Virus record (IMG/VR): IMGVR_UViG_3300034521_000390
Coordinates: 1 to 40,223 of that record
Direction: 5' to 3' (one strand)
Length of the DNA: 40,223 nt
DNA from: a virus
Under the pieces are notes generated by a model that worked only from the letters and a program-made list of their open reading frames with translations, searched no databases and was not told the origin of the DNA. Positions 1-40,223 of the stretch are shown here, one piece after another. A program made the translations under genes and the position numbers. Every line of letters starts with the position of its first letter. The stretch's first letter is position 1.

Positions 1-375
1 TTAGGTTGTAGCAAGTTTTTTACCAGCCTTAGTAATTGCTGCTCTGACTGATCTCAATTTTAGTTTGAGCGGCAATATCTCCTTTCTTTGAATGCGATGC
101 CATTCATTGCAATGCTCACAACAATATTCACTAAGAAGCTCTTCGAATGGATAATATTCATCTTCATGGCTTTTAGGCTTTAGCGCATCAAAGTCATCAC
201 GTGCAGCTTCAACATGACAATGACAGATTTTATTTCTTACTGTGCTTAAAAGTGGTCCATCGCATGGAGAATCCATACATTTTTCAAGATGAGATCCTGA
301 TAAAGATCTCAGCCGTTTAATCTCAACCGTCAACTGGAATTGTTGCACAGCAAGTTTTTCTAGGGATTTGCTCAT
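1..375 (-). CDS. Cys/His-rich hypothetical early protein (124 aa)
   Basis: I do not recognise this protein. It is 124 aa, rich in Cys and His (a CHCH pair, and a YCCEHCNEWH cluster in the second half), which suggests metal binding, with charged helical segments at both ends. I start it at the ATG at 375, not the GTG three codons upstream, because AGGAG lies 8-9 nt before that ATG and the ATG overlaps the stop of the preceding gene as ATGA. The stop codon is the first three bases of the window, so the gene is complete. It is the last visible gene of the leftward early operon; integrase would be expected further left, outside the window. Confidence 0.65.
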   Translation of the reverse strand: MSKSLEKLAVQQFQLTVEIKRLRSLSGSHLEKCMDSPCDGPLLSTVRNKICHCHVEAARDDFDALKPKSHEDEYYPFEELLSEYCCEHCNEWHRIQRKEILPLKLKLRSVRAAITKAGKKLATT

Positions 376-548
376 GCTGTACACTCCTGGCTTTTGTTAT
401 CTGTTGGCAAAAGATGAGCACTCTTCAGTTCCGCAGTTAGCATCTCAACATCAACGCGCAACCGGTTTATTTCATCGTCCCGCTGCACAATCACAGCGCG
501 CTGTTCTTCCAACTGGCGGATTAACTCCGCCTCATTGAACATAGTCAT
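372..548 (-). CDS. Small coiled-coil early protein (58 aa)
   Basis: This 58-aa protein starts at an ATG that overlaps the stop of the methylase gene (ATGA), and its own stop overlaps the next start the same way. Residues 5-45 are a continuous charged helix with Leu/Ile/Val heptad spacing, so a short coiled coil is likely. I do not recognise the family. The longer reading of this frame, which starts upstream inside the methylase gene, is not needed. Translational coupling in the operon is the main evidence that it is real. Confidence 0.6.
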   Translation of the reverse strand: MTMFNEAELIRQLEEQRAVIVQRDDEINRLRVDVEMLTAELKSAHLLPTDNKSQECTA

Positions 549-1192
549 GCTGCACGCTCCCGGCCCTGGTTGTCTGATGGTGATAGCGGGGCGTTTTTGA
601 ATGCCTTCGCCATTCCTGCGATATCGAGTGCATAACCAGGTTGCAGTTGCACAGCAGGTCCATCGCACTGATTTCCCCAAACATCGAAGCCATGCGACGA
701 CTGGCGGGCGAATAGCTCAATGCGCGGAACATCGCCCAGCAGTTGCACCAGTTTTTCGCGGATGATGTCAGGCTTGCGCGAATTCTCCATGCGCGGCGCC
801 GTGACGTGCTGGCATATTGAAGCATCCATGCGGGAAGGAAGTTTGCCGCGTACCGCAAACAGGCAGTCTTCACTGTTCGCCCTTGTCATATGTCCCATTC
901 CGATCGCGCTGTTTCCTTTGTGCTTGTTCGTCTTGTGCCAGGTGAATCCCTTCATGGTCATCAGCTTGAATCCCCACGCTTCGACCACTTTCAACGCCTC
1001 AACCGGCTGAGTCGGAACCCACCACATTGCAAGCAGGCAGTCGTCTGCGGCAAGATCCCACACAGGCAGGCGGCAGATATCCAGCACGTTCATCACCGGA
1101 TATTTGAACCCGGCGCCGCGCTCTCCGTCGGCTGCTTTGTCGCGGTATGTCCATGGAGGATCAGCATAAATCAGAGTGTATTTACCAGTCAT
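545..1192 (-). CDS. MT-A70 family N6-adenine DNA methyltransferase
   Basis: A 215-aa protein with the MT-A70 catalytic motif DPPW at residues 11-14, directly after a hydrophobic strand (TLIYA), and further family features (LAMWWVPTQ, the TWHKTNK region, and RKPDIIREKLVQLLGD near residue 140). Such enzymes transfer methyl from S-adenosylmethionine to adenine N6; in phages the substrate is DNA, usually as protection against host restriction. The first ATG overlaps the stop of the upstream gene (ATGA). It lies in the leftward early operon, so methylation would begin early after induction. The target sequence cannot be read from the gene. Confidence 0.88.
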   Translation of the reverse strand: MTGKYTLIYADPPWTYRDKAADGERGAGFKYPVMNVLDICRLPVWDLAADDCLLAMWWVPTQPVEALKVVEAWGFKLMTMKGFTWHKTNKHKGNSAIGMGHMTRANSEDCLFAVRGKLPSRMDASICQHVTAPRMENSRKPDIIREKLVQLLGDVPRIELFARQSSHGFDVWGNQCDGPAVQLQPGYALDIAGMAKAFKNAPLSPSDNQGRERAA

Positions 1193-1800
1193 GCGGCGCG
1201 CTCCGCCATAATTTCGGCCTTTTGCTCGTCGTTGAGCATGTCGTCTGAGACAATTGCGACGCGATCGCTACTACTCCATGAGATAGGTGCGCTTTCCTTG
1301 AAAGCTTTGTTGAGGACCTCAACTGCATTCCTAATTTCTTCTGGGATATCGTAGTAATCACCTCCATCAGGAATGATTTCTTCACAGTAATCAGTAATGT
1401 CCAGTTCGCGAGGATGATTAGGCTCGCAGATCATTAACTGCAACTCGCTAGGCAGTAGGGAGTGCTCATAGCAGTAGTCGGCCAGCGATTCAGCGTCGAA
1501 AAAGTACTGGTCATCATCAAAGATAACGAGCGGCTCTCCGGCCCATACCGCGCGATCAAAGGTAGCGAACTTCGCCTGGCGGCTTTCGCGGTGGCATTCT
1601 TCGCAATAGCCATTAGTGCTATGAATCGGGTGCTCGTCAGGTTTGTTTTTGCACTTGCGATGAGTAGCGCCGCACCATCGCGCCTGGTGCTCGTCATTGC
1701 CCCAGAAACGCCCATGGCGGTCTAACCAACCAGTTACAGTCTGGATGCTGGCCGCGTCATCGCTGTCCATCATCACTATTTTTTCTGCTTTGTTGTTCAT
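1189..1800 (-). CDS. Hypothetical early protein with Cys/His cluster (203 aa)
   Basis: A 203-aa acidic protein I cannot name. Residues 40-75 contain WCGATHRKCKNKP followed by YCEECHRE, which has the spacing of a small zinc-binding knuckle. The rest is acidic and rich in Asp/Glu (for example FDDDQYFFDAESLADYCYEH). Both ends overlap neighbours by four bases (ATGA), so it is translationally coupled in the leftward early operon between the MT-A70 methylase and a 52-aa protein. A nucleic-acid-related role is only a guess from the zinc cluster and the setting. Confidence 0.65.
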   Translation of the reverse strand: MNNKAEKIVMMDSDDAASIQTVTGWLDRHGRFWGNDEHQARWCGATHRKCKNKPDEHPIHSTNGYCEECHRESRQAKFATFDRAVWAGEPLVIFDDDQYFFDAESLADYCYEHSLLPSELQLMICEPNHPRELDITDYCEEIIPDGGDYYDIPEEIRNAVEVLNKAFKESAPISWSSSDRVAIVSDDMLNDEQKAEIMAERAA

Positions 1801-1955
1801 GCCGCCACCTTCCTGTTGTTCATCAGCTCAGCCAGGCGCTGAGCCTTTAATGGGTTTTTGATAACCTTTCTTCCTGGCACAATCCATCCGCAACGAAGAG
1901 ATGAATAAACCAGTGTGATACTTCCGACGCTGATATTGTCGTGCGGGTTAGTCAT
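1797..1955 (-). CDS. Small hypothetical early protein (52 aa)
   Basis: A 52-aa basic protein starting MTNPHDNISVGS. I chose the ATG at 1955 because it overlaps the previous stop by 8 bp (ATGACTAA), a usual coupling arrangement; the longer in-frame start at 1994 would intrude 46 bp into the upstream gene. No family recognised. The C-terminal half (KNPLKAQRLAELMNNRK) looks like a basic helix. Confidence 0.55.
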   Translation of the reverse strand: MTNPHDNISVGSITLVYSSLRCGWIVPGRKVIKNPLKAQRLAELMNNRKVAA

Positions 1956-2247
1956 ACACCACCCCGCGACATCCGATCCCTGCGTATTCACCACGGCGCA
2001 GGCCGTTACCTTTCGATATACATTGATCGCGGCGTATCGCTATTCTGGCGCGTTCAACTTCACCGACTGCTGCATCCATGCACAGCAACCATAGCCTGGC
2101 TGCAATGCGGAACTGACCTTTCGATTCACGCTCAACAGCGCGCTTTTCTACCTCCATTGCTGCCGGAGTTACGGCGACTACTTTTGACGCCTGACGCTGA
2201 GACACATAGTTCAGGTGATACTTTTCAAGACGGGTTAATTTGCTCAT
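1948..2247 (-). CDS. PerC-like regulatory protein (99 aa)
   Basis: A 99-aa protein whose middle (about residues 32-76) matches the PerC family pattern: a helix ending in a KRAVERESKGQFRIAARLW-type segment, then an acidic turn and RIAIRRDQCI. PerC-family proteins are small enterobacterial activators often carried on phages and other mobile DNA. The start at 2247 is preceded by AAGG and overlaps the stop of the 38-aa gene (ATGA). The extension to 2331 in the same frame overlaps that small gene and has no ribosome site. The family match is from memory of the pattern, so regulation of host or phage genes is inference. Confidence 0.6.
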   Translation of the reverse strand: MSKLTRLEKYHLNYVSQRQASKVVAVTPAAMEVEKRAVERESKGQFRIAARLWLLCMDAAVGEVERARIAIRRDQCISKGNGLRRGEYAGIGCRGVVYD

Positions 2248-2360
2248 CGGATCCAGCCTTCTCTGAAAATTACCGCCAGCAGATACAGCCAGGCGGAAAC
2301 GGCGGTCAGGAATAAGTACCATCCTGACCATTTTTCCCAGTGCCTGATCAGCGCTGTCAT
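2244..2360 (-). CDS. 38-aa single-span membrane microprotein
   Basis: This small frame runs from an ATG at 2360 that overlaps the stop of the AlpA-like gene (ATGA) to a TGA that overlaps the ATG of the PerC-like gene (again ATGA). It encodes 38 aa: a short basic/aromatic N-terminus, one hydrophobic stretch (WYLFLTAVSAWLYLLAVIF, residues 14-32) and a charged tail ending WIR. That is a clean single-span membrane protein. The exact four-base coupling on both sides is good evidence of translation. Function unknown. Confidence 0.6.
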   Translation of the reverse strand: MTALIRHWEKWSGWYLFLTAVSAWLYLLAVIFREGWIR

Positions 2361-2605
2361 GCGGCGTTACTTACTGGGCGGTAAACACGCTGATCAACCG
2401 GCGGCTTTTTTCCGGTGAACTCTGCGGGGCTGGTGGCCTGACGTTCATCAAGCCAGTTCTCAACTTCTTCCTGTGTCCATGCGCAGCGTTTATCTGTGAT
2501 GTACCAGCGTTTAGGGAATTCACCCGCGCTTTCCAGTCTGTCGATAGTGCTCATTGATAATGGCACCACCGCCAGGAGTTCCTTCTTGCCTAATGCACCT
2601 TTCAT
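2357..2605 (-). CDS. AlpA/excisionase-like DNA-binding protein (82 aa)
   Basis: An 82-aa protein with a winged helix-turn-helix at residues 5-55: KKELLAVVPLSMSTIDRLE, then FPKRW and a beta-wing, then WTQEEVENWLDER. This is the AlpA/MerR-like layout of phage excisionases and small phage activators. It sits at the left of the recombination genes in the leftward operon, where xis would be expected if int lies further left. A regulatory role like P4 Vis or AlpA is equally possible. Confidence 0.7.
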   Translation of the reverse strand: MKGALGKKELLAVVPLSMSTIDRLESAGEFPKRWYITDKRCAWTQEEVENWLDERQATSPAEFTGKKPPVDQRVYRPVSNAA

Positions 2606-2654
2606 AAATACCTCTCTTTGTTGCAGGTGTGGCGCTGTGGCACCACGGTGGTGG

Positions 2655-3536
2655 TTACATCTGTACTTCGTTCAGTTCGTCGCAGCGGATGGTGTAAACG
2701 TCAGTTGCTTTTGCCAAAAGGTCATCATCACCAGCCAGTTTCTGAGCAACATATTTGTACGCTTTGTCCAGGTCGGCCTGAGTGTTGTAGTTCATCGCCG
2801 CGCCGGAAAATGCGTGCAGAATCTCTTCAGGTCCGCGATCATCTTTGTGCTGCTGACGATCTTCCTGCTTCTGCTCTGGTTTTGAGTTGATCAGGCTGTT
2901 CATGCCTTGAGCCGTTGCCGCTGGTGGCGTGATATCTCGCTCAACACGCGGTGTTGTCTCCTGCAATTCGTCAGGTGTGTAAACGCCGAGAAGAACATCA
3001 GGGGCATGCAGTCGCGCCCAGCGCTTAACGCACAGATAAGCAAGCTGCTGACGTGGATCCTGTTCCCACAACGGAGAGTTACGGACACCGGCCTGAGCCA
3101 TGCTGATGGTAAGTTCACGCGGCTCTGCTTCACCTTTCAGGACTGCCGATACTGTTACGGTCAGTGATGGAGATTTGTCGCTCTTGCCATTCACCTTTGA
3201 CCAGTCGCCGTCCCAGCGGTAATTCAGGCGGGTTGAAAGAAGATTGGAAGAGGACACAACCGCGTTTACCAGCTGCGCCTCATAGCCCAGCGTGCCATTA
3301 ACCACGTGCGTCTTCTGCGCAACAGCGAACGGGTTCATGCCCCATTGTGCTGCCTGCATGGTTACTGCCAGGCAGTCGGACGGCTTACCTGCAAGATGAG
3401 CAGGAACTGTGGCTTTACTGCCGGCCATTAGTTCAGCGAAGCGAACAAGCTGATTCATACCTTCAGGACTGAAGATTGCAGCAGCGGTGCCGACGGTAGC
3501 GCCTGGCTGTGATGTGATTGCGATATCGTTGCTCAT
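2655..3536 (-). CDS. recT: RecT-family single-strand annealing protein
   Basis: A 293-aa protein with the RecT family body: GMNPFAVAQKTHVVNGTLGYEAQLVNAVV at about 80-110, TVTVSAVLKG and a REL-M segment, then QLAYLCVKRWARLHAPDVLLGVYTPDEL at about 170-200. RecT proteins coat single-stranded DNA and anneal complementary strands, working with a 5'-3' exonuclease. Here that exonuclease gene (RecE-like) is immediately upstream and coupled by ATGA at 3533-3536. I start at the ATG at 3536 for that reason. The C-terminal 60 residues are acidic and variable. The pair would do recombination and help replication and concatemer formation of phage DNA after induction. Confidence 0.9.
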   Translation of the reverse strand: MSNDIAITSQPGATVGTAAAIFSPEGMNQLVRFAELMAGSKATVPAHLAGKPSDCLAVTMQAAQWGMNPFAVAQKTHVVNGTLGYEAQLVNAVVSSSNLLSTRLNYRWDGDWSKVNGKSDKSPSLTVTVSAVLKGEAEPRELTISMAQAGVRNSPLWEQDPRQQLAYLCVKRWARLHAPDVLLGVYTPDELQETTPRVERDITPPAATAQGMNSLINSKPEQKQEDRQQHKDDRGPEEILHAFSGAAMNYNTQADLDKAYKYVAQKLAGDDDLLAKATDVYTIRCDELNEVQM

Positions 3537-4354
3537 ACGTACATATCCTGTTTGCGTGCCCATTCAGGGCGTTTAATAATTTCCACGCCGCCCCATTCAT
3601 CGCTGATGCGGCATTCGTGATAGGTGTTCAGATCCCGGCGGAATAACTGGTGTCCTGCGTCAACGTCCGGCGCATCCAGTTCGAACACGCGGACCGGATA
3701 TCGACCGCAGTCGATGGTTTCGCTCACAGCCAGGAAGAAGAATCCGTGTGGCTGCCCGGTTACTTTCAGTGCGCCTTCGCGGTACATTGCGTCCTGCACG
3801 TGGTAGCGGAATTCCTCGATGTGACGCGCAAAGCGATCCATGTCTGCAACCTTTTTCACGTCGACGATCACGTTGTGCTCGTTCAGCCACTTATCCGGAC
3901 GGATTCGGCACAGTTCGGCAGTCTCTTCGTCATTCCAGTACATCGATGCTTCGCAGTGACCAGGTGCCTCCAGCATCCAGCGCGCCGCCGGGTGAGCCAT
4001 TGCGCTGTCGCGCATCAGTTTCAGTTTCCGGCCCTGTTCGGCATCCATCACCGTCATACCCATACCTGCAACTTCTTTCATGAACGCTTCTTCATCGGCT
4101 TTACCCTGATTGGTGCGGCGGTTGAACTGTGGTGCCACGATGAAACGCTTATCGAATTCCTCTGGCTCCAGCAGCAGGCAGTGCAGCGCAGTACCCATGT
4201 CCAGTGCGGATTTCTTCTCTTCGTCTTCCGGAGCAGCCTTCACCCATTTCAGAAGGGCGGGGTTCTTGGCCACCATATCCAGTTGTGACTTACTCACGCC
4301 GTCACCGGCGTGGTAGTCCTCGTTGCTGATGTCGAAATAGATTCCGGTATTCAT
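3533..4354 (-). CDS. recE: RecE-like PD-(D/E)XK exonuclease
   Basis: A 273-aa protein closely resembling the C-terminal nuclease domain of Rac-prophage RecE: GIYFDISNEDYH at the start, GTALH at 54-58, a Glu near 135, RPDKW with Asp154, the DVK signature Asp165-x-Lys167, and YHVQDAMY at 184-191. These are the expected RecB-like metal and catalytic positions, and all are present. It would degrade double-stranded DNA 5' to 3' and expose 3' single strands for RecT, whose gene follows with a four-base overlap. The large N-terminal region of Rac RecE is absent, as is usual in phage copies. Confidence 0.88.
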   Translation of the reverse strand: MNTGIYFDISNEDYHAGDGVSKSQLDMVAKNPALLKWVKAAPEDEEKKSALDMGTALHCLLLEPEEFDKRFIVAPQFNRRTNQGKADEEAFMKEVAGMGMTVMDAEQGRKLKLMRDSAMAHPAARWMLEAPGHCEASMYWNDEETAELCRIRPDKWLNEHNVIVDVKKVADMDRFARHIEEFRYHVQDAMYREGALKVTGQPHGFFFLAVSETIDCGRYPVRVFELDAPDVDAGHQLFRRDLNTYHECRISDEWGGVEIIKRPEWARKQDMYV

Positions 4355-4653
4355 GCCGCATTCCTTTTGCTGTCGATCTGGTCAGCAAGATCAAGACGGG
4401 CGATGACGCCAGTTAATTCACGTTTGAATGACGACATAAGCTCTTCGAAATCATCACTTTCAAATGCCGCTTCCATTACCTCATAACGAACACCGGCACG
4501 GAGAATGGCGCGCTTGAATGACTCTTCCATTTCGCAACCAGCAACTGCTTCGATCAGCTCAACGTGGCGGTCGTACAGTTCAGATGACAGCTGGTAGTCA
4601 TTGCTGAACTGAACTGCTATTTTTTTCAGGTTATTGAATTGCTGAATGTGCAT
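4351..4653 (-). CDS. Hypothetical helical early protein (100 aa)
   Basis: A 100-aa, acidic, apparently all-helical protein (MHIQQFNNLKK start) that I do not recognise. I chose the ATG at 4653 because GAGGTGG lies just upstream; the longer frame would run into the coiled-coil gene that ends at 4661. Its stop overlaps the recE start (ATGA). Its position directly ahead of recE suggests an accessory role in the recombination cluster, but nothing in the sequence proves it. Confidence 0.6.
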   Translation of the reverse strand: MHIQQFNNLKKIAVQFSNDYQLSSELYDRHVELIEAVAGCEMEESFKRAILRAGVRYEVMEAAFESDDFEELMSSFKRELTGVIARLDLADQIDSKRNAA

Positions 4654-4660
4654 AGCCACC

Positions 4661-5638
4661 TCAGTAGTTGATGGTTGTTGCTGGGACTTTCCCGCGAGCA
4701 ATGGCGACAACACATGCCTTCGCCCAGTCATCAGGAATACCCTGGTCAATTAGCGCTTGGACCGCAGCAGCATTAATTGCCCGACGGTGCTCTACATCAG
4801 CAGCGCGTGCTGCCGCTTCGTCGGCGATACGTTTTTCTTCAGCAAGGCGAGCAGCCTCTTTTGCTTCGGCTTCATGCTTAATGCGATCGGCTTCTTCCTG
4901 CGCCTTGCGTTGCTCAGTTGCGATAGCTTCCTGTTTTTCGCGCTCGGCACGATCTGCGGCTTCCTTCTTCTCTGCTTCAGCTTTTTGCTCTGCGGCAATA
5001 CGGTCACGTTCTGCTTGCTCTGCCTTGAGCTTTAATTCAGCCTCACGACGTGCAGACTCAGCGCGTTCACGCTCTATTTTCTCTTCGGCTTCTCGCTTGG
5101 CCTTTTCTTCTGCCTGGCGTTTCAGCTCTTCTTCATGAGCAATGCGCTGGCGTTCTGCTTCTTCTTCTTTCGCTTTCGCTTCTCGGTCGAATGCGTCATT
5201 CATAAGCAGGGCAATTTCGTGATCTGATTCGAACTGCTTACGGTCGTTTTCAGCTTTAACTCGAGCAGCTTCTTCAGCTTTGATGCGCTCCTGTTCAGCT
5301 TCCCATTCAGTAGCCGGTCGGCGTATTTCTACCGCCAGTTCATCCAGCGCATCGCGTACTTTTTTGCGGCTAGCATCAACAAGAGCAGGGCGCTTTTTCA
5401 TTTCTGCAACCAGATTTTTTCCGGCTTCGTCGATGGCTGTTTTAGTTCGACGAACAGTAGATGCCATGCTGATATAAACTCCGCGGCCCTTAACCGTGTT
5501 AACGTCACCAACTACCGATAACGCTTTCTGGCGAATATCAGCAATCAGGTTTGAGATGTACTCGTCACTGATGAATGCCGCTTCCAGATCTGCAGGTGCC
5601 GGAAGTTGTACCAGCACCAGTTCTTTTGATTCGCTCAC
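4661..5638 (-). CDS. Long coiled-coil early protein (325 aa)
   Basis: A 325-aa protein with a globular N-terminus (about 1-110), a very long charged Ala/Glu/Lys/Arg coiled coil (about 115-280) with many AE-E, RE-AE and KAE repeats, and a short C-terminal helical domain (RRAINAAAVQALIDQGIPDDWAKACVVAIARGK). Similar proteins are common in the recombination operons of enterobacterial phages; automatic pipelines often call them TolA-like because of the coiled coil, which is composition only. The function is not known to me. The gene overlaps the upstream 49-aa gene by four bases (ATGA). The antisense frames opposite it are composition artefacts. Confidence 0.75.
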   Translation of the reverse strand: MSESKELVLVQLPAPADLEAAFISDEYISNLIADIRQKALSVVGDVNTVKGRGVYISMASTVRRTKTAIDEAGKNLVAEMKKRPALVDASRKKVRDALDELAVEIRRPATEWEAEQERIKAEEAARVKAENDRKQFESDHEIALLMNDAFDREAKAKEEEAERQRIAHEEELKRQAEEKAKREAEEKIERERAESARREAELKLKAEQAERDRIAAEQKAEAEKKEAADRAEREKQEAIATEQRKAQEEADRIKHEAEAKEAARLAEEKRIADEAAARAADVEHRRAINAAAVQALIDQGIPDDWAKACVVAIARGKVPATTINY

Positions 5639-5784
5639 TTGCTCACCCCCATATCCATTTCCGTTTTTACCGCCAGCTTGCTGACGAATACCCAGTTCAT
5701 TGCTTCACCCAGCGTGCGGAACTTCCAACTCATCAGCCCGCAAGCTGTAACGCAGTACCAACCGTTGATGGCTTTCCACTGCAT
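5635..5784 (-). CDS. First gene of the leftward operon (49 aa)
   Basis: A 49-aa protein (MQWKAINGWYCVTACGLMSW start) that is the first gene after PL. I chose the ATG at 5784 because GAGAGG precedes it and because the longer frame (to 5916) would run across operators and the PL promoter itself. Two Cys and several Trp are notable. It resembles short phage proteins of unknown function found at the start of early operons. The stop overlaps the coiled-coil gene start (ATGA). Confidence 0.6.
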   Translation of the reverse strand: MQWKAINGWYCVTACGLMSWKFRTLGEAMNWVFVSKLAVKTEMDMGVSK

Positions 5785-5796
5785 ATGAACCTCTCT

Positions 5797-5951
5797 ATTA
5801 CCATTTTGGTAATACTTGAAGACGCAGGAAAGCCACGAAGTGGTGGTTTCTGCCTGAGCGATGCGCTCATGTATTACCTTTTGGGTAATAATCAGATCAA
5901 AAAGTGATTGTGTCAATAGGTATGACGAGAAAAAATTACCATTTTGGTAAT
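5797..5951. promoter_or_regulatory. Three repressor operator palindromes at PL
   Basis: Three 17-bp palindromes of the form ATTACC-N5-GGTAAT lie at 5797-5813 (spacer ATTTT), 5873-5889 (TTTTG) and 5935-5951 (ATTTT). All have perfect six-base half-sites. Their positions around the PL -35 and -10 are those of left operators. Binding by the 6009-6605 repressor or the Cro-like protein is inference. Confidence 0.75.
5888..5916 (-). promoter_or_regulatory. PL, early leftward promoter
   Basis: On the minus strand a perfect -35 TTGACA (5911-5916) is followed by 17 bp and a -10 GATTAT (5888-5893, 4 of 6 matches). Operator copies flank it: one overlaps the -10 and start site (5873-5889), one lies just upstream of the -35 (5935-5951) and one lies downstream (5797-5813). 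The operon below begins at 5784. This is the best sigma70 promoter I can see in the window. Confidence 0.7.
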
Positions 5952-6008
5952 TAATTGAGGCGCGAGCTTACCGCCATCGGGCAGGTAAAGCGTCAGAATG
6001 GCGGGGGA

Positions 6009-6605
6009 TTACTTGCTTTTGTTCTGCTCAAACACGAAGTTGATGAATGAGGTGATCTTGTTTTTCTCTTCCTGCGGCAGAGCTGCATACATCCGGTGGT
6101 CATAGTCGATAACACCAGGAGCGCCCACGGGAATAATCATCTCGTATGCTTCATGCCCGAACGCGCGAGCCAGGGAGGAAAGAACGCCGATAGTTGTGCT
6201 GACTTCCGCTTTCATAATCCGGTTAACTGTGGCCGGGCCAATACCAGCTGCAACAGCAACTTTCTTTTCGGATGTCATTTCCGTGTTCTTTCTCATCCAG
6301 GCGTTGAGCGTGGCTGCGGCCTGCTTCTCTACAGTCCATTCGCCATCGTCGGTGGCAGGAATAAAGATATCAGCCTGTACTGCGTCCAGTTCGTGATCGA
6401 CATCAAGCCAGAACTTTTCTTTGCGCGCCGCTTCTTCAATGATACGCGCGGCATTTGGTCCGATGTTTTTGATGCCAGTGCACCACCGATTGACCAGGTT
6501 CTGCGAACGCTTCACCCGTTCGGCAAAGCGCAGCTGGGTATCATCGAAATCCCGGAGAATGATTTCGTTAAGGTTTTTGCGTCTTATGTCATAAATACTT
6601 TTCAT
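6009..6605 (-). CDS. Phage repressor with two HTH regions and no protease domain
   Basis: A 198-aa protein transcribed leftward and divergent from the Cro-like gene, which is the usual place of the CI repressor. Two helix-turn-helix regions can be seen: one at about residues 22-60 (DDTQLRFAERVKRSQNLVNRW) and an XRE-like one at about 105-150 (EKKVAVAAGIGPATVNRIMK, then VSTTIGVLSSLARAFG). The C-terminal 40 residues are short and helical. There is no Ala-Gly cleavage site followed by Ser and Lys catalytic positions of the S24/LexA class, so SOS self-cleavage is not expected. Three operators lie between this gene and 6761. Role as immunity repressor is inferred from position, domain content and the operators. 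Confidence 0.82.
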   Translation of the reverse strand: MKSIYDIRRKNLNEIILRDFDDTQLRFAERVKRSQNLVNRWCTGIKNIGPNAARIIEEAARKEKFWLDVDHELDAVQADIFIPATDDGEWTVEKQAAATLNAWMRKNTEMTSEKKVAVAAGIGPATVNRIMKAEVSTTIGVLSSLARAFGHEAYEMIIPVGAPGVIDYDHRMYAALPQEEKNKITSFINFVFEQNKSK

Positions 6606-6658
6606 AGCTATTGTATTTGTCCATTTAATGTTACCTAACTGACTAAATTTAAATGAAT

Positions 6659-6722
6659 ATTACCATAAAGGTAAAGTTACCATAATGGTAATAATCATTG
6701 ATTTTTTCACCAGAAAGGTAAT
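6659..6722. promoter_or_regulatory. Three operators between repressor and Cro-like genes (OR-like)
   Basis: Three tandem copies of the 17-bp operator lie at 6659-6675 (ATTACC ATAAA GGTAAA), 6676-6692 (GTTACC ATAAT GGTAAT) and 6706-6722 (TTCACC AGAAA GGTAAT). The first two abut exactly, the third follows after 13 bp. They are slightly more degenerate than those at PL, as expected if they differ in affinity. They occupy the whole space where the divergent promoters must lie; TTGATT at 6698-6703 followed 17 bp later by ATAATT is a possible rightward promoter overlapped by the third site. Confidence 0.75.
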
Positions 6723-6760
6723 AATTCAGATATGAATAGACAGGCTGAGATAAGCAAAAT

Positions 6761-6994
6761 ATGAGTGACGAAAAAAAATTTGATTTCAAAAAGCACTGGC
6801 TGGGACTGTCTCCTGATGAGCGTGAAGCATTTGCAGATGAAGCCGGAACCACCAGTCATTACATCCAGACGCACCTGACCGGGCGCCGCAAGATGCCGGG
6901 TAAGCGACTGATGGACGGACTGTTTAAAGCATGCCGTTCCCGCGAATGGACAAAGTCAAAACCTGAATTAGTGCTCTTCTTCTACGACCGATAA
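6761..6994 (+). CDS. Cro-like repressor (77 aa)
   Basis: A 77-aa protein, first gene rightward from the operator cluster. Residues 18-55 (DEREAFADEAGTTSHYIQTHLTGRRKMPGKRLMDGLFKAC) form a helix-turn-helix typical of Cro/CII-type proteins, and the small size and divergent position fit Cro. It would compete with the repressor for the same palindromes and commit the phage to lysis. This is inference from position; I cannot match it to a named protein. Confidence 0.7.
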   Translation: MSDEKKFDFKKHWLGLSPDEREAFADEAGTTSHYIQTHLTGRRKMPGKRLMDGLFKACRSREWTKSKPELVLFFYDR

Positions 6995-7139
6995 TTCCCC
7001 TGAGACCATCAATGCCGTCATCCACTGGCGGCTCCTTCCTGCATAAAACACCTTCCTGGTAATAAAAAAACCATATACGGTTGATCTTTTTTCGTCTTAG
7101 TGCAAAATTACCAAAGATAAATAACAAAGAGGTAATCCG

Positions 7140-7343
7140 ATGAAGCGAATCACCCAGCGTGAGGCTCTCGATTTGGGCCTTACTCGCTTCTACACCGGGA
7201 AGAAATGCATCCACGGTCATGATAGCGAGCGCTACACCCTTAGCGGTGAGTGTGTGCAGTGCAATAACGAACGAGCACGCCGACAGGCAAAGCTTCGTTC
7301 GGAAAAGATGAAGGCCGCCAGAATGGCAAGAGAGGCAGCATGA
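7140..7343 (+). CDS. Small zinc-knuckle early protein (67 aa)
   Basis: A 67-aa protein with Cys-x-His-x-His (KCIHGHDSERY, residues 22-32) followed by CVQCNNERARR (residues 39-49), which together can bind one zinc ion. This resembles the N-terminal zinc part of HNH/endonuclease VII-like proteins, but the catalytic region is absent and the rest is a basic helix. Start ATG is preceded by an AGAGGT sequence. Its stop overlaps the methylase start (ATGA). Function unknown. Confidence 0.65.
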   Translation: MKRITQREALDLGLTRFYTGKKCIHGHDSERYTLSGECVQCNNERARRQAKLRSEKMKAARMAREAA

Positions 7344-8509
7344 TCACAGCAGCCTACTACAACGAAATCGACCAATTTGCAGCTCAATGGCTGCGCAACC
7401 TGATCGCCGGCGGTCATATTGCACCAGGCGAAGTTGATGAAAGGAGTATTGAAGATGTCACACCTGATGACCTCAGAGGATTTACCCAATGCCACTTTTT
7501 CGCCGGAATTGGCGTCTGGTCACATTCCCTGCGCCTCGCCGGATGGCCTGACGATAAACCAGTCTGGACCGGCTCCTGCCCGTGCCAGCCTTTCAGCGCG
7601 GCAGGCAAAGGAGATGGGTTTGCTGACGAGCGGCACCTTTGGCCCCACTTCTTCCATCTCATCAGCGAGCGCAGACCTCAGCATGTCTTTGGCGAACAGG
7701 TTGCAAGCGGCAACGCAAACACATGGTTCGACCTTGTACAAACTGACCTGGAAGGAATGGGATACGCCTTCGGGCTTACGCCGTTTCCGTCTGCGGGCAT
7801 CGGTGCGCCGCACATCAGAGAGCGGGCCTACTGGGTGGCCCACGCCAGTAGTGGGAGATATGACAGGCGGACCGAGGCCGCCGGACAAGAAACGCGGACC
7901 GGCGCCGGGATTGCAATCAGCGACTGCGTTGACGGGGTGGCCTACTCCAACCACCGAATTAGCGATGAGGGAGAAACGCTACGCACAGGGCGGGATGCCT
8001 TTCTCAATGGCAGCAGCGCTGACCGGATGGGTAACGCCAACGTCACGCGACTGGAAGGACTCTGCGGGAATGACGGCGCAGCGAGAAGGGAAAGAGAGAC
8101 TGGACCAACTGCCGCGCCAGGCGTTCATGATGGGCTGGCCCACGCCGACAACGAGCAACACTCGATCGCCATCAGTGGAAGCGGCCATGAATATGTATCG
8201 ACAGGACGGCAGCAAGACACAGCAGCGTTTGCAGGACTTCGCGGGGATTACCGGGCCCTTGAGGTTAACGGTTTTTGGCGAGATGCGGACTGGCTCTTTT
8301 GTAGAGATGGAAAATGGCGTCCAGTTGAACCCGGCACATTCCCGCTGGTTGATGGGGCTTCCGCGCGCCTGGGACGAGTCGAGCCCGGGGTGGCAAGAGT
8401 GGCAAGCAGCAACCGCGTTGGGCGCCTGAAAGGCTACGGTAATGCCATAAACGCACAAGCGGCTGCTGAATTCATTCGTGCATATATGGGAGTGAGCTAT
8501 GGCCGGTGA
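7340..8509 (+). CDS. C5-cytosine DNA methyltransferase
   Basis: A 389-aa enzyme of the Dcm/HhaI type. Motif I is FFAGIG (53-58), motif IV GSCPCQPFS (78-86) with the nucleophile Cys82, the ENV motif VI appears as EQV (119-121), motif VIII is HIRERAYWVA, and motif X is GYGNAI (365-370). The large variable region between contains the target recognition part. It would methylate cytosine in a specific DNA sequence, probably protecting phage DNA. The gene overlaps the previous stop (ATGA) and the next gene by 11 bp. Asn-to-Gln in motif VI is common in this phage group as I remember it, so activity is still likely. A second ORF is nested in another frame. Confidence 0.88.
   Translation: MITAAYYNEIDQFAAQWLRNLIAGGHIAPGEVDERSIEDVTPDDLRGFTQCHFFAGIGVWSHSLRLAGWPDDKPVWTGSCPCQPFSAAGKGDGFADERHLWPHFFHLISERRPQHVFGEQVASGNANTWFDLVQTDLEGMGYAFGLTPFPSAGIGAPHIRERAYWVAHASSGRYDRRTEAAGQETRTGAGIAISDCVDGVAYSNHRISDEGETLRTGRDAFLNGSSADRMGNANVTRLEGLCGNDGAARRERETGPTAAPGVHDGLAHADNEQHSIAISGSGHEYVSTGRQQDTAAFAGLRGDYRALEVNGFWRDADWLFCRDGKWRPVEPGTFPLVDGASARLGRVEPGVARVASSNRVGRLKGYGNAINAQAAAEFIRAYMGVSYGR
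7455..8429 (+). CDS. 324-aa ORF nested inside the cytosine methylase gene
   Basis: An uninterrupted 324-aa frame lies wholly inside the methylase gene, shifted in frame. It has its own AAAGGAG ribosome site at 7440-7446, 8 nt before the ATG at 7455. The product contains four GWPTP-type repeats (GWPTPVV, GWPTPTT, GWVTPTS, GWPTPTT) and ends with LNPAHSRWLMGLPRAWD. I recall proteins with exactly this repeat pattern and ending annotated beside or as phage DNA methylases, which suggests a conserved overlapping protein. Function unknown. It could still be a by-product of methylase codon use; comparison of substitution patterns in both frames would decide. Confidence 0.6.
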   Translation: MSHLMTSEDLPNATFSPELASGHIPCASPDGLTINQSGPAPARASLSARQAKEMGLLTSGTFGPTSSISSASADLSMSLANRLQAATQTHGSTLYKLTWKEWDTPSGLRRFRLRASVRRTSESGPTGWPTPVVGDMTGGPRPPDKKRGPAPGLQSATALTGWPTPTTELAMREKRYAQGGMPFSMAAALTGWVTPTSRDWKDSAGMTAQREGKERLDQLPRQAFMMGWPTPTTSNTRSPSVEAAMNMYRQDGSKTQQRLQDFAGITGPLRLTVFGEMRTGSFVEMENGVQLNPAHSRWLMGLPRAWDESSPGWQEWQAATALGA

Positions 8510-9176
8510 CTGGATCAAGATGCGTGCCGACCTGCACACGCACCCTAAAGTTGTCCGCATGGCGTCCGCATTGAAAGCGGACAGATTGCGGATAGTTGGC
8601 GGACTACATTCCGCATGGTGTCTTTTTGATGTCCACTCTGTTGACGGTTTTCTTGACGGATACAGTGCGGAGACTCTCGACGACCTGATCGGCTTCCCCG
8701 GATTCGCGCGTGCAATGATGGCTGTAGGATGGCTGGAAGAAGAAGGCGAAAGCCTAGTAATGCCGCGCTTTGAAGCCCATAACGGACAGTCTGCCAAGCG
8801 TCGAGCGCAGGATGCAGACAGGAAGAGAAATGTCCGCAAAGCGTCCGCATCAGAAGAGGACAAAAAGAGGACCAGAGAAGAGAAGAGAAGAGAAGATATT
8901 AAACCCCATATAAACCCCACTCATAACGCGCGCGCGAAAAATCCTGTGGATAACTTTTCTGAGGAACAATTTGCGATGTCGGATGAATGGAAGCCGGATC
9001 CCGATTTCACTGAACAGTCTCGAGACTGGGGAACTCCGGTGCATAGTGACGTGAAGAAAACAGAGCTGAAGGCGTTTATCGACTTCTGGAAGTACGAAGA
9101 TGTCCAGTTAAACCAGTACCAGTGGCAGCAGAAACTTGCCAGACATATCATCCACATCAGGGGTGACAGCTCGTAG
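8499..9176 (+). CDS. Replication protein with DnaT-like C-terminal domain
   Basis: A 225-aa protein. Residues 1-95 (MAGDWIKMRADLHTHPKV, then LIGFPGFARAMMAVGWLEEE, MPRFEAHNGQSAKRRAQ) form the winged-helix-like N-terminal part common in phage replication initiators. A charged linker follows. Residues about 160-220 (DEWKPDPDFTEQSRDWG ... KAFIDFWKYED ... YQWQQKLARHI) match the DnaT DNA-binding domain pattern. It probably loads the host replicative helicase at the phage origin, in place of the lambda O/P pair. It begins 11 bp before the end of the methylase gene. Confidence 0.72.
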   Translation: MAGDWIKMRADLHTHPKVVRMASALKADRLRIVGGLHSAWCLFDVHSVDGFLDGYSAETLDDLIGFPGFARAMMAVGWLEEEGESLVMPRFEAHNGQSAKRRAQDADRKRNVRKASASEEDKKRTREEKRREDIKPHINPTHNARAKNPVDNFSEEQFAMSDEWKPDPDFTEQSRDWGTPVHSDVKKTELKAFIDFWKYEDVQLNQYQWQQKLARHIIHIRGDSS

Positions 9177-9225
9177 AAGTGATTACTTGCAACGGCGCAG
9201 TGGCGCATTTTTTTACATCTGGAGA

Positions 9226-9304
9226 ATTACCAAAAGGGTAATAAAATATGCGCATTGCTATTGAAATTGACTCATTTGTGGTTTTAAATTACCTAAGGGG
9301 TAAA
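9226..9304. promoter_or_regulatory. Two operator palindromes before the DUF1064 gene
   Basis: Operator copies at 9226-9242 (ATTACC AAAAG GGTAAT, perfect half-sites) and 9288-9304 (ATTACC TAAGG GGTAAA). They lie in the 130-bp gap after the replication gene. The second ends three bases before the start codon at 9307 and contains the purine-rich ribosome site (TAAGGGG), so binding there could also affect the transcript start. Confidence 0.7.
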
Positions 9305-9306
9305 TC

Positions 9307-9651
9307 ATGAAAAGGAAGTTGCAGGCACTCGGAAGGCTCAAGACTGGCCAGATGAATAAAACCGAATCGGCTTACTGCCAGCACCTTGAGTTACGCAAGT
9401 ATGCCGGGGAAATAGCCTGGTATCGGTTCGAAGGCATCAAGCTACGTCTGGCTGATAACACGTTCTACACACCTGACTTCGCAGTGATGCTCACCACCGG
9501 TGAGATGGAACTGCACGAGGTGAAAGGTTTCTGGACCGACGACGCCAGGGTGAAAACCAAAGTTGCAGCAGACCAGTACCCGTTTCGCATCATCGGGGTA
9601 ACGGTTAAGCCAAAGAAAGCGGGTGGCGGGTGGAACGTCGAAGAGTTCTAA
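9307..9651 (+). CDS. DUF1064 PD-(D/E)XK nuclease (Holliday-junction type)
   Basis: A 114-aa protein matching the DUF1064 phage family: a conserved N-terminal KTESAY (Glu20), the strand NTFYTPDF (Asp57) and ELHEVKG (Glu71-x-Lys73), giving the complete PD-(D/E)XK core. Members are found in the replication blocks of many phages in place of RusA and are thought to cleave branched DNA. It stands after the DnaT-like gene with its own operators. Substrate is inferred from the family. Confidence 0.8.
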   Translation: MKRKLQALGRLKTGQMNKTESAYCQHLELRKYAGEIAWYRFEGIKLRLADNTFYTPDFAVMLTTGEMELHEVKGFWTDDARVKTKVAADQYPFRIIGVTVKPKKAGGGWNVEEF

Positions 9652-9712
9652 ATCGGCGATCCTTTTAGTTATCAACCTAATCAATAACTTATACGGGTAA
9701 GCGAGGGTAATA

Positions 9713-10114
9713 ATGGGAAGCAATATCATTGAGTTAGCGAAGTTAGGGCATGAGCGCGCGGCTGAACTGAAAGCATCATGCGGTGCTGTCGACGTGCGCA
9801 GCCTGGCGCAACTGATTAGCGATCTGGCTACTCAACTTGAAGTGCAACTGGTGCGAGGTAATGCACTGGCGGCGGAGAATGCGGGGCTGAACGTTTTCAT
9901 CGAGGAAGAATGCTTTGTCTACTCAAGCGACACTCCAGAGCCTATTGATGCGAATGACTGCAAGCCTGAAACCAAGGTAACGGACGCTTTCCTGGCTGAA
10001 GTGTGTGCGCAGGGTGTGGAGATGGTGCGCGAACACCCAGCAATTAAACTTTGCTCTTTAACTCACGTATGCGACGAGTTCGCCGCCCAACTTCGCAAAG
10101 GAGCCGCGCTATGA
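9713..10114 (+). CDS. Hypothetical early protein (133 aa)
   Basis: A 133-aa acidic protein beginning MGSNIIELAKLGHERAAELK. The N-terminal 60 residues look helical and coiled-coil forming; the rest has no motif I know. It opens a run of small coupled genes up to 13206; the stop overlaps the next ATG (ATGA at 10111). A purine-rich GCGAGGG precedes the start. Function unknown. Confidence 0.65.
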   Translation: MGSNIIELAKLGHERAAELKASCGAVDVRSLAQLISDLATQLEVQLVRGNALAAENAGLNVFIEEECFVYSSDTPEPIDANDCKPETKVTDAFLAEVCAQGVEMVREHPAIKLCSLTHVCDEFAAQLRKGAAL

Positions 10115-10602
10115 GCACTGGAATTGAACTCATGCAGCATGCGCTGGGCATCAATGAGCGGAACCGCACGCCATACCGTAATTATTTCCTCGTAGGCGAA
10201 GGGCATACGGATAACGAGAAGTGGGAAGAACTGGTATCTGATGGTTTAGCTACCTCCCGTCCCGCACCTGGTTTTGTAGGCGACGGAACGCTTTATCACG
10301 TCACAGAAAAAGGTGAAGCAACGGCAATTTCTGCACTGCCAGAGCCAAAGAAACGCACTCGATACGAAGAATATCTTGATGCTGATAGCTGCCAGACGTT
10401 CAGTGAATGGCTGTTGGGATATCGACTACCTGAAGTCGAATACAGCCGTGATGGAAAGTGCCGAATGTTTCGCTGCTCATACGACGCGGCCTATGGCTAC
10501 CCACGACGTGATGTTGAAGGCGAGTGGTGCAACACCAAAAAAGCAGCGAAGGCAAGTTACAAAGAAGCTTTGCACAAATCGAAACGGGAGTCCGCCCAAT
10601 GA
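10111..10602 (+). CDS. Hypothetical early protein (163 aa)
   Basis: A 163-aa protein starting MSTGIELMQHALGINERN; the ATG at 10111 overlaps the previous stop and is preceded by AAAGGAG, so the 20 extra upstream codons in frame are not used. The first half (YRNYFLVGEGHTDNEKWEELVSDGLA ... LYHVTEKGEA) is typical of small phage proteins with a winged-helix-like look; the second half is basic and aromatic. I recall similar phage hypotheticals but no function. Its stop overlaps the next ATG. Confidence 0.65.
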   Translation: MSTGIELMQHALGINERNRTPYRNYFLVGEGHTDNEKWEELVSDGLATSRPAPGFVGDGTLYHVTEKGEATAISALPEPKKRTRYEEYLDADSCQTFSEWLLGYRLPEVEYSRDGKCRMFRCSYDAAYGYPRRDVEGEWCNTKKAAKASYKEALHKSKRESAQ

Positions 10603-11144
10603 CAGCACTCAACAAACAGGCATACCGCGCTGATGGCGGTGATATTGGAGCAGGTCGTCTCAAAGAGATAGCCGACAACGCATATGGCGATGAAGAAAAG
10701 CGCTGGATGGCGCAACGTGTGCTGTCGCTGCTGGATGAGTTGGAGAAAGAAAAAGGCTACGCCAGCGCATTCGAGGCTGAAAAGTGGCATTACCACGGAT
10801 TAGCTGAATCGGAAGGCGAGCGTGCAGACAGAGCAGAGAAAGCACTGGAGGCTGCAGAGAAGCGTATTGAAGATGAAATTTGCCGAGCTAATCGTGAGCA
10901 TCATCGCGGATTCATGATGGCCTGCAACCACCTGAAAGAGCATGCAAACATCCATTATGCCGACGCCGCCGAGATGGAAATTGCAGCATTACGACAGCGC
11001 ATAGCAGAACTGGAGGCGCGGACGGTGATGCTGCCGACGCCGTATCCTAAAGGTTACGGCCTTGCCGCTGATAAATATAACTTTGCACTGGAAGAATGCG
11101 CCGACGCAATCCGCGCCGCTGGCATTGGCGTGAAGGGGGAGTGA
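10599..11144 (+). CDS. Hypothetical coiled-coil early protein (181 aa)
   Basis: A 181-aa protein from the ATG at 10599 (ATGA overlap with the preceding stop). Residues 60-145 are a charged helix with heptad spacing (GERADRAEKALEAAEKRIEDE, later AALRQRIAELEAR). The C-terminal part (LPTPYPKGYGLAADKYNFALEECADAIRAAGIGVKGE) resembles the ending of phage ead/Ea22-like accessory proteins, where the same tail is shuffled between genes. Function unknown. Confidence 0.65.
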   Translation: MTALNKQAYRADGGDIGAGRLKEIADNAYGDEEKRWMAQRVLSLLDELEKEKGYASAFEAEKWHYHGLAESEGERADRAEKALEAAEKRIEDEICRANREHHRGFMMACNHLKEHANIHYADAAEMEIAALRQRIAELEARTVMLPTPYPKGYGLAADKYNFALEECADAIRAAGIGVKGE

Positions 11145-11145
11145 G

Positions 11146-11430
11146 ATGTCTCGACGAATTCGACTTTCTGATGCACAGGTGTACACCTTACGTCGCATGC
11201 ATAACGGCACAAGATATTTTATGCGTGGCGATATGGAAAAGGGAGAGCAAGACAAAGGCTCACATCGCGTTAACTGCCCATCTCTTCCAGTGCTATTTCG
11301 CGAAGGTCTTGTGGATTGGTGTAACCGTGAATGCCATAAATTTGATGGCCTGTATTACAGCGTGACATTAACGCCGGATGGCGTATCCGGTGCAGTAGGA
11401 GCGCAAACACGAAAGGAGCGCGGATTATGA
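11146..11430 (+). CDS. Hypothetical early protein (94 aa)
   Basis: A 94-aa protein with two Cys and several His in the middle (VNCPSLPVLFREGLVDWCNRECHKF). GGAG lies 5 nt upstream of the ATG and the gene begins one base after the preceding stop. Its stop overlaps the next ATG (ATGA). The first 20 residues (IRLSDAQVYTLRRMHNG) look like a helix-turn-helix start, but there is no clear family. Confidence 0.6.
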   Translation: MSRRIRLSDAQVYTLRRMHNGTRYFMRGDMEKGEQDKGSHRVNCPSLPVLFREGLVDWCNRECHKFDGLYYSVTLTPDGVSGAVGAQTRKERGL

Positions 11431-12194
11431 CAACTAACCACCCGGCGAACGGTCCTGTATCACTCGATCGCCTGCACCAGATACGCGAACACCTGCAGCA
11501 TGATACCCAGTACTCAAACGGCGGGAACAGAGCTTATATTCTCGCTGATGTGCTGAAGGTGATTGATGGGGCTATTGCGGAGTTTGAAGAGCAAGATAAT
11601 CCTCGACCTGTAATGGCAGTTAAGGGGGAACTTGGATTTATTGACAATCTGGAAAAAATCATCGAAGAGCGAGATGAGGACATTGATATTGGACAACTTG
11701 GTAGGAGCAATTACGACGCACTAATGCTTGCCGCTCTTGATGCGTTCAGAACATCAATACCAGAGCCGGTAGTACCTGAGCCAAAATCTTATATGGATTT
11801 TTTGGAGCAGTACCCTGATATGACCGTTCAAGATTCAATTGAACGATCGGCTGGCTGGACCTCCTGCCGCGCCGCCATGCTTCAGGCTGGAAACTCTCCA
11901 TCAAAATGCAGTCTACGTGATGGCATTGAAGCTATCCGCAACTCAGGAATTCCTGTAGATGTCGATAAAATTCAATCGGAGTGCGAGGCTGGCAACTCTC
12001 CGGTGATTCCGGATTGTTGGTGCCGAACCTGCCGACCGGTGACGATGAATGACATGCGGTTTGTCGTCTGCCCTGAATGCGGAAACAAACGCTGCCCTCA
12101 CGCAAATGACCATAATAACGCTTGCACCGGCAGTAACGAGCCCGGTCAGGCTGGTAGTGCATATCCAGCAGCACCGCAGCAGGAGGATGAATGA
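11427..12194 (+). CDS. Ea22-like mosaic accessory protein with zinc-knuckle tail (255 aa)
   Basis: A 255-aa protein that looks mosaic: an N-terminal phage accessory domain (LDRLHQIREHLQHD), a middle segment (YMDFLEQYPDMTVQDSIERSAGWTSCRAAMLQAGNSP) of a kind common in enterobacterial prophage ead-like genes, and a Cys-rich tail (CWCRTCRPVTMNDMRFVVCPECGNKRCPHANDHNNACTGS) that can form zinc knuckles. Its last codons contain the GCACCGCAGCAGGAGG segment repeated at the end of the next gene. The parts are interchangeable in related prophages, as I remember. Function unknown. Confidence 0.6.
   Translation: MTTNHPANGPVSLDRLHQIREHLQHDTQYSNGGNRAYILADVLKVIDGAIAEFEEQDNPRPVMAVKGELGFIDNLEKIIEERDEDIDIGQLGRSNYDALMLAALDAFRTSIPEPVVPEPKSYMDFLEQYPDMTVQDSIERSAGWTSCRAAMLQAGNSPSKCSLRDGIEAIRNSGIPVDVDKIQSECEAGNSPVIPDCWCRTCRPVTMNDMRFVVCPECGNKRCPHANDHNNACTGSNEPGQAGSAYPAAPQQEDE
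12171..12186 (+). repeat. 16-bp repeat carrying codons and ribosome site, copy 1
   Basis: The 16-bp sequence GCACCGCAGCAGGAGG at the end of the 255-aa gene is repeated exactly at 12371-12386, at the end of the next gene. It encodes Ala-Pro-Gln-Gln-Glu and supplies the ribosome site of the following gene. Confidence 0.8.
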
Positions 12195-12394
12195 AAATCA
12201 ACCCAAGAAATTATCCTACAGGAACGAGAGTTACTGTGCGTCTTAACACTGGCAAAGAGGTTGACGGTGTACTGAAAGACCATAGCGATTGGTTGATTGG
12301 TTGCCCGATAGTTGAAACCGAGTGCGGGGAATCAATCGGCATAGGTTATCAGGGTGAAATTGTGGCTGTTGCACCGCAGCAGGAGGTGAAGTGA
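12191..12394 (+). CDS. Hypothetical early protein (67 aa)
   Basis: A 67-aa protein (MKINPRNYPTGTRVTVRLNTGKEVDGVLKDHSDWLIGCP) that reads as a small beta-barrel, SH3/Sm-like by strand pattern. The ATG at 12191 overlaps the previous stop (ATGA) and the AGGAGG of the 16-bp repeat is its ribosome site. Ends APQQEVK. No family recognised. Confidence 0.6.
   Translation: MKINPRNYPTGTRVTVRLNTGKEVDGVLKDHSDWLIGCPIVETECGESIGIGYQGEIVAVAPQQEVK
12371..12386 (+). repeat. 16-bp repeat carrying codons and ribosome site, copy 2
   Basis: Exact second copy of GCACCGCAGCAGGAGG, at the end of the 67-aa gene; again the AGGAGG is positioned for the next start (12394). An 11-bp part, GCACCGCAGCA, also occurs at the end of the portal gene near 18925. 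Confidence 0.8.
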
Positions 12395-12621
12395 TGAAGG
12401 CTTATTTCATGTGCGGGTCATGCAATAGACAGGCTCAAATTGAATTTGAAGGAACAATTAGGTGTCCTCACTGTAACTCAACAAAAACGAAGCATCTTCT
12501 TGTCGGTTCTTCTCCTCCAGAGTGGTTTAACAAACCACAGAAAGATGTGAAGTCAGCTCTTGAACATGGAATGCAGCGCTATGCCAGAGCTATGCAAAAA
12601 CTTTCAGAAGGGGATAAGTGA
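12394..12621 (+). CDS. Zinc-ribbon early protein (75 aa)
   Basis: A 75-aa protein with a clean zinc ribbon: CGSC at residues 7-10 and CPHC at 24-27 (MKAYFMCGSCNRQAQIEFEG, then IRCPHCNS). The remainder is a basic helix. I start at the ATG at 12394, which overlaps the preceding stop as TGATG and is 7-8 nt after AGGAGG. Zinc ribbons of this kind are found in many small phage proteins of unknown function. Confidence 0.65.
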   Translation: MKAYFMCGSCNRQAQIEFEGTIRCPHCNSTKTKHLLVGSSPPEWFNKPQKDVKSALEHGMQRYARAMQKLSEGDK

Positions 12622-12875
12622 TGGGAAAGTTAACCTTCGTCATTGAGTTTGAAGACGGCAACGAGCCTCCTGTGCATGCTCACATGGAGGCGTTCGGCGG
12701 CAAGGTTGTTGCAGTGGCCTTCCGTGATGCACTAAACGAGCAGGAAGAGCGTGATCAGGTGGTAAGCACCTATGAGCCCCTAAACACTATCCGTTGCTTT
12801 ATCTGTAACGGTCGCCACCCAATCGGCGTTGCCTGCCCGTTTAATACGATTACTTCGGCGGTAAGCAATGGCTAA
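12621..12875 (+). CDS. Hypothetical early protein with Cys pair (84 aa)
   Basis: An 84-aa protein: an N-terminal beta-rich half (GKLTFVIEFEDGNEPPVHAHMEAFGGKVVAVAF) and a C-terminal CFICNGRHPIGVACPF segment that could bind metal. The ATG at 12621 overlaps the previous stop as TGATG. Its stop overlaps the next gene. An operator variant lies inside its last codons (12849-12865). Function unknown. Confidence 0.6.
   Translation: MGKLTFVIEFEDGNEPPVHAHMEAFGGKVVAVAFRDALNEQEERDQVVSTYEPLNTIRCFICNGRHPIGVACPFNTITSAVSNG
12849..12865. promoter_or_regulatory. Operator variant before 12868 gene
   Basis: ATTACT-TCGGC-GGTAAG is a two-mismatch version of the 17-bp operator, within the last codons of the 84-aa gene and ending 2 bp before the ATG at 12868. 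The same variant core (ATTACTTCGGYGGTAA) recurs directly before the terminase start. Confidence 0.5.
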
Positions 12876-13206
12876 ATCCGCAGCAGAGCGCAAAAAAGCG
12901 CAACGTGCCCGCCAGACAGAGGCCGGTAACAGAAAACTTGAATTGCAACTCGACGAGCAGGAACTCGATATGCTGGCGCGGAACTGCGCCGCCCGTCGCC
13001 CTGGTCGTGCGCCGTATGAAATGAACGAGTATATCGCGTTGCTTATCCGCCAGGATGATGCCAGGGTTCGTGGGCGCATCAAGTCAATCAGCACCAACCG
13101 CTGCGGCAAGTGCGGCGATGCGTTGCCGGTTGAGTCGTGCCCGTGTGATGGTGATTCAGCATGTTGGGTGACGCGTGGCTGGCATGAGACTAAGTTGTCA
13201 GTGTGA
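12868..13206 (+). CDS. Basic protein with C-terminal zinc finger (112 aa)
   Basis: A 112-aa protein. The N-terminal 30 residues are very basic (SAAERKKAQRARQTEAGNRK), followed by a strand-helix-helix region (KLELQLDEQELDMLARNCAA ... MNEYIALLIRQ) resembling a ribbon-helix-helix fold, and a C-terminal CGKCGDALPVESCPCDGDSACW zinc site. DNA binding is likely. It is the last gene of the coupled run, and its stop codon lies in the palindrome GTGACATGTCAC. Late-gene regulation is a possible role given its place just before the terminase, but this is speculation. Confidence 0.6.
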   Translation: MAKSAAERKKAQRARQTEAGNRKLELQLDEQELDMLARNCAARRPGRAPYEMNEYIALLIRQDDARVRGRIKSISTNRCGKCGDALPVESCPCDGDSACWVTRGWHETKLSV

Positions 13207-13214
13207 CATGTCAC
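13203..13214. repeat. GTGACATGTCAC palindrome, copy 1
   Basis: Perfect 12-bp palindrome at the end of the 112-aa gene, whose TGA stop is within it. Identical copies are at 15710-15721 and 32286-32297. Confidence 0.85.
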
Positions 13215-13221
13215 GGAGATG

Positions 13222-13262
13222 TTGACGGAATTTCATTGTAATTGTACTGTGTATATATACAG
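13222..13262 (+). promoter_or_regulatory. SOS promoter with LexA box
   Basis: TTGACG (13222-13227), a 17-bp spacer, then TACTGT. The sequence CTGTGTATATATACAG at 13247-13262 is a perfect LexA box (CTGT-N8-ACAG) with flanking TA/TA that match the extended consensus. It overlaps the -10 region, as in typical SOS promoters. The only gene downstream before a terminator is the 85-aa gene at 13282. Confidence 0.8.
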
Positions 13263-13281
13263 TAATTTTCGGTGAAATAAC

Positions 13282-13539
13282 ATGGGGTCAAAAAATCCAA
13301 ATTGCACGATCATCTATCGGGGTGAGTTTATCGAAAGCGTACCAGATGGTAGCTGGCTGATAATACAACGAGCAAAAGAGTATGGCGGAGGATTCTGGTT
13401 GGGTAAGGCTTATGTTGATTGTTTCTGGCTTGAGTTTGAAAAACCAATGTCTCTCCGCGATTGTATGCACTACAGCGTTGTGCATGATGGAATGGTTAAT
13501 AACGGTCAGGCATTTGACGATGAATTTAAACTTATTTAG
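13282..13539 (+). CDS. SOS-controlled orphan protein (85 aa)
   Basis: An 85-aa protein I do not recognise (MGSKNPNCTIIYRGEFIES start). It is rich in aromatic residues (GGGFWLGKAYVDCFWLEFEK) and looks like a small alpha/beta fold, without signal or membrane segment. It stands alone, between a perfect LexA box and a terminator, so it is its own SOS-induced unit and not part of the early operon. By comparison with Gifsy-type prophages, a LexA-controlled small antirepressor is a reasonable hypothesis, but an SOS inhibitor of the host is possible too. Confidence 0.65.
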   Translation: MGSKNPNCTIIYRGEFIESVPDGSWLIIQRAKEYGGGFWLGKAYVDCFWLEFEKPMSLRDCMHYSVVHDGMVNNGQAFDDEFKLI

Positions 13540-13542
13540 CAA

Positions 13543-13570
13543 AGGCCGCCGACTATGGCGGCTTTGTTTT
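13543..13570 (+). terminator. Terminator after the 85-aa gene
   Basis: GCCGCC-GACTAT-GGCGGC hairpin (with flanking A/T pairs) followed by TTTGTTTT. It isolates the SOS gene from the terminase genes. Confidence 0.75.
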
Positions 13571-13580
13571 GCGTGTTACC

Positions 13581-13615
13581 ATTACCAAAACGGTAATTAT
13601 TACTTCGGTGGTAAC
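13581..13615. promoter_or_regulatory. Two operators directly before terminase small subunit
   Basis: ATTACC-AAAAC-GGTAAT at 13581-13597 (perfect half-sites) and the variant ATTACT-TCGGT-GGTAAC at 13599-13615, centres 18 bp apart. The second ends one base before the terS ATG at 13617 and includes its likely ribosome site (GGTGG). A repressor on these sites would silence the packaging genes directly. Confidence 0.7.
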
Positions 13616-13616
13616 A

Positions 13617-14210
13617 ATGCCCGCAGAACCAAAAGCACCAAAACGCAAATCAACGCAATATAAGCCACTTACAGCGATGCAGGAGGCTTACGCGCAGGAA
13701 TATACCAAATGCCCTGAGAATCAGACTCAGGCAGCGATTAACGCAGGATTCTCACCTAATACGGCGGCAGTCAAAGCCAGCGTCATGATGCGTGATGAGC
13801 GTATCCAGAAACGGATCGCTGAACTGATGGAAGAGCGTAACAAGCGTTTGCGCGTCAGTGCTGATTACGTGCTGCTGCGCCTGGTGGAAATCGACCAGAT
13901 GGATGTGATCGATATCCTGAACGATGACGGTACGCTGAAGCCGATCCGCGAGTGGCCAAAGATATGGCGTACTACACTGAGCGGTTTCGACCTGTCGTCG
14001 ACCATTATGAACATGAACGAGGATTCGATAGAGACAATCCTCAAAAAAATAAAATGGCCTGACAAGGTGAAGAACCTCGAGTTAATCGGTAAGCACGTCG
14101 ACGTCAACGCGTTCAAAGAGCGCCTTGAGGTATCAGGCACCGTCACCATTGCCGACCGCATGGCGAAGGCTCGCCGTCGCGTGAAAGAGCTGGATGGTGG
14201 TGAAGAATGA
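13617..14210 (+). CDS. terS: Terminase small subunit
   Basis: A 197-aa protein with the Terminase_2 pattern: LTAMQEAYAQEYTKCPENQTQAAINAGFSPNTAAVKASVMMRDERIQKRIAELMEER at residues 18-75 is the N-terminal DNA-recognition helix-turn-helix, followed by a helical oligomerisation region. It binds the packaging site and regulates the large subunit. I choose the ATG at 13617 because the upstream codons of this frame run through the two operators. The stop overlaps terL (ATGA). Confidence 0.88.
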   Translation: MPAEPKAPKRKSTQYKPLTAMQEAYAQEYTKCPENQTQAAINAGFSPNTAAVKASVMMRDERIQKRIAELMEERNKRLRVSADYVLLRLVEIDQMDVIDILNDDGTLKPIREWPKIWRTTLSGFDLSSTIMNMNEDSIETILKKIKWPDKVKNLELIGKHVDVNAFKERLEVSGTVTIADRMAKARRRVKELDGGEE

Positions 14211-15682
14211 CAGCCGCAGTAATGTCGCCGGAAGAGCAGCTCGTCGAGGATATCGCCTCGTTCACGTATGACCCGCTGGGCTATTCGCTTTATGCGTTCC
14301 CGTGGGGTGAGGATGGCACAGAACTGGCGCATGCCACCGGCCCCCGCAAATGGCAGGCCGACGCATTTCGCGAGATACGTGACCACCTTCAGAACCCCGC
14401 AACACGTCACCAGCCGCTGATGCTGGCCCGCGCATCCGGCCACGGTATCGGTAAATCTGCGTTCATTTCTATGCTGATTAACTGGGGCATGTCTACCTGT
14501 GAAGACTGCAAGGTAGTGGTGACCGCCAATACCGACAACCAGTTGCGCACCAAGACCTGGCCTGAAATCATCAAATGGTCCAACCTGGCTATCACTAAAG
14601 AGTGGTTCACCTGCACCGCCACGGCGATGTACAGCAACGATCCCGGTCACGACAAACGCTGGCGCGCTGATGCTATTCCATGGTCTGAACACAACACCGA
14701 GGCATTCGCAGGGCTGCACAACGAGCGTAAGCGCATCATTGTGGTATTCGATGAAGCCTCCAACATTGCCGATCTGGTGTGGGAAGTTGCCGAGGGTGCG
14801 CTGACGGACGAAGACACCGAAATCATCTGGGTGGCGTTCGGGAACCCGACACGTAACACTGGACGTTTCCGCGAATGCTTCCGCAAATACAAGCACCGCT
14901 GGAAGTGCGCGCAGATTGATTCCCGCACAGTTGAAGGCACAAACAAGCAACAGTTGCAGAAATGGGTTGATGACTACGGCGAGGACAGCGACTTTGTGAA
15001 GGTCCGTGTGCGTGGGATATTTCCTGATGCTTCTGAGTTGCAGTTTATCCCGACCGGCCTGACTGATGCCGCAATGAAGCGCGTGGTGACAGCCGGGCAG
15101 GTGGCGCACGCTCCGGTGATTATCGGCGTCGACCCAGCTTATTCCGGTGTGGATGATGCGGTGATATACCTGCGCCAGGGGCTGCACAGCAAAGTGCTCT
15201 GGACAGGAAATAAGACCACTGACGATCTGATAATGGCGAAGCGCATCGCTGACTTTGAGGATCAGTACCAGGCTGACGCGGTGTTCATCGACTTTGGCTA
15301 CGGTACCGGGCTGAAGTCCATCGGTGACGGCTGGGGCCGTTCCTGGCAACTGATACCTTTCGGTGGCGGCTCCACCGATCCCCAGATGCTCAACAAGCGC
15401 GGCGAAATGTTCAACAGCGCCAAGACGTGGCTGAAGCTGGGCGGCGCGCTGGATGACCAGGAAACGGCTGACGACCTGTCAGCTGCAGAGTACAAAGTCA
15501 GGGTGGATGGCAAGATAGTTATTGAACCGAAGGAAGACATCAAAGAACGGTTAGGCCGATCGCCTGGCAAGGGTGATGCGCTGCTGCTGACGTTTGCTTT
15601 CCCGGTGTCGAAACGCATAAATATACCAGGGCAGCAGAGCCAGCAGGGCAAGGCTCTCACAGAGTACGATCCCTATGCATAA
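14207..15682 (+). CDS. terL: Terminase large subunit
   Basis: A 491-aa packaging motor. Walker A is ASGHGIGKS (about 76-84), Walker B IVVFDEAS (about 178-185), and the C-terminal nuclease begins at VIIGVDPAYSG (about 303-313) with a second acidic site at VFIDFGYGTG (about 362) . It hydrolyses ATP to push DNA into the prohead through the portal and cuts the concatemer. It is coupled to terS. A long open frame on the opposite strand (13865-15349) is a shadow. Confidence 0.93.
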   Translation: MTAAVMSPEEQLVEDIASFTYDPLGYSLYAFPWGEDGTELAHATGPRKWQADAFREIRDHLQNPATRHQPLMLARASGHGIGKSAFISMLINWGMSTCEDCKVVVTANTDNQLRTKTWPEIIKWSNLAITKEWFTCTATAMYSNDPGHDKRWRADAIPWSEHNTEAFAGLHNERKRIIVVFDEASNIADLVWEVAEGALTDEDTEIIWVAFGNPTRNTGRFRECFRKYKHRWKCAQIDSRTVEGTNKQQLQKWVDDYGEDSDFVKVRVRGIFPDASELQFIPTGLTDAAMKRVVTAGQVAHAPVIIGVDPAYSGVDDAVIYLRQGLHSKVLWTGNKTTDDLIMAKRIADFEDQYQADAVFIDFGYGTGLKSIGDGWGRSWQLIPFGGGSTDPQMLNKRGEMFNSAKTWLKLGGALDDQETADDLSAAEYKVRVDGKIVIEPKEDIKERLGRSPGKGDALLLTFAFPVSKRINIPGQQSQQGKALTEYDPYA

Positions 15683-15683
15683 A

Positions 15684-15706
15684 AAAGCCCGCGCATCGGC
15701 GGGCTG
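15684..15706 (-). terminator. Terminator of the leftward 142-aa gene
   Basis: Stem AGCCCGC / GCGGGCT (15686-15692 with 15699-15705) followed, on the minus strand, by six T. It ends transcription of the 15726-16154 gene before it runs into terL. Confidence 0.75.
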
Positions 15707-15709
15707 AAT

Positions 15710-15721
15710 GTGACATGTCAC
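15710..15721. repeat. GTGACATGTCAC palindrome, copy 2
   Basis: Second perfect copy of the 12-bp palindrome, between the terminator and the stop codon of the 142-aa gene. Confidence 0.85.
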
Positions 15722-15725
15722 TGCG

Positions 15726-16154
15726 TTACTTAATGGCATCAAATCCAGCGTTGATGGCTTCCGCAATATTGGTGGCATTGGTTTTATCGAATTGCCCATT
15801 CTGAATAAGCGCCGCATGCAGACATTCTAACTTCATGTTGTATAAGTGTTCGCGCATGTAATCATCATCACTTTTTTCTTTATTGACGTAGGAGCGAGAA
15901 ATATCAGGAACATCACCCTTTTCCATTGCTGACATACGTGCAGCAACCCACTCCTGACAGGTGATGCACGTTCCAGCATCTTCACTCAGCATTAACCCTG
16001 CCAGTTGCTCACCGGGTATTGCCTTAGTTATTACAAAATCACTTTCTCCGATAGATTCTTCACCATAAAAAATTGAGTCACTACCCTGAAAGATTCTGAT
16101 GTATTTGCTTGGCCATGCGTCTAAATACGTAGCCAACATATCAACTGTTTTCAT
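15726..16154 (-). CDS. Leftward hypothetical protein in the terminase-portal gap (142 aa)
   Basis: A 142-aa acidic protein starting MKTVDMLATYLDAWPSKYIR, transcribed against the surrounding late genes. No signal peptide or membrane span; the C-terminal half is helical (HLYNMKLECLHAALIQNGQFDKTNATNIAEAINAGFDAIK). AAGGTGAG gives a strong ribosome site for the ATG at 16154. A terminator lies just upstream of the start (16166-16190), so the gene is either read through from the tRNA/ncRNA unit or has a promoter in the short gap. Insertions of lone reversed genes at this place are typical of accessory cargo (morons). I do not recognise the family. Confidence 0.65.
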   Translation of the reverse strand: MKTVDMLATYLDAWPSKYIRIFQGSDSIFYGEESIGESDFVITKAIPGEQLAGLMLSEDAGTCITCQEWVAARMSAMEKGDVPDISRSYVNKEKSDDDYMREHLYNMKLECLHAALIQNGQFDKTNATNIAEAINAGFDAIK

Positions 16155-16165
16155 AATCTCACCTT

Positions 16166-16190
16166 AAAAAAATGCCCACCGAAGTGGGCG
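16166..16190 (-). terminator. Terminator of the leftward tRNA/ncRNA unit
   Basis: On the minus strand CGCCCAC-TTCG-GTGGGC is followed by A and seven T: an ideal intrinsic terminator with a UUCG tetraloop. It closes the transcript that carries tRNA-Arg and the structured region. Confidence 0.8.
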
Positions 16191-16363
16191 AACTGGAAGC
16201 AAGTGTGCCTTCCATGGCTTTACGGGTTTACAGCGCAACGTCATCGCAATGGCGTTCTGCTGTAAAAGTGACGGTGGTCAGCATCAAGGGAAACTGCCAC
16301 CGCCAAAGGTACACACAGCTATCGTTATCACTGGTACTGCATCACGGTCCTAAGGCGTGATTC

Positions 16364-16440
16364 TGGTGCGGCATGCAGGATTCGAACCTGCGGCCAACCG
16401 CTTAGAAGGCGGTTGCTCTGTCCAACTGAGCTAATGCCAC
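16364..16440 (-). tRNA. tRNA-Arg (anticodon UCU)
   Basis: A complete 77-nt cloverleaf on the minus strand. Acceptor GTGGCAT pairs with ATGCCGC (one G-U), D arm GCTC/GAGC, anticodon stem ACCGC/GCGGT with loop CTTCTAA (anticodon at 16404-16406 of the plus strand), T arm GCAGG-TTCGAAT-CCTGC, discriminator A and an encoded CCA. It reads the rare Arg codons AGA (and AGG). Carried by the prophage, probably to help translate AT-rich late or accessory genes, or to replace cleaved host tRNA. Confidence 0.95.
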
Positions 16441-16565
16441 AACGCTGAGAGCACTACCGGTGTCCGAATTGAACGGACCTTTTCCCTGCCCAACCCTCCC
16501 AACTGAATGGGACTGTCTGGAATTGAACCAGCACTTACGCCTTGCTCGTCAATGCTCTCATCGTT
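16441..16565 (-). ncRNA. Structured RNA: closed multibranch element with three TTCA-loop hairpins
   Basis: Directly upstream of tRNA-Arg in the same transcript. A 13-bp outer stem with one mismatch (16441-16453 with 16553-16565) closes a domain holding three hairpins: CTGG-TTCAATT-CCAG (16517-16531), TCCCA-TTCAGT-TGGGA (16497-16512) and GTCCG-TTCAATT-CGGAC (16462-16478), written as on the minus strand. All three loops begin TTCA; two look like tRNA T-loops, and the middle one also resembles a D-arm. There is no anticodon arm, so it is not a normal tRNA. It may be degenerate tRNA material or a separate structured RNA. No open frame covers it. Confidence 0.55.
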
Positions 16566-16940
16566 GCATCCTCGTCTCTTTCGAGGTGTCACACCGTATC
16601 GCCACGATGGTGGGTCGTCTGTCCGTGCTTACCTAACACTGGCTTGCACATTCCGGCTACCCGGCTGGGGAAGTAGCATCAAGTGAACCCATCCGGACCG
16701 CTGCGGCACATGTGCCATATGCCGTACTGCTACACATCTGAAAGCGCACTCCACCGTTTGGATTTAACGACCAGGCTCAAAGGTCATTCACTGAAGCGCG
16801 CTTTAAGTTGTGTGCGGAGATGATGCTCCGCTTATCCACCGCCTTTACTTTTAAGCCCAATTTATTGCTGCGGCACTCCGGGCTACTGCACAAGCGGTTA
16901 CATAACCACCTCCGCAATTCATCAATTCAACACGCGAATC
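16566..16940 (-). ncRNA. Non-coding, hairpin-rich upstream part of the tRNA-Arg transcript
   Basis: About 375 bp without a gene. Many short perfect stems: CCTCG/CGAGG (16570-16586), CCAC/GTGG (16602-16613), the 12-bp palindrome GGCACATGTGCC (16705-16716), a long-range 7-bp stem AAAGCGC/GCGCTTT (16741-16747 with 16798-16804) and GCGGAG/CTCCGC (16814-16831). The density of stems and the promoter-terminator pair flanking the region suggest one structured leftward RNA of about 750 nt ending at 16166. I cannot assign a family. Confidence 0.4.
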
Positions 16941-16941
16941 A

Positions 16942-16979
16942 ATTACCCAAAAGGTAATATCTGATGTTGTAAGTGTCAA
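16942..16979 (-). promoter_or_regulatory. Operator overlapping a leftward promoter for the tRNA/ncRNA unit
   Basis: ATTACC-CAAAA-GGTAAT at 16942-16958 is a perfect operator. On the minus strand a perfect TTGACA (16974-16979) lies 17 bp before a weak -10 (TACCTT, inside the operator). Repressor binding would block this promoter, so the RNA unit should be silent in the lysogen. The -35 is convincing, the -10 is not. Confidence 0.5.
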
Positions 16980-16998
16980 TAGCCTACGCTAAATAAAT

Positions 16999-17023
16999 CA
17001 TATGTGGTTAAATTGGTAATAAT
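16999..17023 (+). promoter_or_regulatory. Candidate late promoter, portal unit
   Basis: CATATGTGGTTAAATTGG followed by TAATAAT, 25-49 bp before the gene at 17048. The same arrangement (CATATRTGGTT plus a -10-like element at the same distance) occurs before the tailspike (34808) and the holin (37271). Called a late promoter by recurrence and position only. Confidence 0.5.
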
Positions 17024-17047
17024 TTAATTGCGTACGGAGCTATTGCT

Positions 17048-17254
17048 ATGTGTATCGGCAGCAAGCCATCAGTGCCAGCAGCACCAGAAGTACAGGCCGC
17101 GCCACAGGAGCAGGATGCAGCAGTTGTCAGTTCTCGTGACGATGAAGAGCGCCGCCGCCGTGCAGCAGCTGGCCGCAGTTCCACTCTGCTGACTGGTGCA
17201 CAGGGCGACACCTCAACCGCAAACACCAGCGGTAAAACGCTGCTCGGTCAGTAA
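17048..17254 (+). CDS. Small protein preceding portal (68 aa)
   Basis: A 68-aa protein, MCIGSKPSVPAAPEVQAAP start, Pro/Ala-rich, then a charged stretch (SSRDDEERRRRAAAGRSSTLLTGAQG). Small proteins with this beginning and a R-STLLTG segment precede the portal gene in many podoviruses and T7-like phages, as I remember them. Function unknown; probably a minor head or assembly protein. First gene of the head module after the candidate late promoter. Confidence 0.75.
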   Translation: MCIGSKPSVPAAPEVQAAPQEQDAAVVSSRDDEERRRRAAAGRSSTLLTGAQGDTSTANTSGKTLLGQ

Positions 17255-17268
17255 CGGAGTAGGCAGAG

Positions 17269-18939
17269 ATGGCGGAAACCGAAAAAGAGCGTCTGCTGAA
17301 GCAACTCGCACAGTTGAAGAGTGAGCGCACATCGTTCGAGTCGCACTGGCGTGACCTGAGCGATTTTATCAATCCGCGCGGTTCCCGCTTTCTGACGTCT
17401 GATGTAAACCGTGATGATCGTCGTAATACCAAGATTGTTGATCCTACTGGCTCAATGGCTCAGCGCATTCTGTCCAGCGGCATGATGTCAGGAATCACCA
17501 GTCCTGCCCGTCCATGGTTCAAACTGGCAACGCCAGACCCTGACATGATGGATTACGGCCCGGTTAAGGTGTGGCTTGAAGTCGTGCAGCGCCGTATGAA
17601 CGAAGTGTTCAACAAGTCGAACCTGTATCAGTCATTGCCTGTCATGTACGCCAGCCTGGGTACTTTCGGTACCGCCGCTATGGCTGTGCTCGAAGATGAC
17701 CATGACGTTATTCGCACAATGCCTTTCCCGATTGGCAGCTACTACCTGGCTAACAGCCCGCGCGGCAGCGTCGATACATCCTTCCGCCAGTTCTCCATGA
17801 CCGTGCGCCAACTGGTGCAGGAGTTTGGGCTGGATAATGTCAGCTCATCGGTGCAGGGGATGTGGCAAAACGGCACGAATGAAACGTGGATTGAGGTTAA
17901 CCACTGCATTACGCCAAATGTTAACCGCGACACCGGGAAGATGGACAGCAAGAACAAGCCGTTCCGCTCCGTGTACTTCGAGACTGGCGGAGACTCCGAC
18001 AAGCTACTGCGTGAATCCGGCTTCGATGAATTCCCGATCCTGGCTCCGCGCTGGGAAGTTAACGGCGAAGACGTTTATGCGTCCTCCTGCCCTGGCATGC
18101 TGGCGCTGGGCCAGGTTAAAGCGCTTCAGGTTGAGCAGAAACGTAAAGCTCAGCTGATCGACAAAGCCACTAACCCGCCGATGGTTGCGCCGACTTCGCT
18201 GAAGAATCAGCGCGTCTCCCTGCTGCCTGGCGATGTGACCTATCTCGACGTGTTGAGCAGCCAGGACGGTTTCAAACCTGCATACCTTGTAAACCCGAAT
18301 ACTGCAGATCTGCTCGCTGACATTCAGGATACCCGCCAGACCATCAACAGCGCCTACTTCGTCGACCTCTTCATGATGCTGCAAAACATCAACACCCGAT
18401 CTATGCCGGTGGAAGCGGTGATCGAAATGAAGGAAGAGAAACTGCTGATGCTTGGCCCGGTGCTGGAACGCCTGAACGACGAAGCACTTAACCCGCTTAT
18501 TGACCGCGTTTTCTCCATTATGGCGCGCAAAAACATGCTGCCAGAACCGCCTGACGTTATGCAGGGTATGCCGCTGCGTATCGAATACATCTCCGTGATG
18601 GCACAGGCGCAGAAATCTATCGGCCTTACCAGTCTGTCGCAGACTGTTGGTTTCATCGGTCAGCTCGCACAGTTCAAACCTGAAGCACTCGACAAGCTCG
18701 ATGTGGATGAGGCTATCGACGCGTTCTCCGAAATGTCAGGCGTATCGCCAACTGTCATCGTTCCGCAGGAGCAGGTGCAGGGTATTCGTGAAGAACGCGC
18801 CAAACAGGCACAAGCCGCACAGGCAATGGCAATGGGGCAGGCCGCAGCGCAGGGAGCCAAGACTCTCAGCGAAACGCAGACCACTGAGCCTAGCGCATTA
18901 ACCGCCATCGCTAATGCGGCAGGAGCACCGCAGCAATGA
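17269..18939 (+). CDS. Portal protein (head-to-tail connector)
   Basis: A 556-aa portal protein of the podoviral head-tail connector family: KERLLKQLAQLKSERTSFESHWRDLSDFINPRGSRFL at the N-terminus, then GSMAQRILSSGMMSGITSPARPWFKL, and the C-terminal half with NINTRSMPVEAVIEMKEEKLLMLGPVLERLNDEALNPLIDRVFSIM. Twelve copies form the channel at the capsid vertex through which DNA passes. Length equals epsilon15 gp4 as I remember it. The ATG follows a GGAGTAGGCAGAG ribosome site. The C-terminus ends in an Ala/Gln-rich tail and the stop overlaps the next gene (ATGA). Confidence 0.92.
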   Translation: MAETEKERLLKQLAQLKSERTSFESHWRDLSDFINPRGSRFLTSDVNRDDRRNTKIVDPTGSMAQRILSSGMMSGITSPARPWFKLATPDPDMMDYGPVKVWLEVVQRRMNEVFNKSNLYQSLPVMYASLGTFGTAAMAVLEDDHDVIRTMPFPIGSYYLANSPRGSVDTSFRQFSMTVRQLVQEFGLDNVSSSVQGMWQNGTNETWIEVNHCITPNVNRDTGKMDSKNKPFRSVYFETGGDSDKLLRESGFDEFPILAPRWEVNGEDVYASSCPGMLALGQVKALQVEQKRKAQLIDKATNPPMVAPTSLKNQRVSLLPGDVTYLDVLSSQDGFKPAYLVNPNTADLLADIQDTRQTINSAYFVDLFMMLQNINTRSMPVEAVIEMKEEKLLMLGPVLERLNDEALNPLIDRVFSIMARKNMLPEPPDVMQGMPLRIEYISVMAQAQKSIGLTSLSQTVGFIGQLAQFKPEALDKLDVDEAIDAFSEMSGVSPTVIVPQEQVQGIREERAKQAQAAQAMAMGQAAAQGAKTLSETQTTEPSALTAIANAAGAPQQ

Positions 18940-19232
18940 ATGATTTCGACGACGAAGGCCGCAAAGCTGAGCTTGATGCCAAACAGAAATTTATGGCGCA
19001 GCGCGACATTGACGACATCCAGTTCGTTATGGGCAGTGAGCAGGGGCGCCGCGTGATCTGGTCACTTCTTGAGAAAGGTCAGGTGTTCGGAGCTTGCTTC
19101 AACGTAGATCCGCACATCACAGCATTCAACGAAGGGCAGCGCAACCTGGCTCTGGTTCTGTTTCAGCGCGTCATGACGCACTGCCCCGATCAGTATCTGA
19201 AGATGGCCGCAGAGGCCAGTGAACAGGAGTAA
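18936..19232 (+). CDS. Hypothetical head-module protein (98 aa)
   Basis: A 98-aa acidic protein (MNDFDDEGRKAELDAKQKFMAQRDIDDIQFVMGSEQGRRVIW), coupled to portal by ATGA. This small family (Bbp19-like by pattern) stands between portal and scaffold in epsilon15-like phages. Function unknown to me. It is well conserved in place, which argues for an assembly role. Confidence 0.75.
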   Translation: MNDFDDEGRKAELDAKQKFMAQRDIDDIQFVMGSEQGRRVIWSLLEKGQVFGACFNVDPHITAFNEGQRNLALVLFQRVMTHCPDQYLKMAAEASEQE

Positions 19233-19234
19233 CC

Positions 19235-19945
19235 ATGAATTTATTTGAACGTTTGCTGCATCGCCGTCTTTGCAATGAGCAACCTGCTGATGGTGGCGCT
19301 GCACCGGCACCGTCTGAGCCAGCCGCACCTGCTGCCGATGCTCCTGCACCTGCTGCTGACCCGGCTAAACCAGAAGGCGATAAGCCACAGCCTGGCGCTG
19401 AAGGCGACAAGCCTCAGGACGGCAAGCCCGCCGATGGTGATAAGCCAGCAGACAAGTCTGATGACAAAGAGCAGAAGCCAGAAGGCGCGCCGGAAAAATA
19501 CGAGTTCAAACCTGCTGAAGGGCAGGAGCTTGATACCTCAGCTCTGGAGCAGTTCGAGCCTATCGCCCGTGAAATGAACCTGACCAATGAGCAGGCGCAG
19601 AAGATGGTTGACCTGTACGGCACCAAGATCATGCCAATGGTCCAGCAGCAGCAGGTTGAAGCCTGGCAGAAAACCACCGAGCAGTGGGCTGCTGATGTTA
19701 AAGCAGACAAGGAGATCGGTGGCGACAAGCTGACCGCAAACCTCAGCGCTGCGCAGCGTGCACTGGAACAATTTGGTGATCCAGAACTGAAAGAATACCT
19801 GGATTCAACCGGTCTGGGTAATCACCCGGCACTTGTTAAAGCGTTTATCAAAGTCGGCAAGGCAATGTCAGAAGACAAGGTTGTCACCGGCGGTCATGAA
19901 AGCGGCGGCAGTGACCTTATCTCCGCCTTCTATCCCAAAAAGTGA
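19235..19945 (+). CDS. Scaffolding protein
   Basis: A 236-aa acidic protein. Residues 15-85 are low-complexity Pro/Ala/Asp/Lys (APAPAADPAKPEGDKPQPG and DKPADGDKPADKSDDKEQ); the second half is helical (LEQFEPIAREMNLTNEQAQKMVDLYGTKIMPMVQQQQVEAWQKTTEQW, then FGDPELKEYLDSTGLGNHP). This architecture and its place just before the major capsid gene identify the prohead scaffold, comparable to T7 gp9. It would be removed before DNA packaging. The start ATG follows GGAG. Confidence 0.85.
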   Translation: MNLFERLLHRRLCNEQPADGGAAPAPSEPAAPAADAPAPAADPAKPEGDKPQPGAEGDKPQDGKPADGDKPADKSDDKEQKPEGAPEKYEFKPAEGQELDTSALEQFEPIAREMNLTNEQAQKMVDLYGTKIMPMVQQQQVEAWQKTTEQWAADVKADKEIGGDKLTANLSAAQRALEQFGDPELKEYLDSTGLGNHPALVKAFIKVGKAMSEDKVVTGGHESGGSDLISAFYPKK

Positions 19946-19955
19946 GGTATGAAAA

Positions 19956-20963
19956 ATGGCTTTAATCGGTCAAACTCTGCCATCGTTGCTTGACATCTAC
20001 AATCGTACTGACAAGAACGGGCGAATCGCGCGCATCGTGGAGCAGTTGGCGAAAACCAACGACATCCTGACCGATGCGATCTATGTGCCGTGTAACGACG
20101 GCTCAAAGCACAAAACCACCATCCGCGCAGGTATTCCTGAACCGGTATGGCGCCGCTATAACCAGGGCGTTCAGCCAACCAAAACCCAGACCGTACCAGT
20201 GACCGATACAACCGGTATGTTGTACGACCTGGGCTTCGTTGATAAGGCTCTGGCGGACCGTTCCAACAACGCCGCCGCGTTCCGTGTTTCCGAAAACATG
20301 GGAAAGCTGCAGGGCTTCAACAACAAAGTCTCCCGCTACGCTATTTACGGCAACACCGATGCTGAGCCTGAGGCTTTCATGGGTCTGGCGCCGCGCTTCA
20401 ACACGCTGAGCACCAGCAAAGCGGCAAGCGCAGAGAACGTATTCAGCTCCGGTGGTAGCGGCTCTACCAACACCTCCATCTGGTTTATGTCATGGGGTGA
20501 GAACACTGCTCACATGATCTATCCGGAAGGCATGGTTGCAGGCTTCCAGCATGAAGACCTTGGTGACGACCTGGTAAGTGACGGTAACGGCGGCCAGTTC
20601 CGTGCGTATCGTGACGAATTCAAGTGGGACCTTGGTCTGAGCGTGCGTGACTGGCGTTCAATTTCCCGCATCTGCAACATCGATGTGACCACGCTGACCA
20701 AAGACGCATCAACTGGTGCTGACCTGATCAGCATGATGGTGGATGCATATTATGCCCGCGACGTGGCAATGCTTGGTGATGGCAAAGAGGTTATCTATGC
20801 CAACAAAACCATCCACGCATGGCTGCACAAACAGGCTATGAATGCCAAAAACGTAAACCTTACCATCGAAGAGTACGGCGGTAAGAAGATCGTTTCCTTC
20901 CTGGGCATTCCTATCCGTCGCGTGGATGCAATCCTCAACACTGAATCTGCCGTAACGGCGTAA
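19956..20963 (+). CDS. Major capsid protein
   Basis: A 335-aa protein whose length equals epsilon15 gp7. MALIGQTLPSLLDIYNRTD begins the N-arm; the body has GIPEPVWRRYNQGVQPTK, TGMLYDLGFVDKALAD, and the C-terminal YGGKKIVSFLGIPIRRVDAI, the pattern of epsilon15-type HK97-fold capsid proteins. It assembles the T=7 shell around the scaffold. I choose the ATG at 19956 over an ATG at 19949, which is in another frame. Ribosome site AGTGAGG. Confidence 0.9.
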   Translation: MALIGQTLPSLLDIYNRTDKNGRIARIVEQLAKTNDILTDAIYVPCNDGSKHKTTIRAGIPEPVWRRYNQGVQPTKTQTVPVTDTTGMLYDLGFVDKALADRSNNAAAFRVSENMGKLQGFNNKVSRYAIYGNTDAEPEAFMGLAPRFNTLSTSKAASAENVFSSGGSGSTNTSIWFMSWGENTAHMIYPEGMVAGFQHEDLGDDLVSDGNGGQFRAYRDEFKWDLGLSVRDWRSISRICNIDVTTLTKDASTGADLISMMVDAYYARDVAMLGDGKEVIYANKTIHAWLHKQAMNAKNVNLTIEEYGGKKIVSFLGIPIRRVDAILNTESAVTA

Positions 20964-20975
20964 GGAGAGAGAATC

Positions 20976-21368
20976 ATGTTGCTTGATCAACAGGCTTTGT
21001 TCTCCGCGGCTCAGGCCATTACGGCCACCGCGGCATCAACCAACGTCATTGACACCGGCTCCAGTAAGGATGTCGGTAAAAATGGCGATATCCCGCTGCT
21101 GATTCAGGTTGTTGAGGCATTTAATACCCTGACCAGCCTGACCGTAACGGTGCAGACTGATGACAACTCGTCTTTCAGCTCTGCAACAGATGTGATCTCC
21201 ATGGTCATTCCTCTGGCATCCCTGACCGTTGGTTACAAAACGCCGGTCATCACGCTGCCGATGAAGCTGGAGCGCTACATCCGACTTAACTACACCGTCA
21301 CCGGTACCGCGCCGACCACTGGCAAAGTAACCGCTGGCATTGTTGGCGGGGTGCAGACCAATGTCTAA
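20976..21368 (+). CDS. Capsid-associated virion protein, Bbp16-like (130 aa)
   Basis: A 130-aa protein (MLLDQQALFSAAQAITATAASTNVIDTGSSKDVG) with a beta-sandwich look: many Val/Thr strands, SLTVTVQTDDNSSFSSATDV, and GVQTNV at the end. Proteins with this beginning and the D-G-x-x-KD-GKNGD segment follow the capsid gene in many podoviruses and are usually called Bbp16 or virion proteins. Strong AAGGAGAG ribosome site. Role on the capsid or as a minor structural protein is inferred from position. Confidence 0.75.
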   Translation: MLLDQQALFSAAQAITATAASTNVIDTGSSKDVGKNGDIPLLIQVVEAFNTLTSLTVTVQTDDNSSFSSATDVISMVIPLASLTVGYKTPVITLPMKLERYIRLNYTVTGTAPTTGKVTAGIVGGVQTNV

Positions 21369-21645
21369 ATATCGCGTCAAAGAACGCTCCTTCATTAACG
21401 GCAAGCTCTGCGAGCCTGGCGATATTGTGGAGTTTTCCGGGGAGGCTGGCAAAAACCTGATCCCTCATAACGACGGTGATGTCGTGGTGAAGGAAGACGC
21501 TCTGCCAACCAATGAAGAGCTTCAGGAACTGGACCAACTTCGTACAATTTACGAAGAAATGTTCGGCGAAGCTCCGCATAAAAACACCAGCGCAAAAACT
21601 CTCAAAGAGAAGATTGACGCCCGGCGTAAAGAACTGGGCGTGTAA
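21361..21645 (+). CDS. Hypothetical structural-module protein (94 aa)
   Basis: A 94-aa protein from the ATG at 21361, which overlaps the preceding stop by 8 bp (ATGTCTAA). KYRVKERSFINGKLCEPGDIVEF is a small beta-barrel-like start; the C-terminal part has the HeH/SAP-like LRTIYEEMFGEAPHKNTSAKTLKEKIDARRKE motif that often binds nucleic acid or acts as a linker. A terminator follows. Function unknown. Confidence 0.7.
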   Translation: MSKYRVKERSFINGKLCEPGDIVEFSGEAGKNLIPHNDGDVVVKEDALPTNEELQELDQLRTIYEEMFGEAPHKNTSAKTLKEKIDARRKELGV

Positions 21646-21662
21646 GCGCTCAATAAAGTGCT

Positions 21663-21693
21663 AAAAGCCGGGGCCATTCGGCCCCGCTTTTCT
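21663..21693 (+). terminator. Terminator after capsid genes
   Basis: GGGGCC-ATTC-GGCCCC with flanking AAAAGC/GCTTTT pairs. It would let capsid genes be expressed more than the tail genes that follow. Confidence 0.8.
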
Positions 21694-21709
21694 ATGCGGA
21701 GACCTGAGA

Positions 21710-22045
21710 ATGAAAACTGTAAACATGAAAACAGGCACCGACTCATTCGTTGGTGAAGATGGAAAACCAGAAACCAAAGATCAGTATCCGTGGGGTCTGC
21801 GCATCACGCTGGATAACGAATCTCTGCAACGTCTCGGCCTGAATGCAAAATCACTGCCAGCGGTAGGTGATAGCGTTTCAGTTATGGCAATGGCTAACGT
21901 ATGTTCTGTGTCTACCCGCACCACAGATCACGGTGAAGACAACTATGTTGAGCTGCAGATCACCGATATTGGCCTGGCTCCACAGAAACGTGATGATGCC
22001 AAAGAGCTGAAAGATGCTTTCTACCCAGGCGAGGAGGATGATTAA
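21710..22045 (+). CDS. Capsid staple/decoration protein (111 aa)
   Basis: A 111-aa beta-rich acidic protein, the size of epsilon15 gp10, which clamps neighbouring capsid subunits on the shell surface. Visible: MKTGTDSFVGEDGKPETKDQYPWGLRITLDNESLQRLGL, then GDSVSVMAMANVCSVSTR and NYVELQITDIGL. Position after the capsid gene and length support the call. The stop overlaps the next start (TAATG). Confidence 0.82.
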   Translation: MKTVNMKTGTDSFVGEDGKPETKDQYPWGLRITLDNESLQRLGLNAKSLPAVGDSVSVMAMANVCSVSTRTTDHGEDNYVELQITDIGLAPQKRDDAKELKDAFYPGEEDD

Positions 22046-22650
22046 TGGCCTCCGTTATCGAGATCTGCAACCGCGCGCTGAGCAATATCGGCAACAGCCG
22101 CAGCATAAACAGTCTGAATGAAGCCAGTAAAGAGGCCGGACAGTGCTCCCTGCATTTTGATGCTTGCCGCGATGCTGCTCTGGCTGACTTTGACTGGAAC
22201 TTTGCCACCAAGCGCGTGGCGCTGGCTGATACGAATAATCCGCCTCCTGACTGGCAATACGCTTACCAGTACCCATCTGATTGTGTTCGCATAACCGAGA
22301 TAATGCCGCCCGGCCTACGCAATCCTACGGCTGCACAGCGCATTGAATATGTTGTCGGTTCCAATGAGGATCTGACAGGTAAGCTCATTTACACCGATCA
22401 GCCGAAGGCGTGGTTGAAATACGTAGCGCGGGTTACTGACGTCAATATGTATGACGCCATTTTTATGGAGGCGCTTTCCTGGCGTCTGGCTGCTGCCATC
22501 AACATGGCGCTGACCGATAGCGCAGATCTCGGTAACAACGCACTGACGATGTACAACCGCGTGATCCTGAGTGCTGGCTCACATAGCCAGAACGAATCGC
22601 AGGAGCCACAACCACCGTTAGATGATTTCACAGCAGCGAGGTTGTCATAA
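22045..22650 (+). CDS. Tail tubular protein A-like adaptor (201 aa)
   Basis: A 201-aa helical protein with the T7 gp11-type pattern: ICNRALSNIGNSRSINSLNEASKEAGQCSLHFDACRDAALADFDWNFA, then PDWQYAYQYPSDCVRI. These proteins form the dodecameric ring that joins portal to the tail nozzle. Coupled at both ends (TAATG). Confidence 0.85.
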   Translation: MASVIEICNRALSNIGNSRSINSLNEASKEAGQCSLHFDACRDAALADFDWNFATKRVALADTNNPPPDWQYAYQYPSDCVRITEIMPPGLRNPTAAQRIEYVVGSNEDLTGKLIYTDQPKAWLKYVARVTDVNMYDAIFMEALSWRLAAAINMALTDSADLGNNALTMYNRVILSAGSHSQNESQEPQPPLDDFTAARLS

Positions 22651-25127
22651 TGGCTTTTAGCTGGATTCAACCGAGCTTTGCCGGTGGTGAAATTGGCCCG
22701 TCACTGTACGGCCGCATTGATATGTCAAAGTATCAGGTGGCGCTTCGCAAGTGCGATAACTTCATTGTTCGTCAGTATGGCGGCGTAGAGAACCGACCTG
22801 GTACGCGCTTCGTTGGCCCGGCTAAATATCCTGATCGCAAGTGCCGGTTAATCCCGTTTCAGTTCTCGACCGTCCAGACCTACGCGCTTGAGTTCGGTCA
22901 TAACTATATGCGCGTCATTAAAGACGGCGCTTATGTTCTGACGACCAGCGATGTGATTTATGAGCTGTCGATGCCGTATGCTGATACCGACCTTTTCCGC
23001 ATTAAATTCACGCAGAGCGCTGACGTTCTGACGCTGGTGCATCCTGCATACCCGCCGAAAGAACTGCGCCGCTACGCACACGACAACTGGCAGATCGTCG
23101 ACGTCACCACCAAAAACGGACCGTTCGAAGATATCAACGTTGACGAGACAGTGAAGGTATACGCCAGCGCCAGCACAGGAACCATTACGTTGACGGCAAG
23201 TTCTGCCATCTTCGGTGCTGAGCAGGTCGGAAAATTGTTCTATCTCGAGCAGCCTGCTATTGATTCCGTGCCAGTATGGGAAACCAGCAAGACCACAGCA
23301 ATCAACGATGTGCGTCGTGCAGACAGCAACTACTATCGCGCCAATACTGCGGGCAAGACCGGAACACTTCGACCTTCACATACTGAGGGGATGTCGTGGG
23401 ATGGATGGGGAGGTACAGGTTCAGATGATACCGGGATCCAGTGGGAGTACCTGCACAGCGGTTTCGGCATTGCCAGAATAACAGCGGTGGCTGGCGACGG
23501 CCTGACCGCAACTGCCGATGTGGTTTCATTCATTCCGTCTCAGGTGGTTGGGTCTACTAACGCCAGCTATAAGTGGGCGAAATACGCGTGGAACAGCGTT
23601 AACGGCTACCCGAGCACCGTTGTTTACTACCAGCAGCGCCTGTACTTTGCCGCGTCTACCGCGTACCCACAAACAATCTGGGCAAGCCGCACCGGCGACT
23701 ATAAAGACTTCGGCAAGAACAACCCGATTCAGGATGATGATCGCATTATTTACACCTACGCCGGGCGACAGGTAAATGAGATCCGTCATCTTATTGACGT
23801 TGGTAACCTGGTAGCTCTGACTTCAGGCGGGGAATATACGATATCCGGGGACCAGAATAAGGTCCTTACACCGTCGGCGTTCTCGTTCAGCTCTCAGGGG
23901 AATAACGGCTCCAGCAATGTGCCGCCGATCGCCGTGGCTAACATCGCACTGTTCATCCAGGAGAAGGGAAGCGTTGTCCGTGATCTGGCGTATTCGTTTG
24001 ATGTTGACGGGTACCAGGGTACGGACCTGACCATACTGGCAAACCACCTGTTCCAGAAACACAGCATTATTGACTGGTCATTCTGCATTGTTCCGTACAG
24101 CAGCGCGTTCTGCATTCGTGATGACGGTAAATTGCTGGTGTTGACCTATCTGCGCGACCAGCAGGTTTTCGCATGGGCGCCACAATCCAGCGCCGGTAAG
24201 TACGAAAGTACCTGCTCCATCAGTGAAGGCAGCGAGGATGCTGTTTACTTCGTGGTTAATCGTACCATCAACGGACAGACAAAACGTTACATCGAACGCC
24301 TGTCCAGTCGACTGTTCACCAACGATGAGGACGCATTCTTTGTCGACTGTGGTCTGAGCTACGACGGGCGCAACACATCATCCCGCACTATGACTATCAG
24401 CGGTGGCACCGGAGACTGGAGTTATAAGGTTGATTATCCGGTTACTGTGAGTGGTGGATCGTATTTCGTTAATACCGATGTCGGTGCTCAGATCCAGTTC
24501 CCGTACTCAGAGACGGATCCAGATACTGGCGAAGTGGTAGCGAAAGAGCTACGCGGCGATATCATCTCCGTAACCAGCAACACTGCGGTAACCGTCCGAT
24601 TCAATCGCAACGTTCCGTCGGTACTGCGCAATGTGGCCACAACTAACTGGCAGATGGCCCGCCAGACTTTCGGCGGTTTGTCTCACCTTGAAGGGCAGAC
24701 GGTAAATATTCTTTCAGATGCCAGCGTTGAGCCACAGAAAAAAGTAACCGGTGGCTCTGTCACGCTGGAATCACCCGGTGCAGTTGTGCACATCGGTCTT
24801 CCCATTACCGCTGAATTCGAAACTCTGGATATCAATATCAACGGTCAGGAAACGCTGCTGGATAAAAAGCAGGTCATTCCTACTGTAACAATGGTGGTCA
24901 ACGCAAGTCGAGGAATATGGGCAACAACTCCTGGCGGAACCTGGTATGAATATCCGCAGCGGGAATTTGAGTTCTACGACGATCCTGTTGATGACGCTAC
25001 CGGGAAGGTGGAAGTAAAACTCGACAGCAACTGGGATAAAAACGGACGCGTTAAGGTTCGCCAACTTGATCCTTTGCCTCTGTCAGTGCTGGCTGTTCTT
25101 CCGCGCCTTACCGTCGGAGGCTTCTGA
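22650..25127 (+). CDS. Tail tubular protein B-like nozzle (825 aa)
   Basis: An 825-aa protein with the nozzle pattern of short-tailed phages: FAGGEIGPSLYGRIDMSKYQVALRKCDNFIVRQYGGVENRPGTRFV at the start, RKCRLIPFQFSTVQTYALEFGHNYMRV, and the central VVYYQQRLYFAASTAYPQTIWASRTGDYKDF and SGGEYTISG segments. It forms the hexameric tail tube through which DNA is ejected. The C-terminal third is beta-rich. Coupled to its neighbours by TAATG and TGATG. Confidence 0.88.
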   Translation: MAFSWIQPSFAGGEIGPSLYGRIDMSKYQVALRKCDNFIVRQYGGVENRPGTRFVGPAKYPDRKCRLIPFQFSTVQTYALEFGHNYMRVIKDGAYVLTTSDVIYELSMPYADTDLFRIKFTQSADVLTLVHPAYPPKELRRYAHDNWQIVDVTTKNGPFEDINVDETVKVYASASTGTITLTASSAIFGAEQVGKLFYLEQPAIDSVPVWETSKTTAINDVRRADSNYYRANTAGKTGTLRPSHTEGMSWDGWGGTGSDDTGIQWEYLHSGFGIARITAVAGDGLTATADVVSFIPSQVVGSTNASYKWAKYAWNSVNGYPSTVVYYQQRLYFAASTAYPQTIWASRTGDYKDFGKNNPIQDDDRIIYTYAGRQVNEIRHLIDVGNLVALTSGGEYTISGDQNKVLTPSAFSFSSQGNNGSSNVPPIAVANIALFIQEKGSVVRDLAYSFDVDGYQGTDLTILANHLFQKHSIIDWSFCIVPYSSAFCIRDDGKLLVLTYLRDQQVFAWAPQSSAGKYESTCSISEGSEDAVYFVVNRTINGQTKRYIERLSSRLFTNDEDAFFVDCGLSYDGRNTSSRTMTISGGTGDWSYKVDYPVTVSGGSYFVNTDVGAQIQFPYSETDPDTGEVVAKELRGDIISVTSNTAVTVRFNRNVPSVLRNVATTNWQMARQTFGGLSHLEGQTVNILSDASVEPQKKVTGGSVTLESPGAVVHIGLPITAEFETLDININGQETLLDKKQVIPTVTMVVNASRGIWATTPGGTWYEYPQREFEFYDDPVDDATGKVEVKLDSNWDKNGRVKVRQLDPLPLSVLAVLPRLTVGGF

Positions 25128-25591
25128 TGATTAACGCTCAGATCGTACCGGCCACCGCAGAGCATATCGAATCAATTCTTCCGTATGTCCGCCAGGCAGA
25201 TATTGACGAGTTTCTGGCAACCAATGGATGGAGTCCGCGCCGCGTTCTGGAAACCGGTCTTCGCACGTCAACATTCTGCTGCGCCGGTCTGATAAACGGT
25301 GATGTGGTGACTGTTTTCGGCGTAGCGCCAGCATCGATGATTGGCGGCAGCGGCATACCATGGCTTGTTGGCACTGACGCGCTGGAGAAATACCAGCGCA
25401 CCTTCCTTCGCCGCTGCGGAAAAGTGGTCAATGCAATGCTGGCTGTTTACCCGTATCTTGAAAATTATGTTGACGCACGCAACCACACCGCACGCATATG
25501 GCTTCACTGGCTGGGATTCGCCATCGACGAACCTCAGCCATACGGCATTAAAAACCTACCGTTTCACCGTTTCCACATGGAGAGAAAATAA
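25127..25591 (+). CDS. DUF2833 GNAT-like internal virion protein (154 aa)
   Basis: A 154-aa protein resembling the T7 gp13 / DUF2833 group, whose fold is that of GNAT acetyltransferases: INAQIVPATAEHIESILPYVRQADIDEFLATNG, GDVVTVFGVAPASMIGGSGIPWLVGTD, and ARNHTARIWLHWLGFAIDEPQPYG. The acetyl-CoA binding loop is not well conserved, so catalysis is doubtful. In T7 the homologue assists assembly of the internal core. It lies at the equivalent place here. Confidence 0.78.
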   Translation: MINAQIVPATAEHIESILPYVRQADIDEFLATNGWSPRRVLETGLRTSTFCCAGLINGDVVTVFGVAPASMIGGSGIPWLVGTDALEKYQRTFLRRCGKVVNAMLAVYPYLENYVDARNHTARIWLHWLGFAIDEPQPYGIKNLPFHRFHMERK

Positions 25592-26172
25592 TGTGTAGCC
25601 CGGCTATCGCTCTCGCTGGCGCCAGTGTCGCTTTAAGTGGCGTTTCAGCATACAACCAGTACCAGCAAGGTAAGTATTCGTCTGCTGTTGCCGAGCAAAA
25701 TGCAGAAGTTGCCACGGCACAGGCACAGGATTCTATCAACCGTGGCAACGCTCAGGCTGATGAGGTTCGTCGTCGTAACCGTCAGGCTGCTGGCACCCAG
25801 GCGGCAACTATGGGCGCAACTGGTGCTGATCTCTCCACTGGTGGAGCGCTTGATATCTTTGGCGATACAGCTCAGTTTGGCGCGCTTGATGCGCTGACTA
25901 CGGTTAATAACGCTCAGCGTGAAGCGTATGGCTATCAGGTTCAGGCTGAAAACTACAAAGCTCAGGCCAACTCAGCACGCAAGCAGGGGAATATGGGCGC
26001 ATTCACTACTTTGCTGACTGCTCCACTTCAGGCATACGGCGCTTACCAGATGGGCGGCGGAACGTGGAATCCATTTAAAACGTCAGTAGCCTCTGGGGGC
26101 GGAAGCACCCCAATGCTTTCCAATAAAGGTTTCGTTAATAGCAACTCGCAATTTAAATTAGGGGGCTACTAA
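25591..26172 (+). CDS. Internal virion protein, T7 gp14-like (193 aa)
   Basis: A 193-aa Ala/Gln-rich protein with a hydrophobic N-terminus (SPAIALAGASVALSGVSAYNQYQQGKYSSAVAEQNAEV) and a central DEVRRRNRQAAGTQAATMGATGADLSTGGALDIFGDTA segment typical of T7 gp14-like ejected proteins. In T7 this protein makes the pore in the outer membrane during DNA injection. Coupled on both sides by TAATG. Confidence 0.8.
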   Translation: MCSPAIALAGASVALSGVSAYNQYQQGKYSSAVAEQNAEVATAQAQDSINRGNAQADEVRRRNRQAAGTQAATMGATGADLSTGGALDIFGDTAQFGALDALTTVNNAQREAYGYQVQAENYKAQANSARKQGNMGAFTTLLTAPLQAYGAYQMGGGTWNPFKTSVASGGGSTPMLSNKGFVNSNSQFKLGGY

Positions 26173-28862
26173 TGCCAGTCGTGCCAACAGTCACAGGAAG
26201 AGAGGTGCAGTCTCAGGGATTTTCTTCTCCTGGATTCCAGACCTTTGAACAACCTAATATTGGTGATGCTCTCGTTGATGCTGGAAGCAAAGCTATCAAC
26301 GTATTTGGCGAGGCCAAGCAGAGGGCTAATGTGGCTCTTTCTCAGGAGGCCAGCTTAAAACTCAGTCAGGCAGAAGAAAATTTAAAGACCCAGCTTTATA
26401 GTCTGAAGGGCCAGAACGCCATCGGCAAGGGACTGGAGTTTACGCAGCAATATGATGAGCAGATCCAATCGCTGTCTGCATCTTTACCTGATGACGCATC
26501 GCGCCAGATGTTCATGCAGCAGGCACAGCAGCAACGTATCCAGTTTCAGGGTAATGTAGGCCGCTATGAGCAAGGTCAGGTTAACGAGTTTGAGAGTAAT
26601 CAATACGATGCCACCAGACAACTACAAATTCAGAAAGAGGCTGACTCATGGAATAACCCGCAGGAGGCGGTACTCGCAAAAAATATCCGTACAGTAGCAA
26701 CTGCAAGATATGGCGCCTCAAGAGGGTGGTCGCAGGAACAGATTCTGGCTGCCATTGAAAAAGATAACCTTGCCGCCACTGAGATGAGAGCTAAAAACTA
26801 CGCCGTTGATAATCCACTGGGATGGATGAACGGCGAGTTTTCGGCAGATGATACCGGCGGATTGGATATGCGTGCTGTCGGTATTGTCGAGTCTGGGGGG
26901 AAGCATCTTAATTCTGACGGTTCAATTATTACATCTTCTGCCGGTGCTCAGGGTCGCTTTCAGTTGATGCCAGAAACAGGGAAAGAACTGGCTGCAAAAC
27001 GTGGGATTCAATACAACCCGTCAGACGAAGAGCAGCACACCATGCTGGCATCAGATTACGCTCAGGAGCTGTCAAACAAATATGGTTCTGAATTGCTGGC
27101 CGGAGCTGCATATAACTGGGGGCAGGGCAATGTTGATAAGCTTATTGAAAAGGTTGGTGATCCAAGAAAAGGCGAGATATCTCAGGCCGACTTCATAAAA
27201 CAACTACCATCTGAAACTCAGGGATGGATTTCACGGTACCGTAAAAATAAAACCGGTATGGACCCTGTTACAGTTTATCAGATTGATAATCTTGCAAACG
27301 CTCAGATAGAGAAGCAGAGAAAGCTGGTTCTTAATGAACTTGAACCATTGCTCAACAATACAATGGCGCAACTCAACAATGGCGAGGTGCCCGATACAGT
27401 TCCTTCTATCCCGGCCATTATGTTCGGCTATGGTGAGCAGGGAAAGAAAATGGTGTCAAAGCTTGATATCGCCATGGACAACGCAAAGACTTTCCAGGCA
27501 ATTCAGTACCTTTCACCAGAACAGCAGCAGCAGGAACTACTCAAAAAGAAACCCGAGGTTAACGATCCTGATTACGCGTTGAAGCTGGAAGCGTATGGAA
27601 AGTTATCTTCTTTGGTTAGCCGGTCAAATGAAACCATACAGGCTCAGCGGGACTCTCGTAGATTCAATGAAGCGCTTTCAATGGGTGAAAAGCTGGACCC
27701 TGCAAATAAGTCCATGCAGAAAGCTGCCGACTATACGCAAACTGCTCAGAATTTCAGAATTAACGACGGTTCTACGCATGACGGAGTCGTCCAACTAGTA
27801 GCCCAAACGGGCATTATCCCATCGCAGGTTACATCACAGTTGTCTGCTGTATCTCGATCTCGTAGTCCTGATGCTGTTAAGCAGGGGGCTGATCTGTTTA
27901 ACCGCCTGTATGACGCCGATCCTGCTTCTGTCGGTGATATGCCTAAGGATATGCAGGGATTCTATCTTACCGTTAAGCAGCTTACAGATTCTGGTATGGC
28001 TCCTGAATCAGCCATCGAACAGGCACAAAACCTGACTTATAACCAGACTGATGCGCTTAAGGCTCAGTTGGCATCTACTCAAAGCACTAAGGAGTATAAA
28101 AAAGACCGGGTTAAGGCGATGGATTCTGCCGTCAGCAATATGTCGCAGTTGTTCAGGTTTGACCCGTCAGCTGATGATCAGTCGCCTGAAGCGGCTCGTT
28201 TTCGTAACGACTATCAGGCGCTGTATGACATTAATTACCGCACCACAGGCGGCAACGCCGATGCGGCAAAGAAAATGACCAATCAGCAGATAGCACGCAC
28301 CTGGAGCATCAGCGAAGTTAACGGCGGCGCTAAATTCATGAAATACGCTCCGGAGGCGCTATATAACTACGGCCCATCAGGCTGGCAGGCTGCGCAGTGG
28401 AAGGAAGAAAAAGAACGCCTTATGTATGGCGACCGTAAAGAGACAATAACCACCAGCCCGACACAGCTCGGTATCACGTCAGGTAACGCCCCTGTAGTTG
28501 AGACAAAAACTCCTGAAAGCCGTATCGGTGGTGAGTTGGAAATTACGCCCGATGTATTGACCGCGCGCCAGGGGGATTACGCCATTATGGTGAGAATGAA
28601 GGATAAGGATGGTATTGAGTCGGTGCAGCCATTCTTCGATAAATATGGTAGCCAAATGCGTTGGAAGCCATCACTTGAGGACTGGGAGCCTTATAAAAAG
28701 TCTCAAATTGAGAGAGAGCAAAAAGACCAAGAGGAAATGCTTAAAGGGCAGGAAATTCGTGGGTTTAAAGATAAACACCGCGCTATTGATGAACAATATC
28801 GCAGGTTCCACAATGATCGTGTTAACCGCTTTAAAAACTATTTCTCATGGAGTAATGAATAA
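26172..28862 (+). CDS. Ejected internal protein with lytic transglycosylase domain (896 aa)
   Basis: An 896-aa protein. Residues about 230-335 form an SLT lysozyme domain: VGIVESGGKHLNSDG with catalytic Glu near 239, then SSAGAQGRFQLMPETGKELA and AGAAYNWGQGNVDKLI. The flanks are long helical regions (QEASLKLSQAEENLKTQLY and others). In short-tailed phages such a protein is ejected before the DNA and opens the peptidoglycan locally. In T7 the enzyme is part of gp16; here it is joined to a gp15-like helical protein instead. Coupled to neighbours (TAATG). Confidence 0.85.
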   Translation: MPVVPTVTGREVQSQGFSSPGFQTFEQPNIGDALVDAGSKAINVFGEAKQRANVALSQEASLKLSQAEENLKTQLYSLKGQNAIGKGLEFTQQYDEQIQSLSASLPDDASRQMFMQQAQQQRIQFQGNVGRYEQGQVNEFESNQYDATRQLQIQKEADSWNNPQEAVLAKNIRTVATARYGASRGWSQEQILAAIEKDNLAATEMRAKNYAVDNPLGWMNGEFSADDTGGLDMRAVGIVESGGKHLNSDGSIITSSAGAQGRFQLMPETGKELAAKRGIQYNPSDEEQHTMLASDYAQELSNKYGSELLAGAAYNWGQGNVDKLIEKVGDPRKGEISQADFIKQLPSETQGWISRYRKNKTGMDPVTVYQIDNLANAQIEKQRKLVLNELEPLLNNTMAQLNNGEVPDTVPSIPAIMFGYGEQGKKMVSKLDIAMDNAKTFQAIQYLSPEQQQQELLKKKPEVNDPDYALKLEAYGKLSSLVSRSNETIQAQRDSRRFNEALSMGEKLDPANKSMQKAADYTQTAQNFRINDGSTHDGVVQLVAQTGIIPSQVTSQLSAVSRSRSPDAVKQGADLFNRLYDADPASVGDMPKDMQGFYLTVKQLTDSGMAPESAIEQAQNLTYNQTDALKAQLASTQSTKEYKKDRVKAMDSAVSNMSQLFRFDPSADDQSPEAARFRNDYQALYDINYRTTGGNADAAKKMTNQQIARTWSISEVNGGAKFMKYAPEALYNYGPSGWQAAQWKEEKERLMYGDRKETITTSPTQLGITSGNAPVVETKTPESRIGGELEITPDVLTARQGDYAIMVRMKDKDGIESVQPFFDKYGSQMRWKPSLEDWEPYKKSQIEREQKDQEEMLKGQEIRGFKDKHRAIDEQYRRFHNDRVNRFKNYFSWSNE

Positions 28863-31753
28863 TGCCTGTGTATTCCTCGCCAGAAGAACTGAGCAACGGA
28901 TTTACTCCGGCAGGCAATGTCCTGCCAGCGCCAACAGGGTTTGATGTTCCCTTGCCAGAAGGAACTAACCCGGAGATTCAGCAGCCTGAACCATCAGTAT
29001 GGGGTGCAGCATTCCGCCAGAATAACTTGCTGGCCGAGATGTTCCGACCTGCGAAACAGTTTGAGCCAGTCGATGGATATAACCCCTACACAGACAAAAG
29101 TGAGATTCATGGATATGAGCAATGGGGATCTGCTTTTGCTGATTCCCGTTCGCCGGAAGAAACTGCCTGGCTGAAACAGCAGATTGACGACGAAAACGAG
29201 GACCGTCGGGTACTTTCTGAGGCGGGCGGGGAGGGTGTTCTTGCCAGTATTGCCGCTGGGGTTGTTGACCCGGTCACCGTGGCTTCAATGTTTATCCCTG
29301 GCGCTCAGGGTGGGGCAGTGGCCCGTATCGCATCGCAGGCTGCGATAGGCGCAGCTGCAACAGCGGCCAGCGAGGTCGTGCTCAACAACCAGCAGATCAC
29401 CCGCACTTGGGGAGAAAGCGCCTCCCACGTAGCAGCCGGTGCGTTGATGAGCGGTGTATTCGCAGCTGCCGGAACTGCGCTGTCACCATCCGTCCGCACT
29501 GCGGCCACGCGCGAAGTGGCTGATGCGCTCGATAATATGAGCATCACGTCAGCGACGGATACGGCAGCAGCATCACTCCCAGAAGGTGGCAGCGTCGGCG
29601 CGGCGCGAATCAATGAAGCCACGCTCGAGGATCTCACCCCCGCAACTGGTGGCCCGGTTGGTAAGCTGGCACGTAAGGCAGGCAGCTATCTGACACCGTT
29701 TACCCGTCTGATGGAGTCACCGTCGAAAACCTCACGCCGCACGGCGCTTGAGCTGGCAGAGAATAACTACACGCTGCAGGGCAATGCCCGCGGCATTGAG
29801 ACACCCATCGCAGCAGAAACCCGTGTTCGCGGGTGGCGTCGTGAAGAAGCAGCTGTCGTGGTGACGAACAAGCAGGCCTATAGCCAGTATAAAGCCGCTG
29901 GTGGTGACCTTAGTTTTTCCCAGTTTCGGGAAGAAGTTGGTAATGCCATGCGCAGCGGCGATGTGCATGCTAACCCGGTGGTGCAGGAAGCAGCGCAGTC
30001 TATGCGCACCGTTATTAACCGGGTGAAAGTGGCACAGCAAAAGCTTGGCCTGTTGCCACCTGACGAGGAACTGAAAGCCATCGGCCAGGAGAGTTATTTC
30101 CCGCGCGTGTACAAAGTCGGCAAAATCGTCAACGAGCGAGATAAATTTCGAGACATGCTGGTCGACTGGTGGTCGCGCGGTGAGAAAACCATGTCCCGCG
30201 AAGAGGCAGAAATTACGGCCGATGCCACGATCAATAAAATCGTTGGTGCAAAAATTCCCCAGGATTTCGCAAACGTCTTTATGGTGAAAGCGGCAGGAAG
30301 CACCCGGGCGCGTACGCTCAGCGTTCCAGACCGTCTGATGAAAGATTATCTGGAGAGTGACGCCAACTATGTGTTGCAGCGTCACATTCGCGAGGCATCG
30401 GCAGAGGTTGAGCTGACGCGCGCATTCGGTAACAAATCCCTGGAAAAGCAGCTTAAGGATATTCAGGACGAATACGATGCGCTGATGCGCCAAAACCCAA
30501 AAGACCAGGAGAAGCTGGCGAAAGCCCGCGATAACGATATCCGCGACATCACAGCGCTGCGTGACCGTCTGGCGGGAACCTACGGGATGCCTGACGATCC
30601 ATCATCATTTTTCGTCCGCGCCGGTGCGTTTCTGCGCAGCGCTAACTTTGTTACAAAGCTGGGCGGCATGACCGTTTCCGCTATTCCTGATCTCGCGCGC
30701 GGTGTGATGGTTAACGGGTTTGGCAATACTATGCGAGGTTACTCTGCGCTGATCACCCGGTCACCGGCATTCAAGGCCAGCAGGGCCGAGCAGTTAAAAA
30801 TGGCTGTCGGGCTGGAGACCATCCTTCATACCCGCGCACGTACGATGGGGGACCTGGTGGACAGTTCTGCACGTACCACGGCGGTGGAAGCTGGCATGGA
30901 GCGTGTTACTGATGCGTTCGGAAAGCTCACTATGATGGGGCACTTCGATGATATGAACAAATCGGTGAACGGCATGATAACGTCCGATGGCATTCTCTCC
31001 GGTGCGTTTGCTGGACACCGTCTGGCGAAGCTCGGAATTAACGACAACATGGCCGCACGTATCCGTAGCGAGTTTGAAAAACATGGAGAAGTAATCGAAG
31101 GCTGGCATATAGGCAATTTTGAAAAATGGGACGATCAGCATGTTGCTGGCGTTTTCCAGTCGGCGGTACTGAAGGACGTTAACAACACCGTTATCACACC
31201 CGGTATCGGTGATACACCTCTGTGGGCCAGTACGCCGCTGGGTAAGACGATCTTCCAGTTTAAATCTTTCGCTACGGCGTCTTATAACCGCGCAACGCTG
31301 GGTGGTCTGCAGGAAGGTACTGGGCAGTTTTATTACGGTACCGCATTCCAGATTGCATTGGGAGCGCTAACGTATGCACTTAAGCAGGCTGCGAATGGTA
31401 AAGAAGTCGACTGGACACCGCAAAAACTTGTGATTGAAGGCATTGACCGTTCAGGCATTCTCGGTCCGCTGATGGAATACAACAACATGGCGGAGAAAGC
31501 CACTGGTGGAATGATTGGCCTTGGTGCGCTGCTGGGAACTGGTACGCAGTCACGTTACGCCAGTCGCGGCTTTATCGGTTCGGCACTGGGGCCAACGTTT
31601 GGTCTTCTTGATACCATTACTGATGTTACCGCTGGGGTGCTTAACGGTGACGCCGGGGATCGGGTGCTGCATAATGTGCGTACGCTTCTCCCTGGCAATA
31701 ACCTGTTCTGGATCGCTCCATTGATAAACCAAGTGGATCCTGGCTTAAGGTAA
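28862..31753 (+). CDS. Large internal/ejection protein (963 aa)
   Basis: A 963-aa protein and the last of the internal core set. An N-terminal Pro-rich stretch is followed by a hydrophobic segment (VLASIAAGVVDPVTVASMFIPG, about 120-145; AIGAAATAASEV), then long helical regions and a C-terminal half with FVTKLGGMTVSAIPDLARGV and TPLGKTIFQFKSFATASYNRATLGGL, which is typical of the C-terminus of phage ejection proteins comparable to T7 gp16. It probably spans the inner membrane during DNA entry. No enzymatic domain visible. Confidence 0.82.
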   Translation: MPVYSSPEELSNGFTPAGNVLPAPTGFDVPLPEGTNPEIQQPEPSVWGAAFRQNNLLAEMFRPAKQFEPVDGYNPYTDKSEIHGYEQWGSAFADSRSPEETAWLKQQIDDENEDRRVLSEAGGEGVLASIAAGVVDPVTVASMFIPGAQGGAVARIASQAAIGAAATAASEVVLNNQQITRTWGESASHVAAGALMSGVFAAAGTALSPSVRTAATREVADALDNMSITSATDTAAASLPEGGSVGAARINEATLEDLTPATGGPVGKLARKAGSYLTPFTRLMESPSKTSRRTALELAENNYTLQGNARGIETPIAAETRVRGWRREEAAVVVTNKQAYSQYKAAGGDLSFSQFREEVGNAMRSGDVHANPVVQEAAQSMRTVINRVKVAQQKLGLLPPDEELKAIGQESYFPRVYKVGKIVNERDKFRDMLVDWWSRGEKTMSREEAEITADATINKIVGAKIPQDFANVFMVKAAGSTRARTLSVPDRLMKDYLESDANYVLQRHIREASAEVELTRAFGNKSLEKQLKDIQDEYDALMRQNPKDQEKLAKARDNDIRDITALRDRLAGTYGMPDDPSSFFVRAGAFLRSANFVTKLGGMTVSAIPDLARGVMVNGFGNTMRGYSALITRSPAFKASRAEQLKMAVGLETILHTRARTMGDLVDSSARTTAVEAGMERVTDAFGKLTMMGHFDDMNKSVNGMITSDGILSGAFAGHRLAKLGINDNMAARIRSEFEKHGEVIEGWHIGNFEKWDDQHVAGVFQSAVLKDVNNTVITPGIGDTPLWASTPLGKTIFQFKSFATASYNRATLGGLQEGTGQFYYGTAFQIALGALTYALKQAANGKEVDWTPQKLVIEGIDRSGILGPLMEYNNMAEKATGGMIGLGALLGTGTQSRYASRGFIGSALGPTFGLLDTITDVTAGVLNGDAGDRVLHNVRTLLPGNNLFWIAPLINQVDPGLR

Positions 31754-31801
31754 TGGTCTAATTATGACCATGAAAATAAATTTATTATCCAAGGGCGTAT
31801 G

Positions 31802-32278
31802 ATGAAAAAGTTTTTGATCGCTAGTTTGGCAATCATGCTAGTTGGTTGTGCATCTACAAAGAATGTTGATGTTGTCGCAACTGAAAAGGCTCAAGGTGAA
31901 CGAATAATTGCCATTAATTCTTCAAGAGCCCCATGGGTTTATGAGATCGAGAAACGTTTGAAGCAGAAAGGATTTACCGTGCTTAGAAGCGCAAGTCAGC
32001 AGGTAACGGTAGAAAAACAATCCAGTAGCACCACTGGCATCTACAACGAAGCTACAGCAAGGTATGTTCTTAATTTAAATGGATTTGCTCCGAATAACTC
32101 TATGACGAGATGCTACGGTGGAGGATATGATTTTGATTATATTGATGCAGAGTTGATAGATGTGAAAAACAACCAGACTATGTTCCATTACTCCAACTCC
32201 GGTTTCTCGGAAAACTGCCCTCCGATGTCAGGAACTATCTTTACTGACATAACTAATCTTGCAGCAGATTCATGGTGA
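31802..32278 (+). CDS. Outer-membrane-type lipoprotein, candidate moron (158 aa)
   Basis: A 158-aa lipoprotein: MKKFLIASLAIMLVGC, with lipobox LVGC and acylated Cys about residue 16, then ASTKNVDVV. The mature part is beta-rich with two more Cys. ATG at 31802 has better spacing to AAGG than the ATG three bases upstream. It is AT-rich compared with the virion genes before it, has its own terminator, and lies between ejection genes and tailspike, a place where short-tailed phages carry lysogenic-conversion genes. Superinfection exclusion is a possible role, but the family is unknown to me. Confidence 0.72.
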   Translation: MKKFLIASLAIMLVGCASTKNVDVVATEKAQGERIIAINSSRAPWVYEIEKRLKQKGFTVLRSASQQVTVEKQSSSTTGIYNEATARYVLNLNGFAPNNSMTRCYGGGYDFDYIDAELIDVKNNQTMFHYSNSGFSENCPPMSGTIFTDITNLAADSW

Positions 32279-32285
32279 TTTGTTC

Positions 32286-32297
32286 GTGACATGTCAC
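32286..32297. repeat. GTGACATGTCAC palindrome, copy 3
   Basis: Third perfect copy, 8 bp after the lipoprotein stop and just before its terminator. Confidence 0.85.
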
Positions 32298-32298
32298 A

Positions 32299-32322
32299 AA
32301 GGCCGCCGAAGCGGCCTTAATT
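32299..32322. terminator. Bidirectional terminator between convergent genes
   Basis: AAGGCCGC-CGAA-GCGGCCTT followed by AATTTATT. It separates the lipoprotein gene from the convergent 50-aa gene. Confidence 0.7.
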
Positions 32323-32324
32323 TA

Positions 32325-32477
32325 TTAACGTCCGCCAGGTCGAGAATCAGCAGAGCGCCCACCGCATCTTGAACCATCTGACGCTGTATCGCTGTCGTGC
32401 TGGCAGTTTCCAGCAAAAGCCTGTGTAGCAGAACCCAAAGACAACAGAACAAATAGCATCGCTAATGCTTTTTTCAT
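32325..32477 (-). CDS. 50-aa secreted cysteine peptide
   Basis: A short leftward gene of 50 codons. MKKALAMLFVLLSLGSATQA followed by FAGN is a full Sec signal peptide with an AFA cleavage site, giving a mature peptide of about 27 residues with two Cys (25 and 38) that could form a disulfide, and ending SRCGGRSADSRPGGR. Similar small phage peptides with a DGSRCGGR core exist in enterobacterial prophages, as I remember. It would be exported to the periplasm in the lysogen. Function unknown. Ribosome site is weak (GGAAATAAG). Confidence 0.65.
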   Translation of the reverse strand: MKKALAMLFVLLSLGSATQAFAGNCQHDSDTASDGSRCGGRSADSRPGGR

Positions 32478-32545
32478 TTCTTATTTCCATGTGTAGGCCA
32501 CTTAGACGTGGCCTGAAGATTGTATCTCTGCGCTCAGATTTCAGC

Positions 32546-32568
32546 CACAAAAAATCCCGCTATGCGGG
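32546..32568 (-). terminator. Terminator of the YafO-like gene
   Basis: On the minus strand CCCGC-ATA-GCGGG is followed by A and six T. The stem begins at the stop codon of the 32570-33115 gene. Confidence 0.75.
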
Positions 32569-32569
32569 C

Positions 32570-33115
32570 TTACTCTTCCCAAGCCTCACCAAAAAGATCT
32601 TCTTCTAGCGGCATAGGTTGAGTCTTTGTTTGTTCAAAGAAGGCATAACTAATCTCTATTGCAGCCTCTTTAAATTCATCCTTTTCAGTTATGTTATGGG
32701 CGTCAGAATCTACAAAGAACATGACAAGTGCATCTCGGTTGTGGTTAACCGAATAGACTAAAAAGCTATCACTTGTTGGCGTATATTTAACCTTAACAGA
32801 TGCAATATTTTTCCAAGCATCCCACGAAGATTTCTTTCCAGAATGATCTTTGTCACTATCTTCAGGAACGTAATCTTTAATGTCGGAGTGAGTATGCCTT
32901 ACGTTAAGGTTAAGGATCTCTTTCGGACGCGCAAATGCAGCATCTTTCCCCATATCAGGGTGGTATCCTTTTTTCCAGAACTGCTTAAATGCTTCAGCAA
33001 TTTTTTTCAATTCAGGATCAGATGCACAAAGGGCCGAGAAATTCTGCGTGTGCAGCACTCGACCCTTGTATGTAACAACTTGATTTTTATTATTCTGCGA
33101 CGCAGACGAACTCAT
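32570..33115 (-). CDS. Candidate YafO-type toxin (181 aa)
   Basis: A 181-aa protein from the ATG at 33115 (AAGGGG ribosome site). The middle, FWKKGYHPDMGKDAAFARP followed by LNVRHTHSD, then FLVYSVNHNRDALVMFFVDSDAHN, follows the pattern of the YafO mRNA interferase family (G-x-hPD-x-x-G-x-DA ... H-x-H ... L-x-x-hhhh-D-x-H). It is longer than E. coli YafO (about 132 aa). A 59-aa gene overlaps its start upstream, the usual place for an antitoxin. If correct, it would be a prophage toxin-antitoxin pair. The resemblance is from pattern memory and could be coincidental. Confidence 0.5.
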   Translation of the reverse strand: MSSSASQNNKNQVVTYKGRVLHTQNFSALCASDPELKKIAEAFKQFWKKGYHPDMGKDAAFARPKEILNLNVRHTHSDIKDYVPEDSDKDHSGKKSSWDAWKNIASVKVKYTPTSDSFLVYSVNHNRDALVMFFVDSDAHNITEKDEFKEAAIEISYAFFEQTKTQPMPLEEDLFGEAWEE

Positions 33116-33269
33116 AGTTCCCCTTATCATTACGAGAATCATAGAAAGCGCGAGACACACGACTAGCGTGCTCTTTTGTCATAGTAACTTTTACGTACTC
33201 AACGCCTTCATTAACAGAACGTCTTGCGGCAGCTTGCGACCTGCGCACCTGCAATCTTTCGTTTCGCAT
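33090..33269 (-). CDS. 59-aa basic protein coupled to the YafO-like gene (candidate antitoxin)
   Basis: A 59-codon leftward gene, start at 33269 with a strong GAGGTGAT ribosome site; it overlaps the start of the downstream gene by 26 bp in another frame. The N-terminal 20 residues are basic (MRNERLQVRRSQAAARRSV), followed by a strand-helix-strand segment (VEYVKVTMTKEHASRVSRAFYD). A basic DNA-binding N-terminus and tight overlap with a toxin-like gene fit an antitoxin. Not recognised by family. Confidence 0.6.
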   Translation of the reverse strand: MRNERLQVRRSQAAARRSVNEGVEYVKVTMTKEHASRVSRAFYDSRNDKGNYEFVCVAE

Positions 33270-33318
33270 GACATCACCTCATAATTTAGAAACTTCATCA
33301 AACGGGTAGATAACTATA

Positions 33319-33335
33319 TTTACCCTTGAGGTAAT
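33319..33335. promoter_or_regulatory. Operator upstream of the 59-aa / YafO-like pair
   Basis: TTTACC-CTTGA-GGTAAT, one mismatch from consensus, 50 bp before the start at 33269. It would place the candidate toxin-antitoxin pair under control of the phage repressor. Confidence 0.65.
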
Positions 33336-33375
33336 ATTACGCTAATACGATCATGCCTGCAATCTGTACAGAACT

Positions 33376-33399
33376 ATTTTAAAGGCGCGTCCCTGCGCC
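33376..33399 (-). terminator. Terminator of the antirepressor gene
   Basis: On the minus strand AGGCGC-AGGGAC-GCGCCT followed by TTAAAAT. It lies just after the stop of the 33407-34111 gene. Confidence 0.6.
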
Positions 33400-33406
33400 T
33401 CTGTCC

Positions 33407-34111
33407 TCAGAACTTACCAGCCACGCTGTTGATGTACTGCGCGTGGGTCTGGATATCGCGCAGGCATTTACTGGCACCGACGATGTAGCTCACCATCGCC
33501 GTGAACTCTGCTACAGCACCTTCAACGTCATGCCCGTCGGAATCCAACTGGCGCAGCAGGTTCATCATCAGAGAGTGTTCAGTCAGACCAAGAACACCTT
33601 CAGGTGAATGGATGTGCTCACGGTAGTTCGGCTTCAGTGGGGCGCTGTAATTCTTTTGCTCTATCTGCATTGTTTGCATAACTGCCAATGCAGTGGCATT
33701 AGCAACCTGATCAGCAACAATTTTAATGCGGTCTTCCTGTGGGATAGTATTTTTAATATAGCTTCCTGTCTTACGGATCTGCGGCAATACTTCGCCAGTT
33801 ACCCATTTGCGGAAACGGTAGGGGATAGTGCCAGGTGTAACGGCATCGCGACAGCGAAGGATCAGAGTGTAGAGGCCGGATTCGGAGATAACGTTTACTG
33901 CTTGCATCCCGCCAGGGGTGTAACTTGAAGTTACACCCTTCTCATCGTCATCGAGCATCGCAATGGCTTTACGTGAGTTTCTCAGTCCAAGAGCATCTGA
34001 CACATCTTTAGCAGAGAACCATGGGTTACCATCAATATTAAACATGCGTACAGGGGATGCTGATTCGAATTTAAATACTGCGTCTGGGGATGGTTTGCTT
34101 TGAGTTGTCAT
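33407..34111 (-). CDS. ant: BRO-type antirepressor
   Basis: A 234-aa protein. Residues about 20-115 are a BRO-N domain (NIDGNPWFSAKDVSDALGLRNSRKAIAMLDDDEKGV, then SESGLYTLILRCRDAVTPGTIPYRFRKWVTGEVLPQIRKTGSY). Residues about 160-234 (YREHIHSPEGVLGLTEHS ... IQTHAQYINSVAGKF) form a second domain that is repeated alone in the 34427-34687 gene. Antirepressors bind and inactivate the phage repressor. The leader upstream has the full layout of a c4-type antisense RNA system, so its expression is held off in the lysogen. Confidence 0.85.
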   Translation of the reverse strand: MTTQSKPSPDAVFKFESASPVRMFNIDGNPWFSAKDVSDALGLRNSRKAIAMLDDDEKGVTSSYTPGGMQAVNVISESGLYTLILRCRDAVTPGTIPYRFRKWVTGEVLPQIRKTGSYIKNTIPQEDRIKIVADQVANATALAVMQTMQIEQKNYSAPLKPNYREHIHSPEGVLGLTEHSLMMNLLRQLDSDGHDVEGAVAEFTAMVSYIVGASKCLRDIQTHAQYINSVAGKF

Positions 34112-34136
34112 AGTGATTACCTTTTAGTCTGGTTAA

Positions 34137-34169
34137 TCACCACTACCGACGCCAATCGGTTGGTGGTGA
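34137..34169 (-). promoter_or_regulatory. ant leader hairpin, antisense target
   Basis: A strong stem (TCACCAC-x-ACCGA with TCGGT-xx-GTGGTGA) with loop TTGGCG on the minus strand, 20-odd bp upstream of the ant ATG and followed by ACTAAAAGG, the ribosome site. Both the loop and CTAAAAGG are complementary to the antisense RNA at 34171-34232. Confidence 0.7.
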
Positions 34170-34170
34170 A

Positions 34171-34232
34171 CTGTGCAGGGTTGGCGTAACCGGCTAAAAG
34201 GACCCGGCGCACCTTTCGGTGCCCCCACACAG
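34171..34232 (-). ncRNA. c4: c4-type antisense RNA controlling ant
   Basis: On the minus strand a closing stem CTGTG/CACAG bounds this RNA. Inside are a GCACC-GAAA-GGTGC hairpin and the two antisense segments CCTTTTAG (34194-34201) and ACGCCAA (34181-34187), complementary to the ant ribosome site (34120-34127) and to the loop of the ant leader hairpin. This is the c4 RNA arrangement known from phages P1 and P7, where the RNA blocks translation of the ant operon. The same pair of target sequences also occurs upstream (34296-34319). Confidence 0.8.
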
Positions 34233-34268
34233 CCCACCATAATGCGAATGTGGCCGTGCTTAACGCAT

Positions 34269-34288
34269 AAAAAAACCGCTTGCGCGGT
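34269..34288 (-). terminator. Intrinsic terminator between first target copy and c4 RNA
   Basis: On the minus strand ACCGC-GCAA-GCGGT followed by a run of T (the hairpin ends in TTTTTTT). It lies inside the leader transcript between the first copy of the target sequences and the c4 RNA. Confidence 0.7.
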
Positions 34289-34295
34289 GAATGCG

Positions 34296-34345
34296 CCTTT
34301 TAGTAATCCGGGACGCCAATCCCGGCACTGGATTTTGCCAGTGCC
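34296..34345 (-). promoter_or_regulatory. First copy of c4 target sequences with two hairpins
   Basis: The minus strand reads GGCACTGG/CCAGTGCC hairpin (34324-34345), then CCGGGA-TTGGCG-TCCCGG hairpin (34308-34325), then CTAAAAGG (34296-34303). The TTGGCG loop and CTAAAAGG repeat the ant leader target. It corresponds to the upstream a1/b1-type decoy or target described for P1 c4. Confidence 0.6.
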
Positions 34346-34379
34346 TGATCACTATGGCACAAGAATTTTGCGTTGTAAA

Positions 34380-34396
34380 TTTACCGTAAAGGTAAT
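34380..34396. promoter_or_regulatory. Operator upstream of the c4/ant transcript
   Basis: TTTACC-GTAAA-GGTAAT, one mismatch. It lies where the leftward promoter of the c4-ant leader should be, so the repressor probably controls this transcript too. Confidence 0.6.
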
Positions 34397-34426
34397 AATA
34401 AGCGCATTTTATAGGTTATTTCAACC

Positions 34427-34687
34427 TTATGTGGTTTGTTTGCGTAACTGTTCTGCACAGTAATCGAGATGCGTTTGCAGATCCTTCATGGAAAGCTGCG
34501 AGCTGGTGACATAGTTCACCAGGGCAGTAAGTTCGGCCAGCGGCCCGTCGACGTTGAAGCCGTCTTTATCAAGTTCCCGCAATAAAGTCATAAGGTGCGA
34601 GTTCTCCACCAGGGATATGACGCCTCCCGGCGTGTGTACTCTTTCATAAAATCCATCTTCCAGTGGGTGGTGATACCGCTGTTGCAT
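34427..34687 (-). CDS. Small SOS-controlled protein equal to the antirepressor C-terminal domain (86 aa)
   Basis: An 86-aa protein that aligns along nearly all its length with the C-terminal domain of the 33407-34111 antirepressor: FYERVHTPGGVISLVEN against YREHIHSPEGVLGLTEH, LLRELDKDGFNVDGPLAELTALVNYV against LLRQLDSDGHDVEGAVAEFTAMVSYI, and DLQTHLDY against DIQTHAQY. The BRO-N domain is absent. I choose the ATG at 34687 because GGAG lies 8 nt before it; the ATG at 34705 has none. A perfect LexA box is just upstream. It is probably a stand-alone antirepressor or modulator induced by DNA damage. Confidence 0.75.
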   Translation of the reverse strand: MQQRYHHPLEDGFYERVHTPGGVISLVENSHLMTLLRELDKDGFNVDGPLAELTALVNYVTSSQLSMKDLQTHLDYCAEQLRKQTT

Positions 34688-34708
34688 TAACCATTCTCCA
34701 TACAATCA

Positions 34709-34724
34709 CTGTATGCATATACAG
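34709..34724 (-). promoter_or_regulatory. LexA box before the antirepressor-like gene
   Basis: CTGTATGCATATACAG, a perfect CTGT-N8-ACAG LexA site, 21 bp upstream of the 34687 start. TTGATA directly before it and GATACT overlapping it (minus strand) give possible promoter elements. No other gene reads from it within the block. Confidence 0.82.
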
Positions 34725-34762
34725 TATCAAATGTTCATCGCACTATCCAGCACACATTGCAA

Positions 34763-34779
34763 ATTACCTTTTGGGTAAT
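34763..34779. promoter_or_regulatory. Operator upstream of the LexA-controlled gene
   Basis: ATTACC-TTTTG-GGTAAT, perfect half-sites, 39 bp beyond the LexA box and 28 bp before the candidate late promoter at 34808. It could serve both directions. Confidence 0.7.
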
Positions 34780-34807
34780 AACTTAGTTGATTGTTCTTCG
34801 TTCGATT

Positions 34808-34831
34808 CATATATGGTTCATTGGGTAATAG
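34808..34831 (+). promoter_or_regulatory. Candidate late promoter, tailspike
   Basis: CATATATGGTTCATTGGG followed by TAATAG, 52-75 bp before the tailspike ATG. Second copy of the motif seen at 16999 and 37271. Confidence 0.5.
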
Positions 34832-34882
34832 AATGACCAGTAGTGCGGCGCGCCGGGTGCTGCGACTATCTGGAGATTTGAC

Positions 34883-37066
34883 ATGACGGTCTCAACCGAA
34901 GTCGACCACAATGAATACACAGGGAACGGTGTAACAACATCATTCCCTTATACCTTCAGAATTTTTAAGAAGTCTGATCTGGTGGTACAGGTTGTTGACC
35001 TGAATGAGAACATCACAGAGCTGATTCTTGACACTGACTACACCGTTACAGGTGCTGGCGGGTATGTCGGCGGTAACGTAATACTTTCTGCTGCGCTGGC
35101 AAGTGGATACCAGATTTCGATATCCCGAGAACTGCCGGTTACTCAGGAAACAGATCTCCGAAATCAGGGTAAGTTTTTTGCTGAGGTGCATGAGGATGCG
35201 TTTGATAAGTTGACGATGTTGATCCAGCAGGTAAGAAGCTGGTTCAGCCTTGCGCTTCGTAAGCCGTCATTCATTGCAAACTATTACGATGCGCTAAACA
35301 ACTATATCCGCAATCTGCATGATCCATCACGGCCGCAGGATGCAGCAACTAAAAACTACGTAGACACGCTAGCAAATATCAATCTATCCAGAACGCTTAG
35401 AACACCTGAACCGATACCAGAACTGCCTGGCGTTGAGCTACGGAAAAATAAAATTGTTGGATTCGATAGTGTTGGTAATCCAGTCGTGCTTACTCCTGAG
35501 TCTGGATCTGCAGCGGATGTTCTGCTTGATTTGGCTGACTATGCATCTGGAAAAGGTGATGAACTTGTTGCCACTAAACAGCCATTTGCAGGTGCTAAAA
35601 ACCAGACAGTACATACAAAGCTGGCGCAGGTTATTAACGTCCTAGATTTTGATGGCGTGGTCGGTGATGGTGTAAATGATGACACGGCCGGGATTCAGGC
35701 TGCCATTGATGCTACCCCATGGGGTGGAAAACTAGTTTTCTCTACACCAAATGTCATCTATAAGTTGTCGGCAGAAATAACCATTAATAAACCAATAACA
35801 ATCACAGGTGATGGTGGTTCAACAATTTCCAAACGTCAGATGCCATGCATAAAAGCCTATGGTCACCATAATATATTCAAGCTCATTCCAACTCTGGATG
35901 GATATCGTTTCGATTATGGTATTACTGGCGTAACAATTCAGGACTTGATGCTAGAGGGTCCTGATCTTTACAATAATGGCTACTGTGGTATCTGTGTTGA
36001 TGAGACCGTAAATACAGGAATATATCATGTCCGTGAGTGTAACTTCTCCGGCCTGCACATCAGATATTTTGATTTTGGAATTAAATTAGCTGGTGTTGTT
36101 TATCTAAACAACTTCTATAACGTCCGTGCGTTGTGGTGCTCCACAGGCTGTAATATTGACAAGGTGATAGGATCTGCTGAAGGTGGATCAGACCAGAACC
36201 GGTTCTTTGGGTGTGAGTTCGTTCTTAACGGGCGTGGGTTGTCGCTCAGTGAGTTTTCCTTTGCCGGCTCTCAATCAATCATCGGCTGCACCATCTCAGA
36301 AAACACAACAGTTGGTGTTGTTGCGGGGTGGAATACCAGTTTCTACATGAGCGGATCACAGATTGAAAAAAATCCAATCGGTGTTAATTTCACCATTCCG
36401 CCAACAGTTGGCAACCCAGCGTCAGAGGGGGCTAAGACTATCATCGGTAACTGCTTCCTGTTCAATGACTATGATATATGGGTGCAAAAGTCTTCAACAG
36501 CTCTCACTGGCGGTTTCCCGTTCCCATTGCTGATTACAGGTAATGGTTTTGCTCAAACTAACTATAGCGTTCTGTATGTGCAAGCACCAACCGGACCGCA
36601 GGAATTTGACTCTCGTCAGTTCATCTTCTCTAGCAGTAACTGTTATTCTGATCTTGACGGGAAAACTGGACCAGTTCCGTTCAATATGATTACATCTGAT
36701 TGGAAAGGGTATAACGGATTTAAAGAAGATGGAAAGGTTACAATAAACACAGCCGTTCCCGGTATTAACTCTAAAAACGTTGGTTTTTTCATCGTGCCGT
36801 ATGGCCATCAATGTTATATAAAATATGACATTACATCAGTCCCAACAGATGCGGCTTCAGGAAACACACAAACAAGCGCTGCTATCACTTTCACAAATGT
36901 AAGTAACCCATCCTCACCAGTTGTAATAAAAACCGATTTTGGAAGGAGTGGTGAGGTAATTCTAAGCAGAGAGGACGTAGGCTCTGGTCTTGATGTGATG
37001 ATTGCAATGAATGCAAATGATTCTGCATCAACAGGGGTAGGTGTTATTAGTTACTGTATAATCTAA
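34883..37066 (+). CDS. Tailspike (receptor-binding, probable polysaccharide depolymerase)
   Basis: A 727-aa protein. Residues 1-150 are the T7 gp17-type tail-attachment domain (STEVDHNEYTGNGVTTSFPYTFRIFKKSDLVVQV, then DAATKNYVD at about 155). From about 250 a pectin-lyase beta-helix begins with VINVLDFDGVVGDGVNDDTAGIQAAIDA and continues with helix-like repeats (GITGVTIQDLMLEGP, GCTISENTTVGVVAGW). The C-terminal 130 residues are a beta-rich trimerisation part. It recognises and probably cleaves surface polysaccharide (O-antigen or capsule). The specificity cannot be read. The distal part is AT-rich compared with the virion genes, a sign of exchange. Confidence 0.88.
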   Translation: MTVSTEVDHNEYTGNGVTTSFPYTFRIFKKSDLVVQVVDLNENITELILDTDYTVTGAGGYVGGNVILSAALASGYQISISRELPVTQETDLRNQGKFFAEVHEDAFDKLTMLIQQVRSWFSLALRKPSFIANYYDALNNYIRNLHDPSRPQDAATKNYVDTLANINLSRTLRTPEPIPELPGVELRKNKIVGFDSVGNPVVLTPESGSAADVLLDLADYASGKGDELVATKQPFAGAKNQTVHTKLAQVINVLDFDGVVGDGVNDDTAGIQAAIDATPWGGKLVFSTPNVIYKLSAEITINKPITITGDGGSTISKRQMPCIKAYGHHNIFKLIPTLDGYRFDYGITGVTIQDLMLEGPDLYNNGYCGICVDETVNTGIYHVRECNFSGLHIRYFDFGIKLAGVVYLNNFYNVRALWCSTGCNIDKVIGSAEGGSDQNRFFGCEFVLNGRGLSLSEFSFAGSQSIIGCTISENTTVGVVAGWNTSFYMSGSQIEKNPIGVNFTIPPTVGNPASEGAKTIIGNCFLFNDYDIWVQKSSTALTGGFPFPLLITGNGFAQTNYSVLYVQAPTGPQEFDSRQFIFSSSNCYSDLDGKTGPVPFNMITSDWKGYNGFKEDGKVTINTAVPGINSKNVGFFIVPYGHQCYIKYDITSVPTDAASGNTQTSAAITFTNVSNPSSPVVIKTDFGRSGEVILSREDVGSGLDVMIAMNANDSASTGVGVISYCII

Positions 37067-37070
37067 ATAT

Positions 37071-37098
37071 GGCCGCCATCTGGCGGCCTTTTATCTTT
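37071..37098 (+). terminator. Terminator after tailspike
   Basis: GGCCGCC-ATCT-GGCGGCC followed by TTTTATCTTTTT, directly after the tailspike stop. Confidence 0.85.
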
Positions 37099-37270
37099 TT
37101 ACAAGTGGCAATACCATGACAATATCTGCTTCATTTTTTGGATGAAAATTCGACAAATTCACTAATCTCCATAGTAAGTTACTGTGTGATTTAATAATGC
37201 CATCATAAATGTATGGATATAATTGTGATAAAAATTAGGGAATATCGCTGTTGATTCATTACCAGTGACC

Positions 37271-37294
37271 CATATATGGTTTATTGTGTATGAT
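37271..37294 (+). promoter_or_regulatory. Candidate late promoter, lysis cassette
   Basis: CATATATGGTTTATTGTG followed by TATGAT, about 50-73 bp before the holin start. Third copy of the motif. The intergenic stretch 37099-37270 holds no other clear element. Confidence 0.5.
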
Positions 37295-37320
37295 GAACTC
37301 ACCAACTAAGGGGGTTCATT

Positions 37321-37359
37321 ATGCACAGTAAACGGTGGTTGCTATGTCAGCTCAGCTAA
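37321..37359 (+). CDS. 12-codon upstream ORF overlapping the holin start
   Basis: ATG at 37321, 6 nt after AAGGGGG, opens a 12-codon frame (MHSKRWLLCQLS) that stops at 37359, 15 bp inside the holin gene. Its ribosome site is better than that of the holin. It could couple or delay holin translation. Confidence 0.45.
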   Translation: MHSKRWLLCQLS

Positions 37360-37748
37360 CCAGTGAGTCTTTAAATCAGTGGCTTAGCATGGGTTCTCTT
37401 GCTGCTGTTATCGCTGGAGTTCCTCCGGAGGTAGCTCTTGGTGCTTTATCAGGCGCGGTAATATTTATTACCTCTGCTGTTGAGTATCCAATACGCCGCC
37501 GGGTTCTCCTGTCGATGCTCAGCTTCCTCTGTGGGCTTCTCTTCTACAAACCAACAGCATCAATCCTTATCGGCGTAGCCAGCCTGATCCCAACTATCAC
37601 GCAGGACTCTTTCGAGAAAGGGATCGTATTCTCTGCTGGCGCGTTCGTGTCGGCAATCGTCGCAGTACGTATTGGTATCTGGCTCTATCACCGTTCCGAC
37701 AATCCACGCGATTTAATTCCGGGGAGAAAAGACGATGACAACTCATGA
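37344..37748 (+). CDS. Holin (134 aa)
   Basis: A 134-aa membrane protein starting MSAQLTSESLNQWLSMGSLAAV, with three hydrophobic segments (about 16-45, 57-85 and 95-115) and a charged C-terminal tail (RSDNPRDLIPGRKDDDNS). The three-span layout and place directly ahead of the endolysin identify a class I holin. The ATG at 37344 is used here; GTG at 37335 in frame is possible and would give a dual-start holin as in lambda, but has no separate ribosome site. The stop overlaps the next gene by 14 bp. Confidence 0.8.
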   Translation: MSAQLTSESLNQWLSMGSLAAVIAGVPPEVALGALSGAVIFITSAVEYPIRRRVLLSMLSFLCGLLFYKPTASILIGVASLIPTITQDSFEKGIVFSAGAFVSAIVAVRIGIWLYHRSDNPRDLIPGRKDDDNS

Positions 37749-38043
37749 GCTGCTATTGCTTATTGCCAACGCGATTATCTGTTCTGCAATTGCAATCCGC
37801 GTCGGAACCTTCCGGCGTAACGGATCGCAACACCGCCGGTGGGGTGGGTGGATAGCCTACTTCCTTATTGTGGCATCAGCCAGTATCCCCGTCCGCACCG
37901 CATACGCAATCTGGTATCACACGCCAATGGCCGCTGATTTATCAGAGGTCATCATCAATGCTGTCATGCTTGCCGCCGTTATGAAGACGCGCGGTAACGT
38001 CGTGCAGATGTTCAAAATATCGAGGTCTCAACATGGACATTAA
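37735..38043 (+). CDS. Second small membrane protein, holin-family or antiholin (102 aa)
   Basis: A 102-aa protein with three hydrophobic stretches (LLLLIANAIICSAIAIRV 5-22, WIAYFLIVASASIPVRTAYAI 39-59, LSEVIINAVMLAAVMKTRG 69-87). It matches the small phage holin family placed between holin and endolysin in many enterobacterial phages. It may be a second holin or an antiholin that sets lysis timing. It overlaps genes on both sides (14 and 11 bp). Confidence 0.75.
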   Translation: MTTHELLLLIANAIICSAIAIRVGTFRRNGSQHRRWGGWIAYFLIVASASIPVRTAYAIWYHTPMAADLSEVIINAVMLAAVMKTRGNVVQMFKISRSQHGH

Positions 38044-38659
38044 CCAGTTACGGCGCGCAGCCGGTATCACTGAGCAACTGGCCGCGCGCTGGTACCCACA
38101 TATCACCGCCGCCATGAATGAATTTGGCATTACCAAACCAGATGACCAGGCGATGTTTATCGCACAGGTCGGGCATGAGTCCGGAGGATTTACCCGGCTA
38201 CAGGAAAACTTCAACTACAGCGTTAACGGGCTGTCCGGGTTTATACGTGCTGGGCGCATTACGCCGGACCAGGCCAACGCACTCGGCAGGAAAACATATG
38301 AGAAATCTCTTCCTCTGGAGCGCCAGCGTGCAATTGCCAATCTGGTGTACAGCAAGCGCATGGGAAATAACGGCCCCAGCGACGGGTGGAATTATCGCGG
38401 TCGTGGACTTATCCAGATCACTGGTCTGAACAACTACCGGGATTGCGGTAACGGTCTGAAGGTTGATCTTGTCGCGCAGCCTGAATTGCTGGCGCAGGAT
38501 GAATACGCGGCCCGCAGCGCGGCGTGGTTCTTCGCCAGTAAAGGTTGCATGAAGTACACAGGTGACCTGGTGCGGGTTACGCAGATCATCAATGGCGGGC
38601 AGAACGGTATCGACGACCGGCGCGCACGTTACGGTGCTGCCCGTAAGGCACTGTTATGA
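38033..38659 (+). CDS. GH19 chitinase-like endolysin (208 aa)
   Basis: A 208-aa endolysin of glycoside hydrolase family 19: QAMFIAQVGHESGGFTRLQENFNYS with Glu49 and Glu58 as the catalytic pair candidates, WNYRGRGLIQITGLNNYRDCG, and the C-terminal VTQIINGGQNGIDDRRARYGAARKAL. It cleaves the glycan strands of peptidoglycan. No signal peptide, so it depends on the holin for release. Coupled on both sides. Confidence 0.9.
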   Translation: MDINQLRRAAGITEQLAARWYPHITAAMNEFGITKPDDQAMFIAQVGHESGGFTRLQENFNYSVNGLSGFIRAGRITPDQANALGRKTYEKSLPLERQRAIANLVYSKRMGNNGPSDGWNYRGRGLIQITGLNNYRDCGNGLKVDLVAQPELLAQDEYAARSAAWFFASKGCMKYTGDLVRVTQIINGGQNGIDDRRARYGAARKALL

Positions 38660-39156
38660 TCTGGGCATTCGTCAAAGCGTACTGGAAACAGTTGCTTATC
38701 GTAGTGATGCTTGCTGCTCTGGTTACTGTCTGTCGTGTCGCATGGGTTAACCATGGTGAAACTCAGTACGCAGCCGGGTATGCTCAGGCGCAGGCAGACG
38801 AGAAGCAGGCTGATGATAAAGCCAGAGCACAACGTGATCAGGAGAAAACACAAATTGAACGTGATGCGATATCCCGCATTGAAGCTGCGAGGGCTGATGC
38901 TGATTTTGCTGCTGCCTCTTCTGGCCGCTTGCAGTCAGAACTTGACAAGATCAAGCGATTCGCCGAACACTATACCGGAACTTTCCCCACTGGCACGCCA
39001 GCCAGCAAGGTCATCGGTGTGCTCGCCGACATGCTTGAAGAAAGCAACCGAACTTACGTCGCAACAGCAGAAGAAGCTGAGCGATATAGGGTTGCAGGTG
39101 AGTCCTGTGAGCAGCAGTATGACGCACTGAAAAAACGGGGTACTGTTAACCGGTGA
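38656..39156 (+). CDS. Rz: Rz inner-membrane spanin (166 aa)
   Basis: A 166-aa protein with an N-terminal signal-anchor (WKQLLIVVMLAALVTVCRVAWV, about 10-31) followed by a long periplasmic coiled coil (QAQADEKQADDKARAQRDQEKTQIERDAISRIEAARAD) and a C-terminal part ending EQQYDALKKRGTVNR. This is the i-spanin Rz. It joins with Rz1, encoded in another frame inside this gene, to fuse inner and outer membranes at the end of lysis. Overlaps endolysin stop (ATGA). Confidence 0.88.
   Translation: MIWAFVKAYWKQLLIVVMLAALVTVCRVAWVNHGETQYAAGYAQAQADEKQADDKARAQRDQEKTQIERDAISRIEAARADADFAAASSGRLQSELDKIKRFAEHYTGTFPTGTPASKVIGVLADMLEESNRTYVATAEEAERYRVAGESCEQQYDALKKRGTVNR
38864..39130 (+). CDS. Rz1: Rz1 outer-membrane lipoprotein spanin, embedded in Rz (88 aa)
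   Basis: An 88-aa frame wholly inside Rz, shifted by one base: MRYPALKLRGLMLILLLPLLAAC, with lipobox LAAC near residue 23, then a Ser/Pro-containing mature part. This is the normal nested arrangement of Rz1 in lambda-type cassettes. I start at the ATG at 38864; the ATG of GLMLILLL, ten codons later, is an alternative. It would be lipidated, go to the outer membrane and pair with Rz. Confidence 0.82.
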   Translation: MRYPALKLRGLMLILLLPLLAACSQNLTRSSDSPNTIPELSPLARQPARSSVCSPTCLKKATELTSQQQKKLSDIGLQVSPVSSSMTH

Positions 39157-39288
39157 CGGTATATAAAACGGTATGAAAAATTTCACTATTTTAAAAAATG
39201 TTGTCAGTCAATTAGTTATGAGTATCGTAAATAATTGAGTGGGAATAATAGCCCTTTCTGTTAGCGGTTTCTGAACCGGTAATATGTA

Positions 39289-39320
39289 AAAGAACCCTCT
39301 TTTATAGAGGGTTTTTTATT
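39289..39320. terminator. Terminator at the right prophage/host junction
   Basis: AACCCTCT-TTTAT-AGAGGGTT followed by TTTTATT (and a run of A on the other side). It lies between Rz and the convergent mscS-like gene. The 39157-39288 stretch holds no gene; the right attachment site should be here, but no core can be recognised without the left end. Confidence 0.75.
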
Positions 39321-39344
39321 GCGCTCATACCGAAGCGCTGTGAA

Positions 39345-40223
39345 TTAATCAACCAACTGTAGCTGGGGTTGAGATTGGGGGGCTACGTTCTCAACGCGAA
39401 TATCCATCTGCGGATACGGCAGGGAGATATGGTTGGCGTCCAGGGCTTCTTTAATGTTTTCCAGCAGATCGTAATAGGTATTCCAGTATTCGATGTTGGG
39501 CACCCATACGCGGACGTAAAAATTCAATGCTGAAGCGCCCAGTTCGCCCAGACGAACGGTTACCCCACGTTGCTTATCGATGCGGGTATCCTGATCGATA
39601 ATATGGTTAATCACGCGCTTAACGTCAGCTATCCGGCTCTGATAGCCGACGCCAATCACCAGATCGATACGGCGGAAAGGGTGGCGGGAATAGTTAATGA
39701 TATTGTCAGCGATGATCTTACCGTTTGGAATGACCACTTCTTTGCTGTCGGCGGTGAGCAGGGTGGTGGAGAAAATATGTACCTTTTCCACCGTTCCGGT
39801 GACTGCCCCAATTTGTACCACTTCTCCGGCGCGGAATGGACGCAGGGAGACCAATAGTACGCCAGCGGCAAAGTTGGAAAGCGATCCTTGTAGCGCGAGT
39901 CCAATGGCCAACCCGGCGGCACCAATGACGGCAATAATGGAGGATGTTTCGATACCGACGCGACCCAATGCGGCAACAACGGCAAAGGCGAGGGTAATGT
40001 AACGTACCAGCGCGGTGAAGAACTGGATAATGGTTCGGTCAACTTTACGTTTTAACAGTAATTTTTCCAGACCACTGGAGATCAGGCGAGAGACAAATTT
40101 ACCGACAAACAGTAAAATTACGGCGGCAACGATATTCCAGCCGAATTGAATAACCGCATCGCTGTGTCCAGCGATCCATTCAAGACCGCTGCTTATTTTC
40201 GGAAATAATGAAAAACCACTCAT
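39345..40223 (-). CDS. MscS-family mechanosensitive channel (host gene)
   Basis: A 292-aa inner-membrane channel of the small-conductance mechanosensitive family: three hydrophobic helices (about 24-46, 63-85, 92-125), with the pore-lining third helix GAAGLAIGLALQGSLSNFAAGVLLVSLRPFRAGE, then the beta domain (VVIPNGKIIADNIINYSR) and GELGASALNFYVRVWV. E. coli MscS is 286 aa and clearly related, but the sequence differs in many places, so this is a paralogue rather than E. coli mscS. The gene is complete, with its ATG at the last base of the window. It is the only clear chromosomal gene here. Confidence 0.92.
   Translation of the reverse strand: MSGFSLFPKISSGLEWIAGHSDAVIQFGWNIVAAVILLFVGKFVSRLISSGLEKLLLKRKVDRTIIQFFTALVRYITLAFAVVAALGRVGIETSSIIAVIGAAGLAIGLALQGSLSNFAAGVLLVSLRPFRAGEVVQIGAVTGTVEKVHIFSTTLLTADSKEVVIPNGKIIADNIINYSRHPFRRIDLVIGVGYQSRIADVKRVINHIIDQDTRIDKQRGVTVRLGELGASALNFYVRVWVPNIEYWNTYYDLLENIKEALDANHISLPYPQMDIRVENVAPQSQPQLQLVD

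Follow-up and report, generated by a model that had tools for sequence, protein, structure and literature searches.

A LexA-boxed ortholog of SPC32H Ant as the probable SOS-operated arm of the repressor switch in an epsilon15/SPC32H-type phage

Results

The window analysed here, a 40,223-base virus record, contains a gene for an 86-aa protein that sequence comparison identifies as orthologous to ant of Salmonella phage SPC32H, and we place at roughly 0.93 the probability that this gene is the SOS-operated arm of a repressor/antirepressor switch. The window phage is a temperate phage of the epsilon15/SPC32H type (Uetakevirus). Beside ant lies a second, larger antirepressor gene, which carries an Ant-like domain fused to an N-terminal Bro-N domain and is preceded by an RNA leader. 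The features of the two loci are collected in Table 1.

Table 1. Features of the switch and their coordinates in the window.
Feature	Position	Strand	Basis
rep: repressor, cognate target of Ant	6009-6605	-	phmmer to 5D50_A, E=2.2e-129; 98% identity to SPC32H Rep
second antirepressor: Bro-N (residues 21-110) and Ant-like C-terminal domain (152-227)	33407-34111	-	PF02498; 5D50_E
C4 antisense RNA in the leader of the BRO antirepressor	34159-34244	-	Rfam RF01695, 77.4 bits, E=1.3e-13
isrK RNA with terminator, 5' end of the same leader	34269-34344	-	Rfam RF01394, 77.9 bits, E=3.5e-15
predicted isrK promoter, TTTACA-17-CATAGT	34351-34379	-	consensus match only: 9/12, TG before the -10
Rep operator at the isrK-C4-BRO promoter, abutting the predicted isrK promoter	34381-34395	.	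motif match
ant: stand-alone antirepressor, SPC32H Ant ortholog	34427-34687	-	phmmer to 5D50_E; 85% identity to SPC32H ant
LexA box CTGTATATGCATACAG	34709-34724	-	17/20 in 20-mer 34707-34726; fixed position in relatives
predicted ant promoter: -35 TGGATA (34744-34749), 17-bp spacer, extended -10 TGA-TACTGT (hexamer 34721-34726)	34721-34749	-	inferred from conserved blocks
Rep operator preceding ant, about -64 to -50 relative to the predicted transcription start	34764-34778	.	motif; conserved position in relatives

The Ant protein of Salmonella phage SPC32H has reportedly been described together with its repressor Rep (PDB 5D50) by Kim and Ryu 2013 and Kim et al. 2016. The ATG start of the window gene fits the 86-residue chain of this structure (an upstream TTG would give 92 aa), and in a phmmer search of all PDB sequences the sole match of the protein was the anti-repressor chain 5D50_E, aligned from end to end (E=2.1e-46, residues 1-86 to 1-86). 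The 85% identity holds for the annotated 'ant' of both SPC32H (KC911856) and SPC32N, and the gene adjoins the tailspike gene, as it does in SPC32H, epsilon15, phiV10 and Tyrion. Matches to ant occur in 34 annotated phage records, where the product is mostly labelled 'hypothetical protein'. The cognate repressor is present as well: the rep product matches the repressor chains of PDB 5D50 and 5D4Z. Of 52 records, 38 have a relative of Rep, among them all eight phage-collection records examined; 12 of the other 14 are contigs of about 29 kb or less.

With at most one mismatch allowed, the window has 17 copies of the operator motif TTACC-N5-GGTAA, where 0.59 would be expected. The 12 perfect copies are clustered around rep (5798-5950 and 6660-6691), in the early region, and at 33320, 34381 and 34764. 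The last of these, TTACCTTTTGGGTAA, lies 39 bp beyond the LexA box and upstream of the predicted ant promoter. This arrangement is conserved: measured from the ant start, SPC32H and 80 IMG/VR loci have the operator at -87 to -91 and the LexA box at -33 to -37. The GenBank record of epsilon15 annotates 'repressor' sites, one of which is upstream of the ant homologue gp19, at the matching place.

The LexA box is a perfect CTGT-N8-ACAG, and the 20-mer around it matches TACTGTATATATATACAGTA at a level not reached once when the 110-bp stretch upstream of ant was shuffled 2000 times. Counted over the whole genome, the CTGT/ACAG core alone is not significant (17 hits with at most one mismatch, 14.7 expected), and the decisive evidence is therefore the conservation of the box at one place in the relatives: the score is at least 16/20 in 87 of 89 distinct ant upstream regions, and 14-15 in the other two. 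The preliminary description of this DNA had pointed to the 86-aa reading frame, to a perfect LexA box before it and to a phage operator 39 bp further on, and all three are borne out here. Alignment of the ant upstream regions also revealed a conserved block, TGCTGGATA, between the operator and the LexA box, together with the motif TTTGnTACTGT. We infer that this block holds the -35 region of the ant promoter, followed after 17 bp by the extended -10 TGATACTGT; a strict consensus promoter scan did not list this predicted promoter. As the -10 hexamer overlaps the LexA box, LexA would be expected to cover it.

Two further observations concern LexA sites. In Klebsiella-type and some other relatives (loci L135-L137, L112-L116 and L134), the left half of the box upstream of ant reads ATGT, not CTGT, and the LexA site may be weaker, or SOS control tuned, in these phages. 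In the window, a second perfect LexA core, CTGTGTATATATACAG, is found at 13247-13262, about 20 bp before an 85-aa open reading frame of unknown function (13282-13539, plus strand; phrog_2100), which is possibly another SOS-controlled phage gene.

The neighbouring antirepressor has 234 aa, with matches to Bro-N (Pfam PF02498, E=2e-17) and, over its C-terminal domain, to 5D50_E (E=6.6e-17); its AlphaFold2 model is poor (mean pLDDT 50.5). The preliminary description held this full antirepressor to be antisense-controlled, a claim that homology supports, its leader carrying isrK, with a terminator-like stem at 34275-34288, and C4. The same order of isrK followed by C4 was seen in nine of nine relatives scanned. 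A perfect operator is present upstream of 72 of 87 distinct genes for fused antirepressors, in which the Ant-like C-terminal domain may also follow an AntA, P22_AR_N or ORF6N N-terminus. LexA control of the BRO gene too was considered and rejected: the best 20-mer in the 330 bp upstream of the 87 fused genes scores only 10-13, against 14-19 upstream of ant in the relatives.

Several features around the fused genes were noted in passing. Downstream of the BRO antirepressor (window 32570-33269), behind a Rep operator at 33320-33334, are two small genes, phrog_6685 (59 aa) and phrog_1651, the latter with a weak similarity to the YafO toxin that falls below the Pfam cut-off; phage TL-2011b has a similar gene order here. 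In phiV10 (L086 3565-4244), the frame of the BRO antirepressor breaks inside the Ant-like domain, such that the annotated 'anti-immunity protein' is without most of this domain, and the stand-alone ant is intact. One relative (L029) holds a sar-like antisense RNA (the P22 ant regulator; 10453-10520) in a locus with a P22_AR_N-Ant fusion, whereas isrK/C4 goes with the AntA-Ant fusion of that locus; fusions that end in one and the same domain are thus perhaps under different RNA controls there.

The preliminary description further proposed that the 86-aa gene repeats the C-terminal 75 residues of the BRO antirepressor, as a fragment derived from it and brought under LexA control, and that this design was, as far as its author knew, without precedent. 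The likeness is there: Ant residues 2-76 align to residues 152-226 of the directly adjacent BRO antirepressor with 44% identity, and 19 positions are invariant across the stand-alone and fused domains. The derivation is not upheld for a recent origin. When 22 stand-alone and 27 fused domains are placed in one tree (92 columns), built without an outgroup and not giving the order of origin of the two forms, they fall into two clades with 100/100 support, recovered in 100% of bootstrap trees; ant does not nest with the BRO C-terminal domains, and it is thus not a recent copy of its neighbour's tail. On this phylogeny, the stand-alone and fused domains split before the sampled phages diverged. In keeping with this, stand-alone Ant proteins are 61-97% identical between phages of different hosts, and the window protein shares only 44% with its neighbour. 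Nor is the design new, the gene being SPC32H Ant with its cognate Rep, and we regard a fragment of the phage's own BRO antirepressor recruited to LexA control as a very improbable origin for it.

The distribution of the two forms points the same way. Each of the 34 matching phage records has the stand-alone Ant; 18 of them have the fused form as well, and the other 16, SPC32H and epsilon15 included, are without it. Nine of 137 loci examined hold one stand-alone and two fused copies (the loci overlap and their counts are not independent). The fused antirepressor looks like an addition to a switch that has Ant at its core. The common domain with its invariant positions, and the tetrameric state of SPC32H Ant (PMC9638917), could also be taken to mean that the small protein acts mainly in mixed oligomers with the BRO-fused antirepressor, as its helper or inhibitor, and not on Rep alone. 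We consider this quite unlikely, because Ant works in SPC32H, which is without the fused form, and is kept in all the phages that likewise lack it.

Discussion

On our reading, ant is probably under the control of the host SOS response, and its product would act upstream of Rep. In the lysogen, Rep would occupy its TTACC-N5-GGTAA operators and host LexA the ant promoter, with its box over the likely -10. DNA damage would inactivate LexA and allow Ant to be made; Ant would then bind the C-terminal domain of Rep and break up the Rep tetramers, and the loss of Rep from the operators would turn on the lytic genes. SOS induction leads to LexA-dependent Ant in Salmonella prophages, according to a report citing the SPC32H work (PMC7380047). 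As a tetramer, Ant engages two Rep dimers and takes Rep tetramers apart (PMC9638917), and its contact on Rep is the C-terminal domain, CAD (PMC9986798). Given the 85% (Ant) and 98% (Rep) identity to the SPC32H proteins, the same mechanism is expected in the window phage, with LexA-dependent Ant synthesis and Rep disassembly presumably unchanged. The idea of a DNA-damage sensor that bypasses the antisense-controlled antirepressor is thus kept in part: a small LexA-controlled antirepressor is the likely damage input and is separate from the RNA-controlled one, but 'bypasses' does not fit an arrangement in which Ant is the core and the fusion the add-on.

The BRO antirepressor would serve as a second input to the same switch. 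It would be expressed from a Rep-repressed promoter behind the isrK/C4 leader and has no LexA box, for which reason it probably amplifies or times derepression, either during infection or after Rep starts failing. An antirepressor role for the BRO type is supported by phage ZX5, in which overexpression of such a protein lowered the prophage titre (PMC9782041), and its Ant-like domain suggests that it has the same target on Rep as Ant. It is also conceivable, if rather unlikely, that the two antirepressors have diverged to different repressors and that the BRO fusion acts on other prophages: the two domains have diverged to 44% identity, and cross-acting antirepressors are known from the Gifsy and Fels prophages (Lemire et al., 2011; PMC3121763). 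However, the overexpressed ZX5 protein acts on its own phage, and every phage record in which the fused domain was found has the stand-alone Ant too.

Returning to a common target, we see about even odds for a broader scheme in which one Rep-binding module is used in at least two antirepressors of the same phage, answering to different inputs. The module would be exchanged among N-terminal domains, and signals of damage and of infection would thereby come together at Rep. In such a scheme, the stand-alone Ant would respond to SOS via LexA, and the Bro-N, AntA, ORF6N and P22_AR_N fusions to the level of Rep and to antisense RNAs (isrK/C4, or the sar-like RNA in one relative).

The switch itself is known, the dissociation of Rep tetramers by a LexA-triggered Ant having been published before. 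Less explored is the occurrence of one domain in two antirepressors, Ant under SOS control and a BRO fusion whose gene follows a Rep operator and an isrK/C4 leader. Our results identify as Ant, the SOS trigger, a family of often unannotated 'hypothetical proteins' found in many prophages of enterobacteria. Two questions go beyond the SPC32H work: for what reason another antirepressor, RNA-controlled and with the same kind of domain, is present in many relatives, and whether Ant and the BRO fusion share one target on Rep.

Among known systems, SPC32H is the closest, with an Ant of the same length beside the tailspike gene, a nearly identical Rep, and equal distances from ant to the LexA box and to the Rep operator; unlike the window phage, it is without the BRO-fused second antirepressor and the isrK/C4 leader. 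Escherichia phage vB_EcoP_ZX5 shares with the window the gene order ant, leader ORF and BRO antirepressor. Its BRO-type anti-repressor ORF4, with Bro-N and an Ant-like C-terminal domain, is the counterpart of the BRO neighbour and not of the 86-aa gene, the small ant of ZX5 being annotated as hypothetical. GfoA/GftA of the Gifsy prophages and Tum of phage 186 are, like Ant, small LexA-controlled antirepressors that act on non-cleaved repressors (PMC3121763). In those systems a DinI homologue either shares the operon of the antirepressor gene or is fused to it, whereas no DinI homologue was found in the ant operon or fused to ant: the alignment with Ant takes up the entire open reading frame, which is followed on its own strand by isrK, C4 and the BRO gene. 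The repressor differs as well, being an SPC32H-type Rep. Lastly, the isrK-orf45-anrP locus of Gifsy-1 (Hershko-Shalev et al., 2016; PMC4825925) resembles the BRO locus in having an isrK leader before an antirepressor gene, and the window locus differs from it in the Rep operator that adjoins its promoter.
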